A stretch of DNA of 64,000 bases from Leptolyngbya sp. NIES-3755 (GTDB taxonomy: Bacteria; Cyanobacteriota; Cyanobacteriia; Leptolyngbyales; Leptolyngbyaceae), in assembly GCA_001548435.1 (NCBI GenBank), contig AP017308.1, positions 5,527,030 through 5,591,029 on the forward strand, read 5' to 3'. The notes beneath the pieces are model-generated. The model ran no database searches. It worked only from the letters and a program-made list of their open reading frames with translations, and was not told the origin of the DNA. Below are positions 1 to 64,000 of the stretch, piece by piece (the stretch's first letter is position 1; the number at the start of each line of letters is the position of its first letter). A program made the translations under genes and the position numbers.

Positions 1-935
1 TCTAAAATCGCTTCTGCATTTTGCACTAGAGTTTGATGTTCCTGTTCCGAAGTTTCAGGATTAACCAGCTTGACTAATTCAACTTTATTGAACTGGTGGA
101 GACGAATTAAGCCGCGTGTGTCTCTGCCATAGCTCCCTGCTTCCCGTCGAAAACAAGGCGTGTAAGCACAGTGATGAATCGGTAATTGTTCGGCTGGAAT
201 GACCTCATCCCGATACATATTGGTCAAGGGAATTTCTGCCGTTGCCGCAAGCCACAAATCGTCATCAGCGCATTTGAAACCATCTTCAGCGAATTTTGGT
301 AGCTGTCCGGTTGTGGTGAGCGATCGAGAATTAATCAACACCGGAGGAATGACTTCGACATATCCCGCTGCAATTTGCTGATTCAACATGAACTGAATCA
401 ATGCTCGTTCCAGTGCCGCACCCGCACCCATCAAAATCACGAATCGGCTTTGAGCAATTTTTGTCGCTCGTTCGGTGTTGAGAATTCCAAGCTTCTCAGC
501 GATTTCGTAATGGGGAAGAATGTCGATCGAAGGTTTAAATTCATCTCCCCATCGCTTCACTTCAACATTTTCGGTTTCATCTTTCCCGATCGGCGTTGTC
601 TCACTCGGCAAATTCGGAAATGTCAACAACAGCGTTTCAATCTGATCGCGAATTTCCTTTTCTCGTGGCTCTAATTCGCTTAATTTTGCCTTGATCGAAT
701 TTCCCTCGTCTCGAAGCGGCTGAACTTCGGGATTTTTCGGATCAGCCTTCATCATCTGACCGACCAATTTTCCGATCTCGTTACTTCTTGCTTGGAGTTG
801 CGATCGCTCAACTTCTAATTCGCGCCGCTGACGATCAAGAGACGCGATCGCAGAAAGGTCATAATTCCCGCCGCGCTGATTCAGCTTGGTTTGCACAAGG
901 TCAGGATTTTCACGAATTAGCTTCAGGTCTAGCAC
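1..935 (-). CDS. serS: Seryl-tRNA synthetase, 3' part cut off by window edge
   Basis: Reading leftward from position 935 gives about 311 codons that match the N-terminal two thirds of cytosolic seryl-tRNA synthetase, which charges tRNA-Ser using ATP. The first ~110 residues form the long antiparallel coiled-coil arm that grips the tRNA (start [14 protein letters not shown], then a region rich in Arg, Glu and Gln). The catalytic part follows, with recognisable motif-2 residues ([19 protein letters not shown]) and then the HQFNKVE strand. The reading frame continues out of the window, so motif 3 is not seen. The start is taken as GTG because no ATG lies near the conserved LDLK sequence; AGGGAG lies about 20 bases upstream, which is far. 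The gene is divergent from the phycocyanin operon. Confidence 0.93.
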
Positions 936-1250
936 AATACAACATCCAAAATCGCTCCCTCACCAGGATACATCGTCGGTTGAAAGGCGAGGAACGCAAT
1001 CCAAACTTAGAGAATCTAATCCAACTTAACAAAGCGAAATAATATTTTTGATAAATTTCTTAACAACTCGTTACAGACTTGAGTTTTGCTTGTAGGTCCC
1101 AAAAGTTCTGCAAATCAATTGCAGCCTCAATTTTGAGAATCTTAAATGATCCTTAACTTTACAAAACTAAACAAACACCGCTTAAAGTTTCTCAGAAAAG
1201 CAGAAAGAATTCAGCCTTGATCCCCGTCAATCCTTGATTTAGCAACACTT

Positions 1251-1324
1251 TTGACAAATATTTCGTTGAGCGTGATACAAATCAACAACTTGTAACAAAC
1301 TCAGGCACTATGGCATTGTATAAA
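1251..1324 (+). promoter_or_regulatory. Candidate promoters of the cpc operon
   Basis: Two sigma-70-like signals lie in the 660-base gap before cpcB. TTGACA (1251-1256) is followed 17 bases later by GATACA (1274-1279). TATAAA (1319-1324) is a good -10 with no clear -35. Either would give a leader of roughly 270-310 bases, which fits the long cpc leaders known in other cyanobacteria. The sequence from 936 to about 1250 shows no gene. The assignment is by pattern only, with no mapped start site. Confidence 0.35.
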
Positions 1325-1446
1325 AGGAAATCGAAGGGGAAAACAAACAAAACAAACCCGCTTAAAACACTATCTGAATAGGATTCGCGCTTTCTCATAG
1401 AAATGTGACAATCTCTCAGATTTCTTAAAAACTCAATTTGTCATCA

Positions 1447-1522
1447 CTCGATACAAATCGAGTTTTCCGAGAAACTGAAATTCAGAGAGTGGGGTTTAAC
1501 GCCTCTTCGGGCATTCAAACCT
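1447..1522 (+). promoter_or_regulatory. Structured 5' leader of cpcB (two hairpins)
   Basis: A perfect 6-bp stem, CTCGAT-acaa-ATCGAG (1447-1462), is followed by TTTT and looks like a small intrinsic-terminator or stability hairpin. A second stem-loop at about 1491-1522 pairs GGTTT with AAACC and GCC with GGC. Both lie upstream of the cpcB ribosome-binding site (AGGAG at 1582-1586). They could protect the abundant mRNA or attenuate transcription. The structures are read by eye; folding energy was not computed. Confidence 0.4.
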
Positions 1523-1594
1523 CCAAATGGCTTCAGAAACACCTTCCAGTTCTGAACCAAACCGAACTCATACCCAGTTTTTAGGAGAATTCCA

Positions 1595-2113
1595 ATGTTA
1601 GATGCTTTCGCAAAGGTGGTCTCTCAGGCTGATGCCAAAGGCGAATTCCTTAGCACCGGACAACTCGATGCTTTAACCTCAGTCGTTCGTGATGGCAGCA
1701 AGCGCCTTGACACCGTGAACCGCATCACCAGCAACGCATCCACGATCGTTGCAAACGCGGCTCGTGCATTGTTCGCAGAACAGCCCCAATTGATCGCTCC
1801 CGGCGGAAACGCTTACACCAACCGCCGCATGGCAGCTTGTCTGCGCGACATGGAAATCATCTTGCGCTATGTCACCTACGCAACCCTCGCAGGTGATGCA
1901 AGCGTTCTCGACGATCGTTGCTTGAACGGTCTGCGCGAAACCTACCAAGCATTGGGCGTACCTGGTGGATCGGTTGCTGCTGGTGTTCAAAAAATGAAAG
2001 AAGCTGCAATCTCCTTGGCAAACGACCCGAACGGAATCACCAAAGGTGACTGTTCGCAATTGATGTCGGAAGTTGCTTCCTACTTCGATCGTGCGGCGGC
2101 TGCTGTTGCATAG
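1595..2113 (+). CDS. cpcB: C-phycocyanin beta subunit
   Basis: This is the 172-residue beta chain of phycocyanin, the blue light-harvesting protein of phycobilisome rods. It has the standard family length. Cys82 (in AACLRDME) and Cys153 (in KGDCSQL) are the two phycocyanobilin attachment sites, and Asn72 (GGNAY) is the conserved methylated asparagine. The two-bilin pattern and sequence fit CpcB; phycoerythrocyanin beta is closely related, but no pec lyase genes follow. A strong ribosome-binding site, AGGAG, precedes the ATG. It is the first gene of the operon, followed 71 bases later by cpcA. A pair of hairpins in the leader may control its high expression. Confidence 0.98.
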
Positions 2114-2184
2114 TTTCTGAGTTTTACCACTCAACTCTTTTACTTTTTTCCTCAAAACGATAAACCCAAAGGGAGAGACCAACA

Positions 2185-2673
2185 ATGAAGACCCCGATTA
2201 CTGAAGCGATCGCTGCTGCGGATACCCAAGGACGTTTTCTGAGCAACACTGAACTTCAAGCCGTCAACGGACGCTTTGAGCGTGCAGTTGCTTCGATGGA
2301 AGCGGCTCGTGCATTGACTACCAACGCACAAAAACTGATCGACGGTGCTGCAAACGCGGTTTATCAGAAGTTCCCTTACACCACCCAAATGCAAGGTTCG
2401 CAGTACGCTTCGACCCCCGAAGGAAAAGCGAAGTGTGCACGTGACATCGGATACTACCTCCGCATGGTCACCTACTGCTTGGTTGCAGGTGGAACGGGTC
2501 CGATGGACGAGTACTTGGTTGCTGGTTTGGCTGAAATCAACCAAACATTCGACTTGGCTCCCTCCTGGTATGTGGAAGCTCTGAAGAACATCAAAGCAAG
2601 CCACGGTCTGAGCGGACAAGCTGCAAACGAAGCAAACACCTACCTCGACTACGCCATCAACGCGCTGAGCTAA
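2185..2673 (+). CDS. cpcA: C-phycocyanin alpha subunit
   Basis: This 162-residue chain has exactly the family length. It pairs with CpcB to build the phycocyanin trimers and hexamers of the rods. Cys84 (in [11 protein letters not shown]) is the single bilin attachment site, loaded by the CpcE/CpcF lyase encoded downstream. The N-terminus [20 protein letters not shown] is typical of CpcA. A purine-rich ribosome-binding site (AAAGGGAGAG) lies upstream. The gene ends 14 bases before a strong hairpin, which probably limits read-through into the linker genes. Confidence 0.98.
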
Positions 2674-2686
2674 TTTAGCTTCTCCT

Positions 2687-2753
2687 TGCCCGGAAAGGTA
2701 TGCGGTTCGCTGGCAAGTGCTGGCTATTGTTTACCCTTCCGGGCATTGTTTTA
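2687..2753 (+). terminator. Attenuating hairpin between cpcA and cpcC
   Basis: TGCCCGGAAAGGTA (2687-2700) pairs with TACCCTTCCGGGCA (2732-2745), with one mismatch over 14 positions. The stem is followed by TTGTTTTA. It resembles a leaky intrinsic terminator or an mRNA 3'-end stabiliser between the subunit genes and the linker genes, as is known for cpc operons of other cyanobacteria. It would let cpcBA transcripts outnumber the full-length message. Confidence 0.75.
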
Positions 2754-2832
2754 TCAAAATTTGGGTTAGCAGCCGATGTCGCTAACAAGAGCTTAAATTC
2801 ACGTTCGCCGTTGTTTTTGGAGAACTCGATAG

Positions 2833-3699
2833 ATGGCTATTACAGCAGCAGCAGCGCGGTTGGGTACTGCGCCGTTCCAAGAAACGCCCAAAGTAGAACT
2901 GCGCCATCCTTGGACGGAGGATGATGTCGAAGCGGTAATTCGCGCCGTGTATCGTCAGGTGTTGGGCAATGACTACCTGATGAAGTCGGAGCGCTTAACC
3001 AGTGCAGAATCGCTTTTGCGTAACGGCAAAATCTCGGTGAGAGAGTTTGTTCGTGCGGTAGCGAAATCAGAATTATATAAAGAGAAGTTTCTCTATAACA
3101 ACTTCCAAACTCGTGTTATCGAGCTAAACCACAAGCATTTGCTGGGTCGCGCTCCATTCGATGAGTCGGCAGTGGTCGAACACTTAGATATCTACGAAAC
3201 TCAAGGGTTCGATGCAGAAATCGATTCTTACATTGATTCCGAAGAGTACGAAGCGAACTTTGGCGACAATGTGGTTCCGTACTATCGCGGCTTCCAGTAT
3301 GAGACGGGCGCGAGAACGATCGGGTTTACGAATATGTTCCAGTTGTATCGCGGCTATGCGAACAGCGATCGCTCTCAAGCAGCAGGTAAGAAGTCTCGCC
3401 TAGCGCGGAATTTGGCAAACAATGTCTCTTCATCGATCGCGTCTCCGTCGCAATCGACCGACAGCGGTTGGTCGCACTTTAGCGCCTCGGATGATCTTGC
3501 ACCGAAGAAAGCATTGGGCGGATCGTATGGTGAGAGCGGTCGGATCTATCGGGTAGAAGTGGCTGGAGTCTTGTCTCCGGGCTATCCGAAAGTTCGTCGA
3601 TCGAGCACGGCTTTCCTCGTGCCTTACGAGCAACTGTCAAACAAGATGCAGCAAATTCAGCGCACAGGCGCGAAAATTGTCAGCGTCACACCTGCTTAG
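2833..3699 (+). CDS. cpcC: Phycocyanin-associated rod linker polypeptide
   Basis: This 288-residue protein links phycocyanin hexamers within phycobilisome rods. Residues of about 15-150 form the PBS_linker domain ([21 protein letters not shown], then [15 protein letters not shown] and LGRAPF). After a Ser-rich spacer (about 185-225), residues of about 235-288 form a CpcD-like domain ending in [16 protein letters not shown]. The length is usual for the 30-33 kDa rod linker. The ATG is preceded by GGAGAA. It lies third in the operon, between hairpins that follow cpcA and cpcC. Only one cpcC copy is present here. Confidence 0.96.
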
Positions 3700-3707
3700 A
3701 GTGGTTG

Positions 3708-3761
3708 AGTCGGGAATTGGGAAAGGCAGCAGGTTTTTCTCGATGCCCGACTTCTAGTTTT
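3708..3761 (+). terminator. Hairpin between cpcC and cpcD
   Basis: AGTCGGG (3708-3714) pairs with CCCGACT (3746-3752), followed by TCTAGTTTTT. This is a second weak terminator-like stem inside the operon. It may give a further step down in transcript level or mark a processed 3' end. Confidence 0.5.
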
Positions 3762-3792
3762 TCCTAATCTCAATACTAAGGAGCCTTGAACC

Positions 3793-4029
3793 ATGTTCGG
3801 TCAAACCGCAGTGGGAAGCGCCGCAAACACTCCATCGGGCGCACGAGTCTTTCGTTATGAAGTGGTAGGCTTGCGTCAAAACGACCAAACCGATCGCAAT
3901 AACTATGAAATCCGTAACAGCGGCAGCGTGTTTATCACTGTGCCCTACAACCGGATGAACGAAGAAATGCAGCGGATTACCCGTTTGGGTGGTCGCATCG
4001 TCAACATTGAACCGCTCACTGCTGAGTAA
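3793..4029 (+). CDS. cpcD: Phycobilisome small rod-capping linker
   Basis: This 78-residue protein is the rod-terminating linker that caps the outer end of phycocyanin rods. Nearly all of it is a CpcD domain (FRYEVVGLRQND, then SVFITVPYNRMNEEMQRI and LGGRIVNIEPL), matching the C-terminal domain of the CpcC encoded just upstream. The length is normal for the 8-9 kDa capping linker. The ribosome-binding site AAGGAG lies 9 bases before the ATG. cpcE starts only 5 bases after the stop, so the two are probably translated together. Confidence 0.97.
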   Translation: MFGQTAVGSAANTPSGARVFRYEVVGLRQNDQTDRNNYEIRNSGSVFITVPYNRMNEEMQRITRLGGRIVNIEPLTAE

Positions 4030-4034
4030 TCATC

Positions 4035-4859
4035 GTGATTGAATCGAACTCTGAACTCGAACCGCAACCTGGAGCCGAACCGTTAACGGTGGAAAGCGCG
4101 ATCGCAAATTTATCGTGTCCCGATACGAGTTTGCGATATTACGCGGCTTGGTGGCTGGGGAAATTTCAGATCAAAGATTCAAGCGCGATCGAGGCTTTAA
4201 TGACCGCATTGGAAGACGAAGACGATCGTACCGAATTGGGTGGCTATCCGTTGCGGCGAAATGCTGCACGGGCATTGGGGAAATTAGGCGATCGTCGGGC
4301 GGTTCCTGGGCTGACTCGCTGTCTTGAGTGTGATGATTTCTACGTCCGGGAGTCAGCGGCTCAAGCCCTGGGATTGCTTGGCGATTCGTCGTGCGTTCCT
4401 CAATTAATGGCACTGCTCAAGGGCGGGATCGAAATGGCTCAGTTTGTTCCGGGTCGTCCGCATTTAGTCCAGCCTGTCGAGGCGGTACTAGAAGCATTGG
4501 GCGCATTAGGAGCGACTGAAGCGATCGATCTTGTTCGTCCGTTTCTCGATCATTCGGTGGCACGAGTTCAATATGCTGCGGCGCGATCGATGTACCAGTT
4601 AACTCGTGATCCAGTTTATGGAGAGCGACTGGTCGAAGCGCTGCAAGGAAACGATGTGCAACTGAGACGATCGGCGTTAGCAGATTTGGGTGCGATCGGA
4701 TATCTTCCGGCTGCCGATGCGATCGCGGCTTCTCCGGTAGAGAACAGCTTTAAGCTGCTGTCTTGTAAAGGTTTGCTGGATTATCATCTACGAGAAACGG
4801 GCGATCCGTTGTCTTCAGATGCAATCAAGCTTATGACCCTCATGGATAACCTACTGTGA
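4035..4859 (+). CDS. cpcE: Phycocyanobilin lyase subunit alpha
   Basis: CpcE and CpcF form the heterodimeric lyase that attaches phycocyanobilin to Cys84 of CpcA. The 274-residue product is an array of HEAT-like repeats with the E/F-lyase signature: NLSCPDTSLRYYAAWWLGKF near the N-terminus, then LRRNAARALGKLGD and VRESAAQALGLLGD. The length is right for CpcE. The GTG start sits 5 bases after the cpcD stop, and no upstream alternative avoids overlapping cpcD. It is followed by cpcF, as in most cpc operons. Confidence 0.95.
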   Translation: MIESNSELEPQPGAEPLTVESAIANLSCPDTSLRYYAAWWLGKFQIKDSSAIEALMTALEDEDDRTELGGYPLRRNAARALGKLGDRRAVPGLTRCLECDDFYVRESAAQALGLLGDSSCVPQLMALLKGGIEMAQFVPGRPHLVQPVEAVLEALGALGATEAIDLVRPFLDHSVARVQYAAARSMYQLTRDPVYGERLVEALQGNDVQLRRSALADLGAIGYLPAADAIAASPVENSFKLLSCKGLLDYHLRETGDPLSSDAIKLMTLMDNLL

Positions 4860-4930
4860 ACTGGTAAGCGGTGATTCGGGAGCGAGAATATCGAACCGGG
4901 ATCGCCAAATTGCCCCATCACGAGAATTCT

Positions 4931-5563
4931 ATGATTGCCACTGATCCCACAATTCAATCGTTGATTCATGCCGTCGAAGTGGCAGATTCTCCCGCCAAAT
5001 TGGTTGGAGCCGTTCACGCTTTGGCAAATGTGCGATCGACAGAAGCAATTCCGACGCTGATTCGCGCTCTAGGGTTTAACAATCCGGGGGCAGCATTGGC
5101 GGCGGTTTCTGGCTTGGTCGCATTGGGAGAAGTCGCAGTCCCCGAATTGTTAGCCCAAATTGATGGCTACAACTATGGGGCAAGGGCTTACAGTTTACGA
5201 GCACTCGCCGCGATCGCTGATCCACGCGCCTTAGAAGCTCTGATCAAAGCTGCCGAAGCCGATTTCGCTCCGAGCGTCAGACGAGCCGCAATCAAAGGTT
5301 TAGGACAAATTCGCTGGCAACAACTTGAACCCACAGCCCGCGAATCCGCTCAGTCCCAAGCTTTGAACACGCTCTTATTTGTCGCGCAGGATGTCGATTG
5401 GGCAAATCGGTACGCTGCGATCGTCGGTTTACAAAACTGGCTCACTTCTGCGGATTCGGTCGATCGAACTCGTGCGATCGCTCAACTCGATCAGATGCTT
5501 CAAGCTGATTCCGATGGTGCGGTTCGAGCCAGAGCCGCTCTTGCGAAACAGCAACTTTCATAA
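4931..5563 (+). CDS. cpcF: Phycocyanobilin lyase subunit beta
   Basis: This is the partner of CpcE in the CpcA bilin lyase. The 210 residues carry HEAT-like repeats (LVGAVHALANVRSTEAIPTL, GARAYSLRALAAIADPRAL, VRRAAIKGLGQI) and match the normal CpcF length. The ATG at 4931 places the first conserved helix (TIQSLIHAVE) where it belongs. An in-frame GTG at 4871 would add 20 residues that look unrelated, so it is less likely. The stop lies 24 bases before cpcG1. Confidence 0.93.
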   Translation: MIATDPTIQSLIHAVEVADSPAKLVGAVHALANVRSTEAIPTLIRALGFNNPGAALAAVSGLVALGEVAVPELLAQIDGYNYGARAYSLRALAAIADPRALEALIKAAEADFAPSVRRAAIKGLGQIRWQQLEPTARESAQSQALNTLLFVAQDVDWANRYAAIVGLQNWLTSADSVDRTRAIAQLDQMLQADSDGAVRARAALAKQQLS

Positions 5564-5587
5564 GTTCACTTTATTGGGTTTCTCCTC

Positions 5588-6430
5588 ATGGCAATCCCAC
5601 TTCTCAAAGTAAATCCCAAAACTCAGAATCAGCGCGTCGATGGTTACGATGTGCCTGATGAAGACGATCCGGTGATTTATCGCTTAACCGATGCTCGATC
5701 GGCAGAAGATGTCGATCGCATTATTTGGGCAGCGTATCGCCAGATTTTTGCTGAGCATTTAATTCTCAAGAGCCATCGTCAAGTCTTCCTCGAATCGCAA
5801 TTGCGAAATAGAGCGATCGGCGTGGCTGATTTTGTTCGCGGCTTGGGTAAATCTGAGGTTTACCGCGAATTGGTAGCAGACACGAACTCGAACTATCGCT
5901 TGGTAGATATTACCCTAAAGCGGTTTTTGGGACGGGCATCGTATGGTCGAGATGAACAGATCGCGAAATCGATCGTCATTGCCACCAAAGGTTTGCACGG
6001 TTTCATTGATGAAATTGTCGATGGTGAAGAATATCGCGAGAACTTTGGCGATGACATCGTGCCATATCAACGCCGTCGGTTAGAAGGTCGCCCGTTTAAC
6101 TTGACAAATCCGCGTTACAGCGACTTCTGGCGCAATCGTTTGTTAGAACGGGAATTGGCAACTCGATCGTACTATCAAGTTCGCAGCTACAACGCAGGCG
6201 ACCTGGATAAAGAAGTGATCCGTCAAGCGATTCCATTCACGTTCTTGAACATGGCGCAAAGCTTGAGTACGCCTCATCTCGATACGCAACGCCATGTGGC
6301 ACGAGCAACATCGAGCGCGATTCAAGTTCCGGATTCGAGCCGTGAAGCTGCTGGAGTGACGAAACCAACAGTGAGCCGTCCGAAGGTGAACTTGCCTTAT
6401 AGCTACATTCCTGGCACTGCGAAGGTGTAG
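5588..6430 (+). CDS. cpcG: Phycobilisome rod-core linker, copy 1
   Basis: CpcG attaches phycocyanin rods to the allophycocyanin core. This 280-residue copy starts [23 protein letters not shown], typical of CpcG, and carries a PBS_linker domain at about residues 25-155 (IIWAAYRQIFAEHLILKSHRQ, then VADFVRGLGKSEVYR and LGRASYGRDEQ). The C-terminal ~100 residues are polar and Pro-rich, with no membrane segment, so this is the core-attaching type and not the membrane-anchored CpcL form. It is the longest of the three tandem copies and the last gene before the MITE. Confidence 0.95.
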   Translation: MAIPLLKVNPKTQNQRVDGYDVPDEDDPVIYRLTDARSAEDVDRIIWAAYRQIFAEHLILKSHRQVFLESQLRNRAIGVADFVRGLGKSEVYRELVADTNSNYRLVDITLKRFLGRASYGRDEQIAKSIVIATKGLHGFIDEIVDGEEYRENFGDDIVPYQRRRLEGRPFNLTNPRYSDFWRNRLLERELATRSYYQVRSYNAGDLDKEVIRQAIPFTFLNMAQSLSTPHLDTQRHVARATSSAIQVPDSSREAAGVTKPTVSRPKVNLPYSYIPGTAKV

Positions 6431-6452
6431 GAATTGAGCATAGGTTTTCTAA

Positions 6453-6660
6453 GAGGATGTTTGAAAAGTATCGATCGTTGCATTCACCCGCCCCGGAATA
6501 GAATTCGGGGCTAACAGTGCGAAGTCCTGTGAACAGGACTAAAGATGCTCAGTTCGGCTCTCAGTCCCCTTTAGTGGACTTTGTTCTGTTAGCCCCGAAT
6601 TCATTCCGGGGCGGGACAGCATCGGAGCGAGAAGTCAATTTATGCTTTTCAAACATCCTC
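6453..6660 (+). mobile_element. MITE-like palindromic element between cpcG1 and cpcG2
   Basis: A 208-bp non-coding element is bounded by perfect 16-bp inverted repeats, GAGGATGTTTGAAAAG (6453-6468) and its complement (6645-6660). It is flanked on both sides by TAA, a likely 3-bp target duplication. Inside are a second long inverted repeat (CCCGCCCCGGAAT...CTAACAG against CTGTTAG...ATTCCGGGGCGGG) and the palindrome AGTCCTGT-GA-ACAGGACT. There is no open frame. TNA duplications are typical of some IS5-family groups, so an IS5-related transposase may have moved it; that is an inference. A partial similar motif (CCGCCCCGGAATTCTATTC) recurs just downstream at about 6702-6720. Confidence 0.85.
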
Positions 6661-6804
6661 TAAGAGAATGTTCTCAGAGTAGTCGATCATTGCTCAGTTC
6701 CGCCCCGGAATTCTATTCACGGACGATCGAGCAACGAAGCGAATAACCTCTCGAATCATTTTCTCAAGCGATCGCACAATCCCCTTTTTTACCCTTGATG
6801 AACT

Positions 6805-7545
6805 ATGTCGATTCCCTTACTTGAGTACAAACCCTCCTCGCAAAATCAGCGAGTTGATGGGTACGAAGTTCCAGGCGAAGACACTCCCTATATCTATCGT
6901 CTTGAAGATTGCGTCGATCAAACCGATATCACCAATCTGATTTGGGCAGCTTATCGGCAAGTGTTCAGCGAACACGTCATCTTACAAAGCAGCCGCCAAA
7001 AGAATCTCGAATCCCAACTGAAGAACCGAGCGATTACCGTTCGCGACTTTGTGCGCGGATTGGCAAAGTCGGAAACGTTTAGAACTTTGGTGATCGACAA
7101 AAACTCGAACTATCGCTTAGTCGATATTGCTCTGAAGCGCCTACTGGGTCGATCGGCTTACAACAATGAAGAAACGATCGCTTGGTCGATTAAAATCGCG
7201 ACTCTAGGTTGGGATGGCTTCGTAGATGTACTCCTCGACAGCGAAGAGTATGCGACTGCGTTTGGGGATAACACCGTTCCTTATCAGCGTCGTCGTTACA
7301 AAGGTCGTCCGTTTAACTTGGTCACTCCGAGCTATGCGGACTACTGGCGCGATCAGGAAGAAACGAGCCGTTACAAGTGGGGCGATATCAATAACTTCCG
7401 GGATCTTGCTCGATCGCTGAACATCAAAACCGTTGAACACAAACCCGTATCGACGGCGAACATTGCGATTCCTGATATGACACGCGACTTGGCGAGTAGT
7501 ACTCCCGCTTCGATTAGTTCCTCATCGGGTTTCCCATTACGCTAA
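6805..7545 (+). CDS. cpcG: Phycobilisome rod-core linker, copy 2
   Basis: This is a second CpcG paralogue of 246 residues, with the same N-terminal block ([23 protein letters not shown]) and PBS_linker domain ([46 protein letters not shown]). It is closer to copy 3 than to copy 1 around [14 protein letters not shown]. The tail is short and Ser-rich (ending SSSSGFPLR), without a membrane segment. The MITE separates it from copy 1, so it may rely on read-through or on its own promoter in the 6661-6804 stretch. Different CpcG copies commonly set different rod types on one core. Confidence 0.95.
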
Positions 7546-7635
7546 ATCGTGTCCCAGACGCGAGATAATAAGCGTAGCAATGAGATTCATTTCTTCAAAA
7601 GTCTTGCTGTTTATTAATACGAGGGAGATTCTGAC

Positions 7636-8391
7636 ATGGCATTGCCATTGTTAGCTTATAAGCCGACCACCCAAAACCACCGGGTGAAAAATTTCGGCAC
7701 TGCTGACCAAAACGAAGACACTCCTTACATCTATCGAATCGAGGATGTAAGCTCTGTAACCGATATGGAGTCGCTGATTTGGGCGGCATATCGTCAAGTG
7801 TTCAGCGAACATGAAACCTTGAAGTTCAATCGCCAAATTGCGTCTGAATCTCGTGTGAGAAACGGTGCAATCACGGTGCGCGACTTCATTCGTGAATTGG
7901 CAAAATCTGAGCGCTTCTACAGCACTGTAGTGGAAGTGAACAACAACTATCGCTTGGTGCAAATCTGCCTGAAGCGCTTCCTGGGTCGTGATTCTTATGA
8001 TCGAGATGAAGAAATCGCTTGGTCGATCGTGATCGGAACCAAGGGCTTTAATGGGTTTGTCGATGCTTTGCTCGATAGCGAAGAGTACACGAACGCATTT
8101 GGCGATTATACCGTTCCGTATCAGCGTCGTCGGATGGAAGCGCGTCCGTTTAACTTGGATACTCCTCGTTACGGTGAAGACTTCCGCGAAACGGCTGGAA
8201 CCGTGAAGAACGATTGGCAGTTTGTGGTGCAGAACTACTACTCCAAGAAGTCGCAAGAACGCAACTTGCCCGAAGGTGATCCACGTCGCTTCCTCAGTGT
8301 GGCAGCCGCGATCGCTCCGAAGCAGAACTATGGTAGCGTGACTACTTCGACCGATTACATGAGCAAAGTGCCGAACCGCAGTCGTCGTTAA
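7636..8391 (+). CDS. cpcG: Phycobilisome rod-core linker, copy 3
   Basis: This third CpcG paralogue has 251 residues: N-terminus [24 protein letters not shown]_linker domain at about residues 30-160 ([48 protein letters not shown]), and a basic tail ending VPNRSRR. No membrane helix is present. GAGGGAG lies upstream of the ATG. It is the last gene of the operon; a strong hairpin terminator follows 18 bases after the stop. Confidence 0.95.
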
Positions 8392-8408
8392 GATTAGCGG
8401 TTTCGCTG

Positions 8409-8475
8409 TGGGCTTAATTTTCGGTTCCAGTTTGTCTTAGATAGATTGGAACCGAGAGTTAAGCCCATTTGTTTT
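8409..8475. terminator. Terminator at end of cpc operon
   Basis: TGGGCTTAA...TCGGTTCCA (8409-8429) pairs with TGGAACCGA...TTAAGCCCA (8447-8467), followed by TTTGTTTTT. This strong two-part stem with a T tract ends the cpc operon. It also lies next to the stop of the convergent acetyltransferase gene and may serve both strands. Confidence 0.85.
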
Positions 8476-9005
8476 TAGAAATCCTGTATCAAAGTTGATG
8501 TGTCTGTCCAACCATAGGCAATTTCAATCAGCTTAGTTCCGCCTCTTTCGATTTCTTTTTCATCTACTTTTTGCCCTCCAAGCGTTTCATAAAAGCGACA
8601 GGCAGGATTACTTGCTAACACCCAAACGAGCATTGATCGGATGTTCATTTGATCTAGCTTTTGTGCAACTGCTCGAACTAATTGCCGTCCAACTCCTCTT
8701 TGTTGATAGCGATCGAGAATGTAAATCGCGGTAAGTTCGCCTTGATACACTGAATTACCATTGCGTTCCATTGCACCAGAGGCAAAACCAACAATCTGAC
8801 CTGATTGCTCCTCTGCAACATAGATAAAGCTGTGATCAATAGAGGCATTGTTCAGGATGTGATGCCAACCTTGCTCCCGCCGCTCATAAGATAAATTTGC
8901 CAGAAGCTCGTCTGGCATGATTCCTTGATATGTCGATCTCCAAGTATCAACATGAACTCGCGCAATGGTAGGAACATCACCAGTAGTTGCTTCTCGTATC
9001 AGCAT
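8475..9005 (-). CDS. GNAT-family N-acetyltransferase
   Basis: The 176-residue product begins MLIREATTGDVPTIARVHVDTWRSTY and carries the acetyl-CoA-binding motif A (LTAIYILDRYQQRGVGRQLV, with the Q-x-x-G-x-G/A loop) and motif B (NPACRFYETLGGQ). This is the usual form of a small GNAT acetyltransferase; the substrate cannot be told from sequence. An in-frame start at 9119 would add 38 residues that overlap the upstream DUF6887 gene and are not conserved in character, so 9005 is chosen. It lies 16 bases downstream of that gene and may be co-transcribed with it. Confidence 0.88.
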   Translation of the reverse strand: MLIREATTGDVPTIARVHVDTWRSTYQGIMPDELLANLSYERREQGWHHILNNASIDHSFIYVAEEQSGQIVGFASGAMERNGNSVYQGELTAIYILDRYQQRGVGRQLVRAVAQKLDQMNIRSMLVWVLASNPACRFYETLGGQKVDEKEIERGGTKLIEIAYGWTDTSTLIQDF

Positions 9006-9021
9006 GAGCGATACCAGATTT

Positions 9022-9237
9022 TTATTGATTCTCTCTGTCTGATCTTTGCATCTTTCGTGCAATTGCCGCTTGAAGTTTCGCATCAAAATCAGGATCATCG
9101 ACAGTCGTGATAATTTCACGTGGACGATCGCCGATTCGATCCAAGTATGCTCGAAGAGCCATCTTATCTTCGCGATGTTTGAGAAAGTATTGTTTTAACT
9201 CTTCATCGGACATCGCAGTGTAGTTAATTTGACTCAT
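9022..9237 (-). CDS. DUF6887-like small protein
   Basis: This acidic 71-residue protein has the pattern MSDEELKQYFLKHREDKMALRAYLDR, then a short linker and a helical tail (DAKLQAAIARKMQ). It closely resembles the gene at 36668-36853 in this window (MTREELRAYIFEHREDDEALAALIRR). These match what I know of the DUF6887 family, which is common in cyanobacteria and usually lies after a DUF6888 gene. Its ATG shares a base with the stop of that upstream gene. Function is unknown; a toxin-antitoxin-like role has been neither shown nor excluded. Confidence 0.8.
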   Translation of the reverse strand: MSQINYTAMSDEELKQYFLKHREDKMALRAYLDRIGDRPREIITTVDDPDFDAKLQAAIARKMQRSDRENQ

Positions 9238-9413
9238 CAGAATACCTCTCCAGTTGGCGTGATTTGGAATTCTAAATCTTCAGTGCTTCCAGCCAGAACG
9301 TATAAATTATTTGTTCGATCGTCAATACAAACAAGATGTACAGGCTGAAGCATGATATACGTTAGCCAATAGCTAAGACGGTATAACCCTCTCAATTGAG
9401 CATCGGTCGGCAT
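9237..9413 (-). CDS. DUF6888-like small protein
   Basis: This is a 58-residue frame: MPTDAQLRGLYRLSYWLTYI, then PVHLVCIDDRTNNLYVLAG and a short acidic end with LEFQITPTGEVF. The pattern 'PIHLVxIDxRTxNxYVLAG...I.PxG.W' matches DUF6888. It overlaps the following DUF6887 start by one base (TGATG), so the two are translationally coupled. An in-frame TAG lies directly before the ATG, so the start is well fixed. The gene is too short for usual ORF cut-offs and easily missed. Confidence 0.72.
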   Translation of the reverse strand: MPTDAQLRGLYRLSYWLTYIMLQPVHLVCIDDRTNNLYVLAGSTEDLEFQITPTGEVF

Positions 9414-9500
9414 CTAAATTCTTACTCCACACACCTTAATCTTAGCATTCACCAAATTGTAGAGAAGTATGATGAGATTGACGAGCATTGGTCGATCGAT

Positions 9501-10127
9501 ATGATCCAATTCCCGGAAGGACCTGTCAGTTTCGATAAATTCCTCGAATGGTATCCAGATCGCTCAGGTGTGCATTACGAATTGCACCGAGGAGTCATTA
9601 TTGAAAAACCGAATCCCAGTGGGAAGCATTCAGAAATTGCAGGATTTCTCGTACTGCCTATTGGAATGATGATTCGGCAATTAGAGTTAGGCTACTTCAT
9701 GCCAAAGGACTGTGTTGTAAAAGCGGATGAAGGGGAATCTGCATACGAACCAGATGGAATTGTTCTCGATATTCACAAAGTTGCAAACGAGCCAAACTGG
9801 GAGAACTTCTCTGCTGTCGAACATTGCAAAACAATCAAACTCATCATCGAAGTTGCAGAAACAAATTGGCACGATGACTACTACATGAAGTTTTCGGCTT
9901 ATGAAGCTTTGGGAATTTCAGAATATTGGATTGTAGACTACGCGGCATTAGGAGCACGAAGATTTCTGGGCAATCCGAAGCAACCTACGCTTTGGGTGTG
10001 TGAATTAATTGATGAAGAATATCAGATGAATCCATTTCGGGGAAACGATCGCATCATTTCCCCCACATTTCCAGATTTGCAATTAACTGCTGCACAAGTG
10101 TTTCAAGCCAGTACTATCTCGACTTAA
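9501..10127 (+). CDS. Uma2-family (DUF820) putative endonuclease
   Basis: The 208-residue protein has the Uma2 fold, a PD-(D/E)XK-like nuclease family greatly expanded in cyanobacteria. Typical blocks are seen: SFDKFLEWYPD, YELHRGVIIEKPNPSGKHSEI, EPDGIVLD, KLIIEVAETNWHDDYYMKFSAYEALGI and SEYWIVDY. The D (EPDG) and E-V/I-A (IIEVAE) positions correspond to the proposed active site. Biological targets are unknown. The ATG at 9501 is chosen because longer starts would overlap the divergent DUF6888 gene. Its end overlaps the convergent importer gene by 14 bases. Confidence 0.85.
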   Translation: MIQFPEGPVSFDKFLEWYPDRSGVHYELHRGVIIEKPNPSGKHSEIAGFLVLPIGMMIRQLELGYFMPKDCVVKADEGESAYEPDGIVLDIHKVANEPNWENFSAVEHCKTIKLIIEVAETNWHDDYYMKFSAYEALGISEYWIVDYAALGARRFLGNPKQPTLWVCELIDEEYQMNPFRGNDRIISPTFPDLQLTAAQVFQASTIST

Positions 10128-10992
10128 GAAAGTCTTGTACAACTTGTTTCACATCTTCTTTTTTGCCATCAACTCGATAGTTCAATTCCTGCATGGTTTT
10201 GTCAGAAATCATGCCGCCCAGTTGATCTAACACTTCCTTTAGTTCTGGATGTTTTTGGAAAGTTTCACGACGAACGACTGCGGCAGCTTCATACGGTGGA
10301 AAATAGCGCTTATCGTCTTTTAGAACTGTTAAATCGAGGGTTGAAAGCAAACCGTCCGTCGTACTTCCAGCAACGATATCGACTTGTTTATCTTGCAGCG
10401 ATCGATACAACAATCCCAAATCCATCACTTTTGGCTGTGTCTCAAATTTGAGATTGTAAGTCTTCGCAAGTCCAGGAAATCCATCTTCACGATTAAGAAA
10501 TTCTGGACCAAATCCTGCTGTCCATTTTGGGGTGTGCTGTGCTGCTTGGGACAGAGTTTGAATCTTTAGATTTCTTGCATCTTCGCCTCTGACAACCATC
10601 GCAAATGAATTGTTAAAGCCGAAAGGTTTTGTCCAAAGTAGTTGGAAATCTCGCTCAAATCGACTCTTTACGGTTTCCAATGTTTTCTTCGGATCGCTTT
10701 CTGCCCCTAATTTCAGAATCGCACCATAGGCGGTTCCAGTGTATTCGGGATAGATGTCGAGTTCGCCATTTCTAATGCCTGTTAAACAGACGAACGTTCC
10801 GCCTAAATTGAATTTACGATCGACCTTTATATTCGTTTTGCGCTCAATTTGTTGCGCTAAAATTTCGCCTAAAATAACTTGCTCAGTAAAGTTCTTCGAG
10901 CCAATCACCACTCGATCTCCGCCACCTTGACATGCGACGATCGAGAACATTAAACAAAGTGCTAAAAGTCCAAGTGCGAGAAATCTTTTCAT
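10114..10992 (-). CDS. Osmoprotectant ABC importer, substrate-binding lipoprotein
   Basis: The 292-residue protein begins with a lipoprotein signal (hydrophobic stretch, then IVAC at about 18-21). It belongs to the OpuAC/OpuC family that binds quaternary ammonium compounds such as glycine betaine or choline: VIGSKNFTEQVILGEILAQQIE near the N-terminus, GTAYGAIL, and DIVAGSTTDGLLSTLDL. It would sit at the outer face of the inner membrane and hand substrate to the permease, whose stop overlaps its start by 4 bases. The aromatic cage was not checked in detail, so the exact ligand is open. Confidence 0.9.
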   Translation of the reverse strand: MKRFLALGLLALCLMFSIVACQGGGDRVVIGSKNFTEQVILGEILAQQIERKTNIKVDRKFNLGGTFVCLTGIRNGELDIYPEYTGTAYGAILKLGAESDPKKTLETVKSRFERDFQLLWTKPFGFNNSFAMVVRGEDARNLKIQTLSQAAQHTPKWTAGFGPEFLNREDGFPGLAKTYNLKFETQPKVMDLGLLYRSLQDKQVDIVAGSTTDGLLSTLDLTVLKDDKRYFPPYEAAAVVRRETFQKHPELKEVLDQLGGMISDKTMQELNYRVDGKKEDVKQVVQDFLKSR

Positions 10993-11615
10993 CTTTTGAT
11001 GGTTAACCGTCTTTCAATCCAACCTAATCCCCAATCTGCACCCAACGCAACGATCGCGGCTGGAACTGCTCCAGCAAGAATCAGTTGATTATCAACGATC
11101 GCGACACCCCGAAAAATAAATTCACCCAGTCCTCCAGCTCCGACTGCCGATGCAATTGTAGCAAGTCCAACTCCGATCACGGTTGCAACTCTGACTCCTG
11201 AAAGGATTACGCCCATTGCTAACGGAAGTTCGACTTGAAATAAAAGTTGTCGATCGCTCATTCCCATTCCCCGTCCCGCTTCTCGAATTGCGGGATCGAC
11301 GCTATTAATTCCGACTGCTGTATTCCGAATGATTGGAAGTAAAGAATAGAGGATCAGAGCGACGATCGCAGTTCTCGCACCAATTCCCCCGATGATTGGA
11401 ATCGGCAGCAAAAATCCAAACAACGCCAAACTCGGAACCGTTTGCATGATGTTGGCGAATCCTAGAATCGGGTTGCCTAAATTGGGACGGCGAGTGATGA
11501 GAATTCCCAAAGGGATGCCGATGAGAATTGCGATCGTCGTTGCCACACCAACTAAGAATAAATGCTCTCCCAACCGTTCTAAAATCTCATCGCCGTATCG
11601 GGTTAAAAATTCCAT
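10989..11615 (-). CDS. Osmoprotectant ABC importer, permease
   Basis: This 208-residue integral membrane protein has about five to six hydrophobic segments and the binding-protein-dependent transport signature (EAGRGMGMSDRQLLFQVELPLAMGV, the EAA loop that contacts the ATPase). The length and PLGILITRRPN near the start match OpuBB/OpuCB permeases. It overlaps the ATPase gene by 13 bases and the binding-protein gene by 4, so the three form one operon encoded ATPase-permease-binding protein. Confidence 0.92.
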   Translation of the reverse strand: MEFLTRYGDEILERLGEHLFLVGVATTIAILIGIPLGILITRRPNLGNPILGFANIMQTVPSLALFGFLLPIPIIGGIGARTAIVALILYSLLPIIRNTAVGINSVDPAIREAGRGMGMSDRQLLFQVELPLAMGVILSGVRVATVIGVGLATIASAVGAGGLGEFIFRGVAIVDNQLILAGAVPAAIVALGADWGLGWIERRLTIKR

Positions 11616-12331
11616 ACTTTCAAAAATTCTTTGGCTTCAGGATGCGTCGATCGAGCAAATTCGTCAGGCGTTCCCAATTCTACTAACTGTCCTGCCTGCA
11701 TCAATCCGATCCGTGTTCCAAGCTTAAAAGCTTCATGGATATCATGCGTTACAAATACGATCGTCTTTCCTAACTGGCGTTGTAATTGGAGAAATTCTCG
11801 CTGAAGTTCTGCACGAGTAATTGGATCTAAGGCTCCAAACGGTTCATCCATTAGCAATAAAGGAGGATCAGCCGCTAATGCTCTCGCGACTCCGACTCGT
11901 TGGCGTTGTCCACCTGATAACTGATGAGGATAGCTGTCTTTGAAGTGTTGCGGCTCTAATCCGACGAGTTCTAAGAGTTCAACGACACGATTTTCGATTC
12001 GATCGCGCTCCCACTTCTGAAGCGATGGAACGACTGCAATGTTCTGTGCAACCGTGAAATGGGGAAATAATCCGACTTCTTGAATCACATAGCCGATTTG
12101 TCGTCTGAGGTCGATCGCATTCCAATCTTTCGTTGATCGACCCTTCACGCGGACTTCACCTTCAGTCGGAACGAGCAGCGCATTAATCAATCTCAGCGTC
12201 GTCGTTTTTCCACATCCACTGCGACCGAGTAGCACCAAGGTCTCTCCTGAGAAAATAGTAAAACTCAAGTTAGCAACTAATGGTCTTCGATTTAATTGGT
12301 AGCAAACTTGACAAAATTCGATCGCATTCAT
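11603..12331 (-). CDS. Osmoprotectant ABC importer, ATP-binding subunit
   Basis: This 242-residue ABC ATPase has Walker A LLGRSGCGKTTTLRL (about 33-47), the Q-loop GYVIQEVGLFPH, signature LSGGQRQRVGVARALA, Walker B LLLMDEPFGALDP and the switch His in VFVTHD. It matches the OpuA/OpuC and ProV family but ends at about residue 242, so it lacks the tandem CBS domains that carry ionic-strength sensing in OpuA and ProV. First gene of the importer operon. The 187-base gap to the divergent kinase gene would hold both promoters. Confidence 0.93.
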   Translation of the reverse strand: MNAIEFCQVCYQLNRRPLVANLSFTIFSGETLVLLGRSGCGKTTTLRLINALLVPTEGEVRVKGRSTKDWNAIDLRRQIGYVIQEVGLFPHFTVAQNIAVVPSLQKWERDRIENRVVELLELVGLEPQHFKDSYPHQLSGGQRQRVGVARALAADPPLLLMDEPFGALDPITRAELQREFLQLQRQLGKTIVFVTHDIHEAFKLGTRIGLMQAGQLVELGTPDEFARSTHPEAKEFLKVWNF

Positions 12332-12518
12332 TTAATTAGTGCGCTAATTGGAGAAACACGGACGTAAAAAATGATATCCCTCACCCAGTTGGGGGAAGCC
12401 GTTGGAGAATATCCCTTTTACTTTAGGGTAGTTGGTGTTCCTGAAGTTCGTGATTAAATCGTCCCTCAGTTACGGAGAGTGGAAGCATGGCAAGCCTCAC
12501 AAGTCTGTCTATCGTGCC

Positions 12519-14795
12519 ATGTGGCTGAAGCAGTCAAAACTTGTCTCGTCATTGTTCGCGATCGCGCTTATTGCGATCGTCTACTTTGTCAGTGCCAAAC
12601 TTGCTTTCACCTTCGTTCAACTGGATGCGACCGCGCAAGCTTCCGTGTTATATCCGCCGATCGGAATTGCCCTGGCTGGTGTGATCTTGCTGGAGCGGTT
12701 TTCTTGGATTGGTGTATTCATTGGTGCGGTGCTGTTTGGTCGATCGCTCGACAATGTGACTTGGCTCACTGCGATCGTAGCGGGATTGGGCAGTACGCTC
12801 GAAGTGCTTGTCGCGATTGGGTTGCTGAAGCGCGTTGGATTTTGTCGATCGCTGCGTCGGGTGCGAGATGTGCTGGCATTGGCAACGATCGGGGCGGTGT
12901 TAGCACCAAGTCTGAATGCCAGTATTAGTACCGTCAATGGGTATCTGTCTGGGATCGTTCCGAGTGTTGATCTTGTTGGGAATTGGATTGTGATTTGGTT
13001 AGGAGATGCGGTTTCGATTTTGGTGTTGACTCCTGCGATCGTCGTGTGGGGAGGTCGATCGATTCGGATTCCGAACTCTTGGAATGGACTGCTTCGGCAG
13101 GTGAAACAGGCTCTATTTCGGCAACGGGTCGTTGAGTTTGTGGTTTGGTTGGGATTGATTGTGATGTTTAGCTGGATGATTTTGAATTCCCCATTTGCGT
13201 ACCTTCCCGCTTCGGCAACGGGTACAATGGCGACGTTACGGGGTGCGGTGACTCCGATTTTGCAGTATTCGCCGTTCTTGTTTATTGTGTGGGCGGCGTT
13301 GCGGTTGGGGCAGCGTGGGACTGTGATTTGTCTGTTGATTGCGTCGTTTGTCTCGATTTGGGGCGTGTCGCAGAACTATCGTTATTTTGGTGAGTCGAAC
13401 AGTGAAACGCTTCAGAATGCACTGTTTCAGGTTCAGATTTTTATTGGAGTGATGGCGACGATCGCGCTGGTGTTGGCGGCTGCGATCGCGGAACGGCATC
13501 GGGTGGAATTGTTGCTCAGACGACGAATCGAGCAGGATCAATTTTTGGCGGAAAGTACGCTGCGAATTCGTCGATCGTTGGATGTGAAAGAGGTTTTAGA
13601 TACGACGGTCGCGGAAGTGCGAGCTTTTCTGAATGCCGATCGTGTTTATATCAGCGTGTTTGATGAGCAAGGTTTTACGGAATCGGTGGCGGAATCGGTG
13701 GCTCCTCAGTGGAGTCCGATGCTGGGAACGCGATCGCCACGACCGATTCTTCCAGATATTCAGGAGATTTTTGCTCAAACTCCAATTCGCGTAAATCCAG
13801 ATTCTGAGAAGTTTGAAACGAATGAATTTCTCAGAATTTACTATCAGATGTATCAAATCAAAGCGAGTATTGGCATTCCAATTTATCAAGATGGGCGCTT
13901 GTATGGGGTTCTGAATGTCAATCAGTGCGGTGCGCCGAGAGAATGGCGATCGTTTGAGGTGGAATTGCTCGAACGGTTGGCGACTCAAGTAGAATTAGCG
14001 CTGCAACAGGGGCGATTGTATGAAAAGGTGCAAGGATTTGCAGCAGATTTAGAATCTCAAGTGGAAGATCGAACCGCAGAATTACAACAAAGAATGTTAG
14101 AACTGCAATCGTTGAATCAAGTGAAAGATACTTTGGTTCATGCGGTTACTCATGATTTGAGAACGCCTGTGATTGGGATGTTGATGGTTTTAAAACGATT
14201 GCAATCGAAAGCAGAAGATACGATTTCATTGTCTCGATCGACGCTCGATCGCATTGTTGATAGCAGCAATCGTCAGCTTGAACTCATTAGCTCGTTGCTC
14301 GAAGACTACTCACACGAACCTCAGAAAGTTGTAGTCAGTCCTCAACCGATTTCGTATTCGGAAATCGTCGATCGAACATTAGCTGATTTAGAGCCGTTAT
14401 TGTCTCAGAATCGAATTGAGTTAATCAATGAAATTCCTAATGATTTGCCGATGATTTCTGCTGATCCGACTCAGTTTAGAAGAGTGCTTGATAATTTGAT
14501 TACGAATGCAATTAAGCACAATCCGCCTGAGATTACATTGACGTTGCAGGCGGAAGAAGTAGGGGCTGAAGTGAAATGTACGATCGCAGATAATGGTGTT
14601 GGAATTTCGCCAGATCAGTGCAATCAATTGTTTAAAAAACCTTACCTCCGGGGATCACAAAATCAGCATCGAACGGGGTTAGGACTTGGATTGTTTTTGT
14701 GCGATCAAATTATCGCAGCGCATCGGGGACAGATTGGAGTTTCGAGCCGATTAAATCAAGGAACGCAGATTTGGTTTAGATTACCGATCGCTTAG
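12519..14795 (+). CDS. MASE1-domain sensor histidine kinase with GAF domain
   Basis: The 758-residue protein has an N-terminal MASE1 membrane sensor (about residues 5-315, eight or so helices; LYPPIGIALAGVILLERFSW is typical). A GAF domain follows (about 340-510; FLNADRVYISVFDE, IPIYQDGRLYGVLNVNQC), then a short coiled coil, a HisKA domain with the phosphorylatable His in VTHDLRTPVIGM, and an HATPase domain (NLITNAIKHNPP, ADNGVGISPDQ, GLGLGLFLCDQII). No receiver domain is present, so the partner regulator is elsewhere. A longer in-frame start at 12432 is possible but adds 29 unremarkable residues. It is divergent from the osmoprotectant importer. Confidence 0.9.
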   Translation: MWLKQSKLVSSLFAIALIAIVYFVSAKLAFTFVQLDATAQASVLYPPIGIALAGVILLERFSWIGVFIGAVLFGRSLDNVTWLTAIVAGLGSTLEVLVAIGLLKRVGFCRSLRRVRDVLALATIGAVLAPSLNASISTVNGYLSGIVPSVDLVGNWIVIWLGDAVSILVLTPAIVVWGGRSIRIPNSWNGLLRQVKQALFRQRVVEFVVWLGLIVMFSWMILNSPFAYLPASATGTMATLRGAVTPILQYSPFLFIVWAALRLGQRGTVICLLIASFVSIWGVSQNYRYFGESNSETLQNALFQVQIFIGVMATIALVLAAAIAERHRVELLLRRRIEQDQFLAESTLRIRRSLDVKEVLDTTVAEVRAFLNADRVYISVFDEQGFTESVAESVAPQWSPMLGTRSPRPILPDIQEIFAQTPIRVNPDSEKFETNEFLRIYYQMYQIKASIGIPIYQDGRLYGVLNVNQCGAPREWRSFEVELLERLATQVELALQQGRLYEKVQGFAADLESQVEDRTAELQQRMLELQSLNQVKDTLVHAVTHDLRTPVIGMLMVLKRLQSKAEDTISLSRSTLDRIVDSSNRQLELISSLLEDYSHEPQKVVVSPQPISYSEIVDRTLADLEPLLSQNRIELINEIPNDLPMISADPTQFRRVLDNLITNAIKHNPPEITLTLQAEEVGAEVKCTIADNGVGISPDQCNQLFKKPYLRGSQNQHRTGLGLGLFLCDQIIAAHRGQIGVSSRLNQGTQIWFRLPIA

Positions 14796-14808
14796 AAGAA
14801 TTTCTATC

Positions 14809-14839
14809 AAAAAAGCTCGATCGCATTAAACAATCGAGC
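14809..14839 (-). terminator. Intrinsic terminator of the minus-strand gene at 14869-15165
   Basis: Read leftward, GCTCGAT and ATCGAGC (14833-14839 with 14815-14821) form a 7-bp stem followed by six T. It sits 30 bases beyond the stop of the small gene and in the gap where two convergent genes meet. Confidence 0.8.
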
Positions 14840-14868
14840 CATTCAGCACAACACTTTGTAGACCTGAT

Positions 14869-15165
14869 TTAATACTCCAAAAACAGAGTATTCAACGCTG
14901 AATCAGGAGCAGAATTCTTTGAAACCGGAACCAGTTTGGGAGCCGATGCGTGAGTGGTTTGCTGCATTTCTGCAACTTGACTTTCGAGAAAAGACAGACG
15001 TTTTTGAATGCGATGCCGACGTTGTTCGATCGAATCGAGTTCATATTGAAGCCGTTTTTTCTCGATCGCTAATTTGTACAGATTGAGATAAGCGGTTGCC
15101 TCCGTTTGGGGACGGGGCATCGTGCTGATCTTGGGGCGTGAATCAGTCAAAGAGGTAGGACGCAT
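14869..15165 (-). CDS. Small coiled-coil protein, possibly GvpV-like
   Basis: The 98-residue protein has a basic N-terminus (MRPTSLTDSRPKISTMPRP) followed by a strongly predicted coiled coil at about residues 22-66 (YLNLYKLAIEKKRLQYELDSIEQRRHRIQKRL...) and a loose Ser/Ala-rich tail. The helix pattern reminds me of small gas-vesicle-cluster proteins annotated GvpV, but no gvp gene is in the window, so the name is not assigned. A good terminator follows. The upstream 15166-15427 gap holds no other gene. Confidence 0.65.
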   Translation of the reverse strand: MRPTSLTDSRPKISTMPRPQTEATAYLNLYKLAIEKKRLQYELDSIEQRRHRIQKRLSFLESQVAEMQQTTHASAPKLVPVSKNSAPDSALNTLFLEY

Positions 15166-15427
15166 AAGAACACCTGGGTGTAAGTTGTAAAACCTACGTT
15201 TCGCTCGATCTCGTCGTTCGCATAGGACAGCAATTCTCGCTCACGATTACTCTGAGGTTCCGTAAGTTTCATATCCATAGAGTGCCTCAGTGTTTTTATT
15301 TTTTAACAGGTTAACTTCATCTTTTTTTCATATTGGAACGGTGGCGCTTTTACGATCGAATCGTGTTAGTTTAGTACACAAATACTATTATTAGTCAAGT
15401 GTCTCAACTTTGGCTAACGAATTTGTG

Positions 15428-16894
15428 ATGCAAACTCCATTGTCTGTTGATACGGTTTTAGTCGATCGCTTTTGCATTCTGAAAGTGCTACATCAGAGTG
15501 CGGCAGGTTGGGTGTATCTAACAATTGATCAAACGACAAAAGGCTTTTACGTTTTAGAGGAAGTTCCAGTGATTGATTCGGCAGCTTTGCCCATTTTGAA
15601 GGAACAATTTGCTGAATTATTATCTGTTTTGAAATTGGCGTATTATCAAAGCGCGATCGCAGATGTCGATCGACTTTTTCTCGTTCGCGACTATGTAGAA
15701 GGTCATTCATATCGCGAATTGTTCGAGCAAAATCGTATCTTTTCTGAGAAGGAAGTTCTCCGATTTCTGAAGCAGATTTTATTGTTATTACGATCGCTAC
15801 ACCGCAAAGAAATTGCACACCAAAATCTCACCTTTAATTCGATTGTCCAGCGTTTAGATGGTTCGCTGATGTTAGCTGAATTCACAGAGGCAAGCTTTGT
15901 AGAGCAAGAATTTGATGTGGATTTGTATGCGTTGGCGGTCATGTCGATCGTGCTTCTGACTGGATGCGAACCAAAAGAACTCTACGACGAGAAAACTCAA
16001 ATTTGGAAATGGCACGATCGAGCAGAGGTTCAACCGCGATTAAAACAAGTTCTCGATCGAATGCTTTCTCCACATCCACAACATCGCTATCCGTCTGCTG
16101 CCAAGGTTCTTCAAGCTTTGTCTGCACAACCGGATTTTGCCTCGATCGTCTTTACCTTTGTGCTGATCGGGCTTGCTGCAATTTCAGCATATCGATTGAT
16201 CAATCATCTCTCAAATTTGCAGCCTGCTATCGTAACACCGACGATCGCTGTAGATGCTGCACCGACACCGAAACCAAAAGAAACGGCACAACAGCGATCG
16301 AATAGATTAGGACTACGCGATGATGCTCTCAAACTACTGTTAAACAGATCGAATAGAACGATCAATCAACTATTAGATCAGTTAGAACCCTTGAGCCAAG
16401 AAGCTCGGAGTGGAATTGGAACTTACAAGCGCGTGAACTATGATGCTTGGTTATCTACTTCAAAAGTTAGCCAAAAAGCGATCGAGCTTCTCACAGATGC
16501 CCAATTCGTTCTCCGCTTTCCTGAACAGAAAGGGAAAGTTCTCAATCCAAGAACATCTGGGCAAATCTGGTATGCGATCGCTCGTGATCAAATTACTAAA
16601 ATACAGCCCGAAACATTGTCGTCTCTGGCGAGCGGAACCTTGAAAAATGGAACTGGCAAAGTCTACCGAGCTTCATTCAAGCAAGGTCAAACTATTAAGT
16701 TGAATCTTAAATCTGATACAGTCTCAGTTTGGATTTTTTCAGCCGATACTACATTGCTCAAGAACTTTAGCCAATCGGATTGGATGGGGAAAGTTAATCG
16801 ATCGAGCAATTATGAAATCGTGATTGTTCCAAATACGATCGGTGTGGCTGACTATGAATTGTCGATCGACATTAGCTCAGCTTCTTCAAAATAG
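15428..16894 (+). CDS. Protein-kinase-like protein (probable pseudokinase) with secreted C-terminal domain
   Basis: The 488-residue protein has a Ser/Thr kinase fold at about residues 12-245 but has lost the catalytic signatures. The lysine of VAIK is replaced (VLEEV, 42-46), HRD reads HQN (131-133) and DFG reads AEF (150-152). The glycine loop is also degenerate (LHQSAAGWVY). A membrane helix follows (about 246-265, VFTFVLIGLAAISAYRLI), then a Pro/Thr linker and an extracytoplasmic domain of about 200 residues ending in a beta-rich block like the bacterial pre-peptidase C-terminal (PPC) domain (GQTIKLNLKSDTVSVWIFS). It is probably a sensor or scaffold. TTG at 15410 is an alternative start. 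Confidence 0.85.
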   Translation: MQTPLSVDTVLVDRFCILKVLHQSAAGWVYLTIDQTTKGFYVLEEVPVIDSAALPILKEQFAELLSVLKLAYYQSAIADVDRLFLVRDYVEGHSYRELFEQNRIFSEKEVLRFLKQILLLLRSLHRKEIAHQNLTFNSIVQRLDGSLMLAEFTEASFVEQEFDVDLYALAVMSIVLLTGCEPKELYDEKTQIWKWHDRAEVQPRLKQVLDRMLSPHPQHRYPSAAKVLQALSAQPDFASIVFTFVLIGLAAISAYRLINHLSNLQPAIVTPTIAVDAAPTPKPKETAQQRSNRLGLRDDALKLLLNRSNRTINQLLDQLEPLSQEARSGIGTYKRVNYDAWLSTSKVSQKAIELLTDAQFVLRFPEQKGKVLNPRTSGQIWYAIARDQITKIQPETLSSLASGTLKNGTGKVYRASFKQGQTIKLNLKSDTVSVWIFSADTTLLKNFSQSDWMGKVNRSSNYEIVIVPNTIGVADYELSIDISSASSK

Positions 16895-17097
16895 GCTGAT
16901 GCTGTGTCGATCGTTGACTTGAGCCACAATGCAACTTAGAGTAAGCGACTGCGCTATAACCACTGTAGGTTCGATAGTCCCGATAGATAGATACTAGAAA
17001 CGGGACACTAGAAGACTTTCTAGCGTAAGCAATAAAGCGATTCATTGTTCAAGCTTCCTAACTTTGTACAATTTGTGCTGCGTTTGGAACAGCTTCA
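16895..17097. other. Intergenic stretch without recognised feature
   Basis: This is the first part of the 417-base gap before the nuclease gene. It contains a T-loop-like word (GGTTCGATAGTCC) but no cloverleaf, no open frame and no clear promoter. The rest of the gap is the inverted-repeat element at 17098-17246. Confidence 0.5.
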
Positions 17098-17246
17098 GCC
17101 CCCTAAATCCCCCACTGGTGGGGGACTTTGAGTAGCAAAAAAGTCTTTAATTTCATGGCACTAGAGATGATTGAAGGTGAGAATGCTTACTCAAGCAGAA
17201 ATATTGTTACCCTTCAAAGTCCCCCAGAGTGGGGGATTTAGGGGGC
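17098..17246. mobile_element. Short inverted-repeat element, MITE-like
   Basis: A 34-base left arm (17098-17131, GCCCCCTAAATCCCCCACT then GGTGGGGGACTTTGA) pairs almost perfectly with a 33-base right arm (17214-17246, TCAAAGTCCCCCAGAGT then GGGGGATTTAGGGGGC). About 80 bases lie between them. Each arm is itself a hairpin (CCCCC against GGGGG). The element has no open frame. Arms of this kind are seen repeatedly in cyanobacterial intergenic DNA, so it is probably a non-autonomous mobile repeat; no target duplication is evident. Confidence 0.75.
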
Positions 17247-17311
17247 ATCCCGAATTCATAACCGTAGCCAAATGATAGCCATTGGCTTTCAGCACCTTTC
17301 ATACAATCCTT

Positions 17312-18106
17312 TTACAATCCCAATGCAAGCTGCAATTCAGGAGTAGCACTCACCGTCGTTGGTAATGGCGCAGGATCAAGACTCACCGCAGAACAATAGC
17401 GGGAATAAGCACATCGATCGCATTGTTTCCCCGGCGTGGGTTCCCATGTTTCATCATGTCGCAACCGTACTGCCAAATCTGAAATCACCGCTTGCACTTG
17501 CTTTTTATGTCTGCGAGTCGCTCTATAGCGAACTTTCTCGCCTGTTCTCAAAAACAGCAAGGTCAAGTATTTCAGACTTTGTTGATAGGTCTGTTCCAAC
17601 GCCAGGTAATACAATCCGATCTGCAAATCCATCTCATCAGATTCTGGAACCTTCAGATCGCGGCTCGACTTGTAATCGATTAGCTCCAAACCATCATTGA
17701 GATAGTCAATCCGATCGTATCTTCCCGTAATGCAGAATTCGAGGCTTTCAACTCTCAGAAACGCCTGAATTCTTCCCTCAACTGCTAACGGTTGGCGTAA
17801 CGATGGAGCATCCAAAATGAACTTCTCATAGTAGCGCTCAAGAATCGATCGACCATCTTCAATTTGACCCGGAGTTAAGCCAGTGGCATGTTCTTCCCAA
17901 CAGCGGTGTACCCATTGCAAATCGGGTGTGGCTTCGTGGTAGTGCCAATCCCGATAAACCATCGCTAAAGCTTGATGCAATGCAGTTCCTAATGCTGCTG
18001 ATCCGAAGAAATCATTGCTAGTAAGTCGTCGCTCGTACCGCAAATAGTAGGCGTATGGACAACGACTATACGACTGAAGTTTTGTGGCAGAAATCTGATA
18101 AGGCAT
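17312..18106 (-). CDS. PD-(D/E)XK nuclease of the RecB/Cas4-like family
   Basis: The 264-residue protein starts MPYQISATKLQSYSRCPYAYYLRYER, the classic N-terminus of RecB-like nucleases with the first iron-sulphur cysteine. The nuclease core is GRYDRIDYLNDGLELIDYKSS (Asp, then Asp and Lys of the active site). A C-terminal CDRCAYSRYC supplies three more cysteines, so a 4Fe-4S cluster like that of Cas4/AddB is likely. No cas genes or repeats are nearby, so it is a solitary repair- or recombination-type enzyme. ATG at 18106 is preferred over the TTG at 18118. Confidence 0.88.
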   Translation of the reverse strand: MPYQISATKLQSYSRCPYAYYLRYERRLTSNDFFGSAALGTALHQALAMVYRDWHYHEATPDLQWVHRCWEEHATGLTPGQIEDGRSILERYYEKFILDAPSLRQPLAVEGRIQAFLRVESLEFCITGRYDRIDYLNDGLELIDYKSSRDLKVPESDEMDLQIGLYYLALEQTYQQSLKYLTLLFLRTGEKVRYRATRRHKKQVQAVISDLAVRLRHDETWEPTPGKQCDRCAYSRYCSAVSLDPAPLPTTVSATPELQLALGL

Positions 18107-18148
18107 GATTAGAGGCAAACAAGGTTATAGAGCGGAAATCCGAAGTGG

Positions 18149-18379
18149 TTAAATCTGTTCGACTGGACGTTTGAAGATCGAGTCCAGGTAAATTCGAGCG
18201 GTTGCACGATCGGTCTGACGTTCATTCGCCGGACGATTCTGCAATAAGAATAAAGACAACGCCGCAGACATCACTCGATCTTGATCCCAGTCTGGGCGTG
18301 TATCGAGGAACGATTGAAACGATTGATGCAGTGCTTCAGGAATTTCGACGAAAAGACTAATGTTGCTATCCATATCCAT
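18149..18379 (-). CDS. DUF2811-family small protein
   Basis: The 76-residue product has the DUF2811 pattern: ISLFVEIPEALHQSFQSFLDTRPDWDQDRVMSAAL, then LFLLQN. The family is nearly confined to cyanobacteria and has no assigned function. A TGAGG motif lies upstream of the ATG. It is 42 bases upstream of the nuclease gene on the same strand, so the two may be co-transcribed. The DnaA-box-rich gap begins just beyond its start. Confidence 0.85.
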   Translation of the reverse strand: MDMDSNISLFVEIPEALHQSFQSFLDTRPDWDQDRVMSAALSLFLLQNRPANERQTDRATARIYLDSIFKRPVEQI

Positions 18380-19041
18380 CAAACCTCAAAAATGAATCGC
18401 AGTAGGTGAATTCCAACCGTCCGATTTCCGCAAAAATTCGCAACAGAAACCTACGCCAGTCCGATTCGATCTTCCAATCTCCAACTTGTGGAAATCTTGT
18501 CTCGCGGTCGTCTGAGCGCTCTTGGGTTAGTCGCTACATTCTGCGCGATCGCAGGAAGAAGATCAACATCAAGAAAAGTAACGATCGCTAGCTAGATCAA
18601 AATTACTGAACGGTAGAATCGGCATTCCAGCCATTTTTTCGTTACTCGGCTTCATAAAAGGAGCAATTCTAGGCTGGGGATTACGATCTCGATCGACTTT
18701 TCCACAGTCCTCCGAAAAATGACGATCCTAGCCCGATCCCCTGTGGAAAACTTTCAATTCGATGTGGAAAAGGTGTGGAAAAGAAATCTCCAACTTGTGG
18801 ATAGCCTGTGGAGAACTTGGGGAAAACCCGATTGATTGTAAAGTTTTGTTAAGATTTTCAGAGAACTAGACTTTCGGCTGTGAGTTTAGGAATCAAATTG
18901 GGAATTCTCTATTTCCAGTGCGGGAAACATCCGTAAATCTACGATCGTTGCGGACTTCCGTACCTCTTTCGGTCATCGCCAATCTAGACATAAGGAGAGA
19001 TAATAGAGTGTTCGTTTGTTGCCGATCGTTAAAGTTCTCGC
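18380..19041. other. Long intergenic region with DnaA-box cluster
   Basis: This 662-base gap separates the leftward DUF2811 gene from the rightward terC gene. It has no convincing open frame. Its middle carries the DnaA-box cluster annotated separately, followed by an AT-rich run (about 18831-18862). AAGGAGAG at about 18991 is too far from the terC ATG to be its ribosome-binding site. Confidence 0.6.
18698..18862. other. oriC: Candidate replication origin (DnaA-box cluster)
   Basis: Four exact copies of the nonamer TTTTCCACA lie within 85 bases: one on the plus strand (18698-18706) and three on the minus strand, read as TGTGGAAAA (18742-18750, 18763-18771, 18774-18782). Two near matches follow: TGTGGATAG (18796-18804) and TGTGGAGAA (18807-18815). 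One outlier, TGTGGAAAT, sits at 18487-18495. An AT-rich stretch with runs of T and A (18831-18862) could be the unwinding element. TTTTCCACA is the DnaA-box form reported for Synechococcus origins. Flanking genes diverge from here. No dnaA or dnaN gene is in the window. Confidence 0.65.
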
Positions 19042-19794
19042 ATGATAGACATCGATTTACCTGCCCAGTTCAGTCCCCAAACCTTCTTGCTCTTGCTCGT
19101 TTTGGTGGCGTTAGAGTGCGTCTTGTCGGCTGATAATGCGATCGCGCTTGCTGCCATCACTCAAGGCTTGCAAAACCCGAAACTAGAGCGCCGCGCTTTA
19201 AACATTGGTTTGGTGTTCGCCTACGTTTTACGAATGTCACTGATTTTGGCAGCCTCGTGGGTGATCGGATACTGGCAATTCGAGTTGGCGGGCGCGCTTT
19301 ACCTTCTATGGTTGGTGTTTCAGCACTTTAAGCCCTCTAGTGAAGACGAAGAAGGCGTTCACCACGGACCTCGATTTGCTTCGCTTTGGCAGGCGATTCC
19401 GGTGATTGCGCTGACCGATTTGGCGTTTTCGCTCGATAGTGTCACGACTGCGATCGCGGTTTCCCAAGATACGTGGCTGATTCTGCTCGGAGGCACGATC
19501 GGGATTGTGGCACTGCGATTTATGGCAGGCTTATTTATTGTCTGGTTGGAAGAATTTACACATTTAGAAGATGCGGGTTATGTCACCGTATCGTTTGTAG
19601 GTCTTCGATTGTTGCTGCGGGTGTTCAATGATCAACTTGTGCCACCGGAATGGTTGATGATTACGATGGTCGCGATCGTCTTTGCTTGGGGATTTTCCAA
19701 GCGGAATGACATGGCGGAAGTGAGCGCGATCGCGGAATCTCAGAACGAGTCAATGCCTGAGATTGAGCCTGTTTCAGAGAAAGATCCAGTTTAG
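19042..19794 (+). CDS. TerC-family integral membrane protein
   Basis: The 250-residue protein has about seven membrane helices with the TerC hallmarks: LVALECVLSADNAIALAAI near the N-terminus and LTDLAFSLDSVTTAIAVS in the middle, both with acidic residues inside helices. TerC-like proteins are linked to metal-ion (manganese or calcium) export and to thylakoid function; the ion is not known here. The C-terminal tail after about residue 225 is acidic and soluble. It is convergent with ndk, with a shared hairpin between. Confidence 0.88.
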   Translation: MIDIDLPAQFSPQTFLLLLVLVALECVLSADNAIALAAITQGLQNPKLERRALNIGLVFAYVLRMSLILAASWVIGYWQFELAGALYLLWLVFQHFKPSSEDEEGVHHGPRFASLWQAIPVIALTDLAFSLDSVTTAIAVSQDTWLILLGGTIGIVALRFMAGLFIVWLEEFTHLEDAGYVTVSFVGLRLLLRVFNDQLVPPEWLMITMVAIVFAWGFSKRNDMAEVSAIAESQNESMPEIEPVSEKDPV

Positions 19795-19809
19795 AAAAGA
19801 CCAACAAAG

Positions 19810-19857
19810 CTCAAAGAACTCCAGCTTCTATAAAAGAGGTTGGAGTTCTTGAGTTTC
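19810..19857. terminator. Bidirectional terminator between terC and ndk
   Basis: CTCAAAGAACTCCA (19810-19823) pairs with TGGAGTTCTTGAG (19841-19853) with one bulge, followed by TTT. It lies between the stops of two convergent genes and probably ends both transcripts. Confidence 0.75.
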
Positions 19858-19872
19858 AGTGTTGATCGCGAT

Positions 19873-20322
19873 TTATTCGTAAATCCAGTTCAACACGGTC
19901 GGTTGCCAATTCACCAATTCTTCTTCCTTAAACCACAGCGCAATTTCGCTTTGAGCGGTTTCGGGTGCATCCGATCCGTGAATCAAGTTTCGTCCAATAT
20001 TCGCACCAAAATCACCCCGGATCGTTCCCGGTTCAGCAGTCAGCGGATTCGTTGCGCCGATCACTTTCCGCGCTCCTGCAATCACACCATCGCCTTCCCA
20101 AACCATTGCGACGATCGGACCTGACGTAATAAATTCGACCAGGCTACCGAAAAATGGGCGTTCGCGGTGAACACCGTAATGGCTTTCTGCCAGCTCGCGA
20201 CTGACATTCATGAACTTCAAACCCACGAGAGTAAAGCCCTTTGTTTCAAAGCGGCGAATGATTTCACCGATCAGTTTGCGCTGTACGCCATCGGGCTTAA
20301 TGGCTAAAAATGTGCGTTCCAA
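19873..20322 (-). CDS. ndk: Nucleoside diphosphate kinase
   Basis: The 149-residue enzyme transfers the gamma phosphate of ATP to nucleoside diphosphates. It has the full NDK fold: [22 protein letters not shown] at the start, then [22 protein letters not shown] and [22 protein letters not shown], where the His of NLIHGSD is the phosphorylated residue. The length and ending ([15 protein letters not shown]) are typical of cyanobacterial Ndk. It is a single gene facing terC. Confidence 0.97.
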
Positions 20323-20464
20323 GCTGGACTCCCAAAAATGACGTGAAATTTACAAACCCTAGATTAGCCTAGAACGGTTATTACAGTGACGGGAAAGACT
20401 TCTGTTTTTGGGTAGGCACGATAGACTGAGTCTTGAAGATTCGTTGCATTGAGGACAAACCACG

Positions 20465-22489
20465 ATGGGAGGACGCTCCACGACTGCCAAGCCTGAAAAA
20501 CAAGTCCCTGATCAGGGTTTGACAGATGAGGATTTGAACGCCAAAAACGGCAAGAATGGAAAATCGAACGGGAAAGCGCCGCTACCCGAAACGACTCCGA
20601 AAAAATGGTCGATCGAAGATAGCGAAGAACTTTATCGCATTCAAGGCTGGGGCGATCCGTATTTTTCCATTAATGCCGCTGGGCACGTCACCGTTTCACC
20701 GAAAGGCAATCGGGGCGGATCGTTGGATTTGTTTGATTTGGTCAATGCTCTGAAGCAGCGAAATCTAGGGTTGCCGTTGCTGATTCGGTTCTCGGATATT
20801 TTGGAAGACCGGATCGAGCGGATTAATTCGGCGTTCTCTAAAGCGATCGCTCGCTACAGCTATCCCGGCGTTTATAAAGGCGTTTTTCCCGTCAAATGCA
20901 ACCAACAGCGGCACTTAGTCGAAGATTTGGTGAGATTTGGTAGACCGCATCAGTTCGGACTAGAAGCTGGATCGAAACCGGAATTGATGATCGCGTTAGC
21001 ATCGTTGAAAACTCCAGGTGCATTGCTGATCTGTAATGGTTACAAGGATCGTGAATACATTGAAACGGCAATGTTAGCGCGACGATTGGGACAAACGCCG
21101 ATCATTGTTCTGGAGCAAATTGAAGAAGTTGGACTTGCGATCGAAGCCAGCAAAAAACTCGGCATTAAACCGATTCTGGGAGTTCGCGCCAAACTGAGTG
21201 CTAGAGGCATTGGGCGCTGGGGAACTTCGGCAGGCGATCGAGCAAAATTCGGTCTAACGATTCCCGAAATTATCAATACAGTGAATCAGTTGAAAGCTGC
21301 GGACATGCTCGACTGTCTTCAACTGTTGCATTTCCACATCGGCTCTCAAATCTCTGCAATCAGTGTGTTGAAAGAAGCCATGCGCGAAGCCAGTCGCATC
21401 TATGTGGAACTGGTTCAACTGGGCGCGAGTATGCAGTACCTCGATGTGGGTGGCGGTTTAGGGGTGGACTATGACGGCTCGCAAACGAACTTCCACGCCT
21501 CGAAGAACTACAGCACTCAAAACTATGCCAATGATGTGGTTGCAGCGGTGAGAGATGCTTGTGCGCTGGCAAACATTTCAGTTCCGACTTTGATTAGTGA
21601 AAGTGGAAGAGCGATCGCATCTCATCAATCGGTGTTAGTCTTTGACATTCTTGGAACCAGTGATGTTGCTGTGGAGAATCCTGAAGCGCCTCAAGCAGAA
21701 GAACACATCATCATTCAAAATCTCTACGAAACCTACACCTCGATCAATGCGGAGAACTTTCTAGAGATGTACCACGACGCAACTCAGTTCAAAGAAGAGG
21801 CGGTGAATCTATTTGGATTTGGCTATCTCACTCTAACTGAGCGGGCACGAGCAGAGCGCTTATATTGGTCTTGCTGTCACAAAATTATTGCGTACTCGCG
21901 GCAACTAGAGTATATTCCTGATGACCTCGAAGATCTTGAGAAAATCATGGCTTCGATCTATTACATGAATCTCTCAGTGTTCCAATCGGCTCCAGACATT
22001 TGGGGGATTGATCAACTGTTCCCGATCATGCCAATTCACCGACTGAACGAAGAGCCAACCAAACGAGCAACTTTAGTCGATTTGACTTGTGATAGTGATG
22101 GCAAGATCGATCAATTCATTGATTTGCGCGATGTGAAATCGGTGTTAGAACTGCATTCACTCAAGCCCGGCGAGCCTTACTATGTGGGAATGTTCCTGAA
22201 TGGGGCATACCAGGAAATTATGGGCAACTTACATAATTTGTTTGGTGACACTAACACAGTTCACATCCAACTCACGCCCAAGGGTTATCAGATTCAGCAC
22301 GTCGTTCGCGGAGATACGATCGAAGAAGTCTTAGGCTATGTGCAATACGATGTGGAAGACATGATCGAAAGCATCCGATTGCAAACTGAACACGCACTGG
22401 AAGACAATCGCATTACCTTACAGGAATCCCAATTATTGCTTCAGAACTACGAGCGCAGTCTGAGCGGTTACACTTATCTACTGTCTTAA
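20465..22489 (+). CDS. speA: Biosynthetic arginine decarboxylase
   Basis: The 674-residue PLP enzyme converts arginine to agmatine, the first step of polyamine synthesis and an arginine-breakdown route. After a 45-residue Lys/Gly-rich leader comes the catalytic core: YPGVYKGVFPVKCNQQRHLVE carries the PLP-binding lysine, HFHIGSQIS and YLDVGGGLGVDYDGS shape the barrel, and LISESGRAIASHQSVLVFD and WGIDQLFPIMPIHRL follow. The length fits the SpeA family. It stands alone between divergent and convergent genes and ends in a hairpin terminator at 22499. Confidence 0.96.
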   Translation: MGGRSTTAKPEKQVPDQGLTDEDLNAKNGKNGKSNGKAPLPETTPKKWSIEDSEELYRIQGWGDPYFSINAAGHVTVSPKGNRGGSLDLFDLVNALKQRNLGLPLLIRFSDILEDRIERINSAFSKAIARYSYPGVYKGVFPVKCNQQRHLVEDLVRFGRPHQFGLEAGSKPELMIALASLKTPGALLICNGYKDREYIETAMLARRLGQTPIIVLEQIEEVGLAIEASKKLGIKPILGVRAKLSARGIGRWGTSAGDRAKFGLTIPEIINTVNQLKAADMLDCLQLLHFHIGSQISAISVLKEAMREASRIYVELVQLGASMQYLDVGGGLGVDYDGSQTNFHASKNYSTQNYANDVVAAVRDACALANISVPTLISESGRAIASHQSVLVFDILGTSDVAVENPEAPQAEEHIIIQNLYETYTSINAENFLEMYHDATQFKEEAVNLFGFGYLTLTERARAERLYWSCCHKIIAYSRQLEYIPDDLEDLEKIMASIYYMNLSVFQSAPDIWGIDQLFPIMPIHRLNEEPTKRATLVDLTCDSDGKIDQFIDLRDVKSVLELHSLKPGEPYYVGMFLNGAYQEIMGNLHNLFGDTNTVHIQLTPKGYQIQHVVRGDTIEEVLGYVQYDVEDMIESIRLQTEHALEDNRITLQESQLLLQNYERSLSGYTYLLS

Positions 22490-22498
22490 TGACGATGT

Positions 22499-22526
22499 TA
22501 GGGGTGTCCTAATAACAGCACCCCTA
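22499..22526 (+). terminator. Hairpin after speA
   Basis: TAGGGGTG (22499-22506) pairs with CACCCCTA (22519-22526) around a 12-base loop, 10 bases after the speA stop. The following sequence (CAAAAGTTT) has only a weak T run. The rest of the gap to 22665 contains one 28-codon frame (22552-22638) with no recognisable similarity. Confidence 0.6.
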
Positions 22527-22665
22527 CAAAAGTTTCTGATGACGATCGCGAATGTTTGCACCGTTTACTTCTGTGCGGGAACTGTATGAGGTGCTGCGAA
22601 TTTTGAAGCGGATCGGACCAGCGATCGCGCAAGGATGAATCTCTTCATAATGTCAGCCAGCGTTC

Positions 22666-23520
22666 TTAACTACATCGATCGACTTGCGCGGTTTGCAGCA
22701 CGATTTGATCGATCGCGCTTGCGAGTGCTGTTCCCGACTGTCCAGGCTGATTCACAACAATGCTAAACGCGATCGTGCCATAGTTCGGGTTTTCCAGGTA
22801 GCCAGAGAGCGCTCTTACGCCTCGTAACGTTCCAGTTTTGCCATGAAGATTGCCCTGAACTAAGGTATTACGGAATCGATTGCGAAGGGTTCCATTCACG
22901 CCAGCAACGGCTAGAGAGCGATAGAATAGTTCGTTCTGAGGCGCGGTAAACATGGCTTCTAATAACGTCACCAATGCGGCTGGGGTGACTCGGTTACTGC
23001 GAGAAAGTCCTGAACCGTCTACCTGTGCATAACTACTGGCATCAATACCCAAACTTGCCAAGGCACTTCTAATTGCGGTTTGACCTCCGATTCGACGGCG
23101 TAGAGCATCGGCTCGATCGTTGTCGCTGTATCGATTCACGACCGTTAGCCAATTCTGAAAATTTGCCAGCGGAGCGCGATCGGCAAGTTGAAGCGCGGCG
23201 GCTGTGGTTAATAACTTGACATTCGAGGCGGGAATCAGAGAAAGATTCGGATTGCGCTGGTAAAGAGTTGTCGATTTCTCGATCGGTTTAATCACGATGC
23301 CCCATTGAGCATTCCGAAATCTGGGTTGCTGGATAATGCGATCGATTCTGGAGGCGAGATCGCTTGCACAGAAACTTGTGATTGGGGCAAGATTTTGACT
23401 GGTTTGAGCGATCGCGGTTTCGGGGCGGCTCCAAAGTCCTAAGCTCAGACTGGCAATAATCGCAGTCGTTTTTATGACTTGAGAAGTTCGGATTCGGGCG
23501 GTTTGATCGGATCTTTGCAT
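22666..23520 (-). CDS. Compact PBP4-type D-alanyl-D-alanine carboxypeptidase
   Basis: The 284-residue serine peptidase (S13 family) acts on peptidoglycan. A signal or anchor segment lies at about residues 14-38 (cut site near AIAQT). SxxK is S99NVK102, DGSGLSR is at 168-174 with Asn176, and the KTG triad starts at 227 (LHGKTGTL). Only about 65 residues lie between SxxK and DGSG, whereas E. coli PBP4 has over 200 there, so the inserted domains II and III are missing. ATG at 23520 starts just before the signal segment; the longer frame from 23589 lacks a sensible leader. Confidence 0.88.
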   Translation of the reverse strand: MQRSDQTARIRTSQVIKTTAIIASLSLGLWSRPETAIAQTSQNLAPITSFCASDLASRIDRIIQQPRFRNAQWGIVIKPIEKSTTLYQRNPNLSLIPASNVKLLTTAAALQLADRAPLANFQNWLTVVNRYSDNDRADALRRRIGGQTAIRSALASLGIDASSYAQVDGSGLSRSNRVTPAALVTLLEAMFTAPQNELFYRSLAVAGVNGTLRNRFRNTLVQGNLHGKTGTLRGVRALSGYLENPNYGTIAFSIVVNQPGQSGTALASAIDQIVLQTAQVDRCS

Positions 23521-23662
23521 CGGGCTAATCGTGGAATTCACTGAGATTTTCCGTAGCAGAATCTTTCCTGCCGCGAAGCAATATATCACAAGATTGGCTG
23601 TCGATCACGGTTCTAAAATCTGTTGGGATGTTGGAAAATAAAGAAATTGAGAGCAAAAAATT

Positions 23663-24307
23663 ATGCTTCTAGAATTAAAGCGAATTGAAGTTCCACCAGG
23701 GCAGCGAGTCTTACTCCAGGATGTTTCATGGCAAGAATTTGAGCGGATTTTAGAAGAATTGGGCGATCGACGTTCTGCCCGAATTGCTTATGAGAACGGA
23801 ACTTTGGAAATTATGACTCCGCTGCTTGCACATGAAGCAGATAAAGAAGCGATCGGGGACTTGATTAAAGCGTTATTAGAAGAATTAAATATTGAATTTC
23901 GTAGCTTAGGATCTACAATCTACAAGCATCAGGCAGTGATGAAGGGCATTGAACCTGATCAGTGTTTTTATATTCAAAATGAATCCAGAATTAGGAGTAA
24001 GAAACACATAGATTTGAACATTGATCCACCTCCAGATCTTGTTCTTGAAATCGATTTAACTTCTCGAACTCATCCCAGTATCTATCAAGCCTTGGGTGTC
24101 CCGGAACTATGGCGATTTGAGAAAGGGCAACTCCAGATTAATGTATTGCGTAACGGGCAGTATGAGGTTTCAGAGCGAGGCGAGATTTTCGCAATGCTCC
24201 CGATTGCACAAGTGATTTCATACTATCGAGAACAGAGCAACATTATTGGCAGGAATGCAGCCTTGAAAGCCTTTCGGCAATGGGTGAGACAGCAGATTAA
24301 TTTGTAG
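23663..24307 (+). CDS. Uma2-family (DUF820) putative endonuclease
   Basis: This second Uma2 protein of the window has 214 residues. Blocks: VSWQEFERILEELGDRRSARIAYENGTLEIMTPL, EPDQCFYIQNE, PPPDLVLEIDLTSRTHPSIYQALGVPELWRF. The Asp of PPDL and the Glu of VLEID match the family's proposed catalytic residues. It diverges from the PBP4 gene, and its last 11 bases overlap the convergent sensor-kinase gene. Role unknown. Confidence 0.87.
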   Translation: MLLELKRIEVPPGQRVLLQDVSWQEFERILEELGDRRSARIAYENGTLEIMTPLLAHEADKEAIGDLIKALLEELNIEFRSLGSTIYKHQAVMKGIEPDQCFYIQNESRIRSKKHIDLNIDPPPDLVLEIDLTSRTHPSIYQALGVPELWRFEKGQLQINVLRNGQYEVSERGEIFAMLPIAQVISYYREQSNIIGRNAALKAFRQWVRQQINL

Positions 24308-26540
24308 CTGGCTCGATCGATAATTCGATCCGAAATTCTGAACCTTCGCCAAGTTTAGAAGAGCAGTTCAACTGTCCACCATGCTTTTCTACAATAATTT
24401 GATAGCTCACAGAGAGTCCCATTCCTGTGCCTTTACCGACAGGTTTTGTAGTGAAGAATGGATCGAATAGCTTTGATTTCACAGTGTCATTCATTCCTGT
24501 TCCATTGTCTGCAATCCGAATGACGATCACATTAGACTCTCGCTGAGTGGTAATGGTAATTCTGGGTGCGTTTTGTTCTGCTAAAGCATCGATCGCATTA
24601 TTCAAAATATTCATCAATACCTGATTGAGCAAGCCTGGATAACATTCAATCTCAGGCAGATCGCCATAATGTTGAATGACCTCGATCGATTGCAGCCGAT
24701 GTTGCAGAATCAGTAAAGTACTTTCGAGTCCAACATGGATATCTACGACTTTTTTTTCTGCTTCATCTAGACGAGAAAAGTTTCTCAGCGATAGAACAAT
24801 GTCGCGAATCCGTTGAGTTCCGGTTTTCATCGAAGTCAAGAGTTTTGGCAAGTCTTCCTCTACAAAATCGAGGTCAATCTCATCGATTAGCTTCTTTAAT
24901 TGCGCTGAAGGCTGAGAATGTTCTTGTTCATAGAGATTGAGCAGTTTGAAAAGATCAGTGATGTAATCGATTGCATAACCCACATTGCCATGAATAAAAC
25001 TCACTGGATTGTTGATTTCATGTGCAAGTCCAGCGGTTAACTGCCCTAGTCCTGACATTTTCTCAGTCTGAATCAGTTGCAATTGAGTGTGCTGTAGTTT
25101 CTCTAAAGCTTCTTGTAATTGCAAGGTTTGGTCACGGAATTGAGACTCCGATCGCGAAATGGTTGTCAAATTGGTTTCAATCCGCCGTGTCATCTGATGA
25201 AGCTCACGAGCGAGAATCCCAATCTCATCCTGGCGCTCCTCAAATTCCTGAAGTAGGGAAGTATCTATCCCAGATTGGTTAAAACATCCCACTTGTTGAG
25301 CAAACTCAGTGAGTCGTTGCATTGAACCTGACAAGAAGTTTGCTAACGGTAGAGCCAGAAATCCAATCAAAATCAATACGCCACCACTGATTCCATAGCC
25401 AACTAACAGCAATTGATGGGTTGCTTCGATCGCTTTTGTATTCGGTTTGCCAACATAGAGGATGCCGATCGGTTTCGCTTCAGAAGGATTGAGTTGAATG
25501 CGGTGATCAAACAGAGGCGCATAAGCGGTCATGTAAGTCCGACCGACAATATTCGTGTCTCCAATAAAAGGTTTTCCTTGTTGAAGAACGGTTTCGGCAA
25601 CTTCACGCGCCACTCTTGTTCCGATTGCACGACGATTGCCCTCTAGGGTTGGAATGTTCGTACTCACTCGCCAGTCATAAGCAAATAAAGTCGCTGTAGG
25701 ACTATTGGTTTTATGGCGAATCGTATCGACTAAAGCTGTGTTTCGATTCAGCAAAGTCCCGACGATCGCAGTTCCAACAATCTGGTTATTTTGCACAATT
25801 GGTTTAACCGCGATCGTTGCAATCCCAACCTTGCCTTGCTCCAGATCGTAGATTCCCTCTGGTAAGGGCTGTTTCGCCTTTGAAAGTCCAGCCTTTTTTT
25901 GCGATCGAATTCCAATACTTGCTTGCTGATCTAATCCGAGTTGTTTCAGAATTGCAGCATTTAGAATCTCGTGACCTGTGAACGATCGACGGTTTTGGAG
26001 GGCAGCTTGAACGATCGCTAATTGGCTCAAATCAATTCCAACCGGAACCGTTAGCAAATGGTAGGTCGGAGGAACAGTCTGATTCTCTGGAGGCAGTGCT
26101 TCGTTCTCATCTGGAAGATTTGCGATCGATCGGATTTTATGAGCTACGGTTTTTCCTTGAGCATCTGTGAGTAGATAAAAACTTGCAGTCAGATCTCGAT
26201 CGGTTGAACTTTGCACCACATCCTTTAGGCGATCAGATTTGGCAGTTGCGAGATTAATTCTGGCGGTTTCAATCTCTTCGGCTAATCCATCTGCTAGTAA
26301 AAGATGTTGAGTTTCTAGCTGCTGCTGTTGTTGCTGAAAGAATTCGAGATCGTTTTCTAGAACGCGCTGCATCTTTTCGATCAACTGCTGTTCAGAAAGA
26401 TGAATCAAGCTATAAGACACAATCCCAGTCGGAACGATCGCGGCAGTCATCAGCGCAAATGCCAGCTTTTTACGAAACGAACAATTTAGCCAACTCGATC
26501 GCAGTCTTTGAGCAATCGAGGAACGATTCGATTTGAACAT
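24297..26540 (-). CDS. Membrane sensor histidine kinase
   Basis: The 747-residue protein has a first membrane helix at about residues 28-48, an extracytoplasmic sensor of about 300 residues that resembles a double-Cache domain (SFTGHEILNAAILKQL, IGTRVAREVAETVL, GRTYMTAYAPLFDH), a second helix at about 370-395, a HAMP-like linker, a coiled coil, HisKA with the His in GLAHEINNPVSFIHGNV, and an HATPase domain (NILNNAIDALAE, DNGTGMNDTVKSKLFDPFFTTK, GTGMGLSVSY). This domain order is common in ligand-sensing kinases that work with a separate regulator. ATG at 26540 is chosen over 26564 because it directly precedes the basic leader. Confidence 0.9.
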   Translation of the reverse strand: MFKSNRSSIAQRLRSSWLNCSFRKKLAFALMTAAIVPTGIVSYSLIHLSEQQLIEKMQRVLENDLEFFQQQQQQLETQHLLLADGLAEEIETARINLATAKSDRLKDVVQSSTDRDLTASFYLLTDAQGKTVAHKIRSIANLPDENEALPPENQTVPPTYHLLTVPVGIDLSQLAIVQAALQNRRSFTGHEILNAAILKQLGLDQQASIGIRSQKKAGLSKAKQPLPEGIYDLEQGKVGIATIAVKPIVQNNQIVGTAIVGTLLNRNTALVDTIRHKTNSPTATLFAYDWRVSTNIPTLEGNRRAIGTRVAREVAETVLQQGKPFIGDTNIVGRTYMTAYAPLFDHRIQLNPSEAKPIGILYVGKPNTKAIEATHQLLLVGYGISGGVLILIGFLALPLANFLSGSMQRLTEFAQQVGCFNQSGIDTSLLQEFEERQDEIGILARELHQMTRRIETNLTTISRSESQFRDQTLQLQEALEKLQHTQLQLIQTEKMSGLGQLTAGLAHEINNPVSFIHGNVGYAIDYITDLFKLLNLYEQEHSQPSAQLKKLIDEIDLDFVEEDLPKLLTSMKTGTQRIRDIVLSLRNFSRLDEAEKKVVDIHVGLESTLLILQHRLQSIEVIQHYGDLPEIECYPGLLNQVLMNILNNAIDALAEQNAPRITITTQRESNVIVIRIADNGTGMNDTVKSKLFDPFFTTKPVGKGTGMGLSVSYQIIVEKHGGQLNCSSKLGEGSEFRIELSIEPATN

Positions 26541-26765
26541 ACTTGGAAGAACAGGAAACAGCACGTCGAAAAGAGCGGAAATGGCTGGACGATCGCATCG
26601 ATCAGTGGACGGGTCGATCGGTGGAACAGCAAATAGAACTGCTCGTTAGAATGCCTTTTCCCTGACGAAAATAAACAGCGTCCAAGTTTTGTCAGGGCAG
26701 CCAATTCCGGAAACCTGCGGCAAGATAAGATAAATAACGCAATTGTTGAAATTTTTTGGACTTCA

Positions 26766-29387
26766 ATGGCTACTCCTCTTAGCGGCGCTCAAATTCGGCA
26801 AACGTTTCTCGATTTCTTCGCACAGCGCGGACACCAACCGCTTCCGAGTGCGTCGCTCGTGCCTGAAGATCCGACGGTGTTATTAACGATCGCGGGAATG
26901 CTCCCGTTCAAACCGATTTTCCTCGGTCAGCGACAAGCAGAATTCCCTCGTGCGACGACTTCCCAAAAATGTATCCGCACGAATGACATCGAGAATGTGG
27001 GACGCACCGCACGACACCATACGTTCTTTGAGATGTTGGGGAATTTCAGCTTTGGCGATTATTTCAAGTCGCAAGCGATCGCTTGGGCGTGGGAGTTGTC
27101 TACAAAAACGTATGGCTTACCTCCAGAACGCATTGTGGTGAGCGTATTCGAGGAGGACGACGAAGCGTTTGCGATCTGGCGCGATGAAATTGGCATTCCT
27201 GCACATCGAATTCAGCGAATGGGCGCGAAGGATAATTTCTGGAATTCGGGTCCGACGGGTCCTTGTGGTCCGTGCTCTGAGTTGTACTACGACTTTCATC
27301 CAGAGCTGGGAGATGATCACATTGATCTCGAAGATGATACTCGGTTTATTGAGTATTACAACCTGGTGTTTATGCAGTACAACCAGGATATTGATGGCAA
27401 TCTAACGCCGCTTCAGAACAAAAACATTGATACTGGAATGGGCTTGGAGCGGATGGCACAGATTCTTCAACAAGCGCCGAATAATTATGAGACAGATTTA
27501 ATTTTCCCGATCGTACAAACTGCTGCGAAGATTGCTGGAATCGATTACGCCACCGCAGACGAATCGACAAAAGTATCACTCAAAGTCATCGGTGATCACG
27601 TTCGCGCAGTGGTTCACATGATTGCAGATGGAATCACAGCCTCGAATGAAGGGCGCGGTTATGTGTTGCGTCGATTAATTCGTCGAGTGGTGCGACATGG
27701 GCGCTTGATTGGGATTGATCAAGACTTTACGCCTGAAGTGGCGGAAACAGCGATCGCGCTTTCTGAGTCGGCTTACCCGAATGTGCGAATGAAAGAAGTC
27801 GCAGTGAAATCGGAACTCAAGATCGAGGAAGAACGCTTCCGTAAAACGCTCGATCGAGGTGAAAAACTGCTGGAAGACCTTTTGAGCAAAGAAACCAAGC
27901 AAATCTCAGGCAAAGATGCGTTTGAGCTATACGATACTTACGGTTTCCCAGTTGAACTCACTGAAGAGATCGCAGCGGAAAAAGGTTTAACCATTGATAT
28001 GAATGGTTTTGAAGCTGAAATGGAAGCTCAACGCCAACGCGGTCGAGATGCACATAAAACCATTGATCTCACCGTTCAAGGAACACTCGACACCTTAGCT
28101 GCAACCCTTCAAGAAACAGAGTTTTTAGGCTACAAACAACGATCGAGTCAAGCAGAGATTCAACTATTGCTCGTGAATGGTGAAACCGTCGATCGGGTCG
28201 AATCTGGAACCGAAGTGCAAATCGTTCTGAACCAAACGCCATTCTATGCAGAATCGGGGGGACAAATTGGCGATCGAGGTTATCTCTCCAGTGAAAATTC
28301 TGTGATTCGGATCGAGGATGTCAAGAAAGAATCTGCGTTCTTTGTTCACTTTGGACGAGTCGAGCGTGGAAGCGTTCGAGTGGGCGATCGCGTCACGGCT
28401 CAAATCGATTTATCCTGTCGTCGTCGCGCTGCTGCCAATCATTCGGCAACTCACTTGCTCCAAGCTGCACTTCGCAAGATTGTAGATGAAGGCATTTCTC
28501 AAGCGGGATCGTTAGTAGACTTCGATCGCTTAAGATTCGACTTCAACTATTCCAAGCCGTTAACCGCTGAACAATTGCAGCAAATCGAAGAGCAGATCAA
28601 TACTTGGATTGCAGAAGGACACCAAGCGGAAATTGCAGTCATGCCGATCGCAGATGCGAAAGCGAAAGGTGCGATCGCAATGTTTGGGGAGAAATACGGC
28701 GATGAAGTTCGCGTGATTGACTTTCCAGGCGTTTCGATGGAACTCTGTGGTGGAACTCATGTAAGCAATACCGCAGAAATTGGATTGTTCAAGATTGTTT
28801 CAGAAGCGGGTGTCGCGGCGGGAATTCGACGGATTGAAGCAATTTCTGGGGCATCGGTTTTAGAGTATCTGAACGTTCGGGATGCAGTCGTTAAAGAGTT
28901 AAGCGATCGCTTCAAAGTTAAACCTGAAGAAATCTCCGATCGAATTACTTCACTGCAAACTGAACTGAAGAACACTCAGAAGCAGTTAGAAGCCGTTAAA
29001 GGACAACTCGCGATCGCGAAATCTGATCAACTCTTAGCTGAAGCTGAAACGGTTGGAGACTTCAAAATTCTTGTGTCACAGCTAGAAGGCGTTGATCCGG
29101 CAGCACTCCAGAAAGCGGCAGAACAATTGCTGCAAAAAGTGGGAGAAGGCGCGATCGTTTTAGGCTCCATTCCTGAAGCTGGAAAGGTGAGCTTTGTCGC
29201 GGCATTTAGTCCGGCGGTGGTGAAGAAAGGGCTGCAAGCGGGCAAGGTCGTGGGCGCGATCGCGAAAATCTGCGGGGGTGGGGGTGGCGGTCGTCCGAAT
29301 CTTGCACAAGCGGGAGGACGCGATACCAGCAAGCTACCGGAAGCATTAACGGAAGCGAAGAACCAATTGCAAGCTGGATTAGGTTGA
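26766..29387 (+). CDS. alaS: Alanyl-tRNA synthetase
   Basis: The 873-residue enzyme charges tRNA-Ala and edits mis-acylated tRNA. Class II motifs lie in the first 240 residues ([54 protein letters not shown]). The editing domain has [11 protein letters not shown] and CGGTHVSNT, which bind zinc. The C-Ala domain holds the glycine-rich [15 protein letters not shown]. The length is normal. A 12-bp stem at 29393-29430 follows at once. Confidence 0.97.
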
Positions 29388-29392
29388 ATTAC

Positions 29393-29430
29393 TTTGCCAC
29401 GACTTGGTTTATCGATCGAGTCGTGGCAAA
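29393..29430 (+). terminator. Stem-loop after alaS
   Basis: TTTGCCACGACT (29393-29404) pairs perfectly with AGTCGTGGCAAA (29419-29430). No T tract follows on the plus strand, so it may be an mRNA end protector or a weak terminator. It lies directly upstream of the ribosome-binding site of the next gene. Confidence 0.6.
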
Positions 29431-29450
29431 ACAACTCGGAGGCTAACTTT

Positions 29451-29708
29451 GTGGAGATTCGAGAAAAACTGAATTTATACCAAGACCCGATTCCCTACGT
29501 CAGTGAAGCAGAACAGCAAGAAATTGAAGCAGAGTTTGGCTCACCTGCTGACGAGGATGAAGAGTGGATAGATATGACTGTGTGGGTGAAGAATGGCAAT
29601 CGCTCTACACCTAAAGGAGTCTGGACAGGATCGGAAGAAATTACAGAAAATGATCTTGCAGAGGCGCGGCAAGAAATGTGGGATCAATTTGCGAAATTCG
29701 AGCCATAA
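29451..29708 (+). CDS. Small acidic protein, unknown function
   Basis: This 85-residue acidic frame starts at GTG with a very good GGAGG nine bases upstream, which decides the start. Sequence features: LNLYQDPIPYVSEAEQQEIEAEFG, then EEWIDMTVWVKNG and DLAEARQEMWDQFAKFEP. No family is recognised with certainty; the tail pattern resembles small antitoxin-like proteins but that is weak. It is followed 27 bases later by a hydrolase gene, with which it may be co-transcribed. Confidence 0.65.
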   Translation: MEIREKLNLYQDPIPYVSEAEQQEIEAEFGSPADEDEEWIDMTVWVKNGNRSTPKGVWTGSEEITENDLAEARQEMWDQFAKFEP

Positions 29709-29735
29709 ATGTATTGATCCGGTTTGGTGATAAAC

Positions 29736-30569
29736 ATGAAGTGGCTTTTGAAAGGTTTGAAAAGTGCATTACTGATTTATGTAATGGTTTGTTTCGTCCT
29801 CTTTCTCATGCAATCGCGCTTCATTTTCTTCCCGACTCGAACGATTTACAAAACGCCGATCGATCTTGGTTTGCCTGCTCAAGAAGTTTGGGTTCCAGTA
29901 AAAAACTGGCTCGGTCAAACAGAGCGAATTCATGCTTGGTGGCTTCCCGGTCGCGATCCGAAATTAGGGACTGTACTTTACTTTCACGGGAATGGTGGAA
30001 CGCTGGGCGGCATTGACCAGATGGAGCGGATTCATGAACTAGGATTCTCCGTGATGGTGATTAGCTATCGGGGATATGGCAAGAGTGAAGGCGGGTTTCC
30101 CTCAGAAGCTCAAGTCTACGAAGATGCTCAAGCGGCTTGGAACTATTTAGTCAACGATCGTAGAATTCCACCGAACCAAATCACGATTTATGGCTATTCG
30201 ATCGGAGGTGCGATCGCGATCGATTTGGCATCAAAACAGCCCGATGCGAGAGCGCTGATTGTTCAAAGCTCATTCACGTCGATGCGAGAGATGGCATTGC
30301 TTCAGAAGCCGTTTCGATTGTTTCCGATCGAGCTAATTTTGACGCAGCGATTTAACTCGATCGACAAAGTGAAAACGCTCAAGATGCCCGTGTTGTACTT
30401 TCACGGGGATGCGGATGAAATTGTTCCACCTAGAATGAGTCAAGCTTTGTACGATGCTACTCCGACTCCGAAACAATTATTATTTATTCGGGGCGCAAAT
30501 CATAACGACGCAGAATTTACAATTGAACACTTAGAAGCGATTCGGAAGTTTGTGGAAAGCGTTCGCTAA
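29736..30569 (+). CDS. Alpha/beta hydrolase, membrane-anchored
   Basis: The 277-residue protein has one N-terminal membrane helix (about 8-28) and then an alpha/beta-hydrolase domain of the BEM46/YfhR type. It carries the oxyanion region YFHGNGGTLGG, the nucleophile elbow YGYSIGGA (Ser), the acid in FHGDADEIVPP and the His in GANHNDAEF. All three triad residues are in place, so it should be an active serine hydrolase facing the periplasm or lumen. The substrate is unknown. ATG at 29736 is chosen over the GTG at 29724. Confidence 0.88.
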   Translation: MKWLLKGLKSALLIYVMVCFVLFLMQSRFIFFPTRTIYKTPIDLGLPAQEVWVPVKNWLGQTERIHAWWLPGRDPKLGTVLYFHGNGGTLGGIDQMERIHELGFSVMVISYRGYGKSEGGFPSEAQVYEDAQAAWNYLVNDRRIPPNQITIYGYSIGGAIAIDLASKQPDARALIVQSSFTSMREMALLQKPFRLFPIELILTQRFNSIDKVKTLKMPVLYFHGDADEIVPPRMSQALYDATPTPKQLLFIRGANHNDAEFTIEHLEAIRKFVESVR

Positions 30570-30582
30570 TTCGGAGTGCAAT

Positions 30583-31161
30583 ATGTCAGGGAAAAGAACC
30601 GATGAGTACAGCAATCAGCTAAAACAAGAGTTTGGGGAGCTAATCGAGTCACTGAATCTCAAAGAGCAACGCAGTAAAGAATATCTTCGGATGCGATGGC
30701 TCGATCAAGTGATGTGGATGGAAAAACGAGCCGGAGAAATGCGCGATCGACATCGACGCTTGAGATTGAGCGTGATTATCTGTAGTGCGATCGTGCCGAT
30801 TATTGTGGCGATGAACTTTAATCAAGACAGGGAAGTTGATAAAGTTCTCAAAGTTACTGTGATTGCCGTGAGCGCAGTTGTGACTGTGAGTTCTGCGATC
30901 GATGAATTCTATCAATTTGGCAATCGCTGGTATAGCTATCGTAAATCAGCCGAACTCTTGAAAACTCATGGTTGGCAGTTCTTTCAACTCAGTGGTGCAT
31001 ATCGCAACTACAAAACCCACGAAGAAGCTTTACCGATCTTTAGTGATGAGATTGAAGGTATCATTCAGCGAGATGTCGAAATCTATGTCTCTGAAGGAAT
31101 ACAACAATTGAGCGCCCAAGAGAAAACCCCTGAACTCCCGCCAACCGATCCTACTCCATGA
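30583..31161 (+). CDS. DUF4231-family two-helix membrane protein
   Basis: The 192-residue protein has a helical N-terminus (YLRMRWLDQVMWMEKRA), two membrane helices (about 63-80 and 88-108) and a cytosolic helical part (FYQFGNRWYSYRKSAELLKTHGWQFF). This is the DUF4231 layout, which has been linked to the SLATT group of 2TM proteins found near nucleotide-sensing conflict systems. No nucleotidyltransferase partner is seen here. It overlaps the next gene by four bases (ATGA), so they are coupled. Confidence 0.82.
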   Translation: MSGKRTDEYSNQLKQEFGELIESLNLKEQRSKEYLRMRWLDQVMWMEKRAGEMRDRHRRLRLSVIICSAIVPIIVAMNFNQDREVDKVLKVTVIAVSAVVTVSSAIDEFYQFGNRWYSYRKSAELLKTHGWQFFQLSGAYRNYKTHEEALPIFSDEIEGIIQRDVEIYVSEGIQQLSAQEKTPELPPTDPTP

Positions 31162-31505
31162 CTGATCTGCCACCCTTAAACGCTGATACGATTTGGGCGA
31201 TTTTGAACGATACGATCGACGATACGATCGCGAATCGTTTAGTTTGCCATTACCTCGGATATGACGATAAAACTGTTGATCCACAATGGTTAGAAGCTTA
31301 TCCTGATCCCCCGAATTTTATTGAAAGTCGTCCCGCAGTCGTCAAGTTAACGCGATCGATTCCTCCAGAAAATAAGCAACTTTTGAAAGAGCAGCTTGGA
31401 TTTGGTGGATATAAAGTTGATGAGCTTGTGCCCCGAAAAACTCGACGTGCAACAATGGCGAACTGGTTGTTAAGCTACATGCAGCAGAATCAAATTCCAC
31501 TTTAG
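31158..31505 (+). CDS. Cyanobacterial protein of unknown function
   Basis: The 115-residue soluble protein has a helical N-terminus (ADTIWAILNDTIDDTIANRLVCHYLGY), a central SIPPENKQLLKEQLGFGGYKVDELVPRKTRRATMANWLL and no membrane segment. I do not recognise a family with a known role. It is translationally coupled to the DUF4231 gene, and a second small gene follows 12 bases later, so it belongs to this short operon. Confidence 0.75.
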   Translation: MTDLPPLNADTIWAILNDTIDDTIANRLVCHYLGYDDKTVDPQWLEAYPDPPNFIESRPAVVKLTRSIPPENKQLLKEQLGFGGYKVDELVPRKTRRATMANWLLSYMQQNQIPL

Positions 31506-31517
31506 GAGACGAGTGTT

Positions 31518-31733
31518 ATGGGAATCGAACGTCGAATGTCGAGAGCTATGTTTCTTCCCGCTGAAACGGTTCAACTCCGTCAACTCTGCTTTACTCCTGG
31601 AAAAGTTTATCAGCCTGGACATTACATTGCAGGAGAGTTGCCGGATGTTGCATTTGAAATGGGTTTAGTCGATAAACTGCCTCCCGTGCGCGGTAAGAGT
31701 GCTGAGATTCGTGAGCAACCGGATGAAGAATGA
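31518..31733 (+). CDS. Small protein of unknown function
   Basis: The 71-residue product starts [24 protein letters not shown] and includes [26 protein letters not shown] lies upstream of its ATG. It overlaps the start of the following aminotransferase-like gene by 11 bases, which suggests the operon continues into it. No function is assigned. Confidence 0.68.
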
Positions 31734-32865
31734 TCCCTATGCTTGGATAGAACAATCATTAAGTGCGATCGACCGAGCAGGCTGGTATCGATCTGTCAAA
31801 ACGATCGATCGTCCGGGTGCAGTGATTCAAATCGAAGATCGCACTTATCTAAATTTTGCTAGTAATGACTATTTAGGACTTGCAACCGACGATCGATTGA
31901 TTCATGCTGCGATCGAAGCGACTCAGCAATATGGTACGGGCAGCACAGGATCGCGATTACTCACAGGACATCGACCCTTACATCGAGCATTAGAAACTGC
32001 GATCGCACAACTCAAACAAGCCGAAGATGCGATCGTCTTTAGTTCTGGATACTTAGCGAATTTAGGCGCGATCGCGGCGTTAATTGGTAAACGCGATTTA
32101 ATTATATCTGATCAATACAATCATTCAAGCTTACGAAATGGCGCTATTGTCAGCGGTGCAACGATTTTAGAGTATCAGTACTGTGATGTTGCAGATTTGA
32201 AGATTAAGTTGGAACAACAGCGATCGCACTTTCAAAGATGCTTGATTCTAACGGATACCGTATTTAGCATGGATGGTGATCTCTGTCCTTTGCCTGAAAT
32301 CTTAGATTTAGCGGATCACTTTGAGTGCATGGTGCTAGTGGATGAAGCTCATGGAACAGGTGTGATGGGCGCGACAGGTGCAGGATGTGTCGAGCATTTT
32401 GGCTGTACCGGACGTGCAATTGTTCAAATGGGAACCTTGAGCAAAGCATTAGGAAGCTTAGGAGGTTATGTTGCTGGATCGGCAGTGTTAGTTGATTTTC
32501 TGAGAAATCGTGCTCCGAGTTGGATTTATACGACGGGACTATCTCCAGCGGATACGGCGGCTGCATTGTGTGCGATCGGGATTGTTCAATCAGAACCGGA
32601 ACGTCGATCGCAGCTTTGGCAGAATGTCGCTTATCTCAAATCAAAACTATCGAACTTTGAATTGTTACCCTCAGAGTCTCCAATTATCTGTTGGCAGTTG
32701 CCCGATGTTCAAACTGCGCTCCAAACTGCACAATTGCTCAACGATCGAGGTATCTTTGCTCCTGCAATTCGTCCTCCGACTGTTCCAACCAGCCGAATTC
32801 GGATGACTGTAATGGCAACACACACGAGAGAACACCTCGATCGACTAATCACAGCACTAACCTAA
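31723..32865 (+). CDS. bioF: 8-amino-7-oxononanoate synthase or close relative
   Basis: The 380-residue PLP enzyme of the alpha-oxoamine synthase family joins pimeloyl-ACP and alanine in biotin synthesis. Typical blocks: [53 protein letters not shown] and [18 protein letters not shown], where Lys binds PLP. The length fits BioF, but other alpha-oxoamine synthases are similar, so the name rests on overall match. ATG at 31723 is chosen; the frame opens at 31699. It is followed 4 bases later by a methyltransferase gene. Confidence 0.88.
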
Positions 32866-32869
32866 TATT

Positions 32870-33487
32870 ATGAATCCTTCTGATCGCCAATTTGCGCCTG
32901 CGACCCAACGCAATCGTGAGCCAATTCTAGAAGTCTTACGCGAAGTCCTACCACCGACGGGAACTGTTCTAGAAATTTCCAGTGGCACTGGAGAACATGC
33001 AGTGTTTTTTGCGCCACGTCTTGCACCTCGAAAATGGCAACCTTCTGATCCCAATCCAATTGCACTTGCCAGTATTGCGGCATGGCGTGAAGTTGAACCC
33101 GCTGAGAATTTAGCTCCTCCGATCGAGATCGATGCTCGTGATCCAGTTTGGAGGATTGAAGTGCAGAATGAGAAAATTACTGCGATCGTCAATATCAATA
33201 TGATTCACATTTCGCCCTGGTCAGCGTGTTTGGGCTTGATGGCAGGCGCGAATCGAATTCTTCCATCTGGTGGAATTTTGTATCTTTATGGTCCTTACAA
33301 GCAAGGTGGAATTCATACTGCACCAAGCAATGAGATGTTTGATGAAAGCTTACAGCTACAAAATCCAGCATGGGGCGTGAGAAATCTAGAAGACGTTGTT
33401 ACTGCGGCTGAACATCAAAAACTGGCACTGCTGAAAGTGGTTGCAATGCCAGCGAACAATTTATCGGTTGTGTTTCAGAAAAGTTAG
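32870..33487 (+). CDS. DUF938-family SAM-dependent methyltransferase-like protein
   Basis: The 205-residue protein matches DUF938: NREPILEVLREVLPPTGTVLEISSGTGEHAVFFAPRL (SAM-binding glycine loop EISSGTGEH), WQPSDPN, INMIHISPW and NRILPSGGILYLYGPY. It has the Rossmann-fold methyltransferase layout, with an unknown substrate. It is coupled to the bioF-like gene, and its end overlaps the convergent ileS gene by 4 bases. Confidence 0.9.
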   Translation: MNPSDRQFAPATQRNREPILEVLREVLPPTGTVLEISSGTGEHAVFFAPRLAPRKWQPSDPNPIALASIAAWREVEPAENLAPPIEIDARDPVWRIEVQNEKITAIVNINMIHISPWSACLGLMAGANRILPSGGILYLYGPYKQGGIHTAPSNEMFDESLQLQNPAWGVRNLEDVVTAAEHQKLALLKVVAMPANNLSVVFQKS

Positions 33488-36366
33488 AACTGACCGTCGA
33501 TCGCAGGAACACATCGCTCACACAACAATGGATGTAAGGATGATTTCCCGACCTGAATCGAATAGTTCCAGCAGCGATCGCATTTCTCACCGTCTGCTTT
33601 AACGACACCAATTCCCAAGCTTTCTGTTTGAGTGGTGTATTTTGCTTCGGTTAATCGGTCTGATGACTCTAACAGTTCAACTTGCGAAGTAATAAACAGA
33701 TAGCGCAATTCATCGACTCGATTTCCACTCAAGCTATCAGCAGGATTGAGCCTTTGCAGCACCGATCGCAATTCTGGATCAGCGACGAACAATCGTAATT
33801 TTGCTTCGAGTGAAGACCCGATCGCTTTATCGGTTCGTGCTTGTTCCAGTACTTTGTTCGCTTCTGCACGAATGTCCCGCAGCTTTTCCCATTTCTGTGC
33901 AAGCTCTGGATTGCGCCATTGGTCTTCTAGCTTCACCCAACCTGCTTCAAACACCGATTTGTAAGGCGTTTTGTAAGGTAAGTACTGCCAGATATCTTCT
34001 GCCATATGGGATAGAACAGGCGCGATCGATTTTGCTAAGTTCTCAAGCGCGATCGCTAACACCGTCTGACAACTCCGACGACGTTCTGCATTCACAGAAC
34101 TGATGTACAACCGATCTTTTGCAATGTCGAGGTAGAAGTTCGACAAATCGACTGCACAGAAGTTCTGAGCCGTTTGGAAAAAGCGGAAGAATTGATACGT
34201 CTCAAACGAGTCTTGGATCTCGTCAAATACTTCTGTCATGCGGTGCAGCATGTATCGATCGAGTTCCGGTAACTGATCGTAAGCAACTGCATCTTTTGCT
34301 GGATCGAAGTCATGTAAGTTTCCTAGCAAGAATCGGGCTGTGTTGCGGATCTTCCGATACACATCAGACATTTGCTTCAGGATGTTTTTACCGATCGGGA
34401 CATCAGTGGTATAGTCCACCGAAGACACCCACAAGCGTAAGATATCCGCACCATAAGGCGGTTCTTGCTGTTGGTTCTTTCCGCCTTCGATCACAATCAT
34501 TGGATCAACAACATTGCCCAAGGATTTACTTTGTTTGCGTCCTTGCTCATCCAAAGTAAAACCATGAGTCAGCACTGTTTTGTAAGGAGCTTGCCCCTGG
34601 GTTGCAACACTCGTGAGCAAGCTTGATTGAAACCAACCGCGATGTTGATCCGACCCTTCGAGATAGATATCAGCGGGATAGCGCAATTCTGGACGCTGTT
34701 CGACCACTGCTGCCCAAGAAGAGCCAGAATCAAACCAAACATCCATTGTGTCTGTCCCTTTGCGGTACTTCTTGCCGTGGTACTTTTCGGGAAGAAGTTC
34801 CTCGATCGACAATTCCCACCAAGCATCCGACCCTTTTTCCGCCACGATCGCTTGCACATGTGCGATCGTTTCTTCGTTCAACAATGGCTCTCCAGTTTCC
34901 TCGTCATAAAACACCGGAATCGGCACACCCCAGCTTCTTTGACGTGAGATACACCAATCCGATCGCTCAGCCACCATTGAGGTAATCCGATTTTCGCCTT
35001 GTGCTGGAATCCATTGCACTCCAGAAATTGCTTCTAATGCTTGATCTCGGAAGCCTTCAACCGACGCAAACCATTGTTCAGTTGCGCGGAAAATCGTTGG
35101 CTTTTTAGTCCGCCAATCGTAAGGATATTTATGTTGGTATGGCTCTTCTTTAAGCAGCGATCGAGCTTCTTGCAATGCTTCGATCACCGCAGGATTTCCA
35201 TCACCCAACACATTCAAGCCCTGAAACTGTCCCGCCTCTTCGGTGAAGTTGCCATCATCATCGACCGGAGCCAAGATTGGCAATCCATAACGCTGTCCAA
35301 CTAGGTAGTCATCTTGACCATGACCTGGAGCCGTGTGAACTAAACCTGTACCGGATTCAGTCGTGACATAATCGCCACCGATCACGATTTCACTAATGCG
35401 ATCGAACAATGGATGCCGATAGGTTGTATGCTCCAACAATCGACCCATCATCGTTGCTTTGACTTCGAGCGAAGTACCAAGAACCTCAGATAATCGATCG
35501 ACTAAATCCTTTGCAACAATCAGATACTTAAATCGTCCCGGTGCATTCTCTCCAACTTCCACCACCGCGTAAACCAAATCGGGGTTCACACTCACAGCTA
35601 AGTTTGCCGGAATCGTCCAAGGTGTCGTCGTCCAGATCGCCACACCCAACTCACCCAAAAATGGATCGAGCGGCATCTGCAGCTCTTTCGACAAATTCAG
35701 CACTTCAAACGCAGCGTACAAGCTCCGAGAAGTATGACCTTCTGGATATTCCAATTCTGCTTCTGCGAGTGCTGTTTTAGAACTTGGACTCCAGTGAACA
35801 GGCTTTAATCCTCGATAGATATAGCCTTTGAGAACCATTTGCCCAAACACACCGATCTGAGCCGCTTCGTATTCTGGTTTCAAAGTCAAATAAGGATGAT
35901 CCCAATCGCCCCAGACTCCGTAGCGTTTGAAGCTGGTCGCTTGTTGAGCAACTGTATCGATCGCGAAATCCCGCGCCTTTTGTCGCAGCGATAACGGGGT
36001 CAATTGGCGACGCTCTTCGGGCTTGAGAGTTTGTAGGACTTTTAGCTCGATCGGCAGTCCATGACAATCCCATCCAGGCACGTAGCGAACCTTTCGCCCT
36101 TTGAGCAATTGATACTTATTGATCGTGTCTTTCAGAATTTTGTTCAGTGCGTGACCGATGTGGAGTGCGCCATTTGCATAAGGCGGACCGTCATGCAGAA
36201 TGAACTCTTCACCCGGATTCTCTTGCGACAGGTGTTCGTAAATCTGTTGCTCTGCCCAAAATTTTTGCAGTTCAGGCTCGCGTTTGACCGCATTGGCGCG
36301 CATATCAAACTTGGTTTGGGGCAGGTTCACGCTGTTTTTGTATGAACCGGGTTCTGTCGCAGTCAT
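33484..36366 (-). CDS. ileS: Isoleucyl-tRNA synthetase
   Basis: The 960-residue enzyme charges tRNA-Ile. The class I HIGH motif is in DGPPYANGALHIGHALNK. The KMSKS loop reads KQSKSLGN (after DEQGR), a conservative variant. The editing domain and C-terminal zinc-binding cysteines (CDRCWNYS and CERC) are present, so this is the zinc-type bacterial form. The length is normal. It is divergent from the DUF6888/DUF6887 pair at 36478. Confidence 0.97.
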   Translation of the reverse strand: MTATEPGSYKNSVNLPQTKFDMRANAVKREPELQKFWAEQQIYEHLSQENPGEEFILHDGPPYANGALHIGHALNKILKDTINKYQLLKGRKVRYVPGWDCHGLPIELKVLQTLKPEERRQLTPLSLRQKARDFAIDTVAQQATSFKRYGVWGDWDHPYLTLKPEYEAAQIGVFGQMVLKGYIYRGLKPVHWSPSSKTALAEAELEYPEGHTSRSLYAAFEVLNLSKELQMPLDPFLGELGVAIWTTTPWTIPANLAVSVNPDLVYAVVEVGENAPGRFKYLIVAKDLVDRLSEVLGTSLEVKATMMGRLLEHTTYRHPLFDRISEIVIGGDYVTTESGTGLVHTAPGHGQDDYLVGQRYGLPILAPVDDDGNFTEEAGQFQGLNVLGDGNPAVIEALQEARSLLKEEPYQHKYPYDWRTKKPTIFRATEQWFASVEGFRDQALEAISGVQWIPAQGENRITSMVAERSDWCISRQRSWGVPIPVFYDEETGEPLLNEETIAHVQAIVAEKGSDAWWELSIEELLPEKYHGKKYRKGTDTMDVWFDSGSSWAAVVEQRPELRYPADIYLEGSDQHRGWFQSSLLTSVATQGQAPYKTVLTHGFTLDEQGRKQSKSLGNVVDPMIVIEGGKNQQQEPPYGADILRLWVSSVDYTTDVPIGKNILKQMSDVYRKIRNTARFLLGNLHDFDPAKDAVAYDQLPELDRYMLHRMTEVFDEIQDSFETYQFFRFFQTAQNFCAVDLSNFYLDIAKDRLYISSVNAERRRSCQTVLAIALENLAKSIAPVLSHMAEDIWQYLPYKTPYKSVFEAGWVKLEDQWRNPELAQKWEKLRDIRAEANKVLEQARTDKAIGSSLEAKLRLFVADPELRSVLQRLNPADSLSGNRVDELRYLFITSQVELLESSDRLTEAKYTTQTESLGIGVVKADGEKCDRCWNYSIQVGKSSLHPLLCERCVPAIDGQF

Positions 36367-36477
36367 AAGAAAAGGGGCTAAAAATCACATATCCGTCTAT
36401 TTTGTCAGGAATTTCGTCACTGTGGAGAGAAGCGCGAAATTTGTTTCGGATTTCCTGGGCAATTTAAATATGTCAGA

Positions 36478-36684
36478 ATTGAGGAAAAAGTCATCAATCT
36501 CACCACTGCACAGGCAATCAAATCTGTTGAACTTTGCCAGAGACTCTCTGATTTGTATCGAGATATCTACTTATTTCGATTCAATCCGCTCACCGGAACG
36601 ATATACATCTTGGCTCAAGAGAATATCGAACTCATCATTAGACAGAATGGAACTTGGGAGTTTATCAATGAAGCCGAATTTTGA
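36478..36684 (+). CDS. DUF6888-like small protein, start unclear
   Basis: From about 36490 the frame reads VINLTTAQAIKSVELCQRLS, then LYRDIYLFRFNPLTGTIYILAQ and IELIIRQNGTWEFINEAEF. This matches DUF6888 and the gene at 9237-9413. No ATG, GTG or TTG lies in this frame after the upstream region; ATT at 36478 is the nearest rare candidate. ATG TCA GAA TTG AGG at 36470 is in another frame and reaches this one only by a shift at the AAAAA run (36485-36489). So either an unusual start, a frameshift or decay is present. The end overlaps the next gene. Confidence 0.5.
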   Translation: MEEKVINLTTAQAIKSVELCQRLSDLYRDIYLFRFNPLTGTIYILAQENIELIIRQNGTWEFINEAEF

Positions 36685-36853
36685 CGAAATGACCAGAGAA
36701 GAATTGAGAGCGTATATCTTTGAACATCGAGAAGACGACGAAGCACTCGCCGCGCTCATTCGTCGGCAAGATCCGAATGCAGTGAAGTATACGACGAACG
36801 ACCCCGAAGAAATCAAGGAAATTCTGAGAAAGAAAATCGCGGGTGAAATCTAA
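36668..36853 (+). CDS. DUF6887-like small protein
   Basis: The 61-residue acidic protein MKPNFDEMTREELRAYIFEH..., then EALAALIRRQDPNAVKYTT and EEIKEILRKKIAGEI. It is a clear paralogue of the gene at 9022-9237 and the second half of the DUF6888/DUF6887 pair. Its ATG lies inside the end of the upstream frame (17-base overlap). It is convergent with, and overlaps by 4 bases, the TerB-like gene. Function unknown. Confidence 0.75.
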   Translation: MKPNFDEMTREELRAYIFEHREDDEALAALIRRQDPNAVKYTTNDPEEIKEILRKKIAGEI

Positions 36854-37971
36854 ACTTGTGAATCGACTTGAAGAATCTTTGCCATCCGATCGTGCAATGA
36901 TCGCTCAGACTCCGCGATTTTTCCATCTGCCTTCGCAATTTCCCAAGCCAATGACAGCAGCAATTTTCGCTTAATTTCTGCCTTATCAGTCTTTTTCTCG
37001 TTCAACAAATTCTGATGAATCACATCCTCAAAAGTGGAAATATTGCCCATCACCGCCTGAACCCGTTGTCGATCGTGATCCTGAATTTGAGGATTTGCCA
37101 GCAGTTGATCGATCGCGGTCTTCTCTTCTTCGTCAAACACGCCATCGGCTTTCACCATCGGTAACGATGCCAGAATGACATCCGCAAGAAAACTACTCAA
37201 ATTCCGAGCTTCCATCTGATTGAACGCATACATGGTGACACCAAAAGTTCCTGCACCGATAGCAAGTCCTAACGCGATCGGTGCTCCAACAGTTAACACA
37301 CCATACGTCGAGGCACTCACCACCGTTTTCATACCAATCGCCGCTCGAACAGCTCCAGGAAGCTGTGTTGCAAAGGGAGTCCACCAAGCCGCAGGCATAA
37401 AAGCGGCAGTTGCAGCGTTAGACGCAATCACTCCACCGCCAATTCCTGCAATGCTCCCCGTGAATAGCGATGTTCCCACCTTTTGCCAAGGTTCTAAACT
37501 CTCTCGAACGGCTGCAATTTCTGACTCACTCAACGTAATTTTGCTGGCGGTATCACCATTGAAATAAACCGCTAACTCGACAAGTTGATAACTAAAACAC
37601 CTGTTGAGTTCTTGAGACAAGTTCTTTCCTTGTTTGGCAAGTTCTTCACTCAAAGCCTCGATCTGAGGCATTGCTTTCTCAGAGACGGTCTGAATCTTCT
37701 TGGTTAGATCTCCCCAAGAATCGCCCATTTGTACTTTCAGCGTCAACACATCATCTTGCATCGCCTGAAAGTCGCCATTTCCATGAATTGTCTTGAAATT
37801 CCACACATAGTCTTCGTTGAGATTACTGACGAGATCTAAGGTCGCTAATGCTACTACGAGGGCAACCAGCAACGCGATCGGAGTCGTAACGATTCCAATT
37901 CCAGGGAAACCCGTGAATGGAATGAAAGAATGCGCCATGAATGTAAGAATGCTGCCTAGAACTATTGACAT
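36850..37971 (-). CDS. Membrane protein with C-terminal TerB-like domain
   Basis: The 373-residue protein has a hydrophobic N-terminus (about 5-45), a coiled-coil-rich middle (about 85-140), a Gly/Ala-rich region with two or three membrane helices (about 175-255), and a C-terminal TerB-like helical domain with two acidic repeats (PMVKADGVFDEEEKTAI and IAKADGKIAESERSL). TerB domains are linked to tellurite resistance and membrane stress complexes; the role here is not known. The ATG and the GGGGAGG ribosome-binding site lie within the right end of the tnpB element, so the present start was probably supplied or altered by that insertion. Confidence 0.75.
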   Translation of the reverse strand: MSIVLGSILTFMAHSFIPFTGFPGIGIVTTPIALLVALVVALATLDLVSNLNEDYVWNFKTIHGNGDFQAMQDDVLTLKVQMGDSWGDLTKKIQTVSEKAMPQIEALSEELAKQGKNLSQELNRCFSYQLVELAVYFNGDTASKITLSESEIAAVRESLEPWQKVGTSLFTGSIAGIGGGVIASNAATAAFMPAAWWTPFATQLPGAVRAAIGMKTVVSASTYGVLTVGAPIALGLAIGAGTFGVTMYAFNQMEARNLSSFLADVILASLPMVKADGVFDEEEKTAIDQLLANPQIQDHDRQRVQAVMGNISTFEDVIHQNLLNEKKTDKAEIKRKLLLSLAWEIAKADGKIAESERSLHDRMAKILQVDSQV

Positions 37972-38110
37972 CCTCCCCACCTTAAACCTTGAGCCTACGG
38001 CTCTGCGGTTCTGAAGGTGGGGATTCCCCGGAGCTTTTGCGTCGCCTCCGAGTCGCTACAGCCTTGCGACTGTTGTTTCCTGCTTCATCGCACTCGCCTC
38101 CACTCCCAGA
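37965..38110 (-). ncRNA. Probable omega RNA (reRNA) of the TnpB element
   Basis: TnpB guide RNAs come from the 3' end of the gene and the element's right end. Here the last tnpB codons run into a hairpin (AATCCCCACCTTC pairs with GGTTTAAGGTGGGG; inner GAGCCGTAGGCTC) that ends at GGAGGATGTCAA at 37965, where the guide would begin. The 5' limit given is a guess. It is supported by element structure only, with no transcript evidence. Confidence 0.35.
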
Positions 38111-39232
38111 GAGCTTTGGTCTGACAGTCGCTCCACAGGCTGACACGGTATGTCCTACCGCCAAAATGTTTTTTGCCGCATTTTCGTCTCGGTCGTGGTG
38201 GGTGTTGCAACTTGGACAATCCCATTCCCGAATCTGTAACGGCAGTTTGCTCATGATGTGCCCACAGTTGGAGCATCGTTTAGAGCTTGGAAACCATGGG
38301 TCAATTTGAGCAAGATCCCGTCCGTACCAGTTCGACTTGTATTCCAACTGGCGTAACGCTTCCCCCCAACTGGCATCACTAATCGCTTGAGCTAACTTGT
38401 GATTGCCTAACATTCCTTTGACGTTCAACGTCTCAACCGCAATGACTTGGTTTTCGCGCACCAGTTGAGTCGTGATCTTATGCAGATTGTCTTGACGAAT
38501 GTTGGCAATCTTCTCGTGCTGTTTTGCTAAAGCAATTCTGGCTTTGCGACGATTGTTCGAGCCTTTCTGCTTTCGGAAGAGCGCCTTGTTCAATCGTCTG
38601 AGCTTTTTCTGCGCCTTTCTGAGTGACTTCGGATTCTCAAACTTCTCACCGTTACTCGTCGTCACCAGCGAGGAGATCCCCATATCCAAACCCACTTGCT
38701 TGGCTGATTTAGGATTGGGCAGAATCTTCACATCACACAGAATCGACACAAACCATTTGCCCGCAGGAGTCAGCCTGATGGTGATTGAGGATGGACTAGC
38801 ATTGTTTGGAAGTTGACGCGACCACTTAATACTGAGTGGTTCATCCGACTTCGCCATGAATAGTTGTCCATCTTTCAGGCTGAACGCAGACTTGGTAAAC
38901 GTTGCAGAACCACCGTTCCGCTTCTTCTTGAAGTTGGGATACTTTGCCCGCTGCTCAAAGAAGTTTGTGAACGCAGTCTGCAAGTGTCTCAAGGTCTGCT
39001 GCAAGGGGACTGAGGACACATCCTTGAGAAACGCAAGGTCTTCCTGCTTCTTCCACTGGGTTAATGCAGCAGAAGTTTCCAGATAGCCAATCCGTTTTTG
39101 TTCCTGGTAGAACGACTCGGTTCTCATGGATAGCGCTCGGTTATAGACTAGCCGCACACAACCTACCGTCTGCCTGAGCAATGTTTCTTGCCCAGGCGTG
39201 GGGTATAGGCGATAGCGGAAGGCTTTTTCCAT
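37982..39232 (-). CDS. tnpB: RNA-guided TnpB nuclease of an IS200/IS605 element
   Basis: The 416-residue protein starts MEKAFRYRLYPTPGQETLLRQT and keeps all expected parts. The RuvC Asp is in VGLDMGISSLVT (D183), the Glu in IAVETLNVKGM (E267) and the last Asp in HDRDENAAKNI (about D347). The four-cysteine zinc finger is complete (C320, C323, C339, C342). It should therefore be an active RNA-guided DNA nuclease that helps the element persist. TTG at 39244 is the other possible start. The C-terminal codons overlap the probable guide-RNA region. Confidence 0.93.
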   Translation of the reverse strand: MEKAFRYRLYPTPGQETLLRQTVGCVRLVYNRALSMRTESFYQEQKRIGYLETSAALTQWKKQEDLAFLKDVSSVPLQQTLRHLQTAFTNFFEQRAKYPNFKKKRNGGSATFTKSAFSLKDGQLFMAKSDEPLSIKWSRQLPNNASPSSITIRLTPAGKWFVSILCDVKILPNPKSAKQVGLDMGISSLVTTSNGEKFENPKSLRKAQKKLRRLNKALFRKQKGSNNRRKARIALAKQHEKIANIRQDNLHKITTQLVRENQVIAVETLNVKGMLGNHKLAQAISDASWGEALRQLEYKSNWYGRDLAQIDPWFPSSKRCSNCGHIMSKLPLQIREWDCPSCNTHHDRDENAAKNILAVGHTVSACGATVRPKLSGSGGECDEAGNNSRKAVATRRRRKSSGESPPSEPQSRRLKV

Positions 39233-39474
39233 AGCGTGACCCAATCGATGTTTTACATCATAGCAGGAATTCTGTAAGGCATGATTAATTTGTACTAAGT
39301 TCTGAGAGAGGGCGTACCGCCACGCTTCGCAAGTGGCAGTTCCTCATCGATGCAATTAGCCTTAGATCGGCAAAGCAAAAGTGTGCATCAATTCGTCGCT
39401 GCCGCGCCTGATATCCCCAACCTGCTCACTCCGAAATGCGCTTCGCTGTTTCTCCGTTCGCTGAGGATGGGGTT

Positions 39475-39684
39475 TTACGGCGCTTCTGATAAAGCTGTAG
39501 TCAGATATTTACGAGTTTGCGAGTCTGGTGCTGAATCTTGATAAAGCAGAATGAGAATTTTGAGATATTTTGGCAATTGAGTTGCGCGAGATATTGCAAA
39601 CCCTAACAGGCTTCCCAGTGCTGCCATCGCAAACGGCACGATCGCAGAGAAGAGTGCACTCACAGAAGACAGGATAACGGGCAA
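39475..39684 (-). pseudogene. C-terminal remnant of a small membrane protein
   Basis: The frame reads PVILSSVSALFSAIVPFAMA, then ALGSLLGFAISRATQLPKYL and DSAPDSQTRKYLTTALSEAP, a coherent hydrophobic hairpin with a soluble tail. It stays open upstream (QAIISLILPVIL) to the border of the IS5 remnant at about 39720, without a convincing start. I read it as a gene whose 5' part was lost to the insertion. A short intact gene with a TTG start at 39684 is the other reading. Confidence 0.35.
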
Positions 39685-39719
39685 GATTAGAGAGATAATC
39701 GCTTGCGGTATCTGCGAAG

Positions 39720-40050
39720 CAGCGCAGAGCCATCAAGTTGAACATCAACCAAATCGACGATGATTGCGGTATCGTTCAGCCAGAATTTGCCAGACCTTTA
39801 ATCGACGATTTGTCTGTTCTGCCACAATCCGCAAACTTGCCAGCATTTAATTGTATTGTCGCTGCTCGGCATCGAGCTTGACTTTCTTCGGTTGCTTCAC
39901 AGGAGTACCACTCTGAGTGTGCAGTTTGGCGAGACCTTGATAGCCTTTGTCGGCTAAACACAACTACTGGGCAGCATCGGAATGCGGTGCGGTTTGAATA
40001 AACGGAAATCCTGCACTCGTCCTTTACCAAACGCGGTGCGGAGGATGCTG
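39720..40050 (-). pseudogene. Decayed IS5-family DDE transposase fragment
   Basis: Read leftward, the pieces are FGKGRVQDFRLFKPHRIPML, then in another frame CLADKGYQGLAKLHTQSGTP with VKQPKKVKLDAEQRQYN, a TAA stop at 39847-39849, and ASLRIVAEQTNRRLKVWQIL with AERYRN. These match the C-terminal half of IS5-type transposases (HDFKLFK, ADKGYQG, the Glu of RIVxEH replaced by Q here). At least one frameshift and one or two stops are present, and the N-terminal half is absent. Its presence next to ndhD marks old insertion and deletion events. Confidence 0.8.
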
Positions 40051-40090
40051 CCCCTGGCTTGATGCCCAACTTATGAATAGACTAGACATG

Positions 40091-41791
40091 CTATTTGACG
40101 ACACCCCAGCTATCCGCAGATTGAGCCGCTGAGATCGCAGGACTCCATCGCCCCTGCGCCGATCGCTGCACCGCATCTGGGAAGGACTCATGATAAGCCG
40201 CTCGCACCTGAGCATTAACCGCCAGCGTTTTCACATCATACATCTGGGCTGCGACCTTGGGATAACACCCGATCGCAATAATTAGCCCCAGAAAACACAC
40301 CGCAATAAAAATCTCACGGGGATTGGCATCCTTAAACTCTGCCTGCTCTGGCAAAACACAGTCTGTACCAAAACAGTTCGCCTCTTGGTTGCCCTGAGCT
40401 TTCAAATCGAGATCATTCAGATCACAGGCTGGCACTAGATCACACATCTGATCAGCGCTGGCTCCATGAAACACCTGCCGCACCATCGATAGCAGATAGA
40501 TCGGGGTCAGAATCAACCCCACTGCCGCTAGAAAAACAGTCACCAGACGAAAGGACGAACCATAGATGTCCGTTGTTGCCAAGCCGACAAAGACCTCCAG
40601 TTCTCCGACAAACCCACTCATCCCAGGCAAAGCTAAAGATGCCATTGCCCCCGTCGTAAACAGGGCAAACACCGTAGGCATCGCCTGACCCAATCCACCC
40701 AACTGATTCATCATCATCGTGCGAGTACGATCGTAGGTCACGCCCGCCAAGAAAAACAACACCGACGCAATCAGCCCGTGAGACAGCATTTGCAGCATCG
40801 CCCCACTCACGCCTAAATCACTATAGGAAGCAATCCCCAGCAGCACAAATCCCATGTGAGAAACTGAGGAATAAGCTAACCGCCGCTTCATATTGGTCTG
40901 TGCAAAGGAGTTCAGCGCTCCATAGACGATGTTGACTACTCCTAAAATCGCTAACACTGGCGCAAAATACACATGGGCATGAGGCAACAGTTCCAAGTTC
41001 AACCGAATCAGCCCATATCCGCCCATCTTCAGTAACACCCCTGCCAGAACCATTGACACTGGAGAAGAAGCTTCGCCGTGGGTGTCCGCCAGCCAAGTAT
41101 GAAAGGGAAAAATTGCCAATTTGACTCCAAAAGCCACCAGCAGTCCAGCATACAAAAACAATTCCAGCCCCAGAGGAAACTGCTTTAATCCAAGTTCCGC
41201 AATATCAAAGGTGAGCGTATCACCATAGAATCCCATTCCCAGGGCTGCCACCAAAATGAAAATCGAAGCTAGGGCGGTATACATCAAGAACTTCGTCGCT
41301 GCATAGCCCCGATTTTGTCCGCCCCAAATGCACACCAGCAGATAGACTGGCACGAGTTCCACTTCCCACATGATGAAGAACAGCATCAGGTCTTGGGCAA
41401 CGAACACCCCCACTTGGGCGGCATACAAAGTCAACATCAATGCGTAGAACAGGCGCGGTCGTCGATCGACTTGCCAAGCGGCAAACATCGACAGGGTGGT
41501 GACAAAGCCTGCCAACAGCACCAGCGGAGCCGAAATCCCATCCACCGACAGTGCCCAACTCAAGCCCAACTGCGGCAACCAAACCACCTTTTCCGCCAGT
41601 TGGAAGGTCGTTTGGCTCGCGTCGTAATGCTGCCAAAAGGCGTAAGACATCAGTATAAAATCAGCCATACCAACGCCCAAGGCATACCAGCGAACGGTCT
41701 TGCCGCTTTTATCAGGGACTAAAGGAATGAACAACGCGGCGACCAACGGCAGTAGCACGATCGCGGTTAGCCAGGGGAACTGTTCTATCAT
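40091..41791 (-). CDS. ndhD: NAD(P)H-quinone oxidoreductase chain 4 (NdhD)
   Basis: The 566-residue protein has about 14 membrane helices and is a proton-pumping subunit of the thylakoid NDH-1 complex. Typical motifs: [24 protein letters not shown] (with the key Glu), [42 protein letters not shown] and [10 protein letters not shown] long polar loop (about 440-490, with four Cys) lies before the last helices; this is longer than in most NdhD1 proteins I know. No clear neighbour of the ndh operon is present. Its composition differs from flanking genes, with few CGATCG words and no GCGATCGC. Confidence 0.93.
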
Positions 41792-42135
41792 GATAAGAAT
41801 AAATACCTACCCGTTGAGTTAAGACTATCTTACGCAACTGTGAGACTCATCATCTATCACTCCTTTGCGGATTAATCATGGAGTTATCCTTATGTATCAG
41901 ATGTGGAAGCTGCCCATCCCTTTTTTGTTGCAAAGCTTGATGGCAAACACACAAAGGCTATGCTGCTCGAAATTCTTTAGCAGAACTTTGTCACGAATTG
42001 CAGAACTATTTCGGAATCAAACACCTATTTAGATTGAACTTAGAAATAGCGATCGGCTTTATACCTTAGTGCCTGAAAACGTTGTTTAGTCTAGGTAGAA
42101 CAAGAGCTTTATTTTCTTCAGATGCCATAGTTGAG
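41792..42135. other. Intergenic region upstream of ndhD, no gene seen
   Basis: This 344-base AT-rich stretch has no supported open frame. It would hold the ndhD promoter on the minus strand and the end of the M41-like gene. A short hydrophobic frame near 41892 (MYQMWKLPIPFLLQSLMAN) is too short to call. Confidence 0.5.
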
Positions 42136-42813
42136 CTAGTTTCCGTTTTGAATCGCGCTGTAACACTGTTTGATCGATTGTTTCTCTCGTAATGCTTCGA
42201 CTAACGCTTCATACGCTAGTTCGTGCTTTTTCAATAGTTCCTTAGCTCTGAGAATCGATAGTCTCTCGCGTTGGGGTAGTTCTGAAACGGGAATACCTAA
42301 TTTTGTTAGTGTTTCTCGGAACTTTTGTCGATCGTCATTTCCGCCTTCTGAGTTGCCATATGTGATTTGTTCTGCTGCAATTCCCGCCATCCAAACTGTG
42401 CAATACCGTTCGACTAATTGAGCCGATAGCTTACCTTGTTTCAATTCTGCTTCGAGTTCTTGGGTATCGAATTGTACGCCACCCTGTCCAGCTTGTCCTT
42501 GTCGAAACGCTTCCCATGCGCTTAAGGTGTAGCCGACCACTGGGATTTCAAGCTGTTGGGCGGTGAGAAAATGTCCTGCTTCGTGGCGCAGAACGCGATC
42601 GCGATGTTCTTGAGAAAATCGAGCAAAGAAATCGAGCGCGATTGAGCCGAATTTTCCCTGCCATTGAAATGAATCAAGCGTTGCCAGTCCGAGAATGCTG
42701 AAGGTTGCGATCGCAGGAATCGCTGGAGAAATATGGAGCAATGGACTGAGCAAGGTTGAGAGCGTCATCGTGAAAATGCCGATCGCAACAAGATTCAAAG
42801 CGGTCTGATTCAT
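42136..42813 (-). CDS. Membrane M41 (FtsH-like) peptidase without AAA domain
   Basis: The 225-residue protein has two N-terminal membrane helices (about 5-48) and then an M41 peptidase domain with zinc motif HEAGH (77-81) and the region SEGGNDDRQKF, which offers the third acidic ligand. The AAA ATPase of FtsH is missing, so it cannot unfold substrates by itself. Such proteins are annotated as ATP-dependent Zn-protease-like in cyanobacteria and plants. Its ATG overlaps the stop of the VanY-type gene by 4 bases, so the two are coupled. Confidence 0.82.
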   Translation of the reverse strand: MNQTALNLVAIGIFTMTLSTLLSPLLHISPAIPAIATFSILGLATLDSFQWQGKFGSIALDFFARFSQEHRDRVLRHEAGHFLTAQQLEIPVVGYTLSAWEAFRQGQAGQGGVQFDTQELEAELKQGKLSAQLVERYCTVWMAGIAAEQITYGNSEGGNDDRQKFRETLTKLGIPVSELPQRERLSILRAKELLKKHELAYEALVEALREKQSIKQCYSAIQNGN

Positions 42814-43607
42814 GGTGAGGGAGCAGGTGAGGATTCTTTTTGGTCTTCTTTGGCACGGTAGAACGTTTCTAAACTGTTCTTATCTCCAACAAATCGCCAG
42901 TGCCACGGTTCATACGTCACGCCTTGTTTGTTGCCTTTTGGGAAGGAAATCTCAAAGTTAAATCGGGCTGCATTGTCCTGGAGCCATTTGAAAGCAGGAG
43001 TTTGATCGAAATCGGGGCTGAGATTGGTTGCGGGAACATTGCCATCTCCGATGTCGATCGCATATCCGGTGTGATGTTCGCTGTGTCCGGGTGGAGCGCT
43101 GACGAGTGCCCGTTCTTGTGGGGTTTGTTCTCGTTCGGCTTTGACATCGAAATACACTTGCTCTTGTTCTTTGATCGATCGAAAACCAGAGAGCGGATTC
43201 AGGATAATTCCTTCTGCTCTAGCAGCCTCTTCCATCTCTCTGAATGCTCTTGCGGCTGAACTTCTGAGTCTGATACCGCCATCGGCTGTGATCGCTTCTA
43301 ATTCAGATTGTGGCGCTTCTTGGTAGGGGTAATGATTTAGTAGTCGTCCATCCGATGCTGGGGTAGGAGATGGTGAAGCAGTCGGAGAAGCTGCGATTTC
43401 GGGAGTACGAACTTGGGAGGCTTGATAAGCGAACCAACCGCCAGCGGAGAGGAGCGTGATCGCAGTGAGTCCCCCTAGCCACCAAAGCCAAGTGAACGAT
43501 CTCGGTTTTTGCACCGTCTCGACCACGGTTTCGCGTTCGGCGATCGGAATATCTTCAAATGAAGGTGGATCTTGTGGAGGTTTTCCCGGTGGGCTGGCAT
43601 TACTCAA
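42810..43607 (-). CDS. VanY/M15B-type D-alanyl-D-alanine carboxypeptidase
   Basis: The 265-residue protein has a soluble Pro-rich N-terminus, one membrane helix (about 40-58) and an extracytoplasmic M15B peptidase. Zinc-binding motifs: SEHHTGYAIDIG (His and Asp) and PWHWRFVG (His). SGFRSIKEQEQVY is the family substrate loop. It trims the terminal D-Ala of peptidoglycan stem peptides. It lies upstream of the M41-like gene on one transcript. Confidence 0.92.
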   Translation of the reverse strand: MSNASPPGKPPQDPPSFEDIPIAERETVVETVQKPRSFTWLWWLGGLTAITLLSAGGWFAYQASQVRTPEIAASPTASPSPTPASDGRLLNHYPYQEAPQSELEAITADGGIRLRSSAARAFREMEEAARAEGIILNPLSGFRSIKEQEQVYFDVKAEREQTPQERALVSAPPGHSEHHTGYAIDIGDGNVPATNLSPDFDQTPAFKWLQDNAARFNFEISFPKGNKQGVTYEPWHWRFVGDKNSLETFYRAKEDQKESSPAPSP

Positions 43608-43666
43608 AAGGTCATCTCCTCAACTGCACTTTACTTAGTATCTCAGGCGAATGAGCGATCGCACGA

Positions 43667-43846
43667 TCAAGAACGAGTTAAAAATCTGACAAGCCATTCA
43701 TAACAGTAGCCACCGATTAAAACGCCTGTTGCTCCAACCAGTCCGAGAAATGGCGGAACGGGAGCCGGAAGTTTTAACCAACCAAAAGCGACTCCAATAA
43801 TCCATCCACCGAGTAGCGCCAAACCGACCTGCTTGAGAAAGTCCAT
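43667..43846 (-). CDS. XapX-domain (DUF1427-like) small membrane protein
   Basis: This 59-residue frame begins MDFLKQVGLALLGGWIIGVA, then FGWLKLPAPVPPFLGLVGATG and GGYCYEWLVRFLTRS. The pattern of two membrane helices around L-P-x-P-x-P-P is the XapX signature. The ATG follows a purine-rich stretch (CAAGATCTTATGG). It is too short for usual ORF cut-offs. It sits between the PQQ dehydrogenase and VanY-type genes, all leftward. Function unknown. Confidence 0.75.
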   Translation of the reverse strand: MDFLKQVGLALLGGWIIGVAFGWLKLPAPVPPFLGLVGATGVLIGGYCYEWLVRFLTRS

Positions 43847-43873
43847 AAGATCTTGCGTGAGACAACGCCGATT

Positions 43874-45184
43874 CTATTTTGCGGCATACTGAATCCGATA
43901 AATTCGGTTATTCGCTTCGTCGGTAAAGAGCAAACTGCCATCATTCAGCACCAAAAGCCCGACAGGTCTGCCCCAAGTGGTTGGAACCTTGGGATCAAGT
44001 AAAAATCCGGTCAGGAAATCTTCATATTGTCCAGTCGGGCGACCGTCAGCGAATGGCACAAATACGATTTTATACCCGGTTCCTTGCGATCGATTCCATG
44101 ATCCCCGAAAAGCAACAAAGGCTCCATTGCGATATCGTTCTGGAAACGTGTTGCCTGTGTAGAACTTCAAGCCTAACGCGGCAGAATGCGCCTCGAATAA
44201 AACATCTGGAGTGCGAGTTTTAGCAGCGAGATCGGGACGAGTGCTTTTTCCATCAGACTTGACGTGACGGGGATCGAGTCGATCGGGACTTAGATAGGCA
44301 TAAGGCCATCCGTAGAAAGCGCCTTCATCAACCTGGGTGAGATAGTCAGGAACCAATCCATCTCCAAGCTGATCCCGTTCGTTGACTGTGGCGAAAAGTG
44401 CGCCTGTTGCTGGATTAAAAGCGAGTCCGACTGGATTTCGTAACCCAGATGCAAAAGTTCGTCGATCGCTGCCATCCAAGTTCATCACTTGAATTGAAGC
44501 GCGAGGTAACGGTTCCTCATCGGCATTCGATCGAGATCCGACTGAAACAAATAATCTCTGTCCATCAGGCGAAACGACTACGTTTCTTGTCCAATGCTGG
44601 TTATATCCTTGCCCTGGAAGTTCAGCGATTTTTTCACCCCGTCCCGAAATGGAATTGTTCGTATATGGAAACCGCAATACTGCATCGGTATTGCCCACAT
44701 AGAACGAATCCCCCGCAAACGCCATTCCTAGTGGCAGATTTAGTCCATTTTCAGCAGTCGCGAACGGTCTACGGCTAAAGACTACGCCATCTCGATGCTG
44801 CAATCGAGTAATTTGATTTTTCCGAGTTTCTGTCACCAAAACGTCCCCGTTTGGAGCCTGTGCCAGCCAACGCGGTCGATCGAGTCCTTCCGCAAACACA
44901 TTCACGGTAAAGCCCGCTGGAACTCGTAGCACCGGATTATCTGGAATCGGCACGACTGTAGGCGGTTTTGAGGCGCTGTCGGACTGTCCGGGCTGTGGAA
45001 GTTGAGCGAGATCAATCCGGATCGGCTCTGGGTTGAGCACTTCGGTTTGAATGTTGCGATTTGGCGTAGAGGCTTGAGCAGACTGCGGCTCACTCGCGAC
45101 TTCAGAATTCGGAGTGCTACAGGAACTCAGAGCAGCGATCGCGAATAATGCAACTACTGCACCTTTAGAGAAACGGATCAGCAT
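43874..45184 (-). CDS. PQQ-type sugar (sorbosone) dehydrogenase-like lipoprotein
   Basis: The 436-residue protein has a lipoprotein signal with lipobox LSSC (about 19-22), a spacer to about 75, and then a six-bladed beta propeller of the sorbosone/glucose dehydrogenase family: GFTVNVFAEGLDRPRWLAQAPNGDVLVTE, LPLGMAFAGDSFYVGNTDAVL, FASGLRNPVGLAFNPATGALFAT, GAFVAFRGSWNRS. PQQ is the usual cofactor, but cyanobacteria often lack PQQ synthesis, so cofactor and substrate are open. It is likely exported to the periplasm and membrane-tethered. Confidence 0.88.
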   Translation of the reverse strand: MLIRFSKGAVVALFAIAALSSCSTPNSEVASEPQSAQASTPNRNIQTEVLNPEPIRIDLAQLPQPGQSDSASKPPTVVPIPDNPVLRVPAGFTVNVFAEGLDRPRWLAQAPNGDVLVTETRKNQITRLQHRDGVVFSRRPFATAENGLNLPLGMAFAGDSFYVGNTDAVLRFPYTNNSISGRGEKIAELPGQGYNQHWTRNVVVSPDGQRLFVSVGSRSNADEEPLPRASIQVMNLDGSDRRTFASGLRNPVGLAFNPATGALFATVNERDQLGDGLVPDYLTQVDEGAFYGWPYAYLSPDRLDPRHVKSDGKSTRPDLAAKTRTPDVLFEAHSAALGLKFYTGNTFPERYRNGAFVAFRGSWNRSQGTGYKIVFVPFADGRPTGQYEDFLTGFLLDPKVPTTWGRPVGLLVLNDGSLLFTDEANNRIYRIQYAAK

Positions 45185-45292
45185 GGGGCAGGGGGAGTTT
45201 GTAACTTGATATTACATTACAGACTTAAACCGAATCTGACATCTCCAGGACAGTAGATGTTCCTAAATGGTGAACGGTGGGAAAGCCATCTT

Positions 45293-45715
45293 TCAAATCT
45301 TGCCAGAAGCGATCGCACAATTCTTCTGGATACACACCACAATTTGATCGAGTTCATTCCGCTTAAACCATCGCACCTCGGTAATCCAATCTGAATCGGG
45401 GGCACTTGGAGGAAGATACTCGATCGTCGGAGTGCCTGAAAAGCGATCGACAACACAAAAGAATTCACAGCTACGAGTATCCGACTCAGCATCATAGAAC
45501 TCGCGAACATAAGCAATTCTCGACAAACTTGCTGTTAATCCAGTTTCTTCAAAAATCTCACGATCGGCACAAGCAAAAATCGATTCATCTTCTCGTTCAA
45601 CGCCGCCACCAGGAGGAATCCAGATCGTTCTTCCAGTGATAGGCGACTTATGAGCAACTAATAAGATTTCATCTTCGCGAACAATCAATCCAGCCGATCG
45701 AATCCGATGTTTCAT
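45293..45715 (-). CDS. NUDIX hydrolase
   Basis: The 140-residue enzyme has a complete NUDIX box: G-x5-E-x7-REIFEETGL within GGGVEREDESIFACADREIF... It hydrolyses nucleoside diphosphate-linked compounds; the exact substrate is unknown. MKHRIRSAGLIVREDEILLV is the normal start, so ATG at 45715 is chosen; the frame runs 60 codons further upstream but those codons overlap the preceding gene. It overlaps that gene's stop by 4 bases. Confidence 0.92.
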   Translation of the reverse strand: MKHRIRSAGLIVREDEILLVAHKSPITGRTIWIPPGGGVEREDESIFACADREIFEETGLTASLSRIAYVREFYDAESDTRSCEFFCVVDRFSGTPTIEYLPPSAPDSDWITEVRWFKRNELDQIVVCIQKNCAIASGKI

Positions 45716-46335
45716 AACAAAGCCTGAATCAGTAGACGTAACAGCATTTCCAAATCGCTTGGAACACGATAGCCGATCACATCCTCGATAATTTGTTTTT
45801 TCATTCGATCGAGAATTCCAAATCGCCACAATTCTCCGATCGTTACGGCTCCGATCAGTTGCGGTTGCTGTTCTTGAGTGGGCGATCGTTCCCATTGATC
45901 GAGTGCGATCAGTTCAGATAGCAATTGAGTAAATCCATAATCGATATCGCCCTGTTTTGCCTCGATTACGACAAGTTGATGCAGATTGTCCGTCGAAAGC
46001 AAGTAATCTAATGAGCCTTGTAATTGATGAGTGATTTTGAGCGGTTGTTCGATACGAATTAAAGCATTTGCATAACGAGCCGCTGTTTTGATCACTGGGA
46101 AGATCAATGCTTCTCGTTTCGATTGTTCGTTCATTCGCACTAATCGAGGAATGATATCGAACAAATCTTCTTCGAGTTGAGGAAGTCGATCGAGTGTTCC
46201 TGAGTATTGAGGTAGAGACAGCGGAGCGCGACGAAATTGATAGCCGAAGTAGTTCGCAAGATCGATCGCATCCAGTCGCAACTCAAAGAAGTTACTAAAG
46301 GTGTAAGTTTGGTTTTCGTTCAGAATTGAGGGCAT
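45712..46335 (-). CDS. Putative PD-(D/E)XK nuclease-like protein
   Basis: The 207-residue soluble protein has a segment GSLDYLL, then QLVVIEAKQGDIDYGFTQLLSELIALDQ. The Asp, the E-A-K triad and the following helix fit a PD-(D/E)XK nuclease fold, similar to restriction-like subunits. I do not recognise a named family. No methylase or helicase neighbour is seen. It is upstream of, and coupled to, the NUDIX gene. Confidence 0.72.
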   Translation of the reverse strand: MPSILNENQTYTFSNFFELRLDAIDLANYFGYQFRRAPLSLPQYSGTLDRLPQLEEDLFDIIPRLVRMNEQSKREALIFPVIKTAARYANALIRIEQPLKITHQLQGSLDYLLSTDNLHQLVVIEAKQGDIDYGFTQLLSELIALDQWERSPTQEQQPQLIGAVTIGELWRFGILDRMKKQIIEDVIGYRVPSDLEMLLRLLIQALL

Positions 46336-46349
46336 GAAAAATCTGGACT

Positions 46350-46925
46350 CTATTGTTTCACGATAACCGGAGTTCCGACTTGCACCTCTTTATATAGTGC
46401 AATCACATCCGCATTTTTCATTCTCAGACAGCCATGTGAAACCGCTTGTCCAATGAGCGAATAATCAGTCGTTCCATGAAATCCAATTAACAGCTTGTCT
46501 TGTGAAGTAAATCCGATCCAACGTTTACCCAGTGGATTATCTTTACTGCCAGGTGGAATCTCTTCATCTGTAATCGGATGTTTCCACGCGGGATTCTCGT
46601 ACATCTGCTGCACTTTGAATGTCCCTGTTGGAGTTTCCCAGCCTTCTTGCCCGATCGCAATTCGATAAGTCGCTTTCAATTTCTTGTTCTCATAGAGCCG
46701 CACTTTTCGATCGCTTAAATCCACTACCAATTTCGTATCAATCACCGGAGACGGCGACGGACTCGGTTTCGGAGTCACCATCGCTTGAAAATCTGGTAAT
46801 TCAATTTTCGGAAAGGCAATAGCAGGTAATCGTCGCAACTGTAAAACCGCGATCGTACATCCTGCGATCATACAAAAGGTCATGAGCGCTCTGGGAAGCG
46901 ATGAATTTTGGACTTTTGCTGGCAT
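46350..46925 (-). CDS. L,D-transpeptidase (YkuD family)
   Basis: The 191-residue protein has an N-terminal membrane or signal helix (about 12-28) and a YkuD domain at about residues 65-190. It carries the catalytic HGTTDYSLIGQAVSHGCLRM, with the nucleophilic Cys in SHGCLRM. It would form 3-3 cross-links in peptidoglycan or attach proteins to it. A Pro/Ser-rich spacer lies between helix and domain. Confidence 0.93.
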   Translation of the reverse strand: MPAKVQNSSLPRALMTFCMIAGCTIAVLQLRRLPAIAFPKIELPDFQAMVTPKPSPSPSPVIDTKLVVDLSDRKVRLYENKKLKATYRIAIGQEGWETPTGTFKVQQMYENPAWKHPITDEEIPPGSKDNPLGKRWIGFTSQDKLLIGFHGTTDYSLIGQAVSHGCLRMKNADVIALYKEVQVGTPVIVKQ

Positions 46926-47104
46926 TGTCGATCGAAATCTCTGCGACTTTTTTATTTTGCCCGAAACTACTTCATCCCCTTATGAATCTTAAGACGTAAG
47001 TAGATTCACTCTATAGGTATACCATTGTCAAATTCGTAACTACTACGGAGGCTGCATCTCTCAACCGGAAGTTCTATGAATTTTAAGAATCTTACCAAGG
47101 TTAG

Positions 47105-47371
47105 ATGAAGCACAAATTGAAAATGGTTCAACCCCAAGATCCGAATCTACAATGCTGGCAAACGTGGTGTTTCGGTGTGAGTAGAGCGATGAAAGAAAAA
47201 TTATTTTTAGCGATCGTCATCACGATCACTCTCAGTTGGTTACACAACTGGTCAACCCCAAGCCCAAACAGCTTGAGAACTTCGACCGAGACTGAACCCC
47301 ATCACCTAGCAAGCTTTCCGGACGAAAATCTATCCGGAAGCGTATTTCTGTTGCAAGATTCTGACAGGTAG
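47105..47371 (+). CDS. Small single-helix protein, unknown
   Basis: The 88-residue frame has one hydrophobic segment (about 30-46, KEKLFLAIVITITLSWLHNW) after a Gln/Trp-rich start and a polar tail. No family is recognised. It is 104 bases upstream of sigG. Weak coding evidence; it may be a real leader gene or chance. Confidence 0.35.
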   Translation: MKHKLKMVQPQDPNLQCWQTWCFGVSRAMKEKLFLAIVITITLSWLHNWSTPSPNSLRTSTETEPHHLASFPDENLSGSVFLLQDSDR

Positions 47372-47475
47372 AACGGCTGCGAGATATCCTGGATCAGATC
47401 AGCAAATAAGAAGGAACTTTTTCAGGGCGAGAAAAGTCATTCAAAACGGAACGTCAAAACAACCGTCATCCGCCC

Positions 47476-48135
47476 ATGAGTCAGTCCCTTCCTGTATCCT
47501 GGTCATCGATCGAGCCAAAGGTTCTTCAGAGTCCAGTGCAAGCAGAAAAACTCTCCAATTACGATTTAGTGTTGCAATGTCAGATCGGACATCGCCCTGA
47601 GAAAGCCGTCTTCTCGGAACTCATGCGGCGGTATCAGTCTCATGTCGATAAAGTTCTCTATCATTTGGCTCCCGATTGGCAAGACCGCGCCGACCTCGCC
47701 CAAGAAGTCTGGATTCGCGTCTATCGCAACATTACCCGCCTGAATGAACCTGTAAAATTCCGAGGGTGGCTCAGCCGCATTGCCACCAACTTGTTCTACG
47801 ATGAACTCCGCAAGCGAAAACGGACGGCTACACCGCTCTCGCTCGATGCCCCGTTGTCACTGGATGATGGTGAAATGGATTGGGAAATCGCATCAGAAAC
47901 GCCCGGACCTGATGAAGATCTGACGACGCGGGAATTCTATGATCAATTAAACGAAGCGATCGCTGACCTGCCCGAAGTCTTCCGCACAACGATCGTGCTG
48001 CGGGAAATCGAAGGCATGGCTTATGAAGAAATTGCAGAACTCACCGGAGTCTCGCTCGGAACCGTGAAATCGCGGATTGCCCGTGCGCGCCATCGGTTAC
48101 AGTCCCAATTGCAGCAGTATCTTGACGGACAATAA
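47476..48135 (+). CDS. sigG: ECF-type sigma factor SigG
   Basis: The 219-residue protein has sigma-70 region 2 (RADLAQEVWIRVYRNITRL, then FRGWLSRIATNLFYDELRKRKR) and region 4 (LPEVFRTTIVLREIEGMAYEEIAELTGVSLGTVKSRIARARHRLQ). It fits the SigG group of extracytoplasmic-function sigma factors. The next gene encodes a membrane anti-sigma-like protein, the same order as in Synechocystis. SigG is linked to envelope stress and is essential in some species; that role is inferred here. Confidence 0.92.
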   Translation: MSQSLPVSWSSIEPKVLQSPVQAEKLSNYDLVLQCQIGHRPEKAVFSELMRRYQSHVDKVLYHLAPDWQDRADLAQEVWIRVYRNITRLNEPVKFRGWLSRIATNLFYDELRKRKRTATPLSLDAPLSLDDGEMDWEIASETPGPDEDLTTREFYDQLNEAIADLPEVFRTTIVLREIEGMAYEEIAELTGVSLGTVKSRIARARHRLQSQLQQYLDGQ

Positions 48136-48294
48136 ATTTAAACTCTCCGTAAGATTACGAAAACTTCAGATTGACTTTGTTAATATACTTCCAGACGTAG
48201 CTCCAAATGAGAATTGTGCTTTGAGGAGTGGTTGAATACACTGAAAATCGTTCGACCCACCGACATTCTCACTCACACGAATAGTGAACTCTCG

Positions 48295-48810
48295 ATGAAC
48301 TCCAATTTTGATTCGTTCAATAACGCTATGCCTCCTTCCGATTCCCAGTTAAACGCCCGCGATCGCTTTGAGTTGCTTAGTGCCTATTTGGATGGGGAAG
48401 TAACTGCAAGTGAGCGCAAACAAGTCGAGGAATGGTTGTCTACCGATCCCGCAGTTCAACAGCTTCATGCTCGCTTGCTAAAACTCCGTCATGCGTTTCG
48501 ATCGCTGCCTGCTCCTGCTCCGGTTCAATCGGTTGAAAGAACAGTAGATCAAGTGTTGGCAAAGGTCGATCGTCGTCCGAAATTCCGTTTGGTTTGGGGT
48601 GGAGCCGCGATTGCGGCGGCTGTGCTAGGTGCAGTTTCGTTGTTTAGTGTTCGACAGCCTCAGATGGCACAAGTCGAACCGACTCAACAGCCAACCGTAC
48701 AGGCGAAAGAACAGCCAGTGGTGACGGATGATTTGATGGTCGCGCTCGATCGTCCGGTGGTGTCGATCAAGGTTGCAAATACTCAACCGGGTTCGCGCAA
48801 TCGAAACTAA
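48295..48810 (+). CDS. Anti-sigma factor for SigG
   Basis: The 171-residue protein has an N-terminal helical anti-sigma domain (FELLSAYLDGEVTASERKQVEEWLSTDPAVQQLHARLLKLR) and one membrane helix (about 103-120, WGGAAIAAAVLGAVSLFSV), then an extracytoplasmic tail. The HxxxCxxC zinc motif is absent. Position after sigG and layout support the role of membrane-bound inhibitor. ATG at 48295 is chosen; the frame opens at 48214. A strong terminator follows. Confidence 0.87.
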   Translation: MNSNFDSFNNAMPPSDSQLNARDRFELLSAYLDGEVTASERKQVEEWLSTDPAVQQLHARLLKLRHAFRSLPAPAPVQSVERTVDQVLAKVDRRPKFRLVWGGAAIAAAVLGAVSLFSVRQPQMAQVEPTQQPTVQAKEQPVVTDDLMVALDRPVVSIKVANTQPGSRNRN

Positions 48811-48828
48811 GAAAATTTGGCAGATTAG

Positions 48829-48863
48829 ATTGCTCGTGGTGGTTCGGCTACGAGCAATTTTTT
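48829..48863 (+). terminator. Terminator after the anti-sigma gene
   Basis: ATTGCTCGT (48829-48837) pairs with ACGAGCAAT (48850-48858), followed by five T. It ends the sigG operon. Confidence 0.85.
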
Positions 48864-49038
48864 GATCGTAAGAATATCGTTGAACCAAAGCTGCCCGATC
48901 GATTGGGGCAATTCGTCTATTTCACCTGGAAGAAGTGAAAATTGCTTCTTTCAGTCGCTTTATCTTGCTGCCAAAATAAAGACTCTGATATTATCCCTAC
49001 ATGAATCAAATGAGCATCAGCATTCTTTAGGGTTTGAT

Positions 49039-51072
49039 ATGAAACTTGCCTTAGCTTGCGCTTTAATCCTATTTTTATCGGTTCCTACCTTCCCAGAGGG
49101 TGCGATGGCTCAATCGATCGAGCAATTGTCGCAGCAAGCGGATACTGCTCTGAAAAACAACCAACGTCAAGAAGCTGAAGCGATTTGGCGAACTGTATTG
49201 CGGCGAGATCCAAAAAACACCAGAGCTTATATTGGACTCGGTGATGCACTCCGTTACCGCAAACGAGATCAAGAAGCGATCAAGGCTTACCAGAAAGCGA
49301 TCGAGCTTGATCCACAACAAGTTGCAGGATACTTGGCACTCGCAGACCTGCTGCGACTCGATCAGCCCGAAGCTGCGATCTTGGTATATCGCCGAGCGAT
49401 TCAAGTTGCTGCACCGAGCGCTGAAGTCTACTATAGGCTTGGCGTTACGCTTAGCCCGGCAGAAAAAAGAGTTTCGCAAAAACAAAAAGACGAAGCAATT
49501 GAGAGCTTTCGTAAAGCGATCGAAATTGATCCCAAGCTGAGTAAAGCTTATGTTGCGTTGGGAAATCAGCTTGAGTTTGATCAATTAGATAAAGCAATGG
49601 CTGCTTATCGGAGCGCAATGGAGTTAGATGATTCTAATGCTTACTTCATCTACGGCAGGATTCTTGCATCGCAAAAGCGCTCAGCAGAGATGATTCCACT
49701 CTATCAGCAAGCCATCCAGCGAAATCCCAAAGGTCAGAATGTGATCACCTACTATGGCGGATTAGCAAGTACGTTCGAGGAGCTTAACCAACTCGATCAA
49801 GCAGCCGACATCTATCGGAAAGTCTTGCAACTGCGTCCAAATGATCCCATTGTTTATTTTCGTCTAGGTGATATCTTACAAAAGCAAGGACAATCAGATC
49901 AAGCTGTGAGCCTTTATCGAAAAGCTGCTGAACTCATTCGTGCAGACAGCTATAGCAGTCGTGCCAGTAGTTACTCTTATCGGATGGGGGGCAATCAACT
50001 GCAAGATCGAGGTCAGTATGATCTTGCGATCGCGCTCTATCGAAAAGCGATCGCGTTAGACCGTCGAGATGCTTTCGCTTATGCGTTGATTGCCGATACA
50101 CTCCACCTTCAGGGAAAACCAGACGAGGCGATTCAAACCTACCGTCAATCAATTTCTGTCAATCCAGAGTTTGCTTATGCGTATGGAGGTTTAGGTAGAG
50201 TCTTACAGCAGCAAGGCAAGTTAGACCAAGCTGCACAAGCGTATCGAGAAGCACGATCTCTGAATCCTAAAGATTCGAGTGTACAAAAGAGTCTTATAGA
50301 AGTCGAAGCGTTGCTGCGATCGCGGAAGCAATCTCAAAAATTTACAGGAGAGCCGTCAATTTTGCTCCCATCGGAATCGTCGCGGCAGAACATTCGGGAA
50401 TTTACAGGAGAAACGATTTTGCCCCAATCGGGATCGTCGCAGCAGAATGTTCAGGCAGGATTTCAATTTCAAGATTCAGAAGCTTTCAATCAAGGGAAAT
50501 TAGTAACGCTCACACAGGAGAAACAGAGGCAGAGACTTGAAGCCCTTGGACATTGCATGGGTTACCTCTACGTTCCCCCAACCTACAGAACGGTTACAAC
50601 CGTCGAGAAGACACCAGGAAAATCCACAGCACGATTTTTCTCGAAGACTGCTCCTCCTGCTGCGGGTTTGCGGGTGATCATCCGCAACGCAACTTCTGGA
50701 ATCAACCAAACCCCCAGTCCATATACTGACCGAGGGTATGATCAAGGCGATCTCTCAGAGTCCTTTGTGATTCAACAAAACACCGCCCACGATTCCCGCT
50801 ATTTCGCAATGATTTCAGGATTGAACACGTTAACTTACGAGATCAAGCGCGGCAACGAGGTGCTTGAAACGGGCACGTTTACCGTGATGATGACTCCAGA
50901 AACGCGAGAACAACCTCCGGATCTTGAGGATTCCTCTCCGAAGCACGAGTCCTCAAATCAATGCGATCCGCCAAAGCTTCCAGAACCTAAATTACCTGAA
51001 GTGCCACCATTGCCGAAGCTGCCACCGATTCCGCCAGAAATTCAGCAAATGCTCGACCAATACAAGAAGTAG
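49039..51072 (+). CDS. Exported TPR-repeat protein
   Basis: The 677-residue protein has a signal peptide (about 1-24, cut near GAMAQS) and about ten TPR repeats (about 30-430; repeated 'A..AYRKAIELDP' pattern). Then follows a tandem duplication of about 20 residues (KFTGEPSILLPSESSRQNIR and EFTGETILPQSGSSQQNVQ), a compact domain (about 490-620, CMGYLYVPPTYRTVTTVEK) and a Pro-rich tail (PEPKLPEVPPLPKLPPIPP). It is probably a periplasmic scaffold. ATG at 49039 sits at the signal peptide; the frame opens at 48862. Confidence 0.85.
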   Translation: MKLALACALILFLSVPTFPEGAMAQSIEQLSQQADTALKNNQRQEAEAIWRTVLRRDPKNTRAYIGLGDALRYRKRDQEAIKAYQKAIELDPQQVAGYLALADLLRLDQPEAAILVYRRAIQVAAPSAEVYYRLGVTLSPAEKRVSQKQKDEAIESFRKAIEIDPKLSKAYVALGNQLEFDQLDKAMAAYRSAMELDDSNAYFIYGRILASQKRSAEMIPLYQQAIQRNPKGQNVITYYGGLASTFEELNQLDQAADIYRKVLQLRPNDPIVYFRLGDILQKQGQSDQAVSLYRKAAELIRADSYSSRASSYSYRMGGNQLQDRGQYDLAIALYRKAIALDRRDAFAYALIADTLHLQGKPDEAIQTYRQSISVNPEFAYAYGGLGRVLQQQGKLDQAAQAYREARSLNPKDSSVQKSLIEVEALLRSRKQSQKFTGEPSILLPSESSRQNIREFTGETILPQSGSSQQNVQAGFQFQDSEAFNQGKLVTLTQEKQRQRLEALGHCMGYLYVPPTYRTVTTVEKTPGKSTARFFSKTAPPAAGLRVIIRNATSGINQTPSPYTDRGYDQGDLSESFVIQQNTAHDSRYFAMISGLNTLTYEIKRGNEVLETGTFTVMMTPETREQPPDLEDSSPKHESSNQCDPPKLPEPKLPEVPPLPKLPPIPPEIQQMLDQYKK

Positions 51073-51081
51073 CTCAAGAGT

Positions 51082-51525
51082 TTAAGGCTGCTCTAGAAAT
51101 CGTTCGTTGTTTGAGGGGTCATGTAGTTTTGTGCTCCAAACACCGCTTGGGACTGGAACGCCACCTAATCGATCGACCTGTTCCAATTTCATCACATACG
51201 CCCAAGCTGTCCCAATTCGAGTTCCGTCGAGATCAAACACTTCGAGTTCTCGCCGCTCGTAATCGTTACCAGATCCAAAAGGTGCGATCGCCTCTGGTTC
51301 GTGCTGCTCGTATTCGTCCAGAATTTCTAGAATTTCAGGATGATCGAAGGTTAATAAATAACCGTAGGTGATTGCATCTCCGGGCACGATCGCGGGATAG
51401 TGAAACGGCAAATGATAAAGATGAGCGTGAACGATCGCAGGTTTTGATGAAGTTACGCGATCGGCACAAAGAAAATAGTTGCTTTCATCAGGTTTTAGAG
51501 TGCCGTAGACGAATACAGTAATCAT
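51082..51525 (-). CDS. Gamma-glutamylcyclotransferase-like (AIG2 family) protein
   Basis: The 147-residue protein starts MITVFVYGTLKPDESNYFL, the BtrG/AIG2 signature YGTL that binds the gamma-glutamyl group. The conserved acidic residue in LDEYEQHEPE is present. It probably acts on gamma-glutamyl peptides or amines. It is convergent with the TPR gene. Confidence 0.9.
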   Translation of the reverse strand: MITVFVYGTLKPDESNYFLCADRVTSSKPAIVHAHLYHLPFHYPAIVPGDAITYGYLLTFDHPEILEILDEYEQHEPEAIAPFGSGNDYERRELEVFDLDGTRIGTAWAYVMKLEQVDRLGGVPVPSGVWSTKLHDPSNNERFLEQP

Positions 51526-51563
51526 CACGAAGTCAAAGCGGTTTCAATTATTCTATTTGCCCT

Positions 51564-52052
51564 ATGAATCAATTACCGATTAAGTGTTTGACTCAGCCGT
51601 TAATGGAGTCGGTTGCCGAACAAGCTCGATCGAGTCCCCGTCAGCGCAAGAATCACAACTTTCATGAACATAGCGATCGAGTTCAGCGTTTTCTAAATGT
51701 CTTGCAGCCTGGAACTTATGTTCGTCCTCATCGGCATATTCGTCCTGGCGATGCGAATGGTTTTGAGTTTTTTCTGGTATTGAACGGTGCGATCGGGATT
51801 CTGATTTTGAACGAAGCGGGTGAAGTGATTCGCACCGAGAAAATTAGCGCAACGGGGACAACTCGCGGGGTTGAACTAGGCGAGGGAATGTTTCATACGT
51901 TGATAGCGATCGAACCTGATTCGGTGATGTTTGAACTCAAAGAAGGTCCTTATATTCCAATGGATGACAAGGATTTTCTGCCGCAATTTCCGCTAGAGGA
52001 CACGCCTGAAGCGAAACAATGGGTAGAAACTTGGCAAAGTCATTTTGCTTGA
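51564..52052 (+). CDS. WbuC-family cupin protein
   Basis: The 162-residue protein matches the WbuC cupin family: ARSSPRQRKNHNFHEHSDRVQRFLNVLQPGTYVRPHRHI, with His residues for a metal, and ELGEGMFHTLIAIEPDSVMFELKEGPY. WbuC genes occur in polysaccharide clusters, and the exact role is unknown. It is divergent from the AIG2-like gene, 39 bases away. Confidence 0.9.
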   Translation: MNQLPIKCLTQPLMESVAEQARSSPRQRKNHNFHEHSDRVQRFLNVLQPGTYVRPHRHIRPGDANGFEFFLVLNGAIGILILNEAGEVIRTEKISATGTTRGVELGEGMFHTLIAIEPDSVMFELKEGPYIPMDDKDFLPQFPLEDTPEAKQWVETWQSHFA

Positions 52053-52124
52053 TTTTCTGAGGACAGATGCTTGCTGTAGCAGTTTTCAGAGAATATAGTT
52101 TCACCTAAATACGAGTGAGACGCT

Positions 52125-52538
52125 ATGGACACAGAGATCCCAGAAGAATTCTGGCAGGGTGTTGATCAGTTTAATCAAGGCGAATTCTATGCGTGTCATG
52201 ATACCCTCGAAGCAATTTGGATCGAAGCTCCAGTGTTTGACAAAAAGTTTTATCAGGGCATCTTACAGATCGCAGTCGGGTTGTATCACTTAGGGAATCA
52301 CAATTGGCGCGGAGCCGTGATCTTGATGGGAGAAGGATTAAATCGATTGAGCGACTATCAGCCTGATTATGGCGGAATTAATGTCGAACAATTGATCGAT
52401 GAGACTTCCGAATTTCTCAGTCAAGTTCAAACGATCGGAGCCGATCGAGTTTCCCAAATCGTGATGATCCCATCCGACTCAGACGATCGCATTTTTCTCC
52501 ATCCACCAATCATCCAGAAGATCGAACCTTCGGCTTGA
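52125..52538 (+). CDS. DUF309-family protein
   Basis: The 137-residue protein has the DUF309 motif FNQGEFYACHDTLEAIWIEAP, then FYQGILQIAVGLYHLGNHNWRGAVILMGEGL. The His/Glu pattern (HDTLE, GLYHL) is conserved. The family is of unknown function and common in cyanobacteria. It stands between the cupin and lpt genes. Confidence 0.9.
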   Translation: MDTEIPEEFWQGVDQFNQGEFYACHDTLEAIWIEAPVFDKKFYQGILQIAVGLYHLGNHNWRGAVILMGEGLNRLSDYQPDYGGINVEQLIDETSEFLSQVQTIGADRVSQIVMIPSDSDDRIFLHPPIIQKIEPSA

Positions 52539-52701
52539 ATCAATCGATATCTGAAACTTGCAATACTGGTCGTTCGTCTCTAAATTCATCACACTAGATG
52601 TATCTGCCGAATCTTCAAAGAATTTGTCGATCGAGTCCGATTAACTTTCTGTAATGATATATTCGGTGGCATCTCCGTTCATCCTCACTCAATCTCCGCC
52701 C

Positions 52702-53172
52702 ATGTCTCGTCTTCGTCGATCGCTGTTCCTTCTCCCTGCCATTGCTGCCACGGTTCTCGCCACTGGTAGTCATTCGATCGCTCAAGCGCCCGCTGCTTCT
52801 CCTCTGACCCTCAGAGCGAATACCACTGAAGCCAATGCCCGAACTGGAGTCGTGGTCGCGAAAGGCAACGTTCAGATCAACTATCCTGCCCGTCAAATCC
52901 AGGCGACTTCCGCCCAAGCGATCTACTACAGCAACGAGCGGCGAATCGTTCTATCGGGTGATGTCTACGTCCTGCAACAAGGCAATAGTTTACGAGGAGA
53001 AACGATCACTTATTTGGTCGATGAAGGGCGGTTTGTCGCGCTCCCACAGCCGAATAAACAGGTCGAAGCAATTTATCTGATCGAAGCGCCACCTGCGCCG
53101 ACGACTCCCACACCCGCAAATCCGGCTCCCTTTAGTCCGAGACCTCAGTTGCAGCAATCGACCAATCGCTAG
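52702..53172 (+). CDS. lptA: LptA/OstA-like periplasmic LPS-transport protein
   Basis: The 156-residue protein has a signal peptide (about 1-29, ending SIAQA) and an OstA/LptA domain (LTLRANTTEANARTGVVVAKGNVQINYPARQIQATSAQAIYY, then RIVLSGDVYVLQQGNSLRGE). It forms part of the bridge that carries lipopolysaccharide across the periplasm. The C-terminal tail is Pro/Thr-rich. Its neighbours are lptB and lptF/G, as expected. ATG at 52702 is chosen because it opens the signal peptide; the frame starts at 52654. Confidence 0.9.
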   Translation: MSRLRRSLFLLPAIAATVLATGSHSIAQAPAASPLTLRANTTEANARTGVVVAKGNVQINYPARQIQATSAQAIYYSNERRIVLSGDVYVLQQGNSLRGETITYLVDEGRFVALPQPNKQVEAIYLIEAPPAPTTPTPANPAPFSPRPQLQQSTNR

Positions 53173-53214
53173 TTACGTCCCCTCTTTATCTCGTACAGGT
53201 TCCAGGAGCGGGTT

Positions 53215-53943
53215 TTGAGAATTGTTCTAGAAAACATCCACAAATCGTTTGGCGATCGCCAAATTGTAAATCGCGTCAGTTTATCCGTTTCTCAAGGTGA
53301 AGTGGTTGGGCTTTTGGGTCCGAATGGAGCCGGAAAAACGACGACATTTTACATCGCAACTGGACTGGAAAAGCCGGATAGCGGTAAGGTTCTGCTGAAC
53401 GATAAGGATGTGACTCATCTCCCGATCAATAAACGCGCTCATCTTGGAATTGGATATTTGGCACAAGAGGCAAGTATCTTTCGGTATTTGACGGTTCGAG
53501 ACAATATTCGATTGGTGTTGGAACAGACGAAGGTTCCGAGATGGCAATGGAACGATCGATTAAATAGCTTGCTCAAAGAATTCCGACTGGAAAAAGTGGC
53601 TTCGAGTTTAGGAATTCAAGTGTCTGGGGGAGAACGGCGGCGGACTGAATTGGCTCGTGCGCTGGCAACTGGAGTCGATGGACCGAAATTTCTCTTTCTG
53701 GATGAACCGTTTGCAGGCGTAGACCCGATCGCGGTTGCGGAAATTCAAAGCATTATTGCTCAACTGCGCGATCGACACATGGGCATTCTGATTACCGATC
53801 ACAATGTTCGAGAAACCTTGGCAATTATCGATCGAGCCTACATCATGCGCGATGGTCAGATTCTTGCCTCTGGGAGCGCCCAAGAGCTTTACAACAATCC
53901 CTTAGTCCGTCAGTATTATCTCGGAGATAACTTTCAGCCCTAA
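53215..53943 (+). CDS. lptB: LPS export ABC transporter ATP-binding protein
   Basis: The 242-residue ABC ATPase has Walker A GPNGAGKTTT (about 35-44), signature VSGGERRRTELARAL, Walker B FLFLDEPFAGVDP and the switch His in LITDHNVRETL. It powers LPS extraction with the LptF/G permease next door. The start is TTG, decided by AGGAG eight bases upstream and the conserved MRIVLENIHKSF. It is 42 bases after lptA and 3 before the permease. Confidence 0.95.
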   Translation: MRIVLENIHKSFGDRQIVNRVSLSVSQGEVVGLLGPNGAGKTTTFYIATGLEKPDSGKVLLNDKDVTHLPINKRAHLGIGYLAQEASIFRYLTVRDNIRLVLEQTKVPRWQWNDRLNSLLKEFRLEKVASSLGIQVSGGERRRTELARALATGVDGPKFLFLDEPFAGVDPIAVAEIQSIIAQLRDRHMGILITDHNVRETLAIIDRAYIMRDGQILASGSAQELYNNPLVRQYYLGDNFQP

Positions 53944-53946
53944 ATC

Positions 53947-55101
53947 ATGTCTTTAGTCTCCTCGCCCCCACGATCGCTGATTTCAGTCCTCGATCGCTAT
54001 ATTGCGTCTCAGTTGACGAGTCCGTTTATCTTCGGAGTTGCGGCATTTTCATCGATTTTGGTATCGGTTGGAGCCGTATTTGAACTGATTCGGCAAATGA
54101 CTGAACTCGGATTGCCGTTGGATGTGGCGGGTCGAGTTCTATTGCTACGAATGCCAGAATTTGTGGCGCTGTCGTTTCCGATGGCGACTCTGCTTTCGAC
54201 CCTGATCGTGTACAGCCGTTTATCGACGGATAGTGAATTGATTGCGCTACGGAGTGCAGGCATTAGTGTTTATCGATTGATTGCACCTGCGATCGTGCTC
54301 AGTATTTTCGTGTCGGTGATGACATTTGCGTTTAATGAAGCGATCGTTCCTGCGGCAAAATTTCAAGCGGGTGTAACGCTGGAACAAGCCCTGAAACAGG
54401 AAAAGCCGAAATTCGATGAGAAAAATATTGTGTTTCAGCAGTATCGCGACGTGAAGCAACCGAATGGAACGACCCAGCAAACGCTCGATCGAATCTTCTA
54501 CGCGCAACGATTTGACGGCACTCGGATGAAAGAATTGACGGTGCTAGATTTTTCTCAAGAAGGTGTGAATCAGATTATCACCGCAAATTCAGCCCAGTGG
54601 AATTATGAAGCGCAAACCTGGGATTTTTTTGACGGCACGATTTATCTGGTGAATCCAAATGGTTCTTATCGGAACATTTTGAAATTCGAGCAACAACAGA
54701 TCCAACTCCCCCGAACCCCGCTCGATCTTGCTGCGAATAAAACCGATTCGTCTGAAATGAATATCGCTGAAGTTCAGCAATATCTTCAACTGGTGAAACA
54801 AAGTGGAGATGAAAAACGGGCAAATCAGCTAAGAATGCGAATTCAGCAGAAAATTGCCTTTCCGTTTGTTTGCTTGGTCTTTGGTTTGGCGGGTGCAACT
54901 TTGGGAACTCGTCCTCGACGGGGCGGAAAAGGAGCCAGCTTTGCTATCAGTATCTTGATCATTTTTACCTATTACTTACTGTCGTTCGTTTGTGATGCGT
55001 TCGGACGATTGGAGATTTTCACACCCATTCTTGCCGCTTGGTTGCCAACTGTGGTCGGGATGAGTGCGGTAAGTTGGCTATTAGTACGCGCTGCACGTTA
55101 A
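53947..55101 (+). CDS. LPS export permease, LptF/LptG family
   Basis: The 384-residue protein has three N-terminal and three C-terminal membrane helices around a periplasmic beta-jellyroll (about 125-275), the LptF/LptG (YjgP/YjgQ) layout. SLISVLDRYIASQLTSPFIFGVA is typical of the start, and FPFVCLVFGLAGATLGTRPRRGGKG lies before the last helices. Only one such gene is seen here; cyanobacteria commonly have a single LptF/G protein that may work as a homodimer. It is coupled to lptB. Confidence 0.93.
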   Translation: MSLVSSPPRSLISVLDRYIASQLTSPFIFGVAAFSSILVSVGAVFELIRQMTELGLPLDVAGRVLLLRMPEFVALSFPMATLLSTLIVYSRLSTDSELIALRSAGISVYRLIAPAIVLSIFVSVMTFAFNEAIVPAAKFQAGVTLEQALKQEKPKFDEKNIVFQQYRDVKQPNGTTQQTLDRIFYAQRFDGTRMKELTVLDFSQEGVNQIITANSAQWNYEAQTWDFFDGTIYLVNPNGSYRNILKFEQQQIQLPRTPLDLAANKTDSSEMNIAEVQQYLQLVKQSGDEKRANQLRMRIQQKIAFPFVCLVFGLAGATLGTRPRRGGKGASFAISILIIFTYYLLSFVCDAFGRLEIFTPILAAWLPTVVGMSAVSWLLVRAAR

Positions 55102-55104
55102 GGA

Positions 55105-56142
55105 ATGGAAAAACCGCTCTTTCTTCGCAATCTTTGGTATTACGCGATTCCTGGAGGACAACTGAAACCAGGACAAACGATCGCGAAAATTCTCTTAAAT
55201 GAACCGATTTTATTTGGCAAAACTCGATCGGGTAAAGTGTTCGCCCTTCGAGATATTTGCCCACATCGTGCTGTTCCTCTAAGCTGTGGACGATTCGATG
55301 GCACTGAAGTGGAATGTGCCTATCATGGTTGGCGGTTTGATCAAGCTGGACAATGTACGACGATTCCAGCTTTGACTGAGGATCAGGAACTCGATTTTTC
55401 TCGGTTTCGAGTGCGATCGTATCCCGTGCGCGAGCTTCAAGGAAACATTTGGATCTTCATGGGCGAGGATGAGAAATCACTGCCTGAAGATGAGCCGCCT
55501 AGCGTTCCAGGATTTGACGATCGTGCTTATCAAGCTGTGGTCGTGATGAATTTTCCCGCATATCTCGATCATGCGGTGACGGGATTAATGGACCCGGCAC
55601 ACGTTCCATTTGTTCACCGATCGTGGTGGTGGCGGGCTGATCCGAACTTGGAAGAAGAAGTAAAAACCTTTGATCCATCGCTATTCGGGTTCACGATGCG
55701 GCGACACAAATTAGAGCGATCGACGTTTCTCTACGATTTAGTCGGTGGCGATCCAGAAGTCGAGATTTCTTTTCAGCTTCCCGGTGTCCGATTCGAGCAA
55801 GTGATTACGAGACAGCATCGGGTTTGTAATTTAACGACGATGACTCCGCTTTCTGATACCGAAACAGAAGTGACGACGCTATTTTATTCAACAATTCCTT
55901 GGTTCAATGTGTTGAAGCCGTTTCTTGTTCCTGCGACTCGAACTTTTTTGAATCAAGATCGGGAAATGGTGATCAAACAGCAAATTGGGCTGAAATATAA
56001 TCCGGGTTTAATGTTGATCAAAGATGCCGATACTCAGGCGCGATGGTATTACCAATTGAAGGCGGAATTTCTGCGATCGCAAATGGAACATCGATCGTTT
56101 GTAAATCCGGTGAAAGAACAAACGCTTCGATGGCGCAGTTAG
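55105..56142 (+). CDS. Rieske-type oxygenase, pheophorbide a oxygenase/PAO-like family
   Basis: The 345-residue protein has a Rieske [2Fe-2S] domain with C52-P-H54 and C71-A-Y-H74 (AYHGWRFDQAG), then a mononuclear-iron region YLDHAVTGLMDPAHVPFVHRSWWWR. This matches the plant and cyanobacterial PAO/TIC55 group, which act on pigments or related substrates. No C-terminal membrane helix is clear. It starts 3 bases after the LPS permease gene, so it may be in that operon, an unusual pairing. Confidence 0.9.
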   Translation: MEKPLFLRNLWYYAIPGGQLKPGQTIAKILLNEPILFGKTRSGKVFALRDICPHRAVPLSCGRFDGTEVECAYHGWRFDQAGQCTTIPALTEDQELDFSRFRVRSYPVRELQGNIWIFMGEDEKSLPEDEPPSVPGFDDRAYQAVVVMNFPAYLDHAVTGLMDPAHVPFVHRSWWWRADPNLEEEVKTFDPSLFGFTMRRHKLERSTFLYDLVGGDPEVEISFQLPGVRFEQVITRQHRVCNLTTMTPLSDTETEVTTLFYSTIPWFNVLKPFLVPATRTFLNQDREMVIKQQIGLKYNPGLMLIKDADTQARWYYQLKAEFLRSQMEHRSFVNPVKEQTLRWRS

Positions 56143-56231
56143 CCTAGAGATGAAATATTCGATCGCGAGATAGATTCGCTTAAACAGTGTGATCCGATAC
56201 GATTCGTCGTGTTGTTCCATGTATCACCGCA

Positions 56232-56969
56232 ATGATCGTTAATGCAACCCAAAACGGTTGGCAAGTCATTTACCATCGTGCCCATGCTCTTCTTGCGGCT
56301 CAAATCGCTGGACAATGGCGCAGACAAGATGCTCCTCCTCGTTTGTATGAAACAGTCGCGGCAATCTCTCACCATGACGACTTAGAGCGTGAATGGGAAG
56401 AGAATAACTTAAACAAAGCAGGCGCACCGAAAGACTTTACACAAGATACGGATCAAGAAACGGACTATCACAGCTTAAGAAAGCACATTGAAGGTTCGCT
56501 CTATCGCGGTCGCTGGGTCGCATTGTTAGTTTCGATTCACTTGTATCGCTTGAATTCAGCGAAGAGTGGAACGCCTGGAGCAGATGAATTTTTGCAAGAG
56601 CAGTTAGAAAATCAGAAGCGGTGGCGCGAAGATTTAGGCATTTCGGAAGAAGAAGCGATGCAAGCTTATGACTTTTTGCAATGGTGCGATCGCTGTTCTT
56701 TGATCCTTTGCCAGCAAGAACTTCCAGCCGATGAACGTCGCTTAGAAATTAGCAAAGCTCACGATGGTCAAGACTATGACATCAAACAGCTTGAAAACGG
56801 ATTAGTAACAGTTACACCCTGGTGTTTTCAAGATGACAAATTCACCGTAAATGTCGAGACAACAGTGCTAACTCAAGTCAAATTTGAGAGCAATGCTGAA
56901 CTCACAGAAGCACTCAAGAATGCACCCCGTAAGCTTTTAGAATGGACGTTTGTAAAAGATGCCGCCTGA
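56232..56969 (+). CDS. DUF3891-family protein
   Basis: The 245-residue soluble protein has the DUF3891 pattern: QVIYHRAHALLAAQIAGQWR near the start, then AISHHDDLEREW, SIHLYRLN and FLQWCDRCSLILCQQELP. HHDD and the other His/Asp residues suggest an HD-like metal site, which fits a phosphohydrolase but is not shown. It overlaps the GAF gene by 11 bases. Confidence 0.87.
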   Translation: MIVNATQNGWQVIYHRAHALLAAQIAGQWRRQDAPPRLYETVAAISHHDDLEREWEENNLNKAGAPKDFTQDTDQETDYHSLRKHIEGSLYRGRWVALLVSIHLYRLNSAKSGTPGADEFLQEQLENQKRWREDLGISEEEAMQAYDFLQWCDRCSLILCQQELPADERRLEISKAHDGQDYDIKQLENGLVTVTPWCFQDDKFTVNVETTVLTQVKFESNAELTEALKNAPRKLLEWTFVKDAA

Positions 56970-57486
56970 GATTGCTGAACTATTAGAAACTGGATCGGCT
57001 CATGCACTTCCTGAATTGATGAGCGCGATCGCCGAATATTTGAAGTGCGATCGCTGTTTCCTCTATTTGCGTGATCCAAGTACTAAACTGGGTCGAGTTC
57101 CATTTTGCTGGACTCGCAATGATGATGTTCCAACTGTTTACGACGAAGATTGGAAGCCTGAACCAGAATCATTGCCCGCTGAAGATCCAATGTTTGCGGC
57201 GGCACTCGCAACTAAGCCTTCGATCTTTGTTGAAGATGTGACGACTGCGGGTTCTGACGTTTTGAATGCAGAATTTGAGCGGGAGAACTTTGGACATCGA
57301 GCATTGATCCACGGGCATCTTTGTCAGGCAAATCAGCTTTGGGGCGTACTACAGCCTTGCATGATGAATCAGCCGAGACAGTGGAGCGACGAAGAACGAT
57401 CGACATTCAACCAAATTACAGAGAAGATTACGCCGATCGTTGTCCACTATATCGAACAGCAAGCGAAAAATCCCCCACAAGAATGA
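56959..57486 (+). CDS. GAF-domain protein
   Basis: The 175-residue protein is mainly a GAF domain (LPELMSAIAEYLKCDRCFLYLRDPSTKLGRVPFCW, then GHRALIHGHLCQANQLWGVLQPCMMNQPRQWSDEE). No phytochrome-type Cys for a bilin is obvious in the usual place, so it may bind a small ligand or only support protein contacts. It is translationally coupled to DUF3891 and followed by a sensor gene, perhaps as one pathway. Confidence 0.83.
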   Translation: MPPEIAELLETGSAHALPELMSAIAEYLKCDRCFLYLRDPSTKLGRVPFCWTRNDDVPTVYDEDWKPEPESLPAEDPMFAAALATKPSIFVEDVTTAGSDVLNAEFERENFGHRALIHGHLCQANQLWGVLQPCMMNQPRQWSDEERSTFNQITEKITPIVVHYIEQQAKNPPQE

Positions 57487-57561
57487 GGCACAGAGTACCA
57501 ATAGTCGTGTTTATTACATTTGATAATGTTGCCTCACTTTGCCTATCTGTAGGTGGATTGC

Positions 57562-58671
57562 ATGAACCACTCCCCTTTCACACGTTCCCGCACTGTCGAT
57601 CGCATTCTTGTGGTTGATGACACACCCGATAACTGTTTGCTAATTCAGGCAATTTTGCAGGATGAAGGCTATCAGGTTGAACTCGCGGATAGTGGCAAAG
57701 AAGCATTACGGACGATTGAACAGTCGCCACCGGATTTGGTGTTGCTGGATGTCATGATGCCGGGAATGGACGGTTATGAGGTGACTCGGCGAATTCGCGC
57801 CAATCCTTCACTGCCGTTTATGCCGATTTTGCTCACGACTGCGTATGATCAGCCGAGTGTCGCTCAAGGCTTAGATACGGGTGCAGATGATTTTATTCGG
57901 AAGCCTGTTCATTTTGATGAGTTGTTGGCGCGAGTTCGAGCATTGTTGCGTCTGAAGCACAGTGTGGATGAGCGCGATCAGATTGCTCGTCAGCGTGAGG
58001 ACTTTGTTTCTCGATTAACGCATGACTTGAGAACGCCATTAGTTGCTGCCGATCGCATGTTAAATCTGATGTCTCAAGGGGCATTGGGTGAACTCTCCGA
58101 TGATGTGCAAGATGCGATCGCAACGATGATTCGCAGTAATGCTAACTTGCTGACCATGGTGAATACCTTGTTAGAGGTGTATCGCTACGAAGCAGGGCGG
58201 AAAACATTAGTCTTTTCTCCGGTGAACTTAGCGGAACTGGCTCAGGAAGTTGTGAAAGAACTTTCACCTTTAGCGATCGATAAAAATCTCAATTTAAATT
58301 TGGAGTTGAATGAAGGGGAAGATTACATCGCAAAAGGCGATCGATTAGAGCTTTATCGAGTGATGACTAATTTAGTTGGAAACGCGATTAAATTTACCGA
58401 TGAAGGCTCTGTTACCGTTCGATTAATTCGAGTTGATACGGGCTTGGTTCCTGCAATTAAGTTAGAAGTTCAAGATACCGGACCTGGAATTTCAGATAGC
58501 GATCGAGCGACTTTATTTGAGAGCTTTATTCCAGGTAAACACAAGCGATCGGGTAGCGGTTTAGGACTGCATTTGACTCGTCGAATTGTGGAAGCTCACA
58601 ACGGTCGCATCAATCTCACAACGGAAGTCGGTAAAGGCAGTACGTTTACTGTTTATTTGCCAACTCACTAA
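57562..58671 (+). CDS. Response regulator/histidine kinase hybrid
   Basis: The 369-residue cytosolic protein has an N-terminal receiver (about 14-130) with D63 as phosphorylation site (DLVLLDVMMPGMDGYE) and Lys in IRKPVHF, then HisKA (His in FVSRLTHDLRTPLVAADRML) and an HATPase domain (NLVGNAIKFTDEG, DTGPGISDSDRATLFESF, GSGLGLHLTRRIVEAHNG). The REC-HK order, lacking a sensor, fits an intermediate in a phosphorelay. ATG at 57562 has TAGGTGG upstream. Its stop overlaps that of the convergent GT39 gene. Confidence 0.92.
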   Translation: MNHSPFTRSRTVDRILVVDDTPDNCLLIQAILQDEGYQVELADSGKEALRTIEQSPPDLVLLDVMMPGMDGYEVTRRIRANPSLPFMPILLTTAYDQPSVAQGLDTGADDFIRKPVHFDELLARVRALLRLKHSVDERDQIARQREDFVSRLTHDLRTPLVAADRMLNLMSQGALGELSDDVQDAIATMIRSNANLLTMVNTLLEVYRYEAGRKTLVFSPVNLAELAQEVVKELSPLAIDKNLNLNLELNEGEDYIAKGDRLELYRVMTNLVGNAIKFTDEGSVTVRLIRVDTGLVPAIKLEVQDTGPGISDSDRATLFESFIPGKHKRSGSGLGLHLTRRIVEAHNGRINLTTEVGKGSTFTVYLPTH

Positions 58672-60320
58672 GACGATCGCGATCCACGTTTTGCCAAAAC
58701 CCAGCCTTCAAAAATATCTTCTATCTGATAGTTAAGGTCAGGCATTTTGGCAAGATTTGGATCGATCCAGGCATATTCTGTATTCGGCAAAATCTTGGGA
58801 TTCCCGATATATTGACCGATTTTTGGAGTGTAGAAATTCAGTAACAAATAACGTTTACGATCGTCACGACTCATCAACTCTTCATTCACAATAAAACTCA
58901 CAGGCTGAGCTTTCAGAATTGCCTGAATGGTTGGCATTTGAATAAATCGTTTGAGTTGCGGATCGTAGTCTCCCCACAATCCAGTCACGTGCAAAGTCGC
59001 GATCGCAAACCAAGAAGTCAGCAACCAAGCCGCAGTCCAAAATTTCGCAGATTGAGCAAGAGAGATTCGATTGCGTAACACCCAAATCACAGGCAAGCTA
59101 AACCAGCCTAATCCAACCGTTAAGACCACAAGCGCGATCGATAAAAGCGTTTCACCTCGTAACGAATCTCCAATTAGTTCAGCCACTCTCACCCGCTGAT
59201 TGACGATCGCCAGAAAAAACATTGCGATCGCACCCATCAAAAGATTCAACCCGATGAAAAATCCGGCTCGCTTACGATTCTTATATAAATATTCGAGATG
59301 AGAAAGTGCGATCGCTGCAAGTAATCCTGCAAACGGCATTAATTGAAGTGGATAATAATGCGTTCGCGTTCCAAAAATACTTAATTCAACAAATAAGACA
59401 ACTGGAAAACCAATGAGTAAGAAACGTCTTTGAGTTGATTTTAATAACGATCGAATCTCTGGATTGCGAAATGCTAACCACAATCCACCTAGTGAAAAGA
59501 AGATCCAAGGAAATCCATTTGCAGGAATATTCCAGAAATAATAAAACTGATTCGCACCTTGATACGTTTGTCCACCGAGATGAAATAGTTTTCCAAACAG
59601 TTCTTGAAGTCGATAAGCTCCATCTCTTTCAACCGCTGCCCAAAGCCATCCGATCGGTAACATCAATCCCGTTGTTAGTCCTACATATAACCAAGGATCG
59701 AGTAAATGACGATGGCGGCGATGTTGAGCGATTAGATAAGGTAATAGTGCGATCGCTGCGGGAATGATCATGAATCCTTTAATCATGAACCCCCAACCAA
59801 ACATCGAACCCGCCACAAATCGCCAAGGTCGGACAGACGATTCAGCCAGCAACAACGCCCAGATTGCAATCAATTCGACACAAACAAGCGCCATATCTTG
59901 AGTTGCTAATCGTCCGTATTGTGCGACTAACGGAATCACACTAAAGATCGCCGCTCCCATCCAAGCCATTCGCGGAGTCGTCAGCCGAACCCCGATCACA
60001 TAAGTCAACAGAACACTCAAAATAAACGCGATCGCACTCGGTAATCGAGCAGAATCTTCACCGATTCCAAACAGTAAAAACGATCCTGCAATCAGCCATT
60101 GAATTCCAATTGTTCGATCGAATACGGGTGTTCCTCCGCCCCATTGCGGCGTGATCCAATCCCCAGTGCTGAGAATCGTTTTCGCCTGAGCCGCATAGAT
60201 CCCTTCATCATGAGCCATCAAACTCTGCTGAGAGTTGCGAATCAATACGATCGGCAACGCCCACAATAACAATGTGAAATACGGGAGAAATCGCTTCCAG
60301 TTCACAGCACTTCCTTCCAT
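58668..60320 (-). CDS. GT39/ArnT-type membrane glycosyltransferase
   Basis: The 550-residue protein has an N-terminal catalytic loop (AHDEGIYAAQAKTILSTGDWITPQWGGGTPVFDRTIGIQWL) and about ten membrane helices, the GT-C fold of ArnT/PMT enzymes. These use polyprenyl-phosphate sugars to modify lipid A or proteins. The Asp-Glu after the first helix is the expected active-site pair. The acceptor is unknown. It is on the minus strand, 14 bases downstream of the MBL gene. Confidence 0.9.
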   Translation of the reverse strand: MEGSAVNWKRFLPYFTLLLWALPIVLIRNSQQSLMAHDEGIYAAQAKTILSTGDWITPQWGGGTPVFDRTIGIQWLIAGSFLLFGIGEDSARLPSAIAFILSVLLTYVIGVRLTTPRMAWMGAAIFSVIPLVAQYGRLATQDMALVCVELIAIWALLLAESSVRPWRFVAGSMFGWGFMIKGFMIIPAAIALLPYLIAQHRRHRHLLDPWLYVGLTTGLMLPIGWLWAAVERDGAYRLQELFGKLFHLGGQTYQGANQFYYFWNIPANGFPWIFFSLGGLWLAFRNPEIRSLLKSTQRRFLLIGFPVVLFVELSIFGTRTHYYPLQLMPFAGLLAAIALSHLEYLYKNRKRAGFFIGLNLLMGAIAMFFLAIVNQRVRVAELIGDSLRGETLLSIALVVLTVGLGWFSLPVIWVLRNRISLAQSAKFWTAAWLLTSWFAIATLHVTGLWGDYDPQLKRFIQMPTIQAILKAQPVSFIVNEELMSRDDRKRYLLLNFYTPKIGQYIGNPKILPNTEYAWIDPNLAKMPDLNYQIEDIFEGWVLAKRGSRSS

Positions 60321-60334
60321 TCAGTGCAAGGATT

Positions 60335-61057
60335 CTATCCTAGATTCAGCGGTTCAGCTTTTAGACAAGTTTCTAGATCGAGTTGTGCCAATTTGGAATA
60401 AGCGTTGTCGATCGCGAATTTCCCTCGCAATAATCCCGAACTCGCTCCCGGACAAATAAATCGCAATGTTTCTGGATCGAACATTTCTAGAAGCTTGCGA
60501 ACATGACGAATTTGGCGATTCCAGTGAAATGTTTTTGCAGTTCTAAGCGGAACAGGATCACCTTGATTATTTGGGATTAAATGCCGTCCAGTAAACAGAA
60601 TCCCACCGCAAGCAGAGGAGTACACACAAGTTGATCCCGGTGAATGTCCCGAAGTCCAGATCACTCGAATTTCTGAATTGATCTCAAGACTGTCCTGAAA
60701 CGCAGTAACTTTTACATTCGGCAGCAAATACGCCTCTTGTTCCTGCACAATCACCTCACAGCCAAACGTCTCTTGAAATTCCCGCACCTTTCCCATTCCG
60801 CCACGATGCGTGATGATGAGTTTCCGAACCCCGCCTTGGGAATCGAGAAACGATCGAGTATTTTCATCCCACGCTGGCGAATCAATGACCAAATTTCCAT
60901 CTTTTTCTACAATGAGATAGGATGTACCACCGAGCGTATCCCGATTGGGTGGAAACGCAAAGATCGGTGTAATGCCAGGACAAACTTCTTCCGAAAACAC
61001 GGGGCGTGGCGGTTTCGGCGTTCGGGACTGCGGCGGGATTGAAGATTCTGGTGGCAC
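60335..61057 (-). CDS. MBL-fold protein with degenerate metal site
   Basis: The 240-residue protein has a metallo-beta-lactamase fold (LGGTSYLIVEKDGNLVIDSPAWDENTRSFLDSQGGVRKLIITHRGGMGKV). The HxHxDH motif is replaced by HRGGMG. GHSPGST keeps one His, and the usual Asp ligand reads TGRHL. So zinc binding is probably lost or altered. Similar proteins of this type occur in cyanobacteria and plants. The C-terminus continues to residue 240 without a second domain. It is divergent from the S2P homologue. Confidence 0.85.
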   Translation of the reverse strand: MPPESSIPPQSRTPKPPRPVFSEEVCPGITPIFAFPPNRDTLGGTSYLIVEKDGNLVIDSPAWDENTRSFLDSQGGVRKLIITHRGGMGKVREFQETFGCEVIVQEQEAYLLPNVKVTAFQDSLEINSEIRVIWTSGHSPGSTCVYSSACGGILFTGRHLIPNNQGDPVPLRTAKTFHWNRQIRHVRKLLEMFDPETLRFICPGASSGLLRGKFAIDNAYSKLAQLDLETCLKAEPLNLG

Positions 61058-61161
61058 AAGCTTCTCGATCGGTCAAACTAAAGAATACGGCAATTCTGCC
61101 TTCGTTAGATTGTGCCAGATCGAATGGCTTCCTTCTATGCTCTCTGCCCCATCCTTTGGAC

Positions 61162-62625
61162 ATGATTTGGCTTTTGCTTCTCGGATTAATCACATACCTG
61201 TTCATCACGCAGTGGGTCGCCAGTCTCACCCGAACCCCAGTTTGGTTATTGTGGCTGGTGGCGATGCTGCCTGTGTTTGTCATGGTCGTGTGGACGATCG
61301 TATTCCGAGGACAAACGATGCCGACCCAATACTCGATCGTGCTCTTCGCTGGATGCTTGGTGCTGTATCTCTACCTGATTCAGCGTGGACGAATTGCTCG
61401 ATCGGCAATGGACACTGAGCCACCCGTCCCTTCAGAGCCGACCCCTGAGATTCAACCGCCTAATCTAGCGAGTTTGCGACCCCTCAATCCTGCCGAAGAA
61501 ACGAGTTTACAAACCTGCTTTCCTTGGTCAGTATTCTATTTGCGGCATTTGGAGTATCACCCGCAAGGAGTGGTCTGTCGAGGTCAGTTGCGGACGGCTC
61601 CAGATGTGGCTTATCGAACAGTGCGAGAAAATGTTGAGGCGCAATTTGGCGATCGCTTTGATGTAATTTTTCAGGAGTATCATCCTGGAGAACCGTTTTT
61701 TGAATTGGTGCTGAATCCAGCAGCGACGATCGAGGGAAGAAATCCGCAGGTTTTGATTCGTCCTGGATCTGCGATCGTTCTAGCGCTTTTGACGTTCTTT
61801 ACAACGAATTGGGCGGGCTTACAAGTCGTTGGACGAGTTCCGACGATCGACGCTTTGATGGAAAATGGACTTCCTTATTCAATTCCCATTTTGTTCTTTT
61901 TTGCAGCTCGAAGTTTTGGACAATTCATCACCGCTCGAAAGTACAAAATTGCGATTACGCTGCCGTGTTTTGTGCCGATTATTCCGCTGCCGTTTTTCCC
62001 AGTTGGGACGATCGGCGCGTTCACTCAGTTGAAATCACGGATTCCCGATCGTAAAGCGCTTTTCGATATTGGCTTGGTTGGCGCATTTTTGGGATTGACG
62101 ATCAGTATTCCAATCCTCGCTTGGGGATTGGTACAGTCGAGCGTAGTGGCGTTACCGAGTCAAGGCGGACTCTTCAACTTTCAGGCACTTGATCCAAGAT
62201 TTTCGATTCTGTTAGCGATTTTTGGCAAGTTAGCGATCGGGCGTGAGTTGACTCCTGATGCTGCGATCCGATTACATCCAACTGCGATCGCGGGTTGGGT
62301 TGGGGTCTTATTTACAGCGTTTAATTTAATGCCGATCGGTCAATTAGATGGCGGTCGCATGATTCACGCAGTCTTTGGGCGAAGAATCGGAGCCAGAATC
62401 GGACGAATTTCGCGATTTTTACTTTTGGGATTTGCGATCGTATATCCGCATTTATTACTCTGGGCATTTTTATTACTATTATTGCCAGCATTGAATGAAC
62501 CGACATTGAATGATGTGCTTGAAGTTGATTCATTCCGCGATATTGTGGGGTTGATGGCGTTGGTAATTCTGATTATTCTTGTGTTGCCTGCTCCGAAGTT
62601 TTTAACGACTGCCTTGGGAATGTAA
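61162..62625 (+). CDS. Site-2-protease-like (M50) membrane protein without HExxH
   Basis: The 487-residue protein has N-terminal helices (about 1-75), a soluble domain (about 115-190; PWSVFYLRHLEYHPQGVVCRGQL) and a C-terminal membrane core. Where M50 peptidases have HExxH, this one reads RSFGQ (250-254, in AARSFGQFITARKYKI). The second motif survives as NLMPIGQLDGGR (about 396-407). It resembles plant EGY3, an inactive S2P relative, and is likely noncatalytic. ATG at 61162 is chosen; the frame opens at 61006. It is followed by the DUF815 gene with no gap. Confidence 0.88.
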   Translation: MIWLLLLGLITYLFITQWVASLTRTPVWLLWLVAMLPVFVMVVWTIVFRGQTMPTQYSIVLFAGCLVLYLYLIQRGRIARSAMDTEPPVPSEPTPEIQPPNLASLRPLNPAEETSLQTCFPWSVFYLRHLEYHPQGVVCRGQLRTAPDVAYRTVRENVEAQFGDRFDVIFQEYHPGEPFFELVLNPAATIEGRNPQVLIRPGSAIVLALLTFFTTNWAGLQVVGRVPTIDALMENGLPYSIPILFFFAARSFGQFITARKYKIAITLPCFVPIIPLPFFPVGTIGAFTQLKSRIPDRKALFDIGLVGAFLGLTISIPILAWGLVQSSVVALPSQGGLFNFQALDPRFSILLAIFGKLAIGRELTPDAAIRLHPTAIAGWVGVLFTAFNLMPIGQLDGGRMIHAVFGRRIGARIGRISRFLLLGFAIVYPHLLLWAFLLLLLPALNEPTLNDVLEVDSFRDIVGLMALVILIILVLPAPKFLTTALGM

Positions 62626-63876
62626 ATGGACGGAAAAGCGCTTTGTCGATCTGCTTTATCGCTGTTGATTTATCGTGATGTGCTGAATGATGAAATTGCA
62701 CGATCGTTTCTCACGGTTTTACAGAATCTCGATCGTCCTGAAATTGCGATCGCATCCTACAGCGAATGGTTTTCAGGATTAGCAAAACTCCGTCAGGGTT
62801 GGCGCGACTATCTATTAACAAGAATTCTGTCTTCAGAAAATTCATTTACTCAACAAATTCATCAAGGCAATATTCCAACCGAATTAATAGAAGCCGTTAA
62901 GCATGATCTAAGAATTCTGCAACAAATTTATCAATGTGGAAGCCAACAGATTCGCGAATTACTGAATCAAAACACTGTTACTTGGTGCGACCATATTGAT
63001 AATCAAAAAAGTGACTCAAGACAACTCGAAATCCAGCAAATTCAGAAACAGTTAGAATCACTTGAAGATTGGTCGATCGCACTTCCAGATCTAATCAATT
63101 TCTACCGTCGATTTGGAACAGGCATTTTTGCAGAATATCGTGCATTTCGTTGGCAGAATGGGGGCTTGAATGCGATCGCAACTCCTGATCCAATCCAAAC
63201 CGATGCGCTCGTCGGCTACGAAACTCAGCGCGATACGTTGCTAAAAAATACTGAATTCATACTCGCTGGCTTGCCTGCGCTCCACATTTTGCTTTACGGA
63301 AGTCGCGGCTCAGGAAAATCATCGCTCGTCAAATCACTGCTTGGAAAATATGAAAATTTGCGTTTAATCGAGGTCCCAAAATCAGAATTAAATGCGTTAC
63401 CTGCGATCGTAGAACAGTTGCGAAATCTACCTCAGAAATTCGTGATTTTCGTGGATGACTTGTCTTTTGAAGAGGATGACGATGCCTACAAAGCGCTAAA
63501 GGTCGTTCTGGAAGGCAATTTAACCGCACGACCGCCAAACGTTGTCGTCTATGCCACCTCAAATCGACGGCACTTAATTCGAGAATTTTTTGACGATCGC
63601 CCGCGTCCCCGTGATGCTGATGAAGTTCACCATTGGGACACCGTACAAGAGAAATTATCGTTTAGCGATCGCTTCGGTTTAACCCTAACTTTCGAGCCTG
63701 CCGACCAACCGACTTATCTCAAAATCGTTCACCATTTAGCCGATCAAGCTCAGATCGACCTCGATTCCAAAGATTTAGAATTTCGAGCATTACAATGGGC
63801 AACTCGGCATAATGGTCGATCGGGCAGAACAGCACGCCAATTTATCGACTTTCTCAAAGCTGAACTTCTTTCCTAA
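62626..63876 (+). CDS. DUF815-family ATPase
   Basis: The 416-residue protein has a helical N-terminal half and an AAA-like ATPase at about residues 185-415: [21 protein letters not shown], Walker [15 protein letters not shown], Walker [16 protein letters not shown] and [17 protein letters not shown]. It matches DUF815, an ATPase family without a clear role. It follows the S2P-like gene directly and overlaps the start of the thioesterase gene (TAATG). Confidence 0.9.
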
Positions 63877-64000
63877 TGGCATTTATTTATTCTCGATCGA
63901 TTCACTTCTCCGATACCGATGCAGCCGGGGTCGTTTATTTCGCCAACGTTCTCAGGTTCTGCCACGATGCCTATGAAGCCTCTCTAGTCGCCCGTGGAAT
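63876..64000 (+). CDS. Hotdog thioesterase, YbgC/DHNA-CoA type, 3' part beyond window
   Basis: The first 41 codons read [20 protein letters not shown], then [33 protein letters not shown] is the 4-hydroxybenzoyl-CoA-thioesterase signature with the catalytic Asp. In cyanobacteria this type cleaves 1,4-dihydroxy-2-naphthoyl-CoA in phylloquinone synthesis, but only part is seen. Its ATG overlaps the DUF815 stop by one base, so the genes are coupled. Confidence 0.85.

Follow-up and report, generated by a model that had tools for sequence, protein, structure and literature searches.

The window, that is, the whole stretch of 64,000 nucleotides analyzed here, corresponds to C1:5527030-5591029, where C1 is a contig of 6,244,812 bp in a genome totalling 6.76 Mb. 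Two genes diverge from the intergenic region under study, in agreement with the earlier note on this DNA. The minus-strand one (18149..18382; start uncertain, either TTG at 18382 or ATG at 18379) encodes a DUF2811 protein (PF10929) of 76-77 aa, the profile match exceeding the gathering score (hmmscan E 6.5e-24; 84.4 bits vs a cut-off of 26.6). The plus-strand gene is terC (19042-19794) of the YkoY type (TIGR03716). Going by the name of this model, terC of the YkoY type is riboswitch-controlled elsewhere; no Rfam RNA matched within 18100-19100 at E values of up to 1.

The intergenic region harbors a dense cluster (18698-18826) of the nonamer TTTTCCACA, the cyanobacterial DnaA box (PMC4674748). 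The four exact copies and the close variants described in the earlier note were all recovered. Three exact boxes share the minus strand (18742-18750, 18763-18771, and 18774-18782), and the fourth, on the plus strand (18698-18706), is inverted relative to them. The minus-strand series continues with a two-mismatch box (CTATCCACA; 18796-18804) and two one-mismatch boxes (TTCTCCACA, 18807-18815; TTTTCCCCA, 18818-18826). Together, these form a tandem array of six boxes (18742..18826) whose starts are 21, 11, 22, 11, and 11 bp apart, that is, one or two helical turns. The array lies about 330-450 bp before DUF2811, and the start of terC follows ∼215 bp past its distal end. A lone one-mismatch box on the minus strand (ATTTCCACA; 18487-18495) is located closer to the gene, ∼116 bp before the DUF2811 start, and is kept in the 7 copies of the same DUF2811 paralogue examined within the genus.

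Window-wide, boxes with ≤1 mismatch were not more numerous than expected by chance (22 vs 23.2); it is their clustering that is unusual. Genome-wide, 99 exact copies of TTTTCCACA occur in 6.76 Mb, compared with 41 copies of the reversed pattern used as control. At the genome-wide rate of exact boxes, 3e-8 clusters of four boxes in 85 bp are expected, so that chance, which the earlier note had wanted checked, is excluded for such a cluster. Several consensus DnaA boxes are therefore clustered beyond chance at a position away from dnaN, as is characteristic of a regulatory site bound by DnaA. Two or more exact tandem boxes with a gap of ≤30 bp are present at three other sites (C1:1211969, C1:1749195, and C1:4317026). 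At the second of these, outside the window, three exact boxes (C1:1749195-1749244) lie 20 and 21 bp apart just 3′ of an ORF resembling GMP synthase, and box pairs similar to this group were found in other members of the genus among the matches listed.

Two further elements accompany the boxes. On the minus strand, 8 bp past the distal end of the array, lies TTAACAAA-AC-TTTACAAT (18835..18852), which deviates by one mismatch from the consensus of HLR1, the binding site of RpaB (KTTACAWW-N2-KTTACAWW; PMC13421787, PMC11633204). Between array and gene, a block of the minus strand (18512..18574; GATCTTCT..CGATCGCGCA..ATGTAGCGACTAACC..AGCGCTCAG) is strongly conserved in 12 aligned sequences and includes GCGATCGC and TAGCGACT. 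The block is perhaps a promoter with the transcript start, a leader RNA, or the site of another regulator; the first of these options stays tentative because a scan of 18100-19100 for sigma-70 promoters recognized none on the minus strand.

Box arrays upstream of DUF2811

DUF2811 was present in all 58 genomes searched (that of the window included), all of which also contain DnaA. This search yielded 94 DUF2811 places, and 91 copies in 57 cyanobacterial genomes were examined upstream (left out were two copies of one genome, which is covered in the further set of 20 copies below, and one copy of another). At least three boxes with ≤1 mismatch were found within 1 kb upstream of 79 of the 91 copies, in 54 of the 57 genomes, and at least two exact boxes upstream of 65 copies, in 48 genomes. 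A separate search returned 80 named DUF2811 loci, a set overlapping with the 91 copies; among the 77 of them with a full upstream kilobase (three have <1 kb), 76 had at least three boxes with ≤1 mismatch. The array was also present at 16 of 20 further copies from eight families, which were hand-picked from the listed matches and include 8 copies from 7 genomes of one small-genome family. By comparison, 1-kb pieces of this chromosome contained at least three boxes in 3 of 800 cases and two exact ones in 2 of 800, the cluster before dnaN (see below) being among the latter. At the named loci, the boxes were concentrated 250-750 bp upstream of DUF2811, with the flanks at background level.

Among the 12 of the 91 copies without an array of three boxes, 8 are extra copies in genomes having another arrayed copy, and 2 have <350 bp of upstream sequence; three genomes are without any arrayed copy. 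Often, there are two arrayed DUF2811 copies per genome, and the second paralogue of the genome studied here (C1:1211383-1211565) likewise has an array of its own. Counted from the side of the boxes, the box pairs listed comprised at least 99 clusters in 31 genomes, of which 36, spread over 27 of these genomes, were situated before DUF2811, 6 near dnaA, and 57 elsewhere; the last group includes the dnaN clusters as well as one cluster whose DUF2811 falls off the contig, and dnaA positions were entered for seven genomes only. The six clusters within 2 kb of dnaA belong to other members of the same family, which suggests an autoregulation of dnaA that would be missing in the genome studied here.

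The other neighbor of the array behaved differently. Matches to terC were found in 56 of the 58 genomes, and the upstream regions of 30 loci were examined. Within the genus, the array precedes terC in 6 of 8 genomes (one of the six without a DUF2811 match on its stretch), and two members with terC elsewhere retain the array at DUF2811. At 24 terC loci whose 1.5-kb flanks contained no match to DUF2811 (two genus members and 22 further ones), no box cluster was present before terC. The earlier note had called both flanking genes unrelated, which holds for terC as an incidental neighbor; DUF2811, in contrast, is its conserved partner. A position conserved relative to one gene (79 of 91 copies; 76 of 77 named loci) is a further characteristic of a DnaA-bound regulatory site, and this possibility, which the note had mentioned as the alternative to an origin, is strongly supported at the level of sequence, binding itself being presumed.

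Not only the presence but also the architecture of the array recurs across cyanobacteria. The boxes are mostly in the orientation of DUF2811, and distances between boxes on the same strand peaked at 11, 21/22, 32/33, 43/44, and 65 bp. For boxes on opposite strands, 44 bp was the commonest distance (43-46 bp in 52 of 206 upstream regions, and in 0 of 18 of the third set, see below), followed by 65, 76, 120, and 109 bp, each of them close to a multiple of 11. Such distances are the pattern to be expected if DnaA molecules touch each other on one face of the helix. In the window, the inverted box at 18698 starts 44 bp away from the direct box of the array nearest to the gene and reads TGTGGA(A/T)AA in 12 aligned sequences, its own included.

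The HLR1-like element is enriched at these loci as well. In the genus and its neighbors, TTTACAAAACTTTACA or a near form of it, which fits HLR1, is situated just beyond the array; in many other genera, an HLR1-like site is found on the opposite strand, at the gene side of the array. With ≤1 mismatch, such sites were present upstream of DUF2811 in 26 of 89, 32 of 79, and 2 of 18 regions in the three sets scanned (those with <600 bp upstream, 2 of 91, 1 of 80, and 1 of 19, were left out), compared with 13 of 3720 Markov-shuffled sequences. With 60 of all 186 regions inside this limit and 126 beyond it (16 of 18 in the third set), HLR1 is enriched at DUF2811 but far from universal. The dnaN cluster contained no match to HLR1.

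DUF2811 in genomes with and without DnaA

To relate DUF2811 to DnaA, 388 genomes of the class with a completeness of ≥95% were surveyed with PF00308, scoring the 9 best candidates per genome; 18 of the 388 had no DnaA match. DUF2811 (PF10929) was present in 368 of the 370 DnaA-positive genomes, and the two without it are drafts, whereas only 5 of the 18 DnaA-negative genomes contained it (Fisher p 1.5e-18, with genomes counted as independent irrespective of kinship, and with DUF2811 as the only family compared). The 18 DnaA-negative genomes represent 11 genera and 6 families, one of which supplies 6, and these counts are of genomes, not of loss events. Among 14 named control genomes, S. elongatus was the only one with DUF2811.

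Where DnaA is missing, the remaining DUF2811 loci are eroded in part. Two of the five copies are broken by internal stops and three are intact. Two exact boxes were kept at none of the five, compared with 10 of 19 copies in DnaA-positive relatives (hand-picked members of families also containing DnaA-negative ones), and three boxes with ≤1 mismatch at one of the five, compared with 15 of the 19. The gene is gone in the DnaA-negative members of g87 and g137, two genera with DnaA-positive sisters, as well as in those of g90, f35, and f41. A broken copy is present in g154 and, within g133, in one of three genomes; in g91 the gene is intact but has no boxes. In as many as seven of the eight lineages, loss of dnaA thus goes along with loss or breakage of DUF2811; shared ancestry may link some of them. 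Of the five DnaA-negative genomes that consist of a single contig, two lack DUF2811, one has a broken copy, and two an intact one. Both the gene and its site, therefore, depend on the presence of DnaA in the sense of a correlation over genomes.

Proposed control of DUF2811 by DnaA

The reading we favor, with a probability of roughly 0.72, is that the cluster is a DnaA-binding control region outside oriC, that it governs DUF2811, and that the product of this gene acts in a DnaA-dependent process. On the helically phased boxes, which precede the gene by ∼330-450 bp, DnaA molecules would probably bind cooperatively to form a short oligomer. RpaB, at the adjoining HLR1-like sites, would perhaps act jointly with DnaA and supply light and redox input, such that transcription of DUF2811 would be set by DnaA activity together with the photosynthetic redox state. 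As the array is located far upstream, activation or remodeling would be expected rather than simple blocking of a promoter. In S. elongatus, less DnaA is bound to oriC in darkness or when photosynthetic electron flow is inhibited (PMC6478999). The DUF2811 protein, in turn, would most likely tune DnaA itself or a step early in replication, and the gene would become useless, and decay, once dnaA has been lost. Occupancy by DnaA and by RpaB, the sign of the regulation, and the role of the protein are what we infer here from the arrangement and distribution of the sequences. Points against control of DUF2811 include the distance of the array from the start codon, the lack of a recognized promoter, the three DnaA-negative genomes retaining an intact gene, the DnaA-negative copy that keeps three boxes, the two DnaA-positive drafts without the gene, the 12 of 91 copies without an array of three boxes, and the many regions in which HLR1 is beyond one mismatch.

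A more specific proposal, to which we would give somewhat less than even odds, is that DUF2811 is a cyanobacteria-specific partner of DnaA (a regulator, a cofactor, or the main effector controlled by it) whose promoter might read both the DnaA array and, via RpaB and HLR1, the redox state. Hda, SeqA, DiaA, YabA, SirA, and Soj are regulators of DnaA and might offer a parallel to DUF2811 as a small protein useful only with DnaA; by Pfam and PDB profile searches, DUF2811 is related to none of them. If true, such a partner would be a missing link between light and the initiation of replication and, in cyanobacteria able to replicate without DnaA, the job that DnaA has retained.

Clusters of DnaA boxes at genes other than the origin are known; to judge by the literature covered here, one that is tied, class-wide, to an uncharacterized gene mostly missing together with dnaA would be new. 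For Bacillus subtilis, eight intergenic DnaA regions outside oriC have been described (cited in PMC7198777). In DnaA-regulated promoters of this kind, a box cluster likewise precedes a gene outside oriC, whereas the DUF2811 array occurs on one gene throughout the class, is situated far upstream, is enriched for HLR1, and belongs to a gene mostly missing with dnaA. The elements near the array likewise resemble KTTACAWW-N2-KTTACAWW sites of the HLR1/RpaB regulon; the RpaB targets named in the available passages on this regulon include photosynthesis, clock, and sigma-factor genes, with DUF2811 not among them. In the PMC literature, most subscription papers being outside this search, no paper naming DUF2811 or PF10929 was found, and titles and abstract openings of the literature on cyanobacterial DnaA gave no link of a class-wide DnaA array to DUF2811. 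The loss of dnaA has been re-examined in PMC7198777, the available text of which mentions no gene resembling DUF2811, and which states as an open question what DnaA does in cyanobacteria replicating without it. According to the same paper, strains deleted for dnaA have been constructed in Synechocystis 6803, Nostoc 7120, and Synechococcus 7002. With its class-wide array, DUF2811 offers a concrete, testable gene for the role of DnaA and for its light-dependent binding.

Other readings of the cluster

datA, DARS1, and DARS2 of Escherichia coli are chromosomal clusters of DnaA boxes outside oriC that modulate DnaA by promoting hydrolysis of DnaA-ATP or nucleotide exchange. The boxes before DUF2811 could similarly act on DnaA, as a titration or reactivation locus, with DUF2811 as a hitchhiker or a locus-bound helper. 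The likeness is one of box layout (a cluster of several strong boxes outside oriC, an inverted box at 43-46 bp in 52 of 206 regions), and the frequent occurrence of two arrayed copies per genome would suit such a locus. The array is, however, tied in fixed orientation to a protein-coding gene: in many genera, and at both paralogues, it points the same way and lies at roughly the same distance from the DUF2811 frame, and most genomes without dnaA have no DUF2811 either. Because the gene mostly goes together with dnaA, and because the position of the array is fixed to it, a pure DNA site is an inadequate explanation, and we regard this reading as unlikely.

That the cluster is the chromosomal origin, lying beside unrelated genes, had been the leading idea of the earlier note, and was rejected as the main reading. 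As the note had stated, neither dnaN (C1:4317401) nor dnaA (C1:448000) is near the cluster (C1:5545727). Directly before dnaN, however, lies a larger cluster (C1:4317026-4317372) with 5 exact boxes and 9 with ≤1 mismatch, in both orientations, compared with 4 and 7 in the window; it is phased too, with the same 21/11/11 spacing of the same nonamer. No DnaA-box cluster was found at dnaA. In predicted cyanobacterial oriCs, dnaN is on one side of 55 out of 68, mostly with the same box (PMC4674748). The nine-box cluster is thus likely to be the oriC of this chromosome. The origins beside dnaN in Synechococcus elongatus, Anabaena 7120, and Cyanothece 51142 share with the array in the window the nonamer TTTTCCACA and the intergenic clustering, whereas the latter is not beside dnaN, faces DUF2811, recurs at the paralogue, and coexists with a separate dnaN-linked cluster.

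The note had also named a skew minimum elsewhere, along with a larger box cluster, as evidence that would speak against an origin; the cluster was found, whereas the skew was uninformative. Over 83 stretches, which amount to 1.66 of 6.24 Mb, the best two-arc split of GC skew was not significant (p = 0.31), and the minimum of the mean-corrected cumulative skew, at 1.18 Mb, is close to neither the window cluster nor dnaN. Irregular GC skew has been described as usual in cyanobacteria (PMC7198777). In favor of an origin, or of one among several, are the four exact boxes phased as at dnaN, their intergenic position between divergent genes, the AT-rich sequence towards terC, and the several replication start sites in some cyanobacteria (PMC7198777); the cluster may be a weak or conditional origin. 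Against it stand the larger cluster in two orientations before dnaN, by a modest margin (9 vs 7 boxes), the usual neighborhood of dnaN to oriC, the arrays before both of the far-apart DUF2811 paralogues of this genome and before most copies examined elsewhere, and the fact that the skew does not single out the window cluster. As the dnaN cluster is the larger one and dnaN the usual neighbor of oriC, an origin in the window is improbable. Programs that predict oriC from DnaA boxes could take DUF2811 arrays for origins.

The motif might also be recognized by a factor different from DnaA, such as DUF2811 regulating its own gene, this protein being small and encoded next to the array. A strand-helix-helix-like pattern, seen by inspection, made a DNA-binding protein conceivable, and a ribbon-helix-helix fold was considered on this basis; it gained no support from profile searches of Pfam and PDB with 25 members or their profile (E up to 10), which gave no significant match to DNA-binding proteins. 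The best PDB match (E 0.91) was to a segment of a TetR-family protein, and AlphaFold models from 26 and 62 sequences were poor (pLDDT 57.8 and 56.7), with three helices and no strand. Since, moreover, the same nonamer with the same 21/11/11 spacing is found at the dnaN cluster, TTTTCCACA is the cyanobacterial DnaA box (PMC4674748), and both DUF2811 and exact boxes are less frequent in genomes lacking dnaA, another binder is very improbable. Finally, that the boxes serve the divergent terC, with DnaA regulating a metal-transport-like membrane protein whose gene starts ∼215 bp past the array, deserves hardly any credence and was rejected, as the array stays at DUF2811 where terC is elsewhere and is absent from the 24 terC loci without DUF2811 as a neighbor.

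A minor observation concerns the smaller contig (C2), on which a weak match to the Bac_DnaA domain was found (C2:167595-167942; E 2.6e-9), with many similar copies in one other genome. This match probably represents an IstB/DnaC-like helper ATPase encoded by a transposon.
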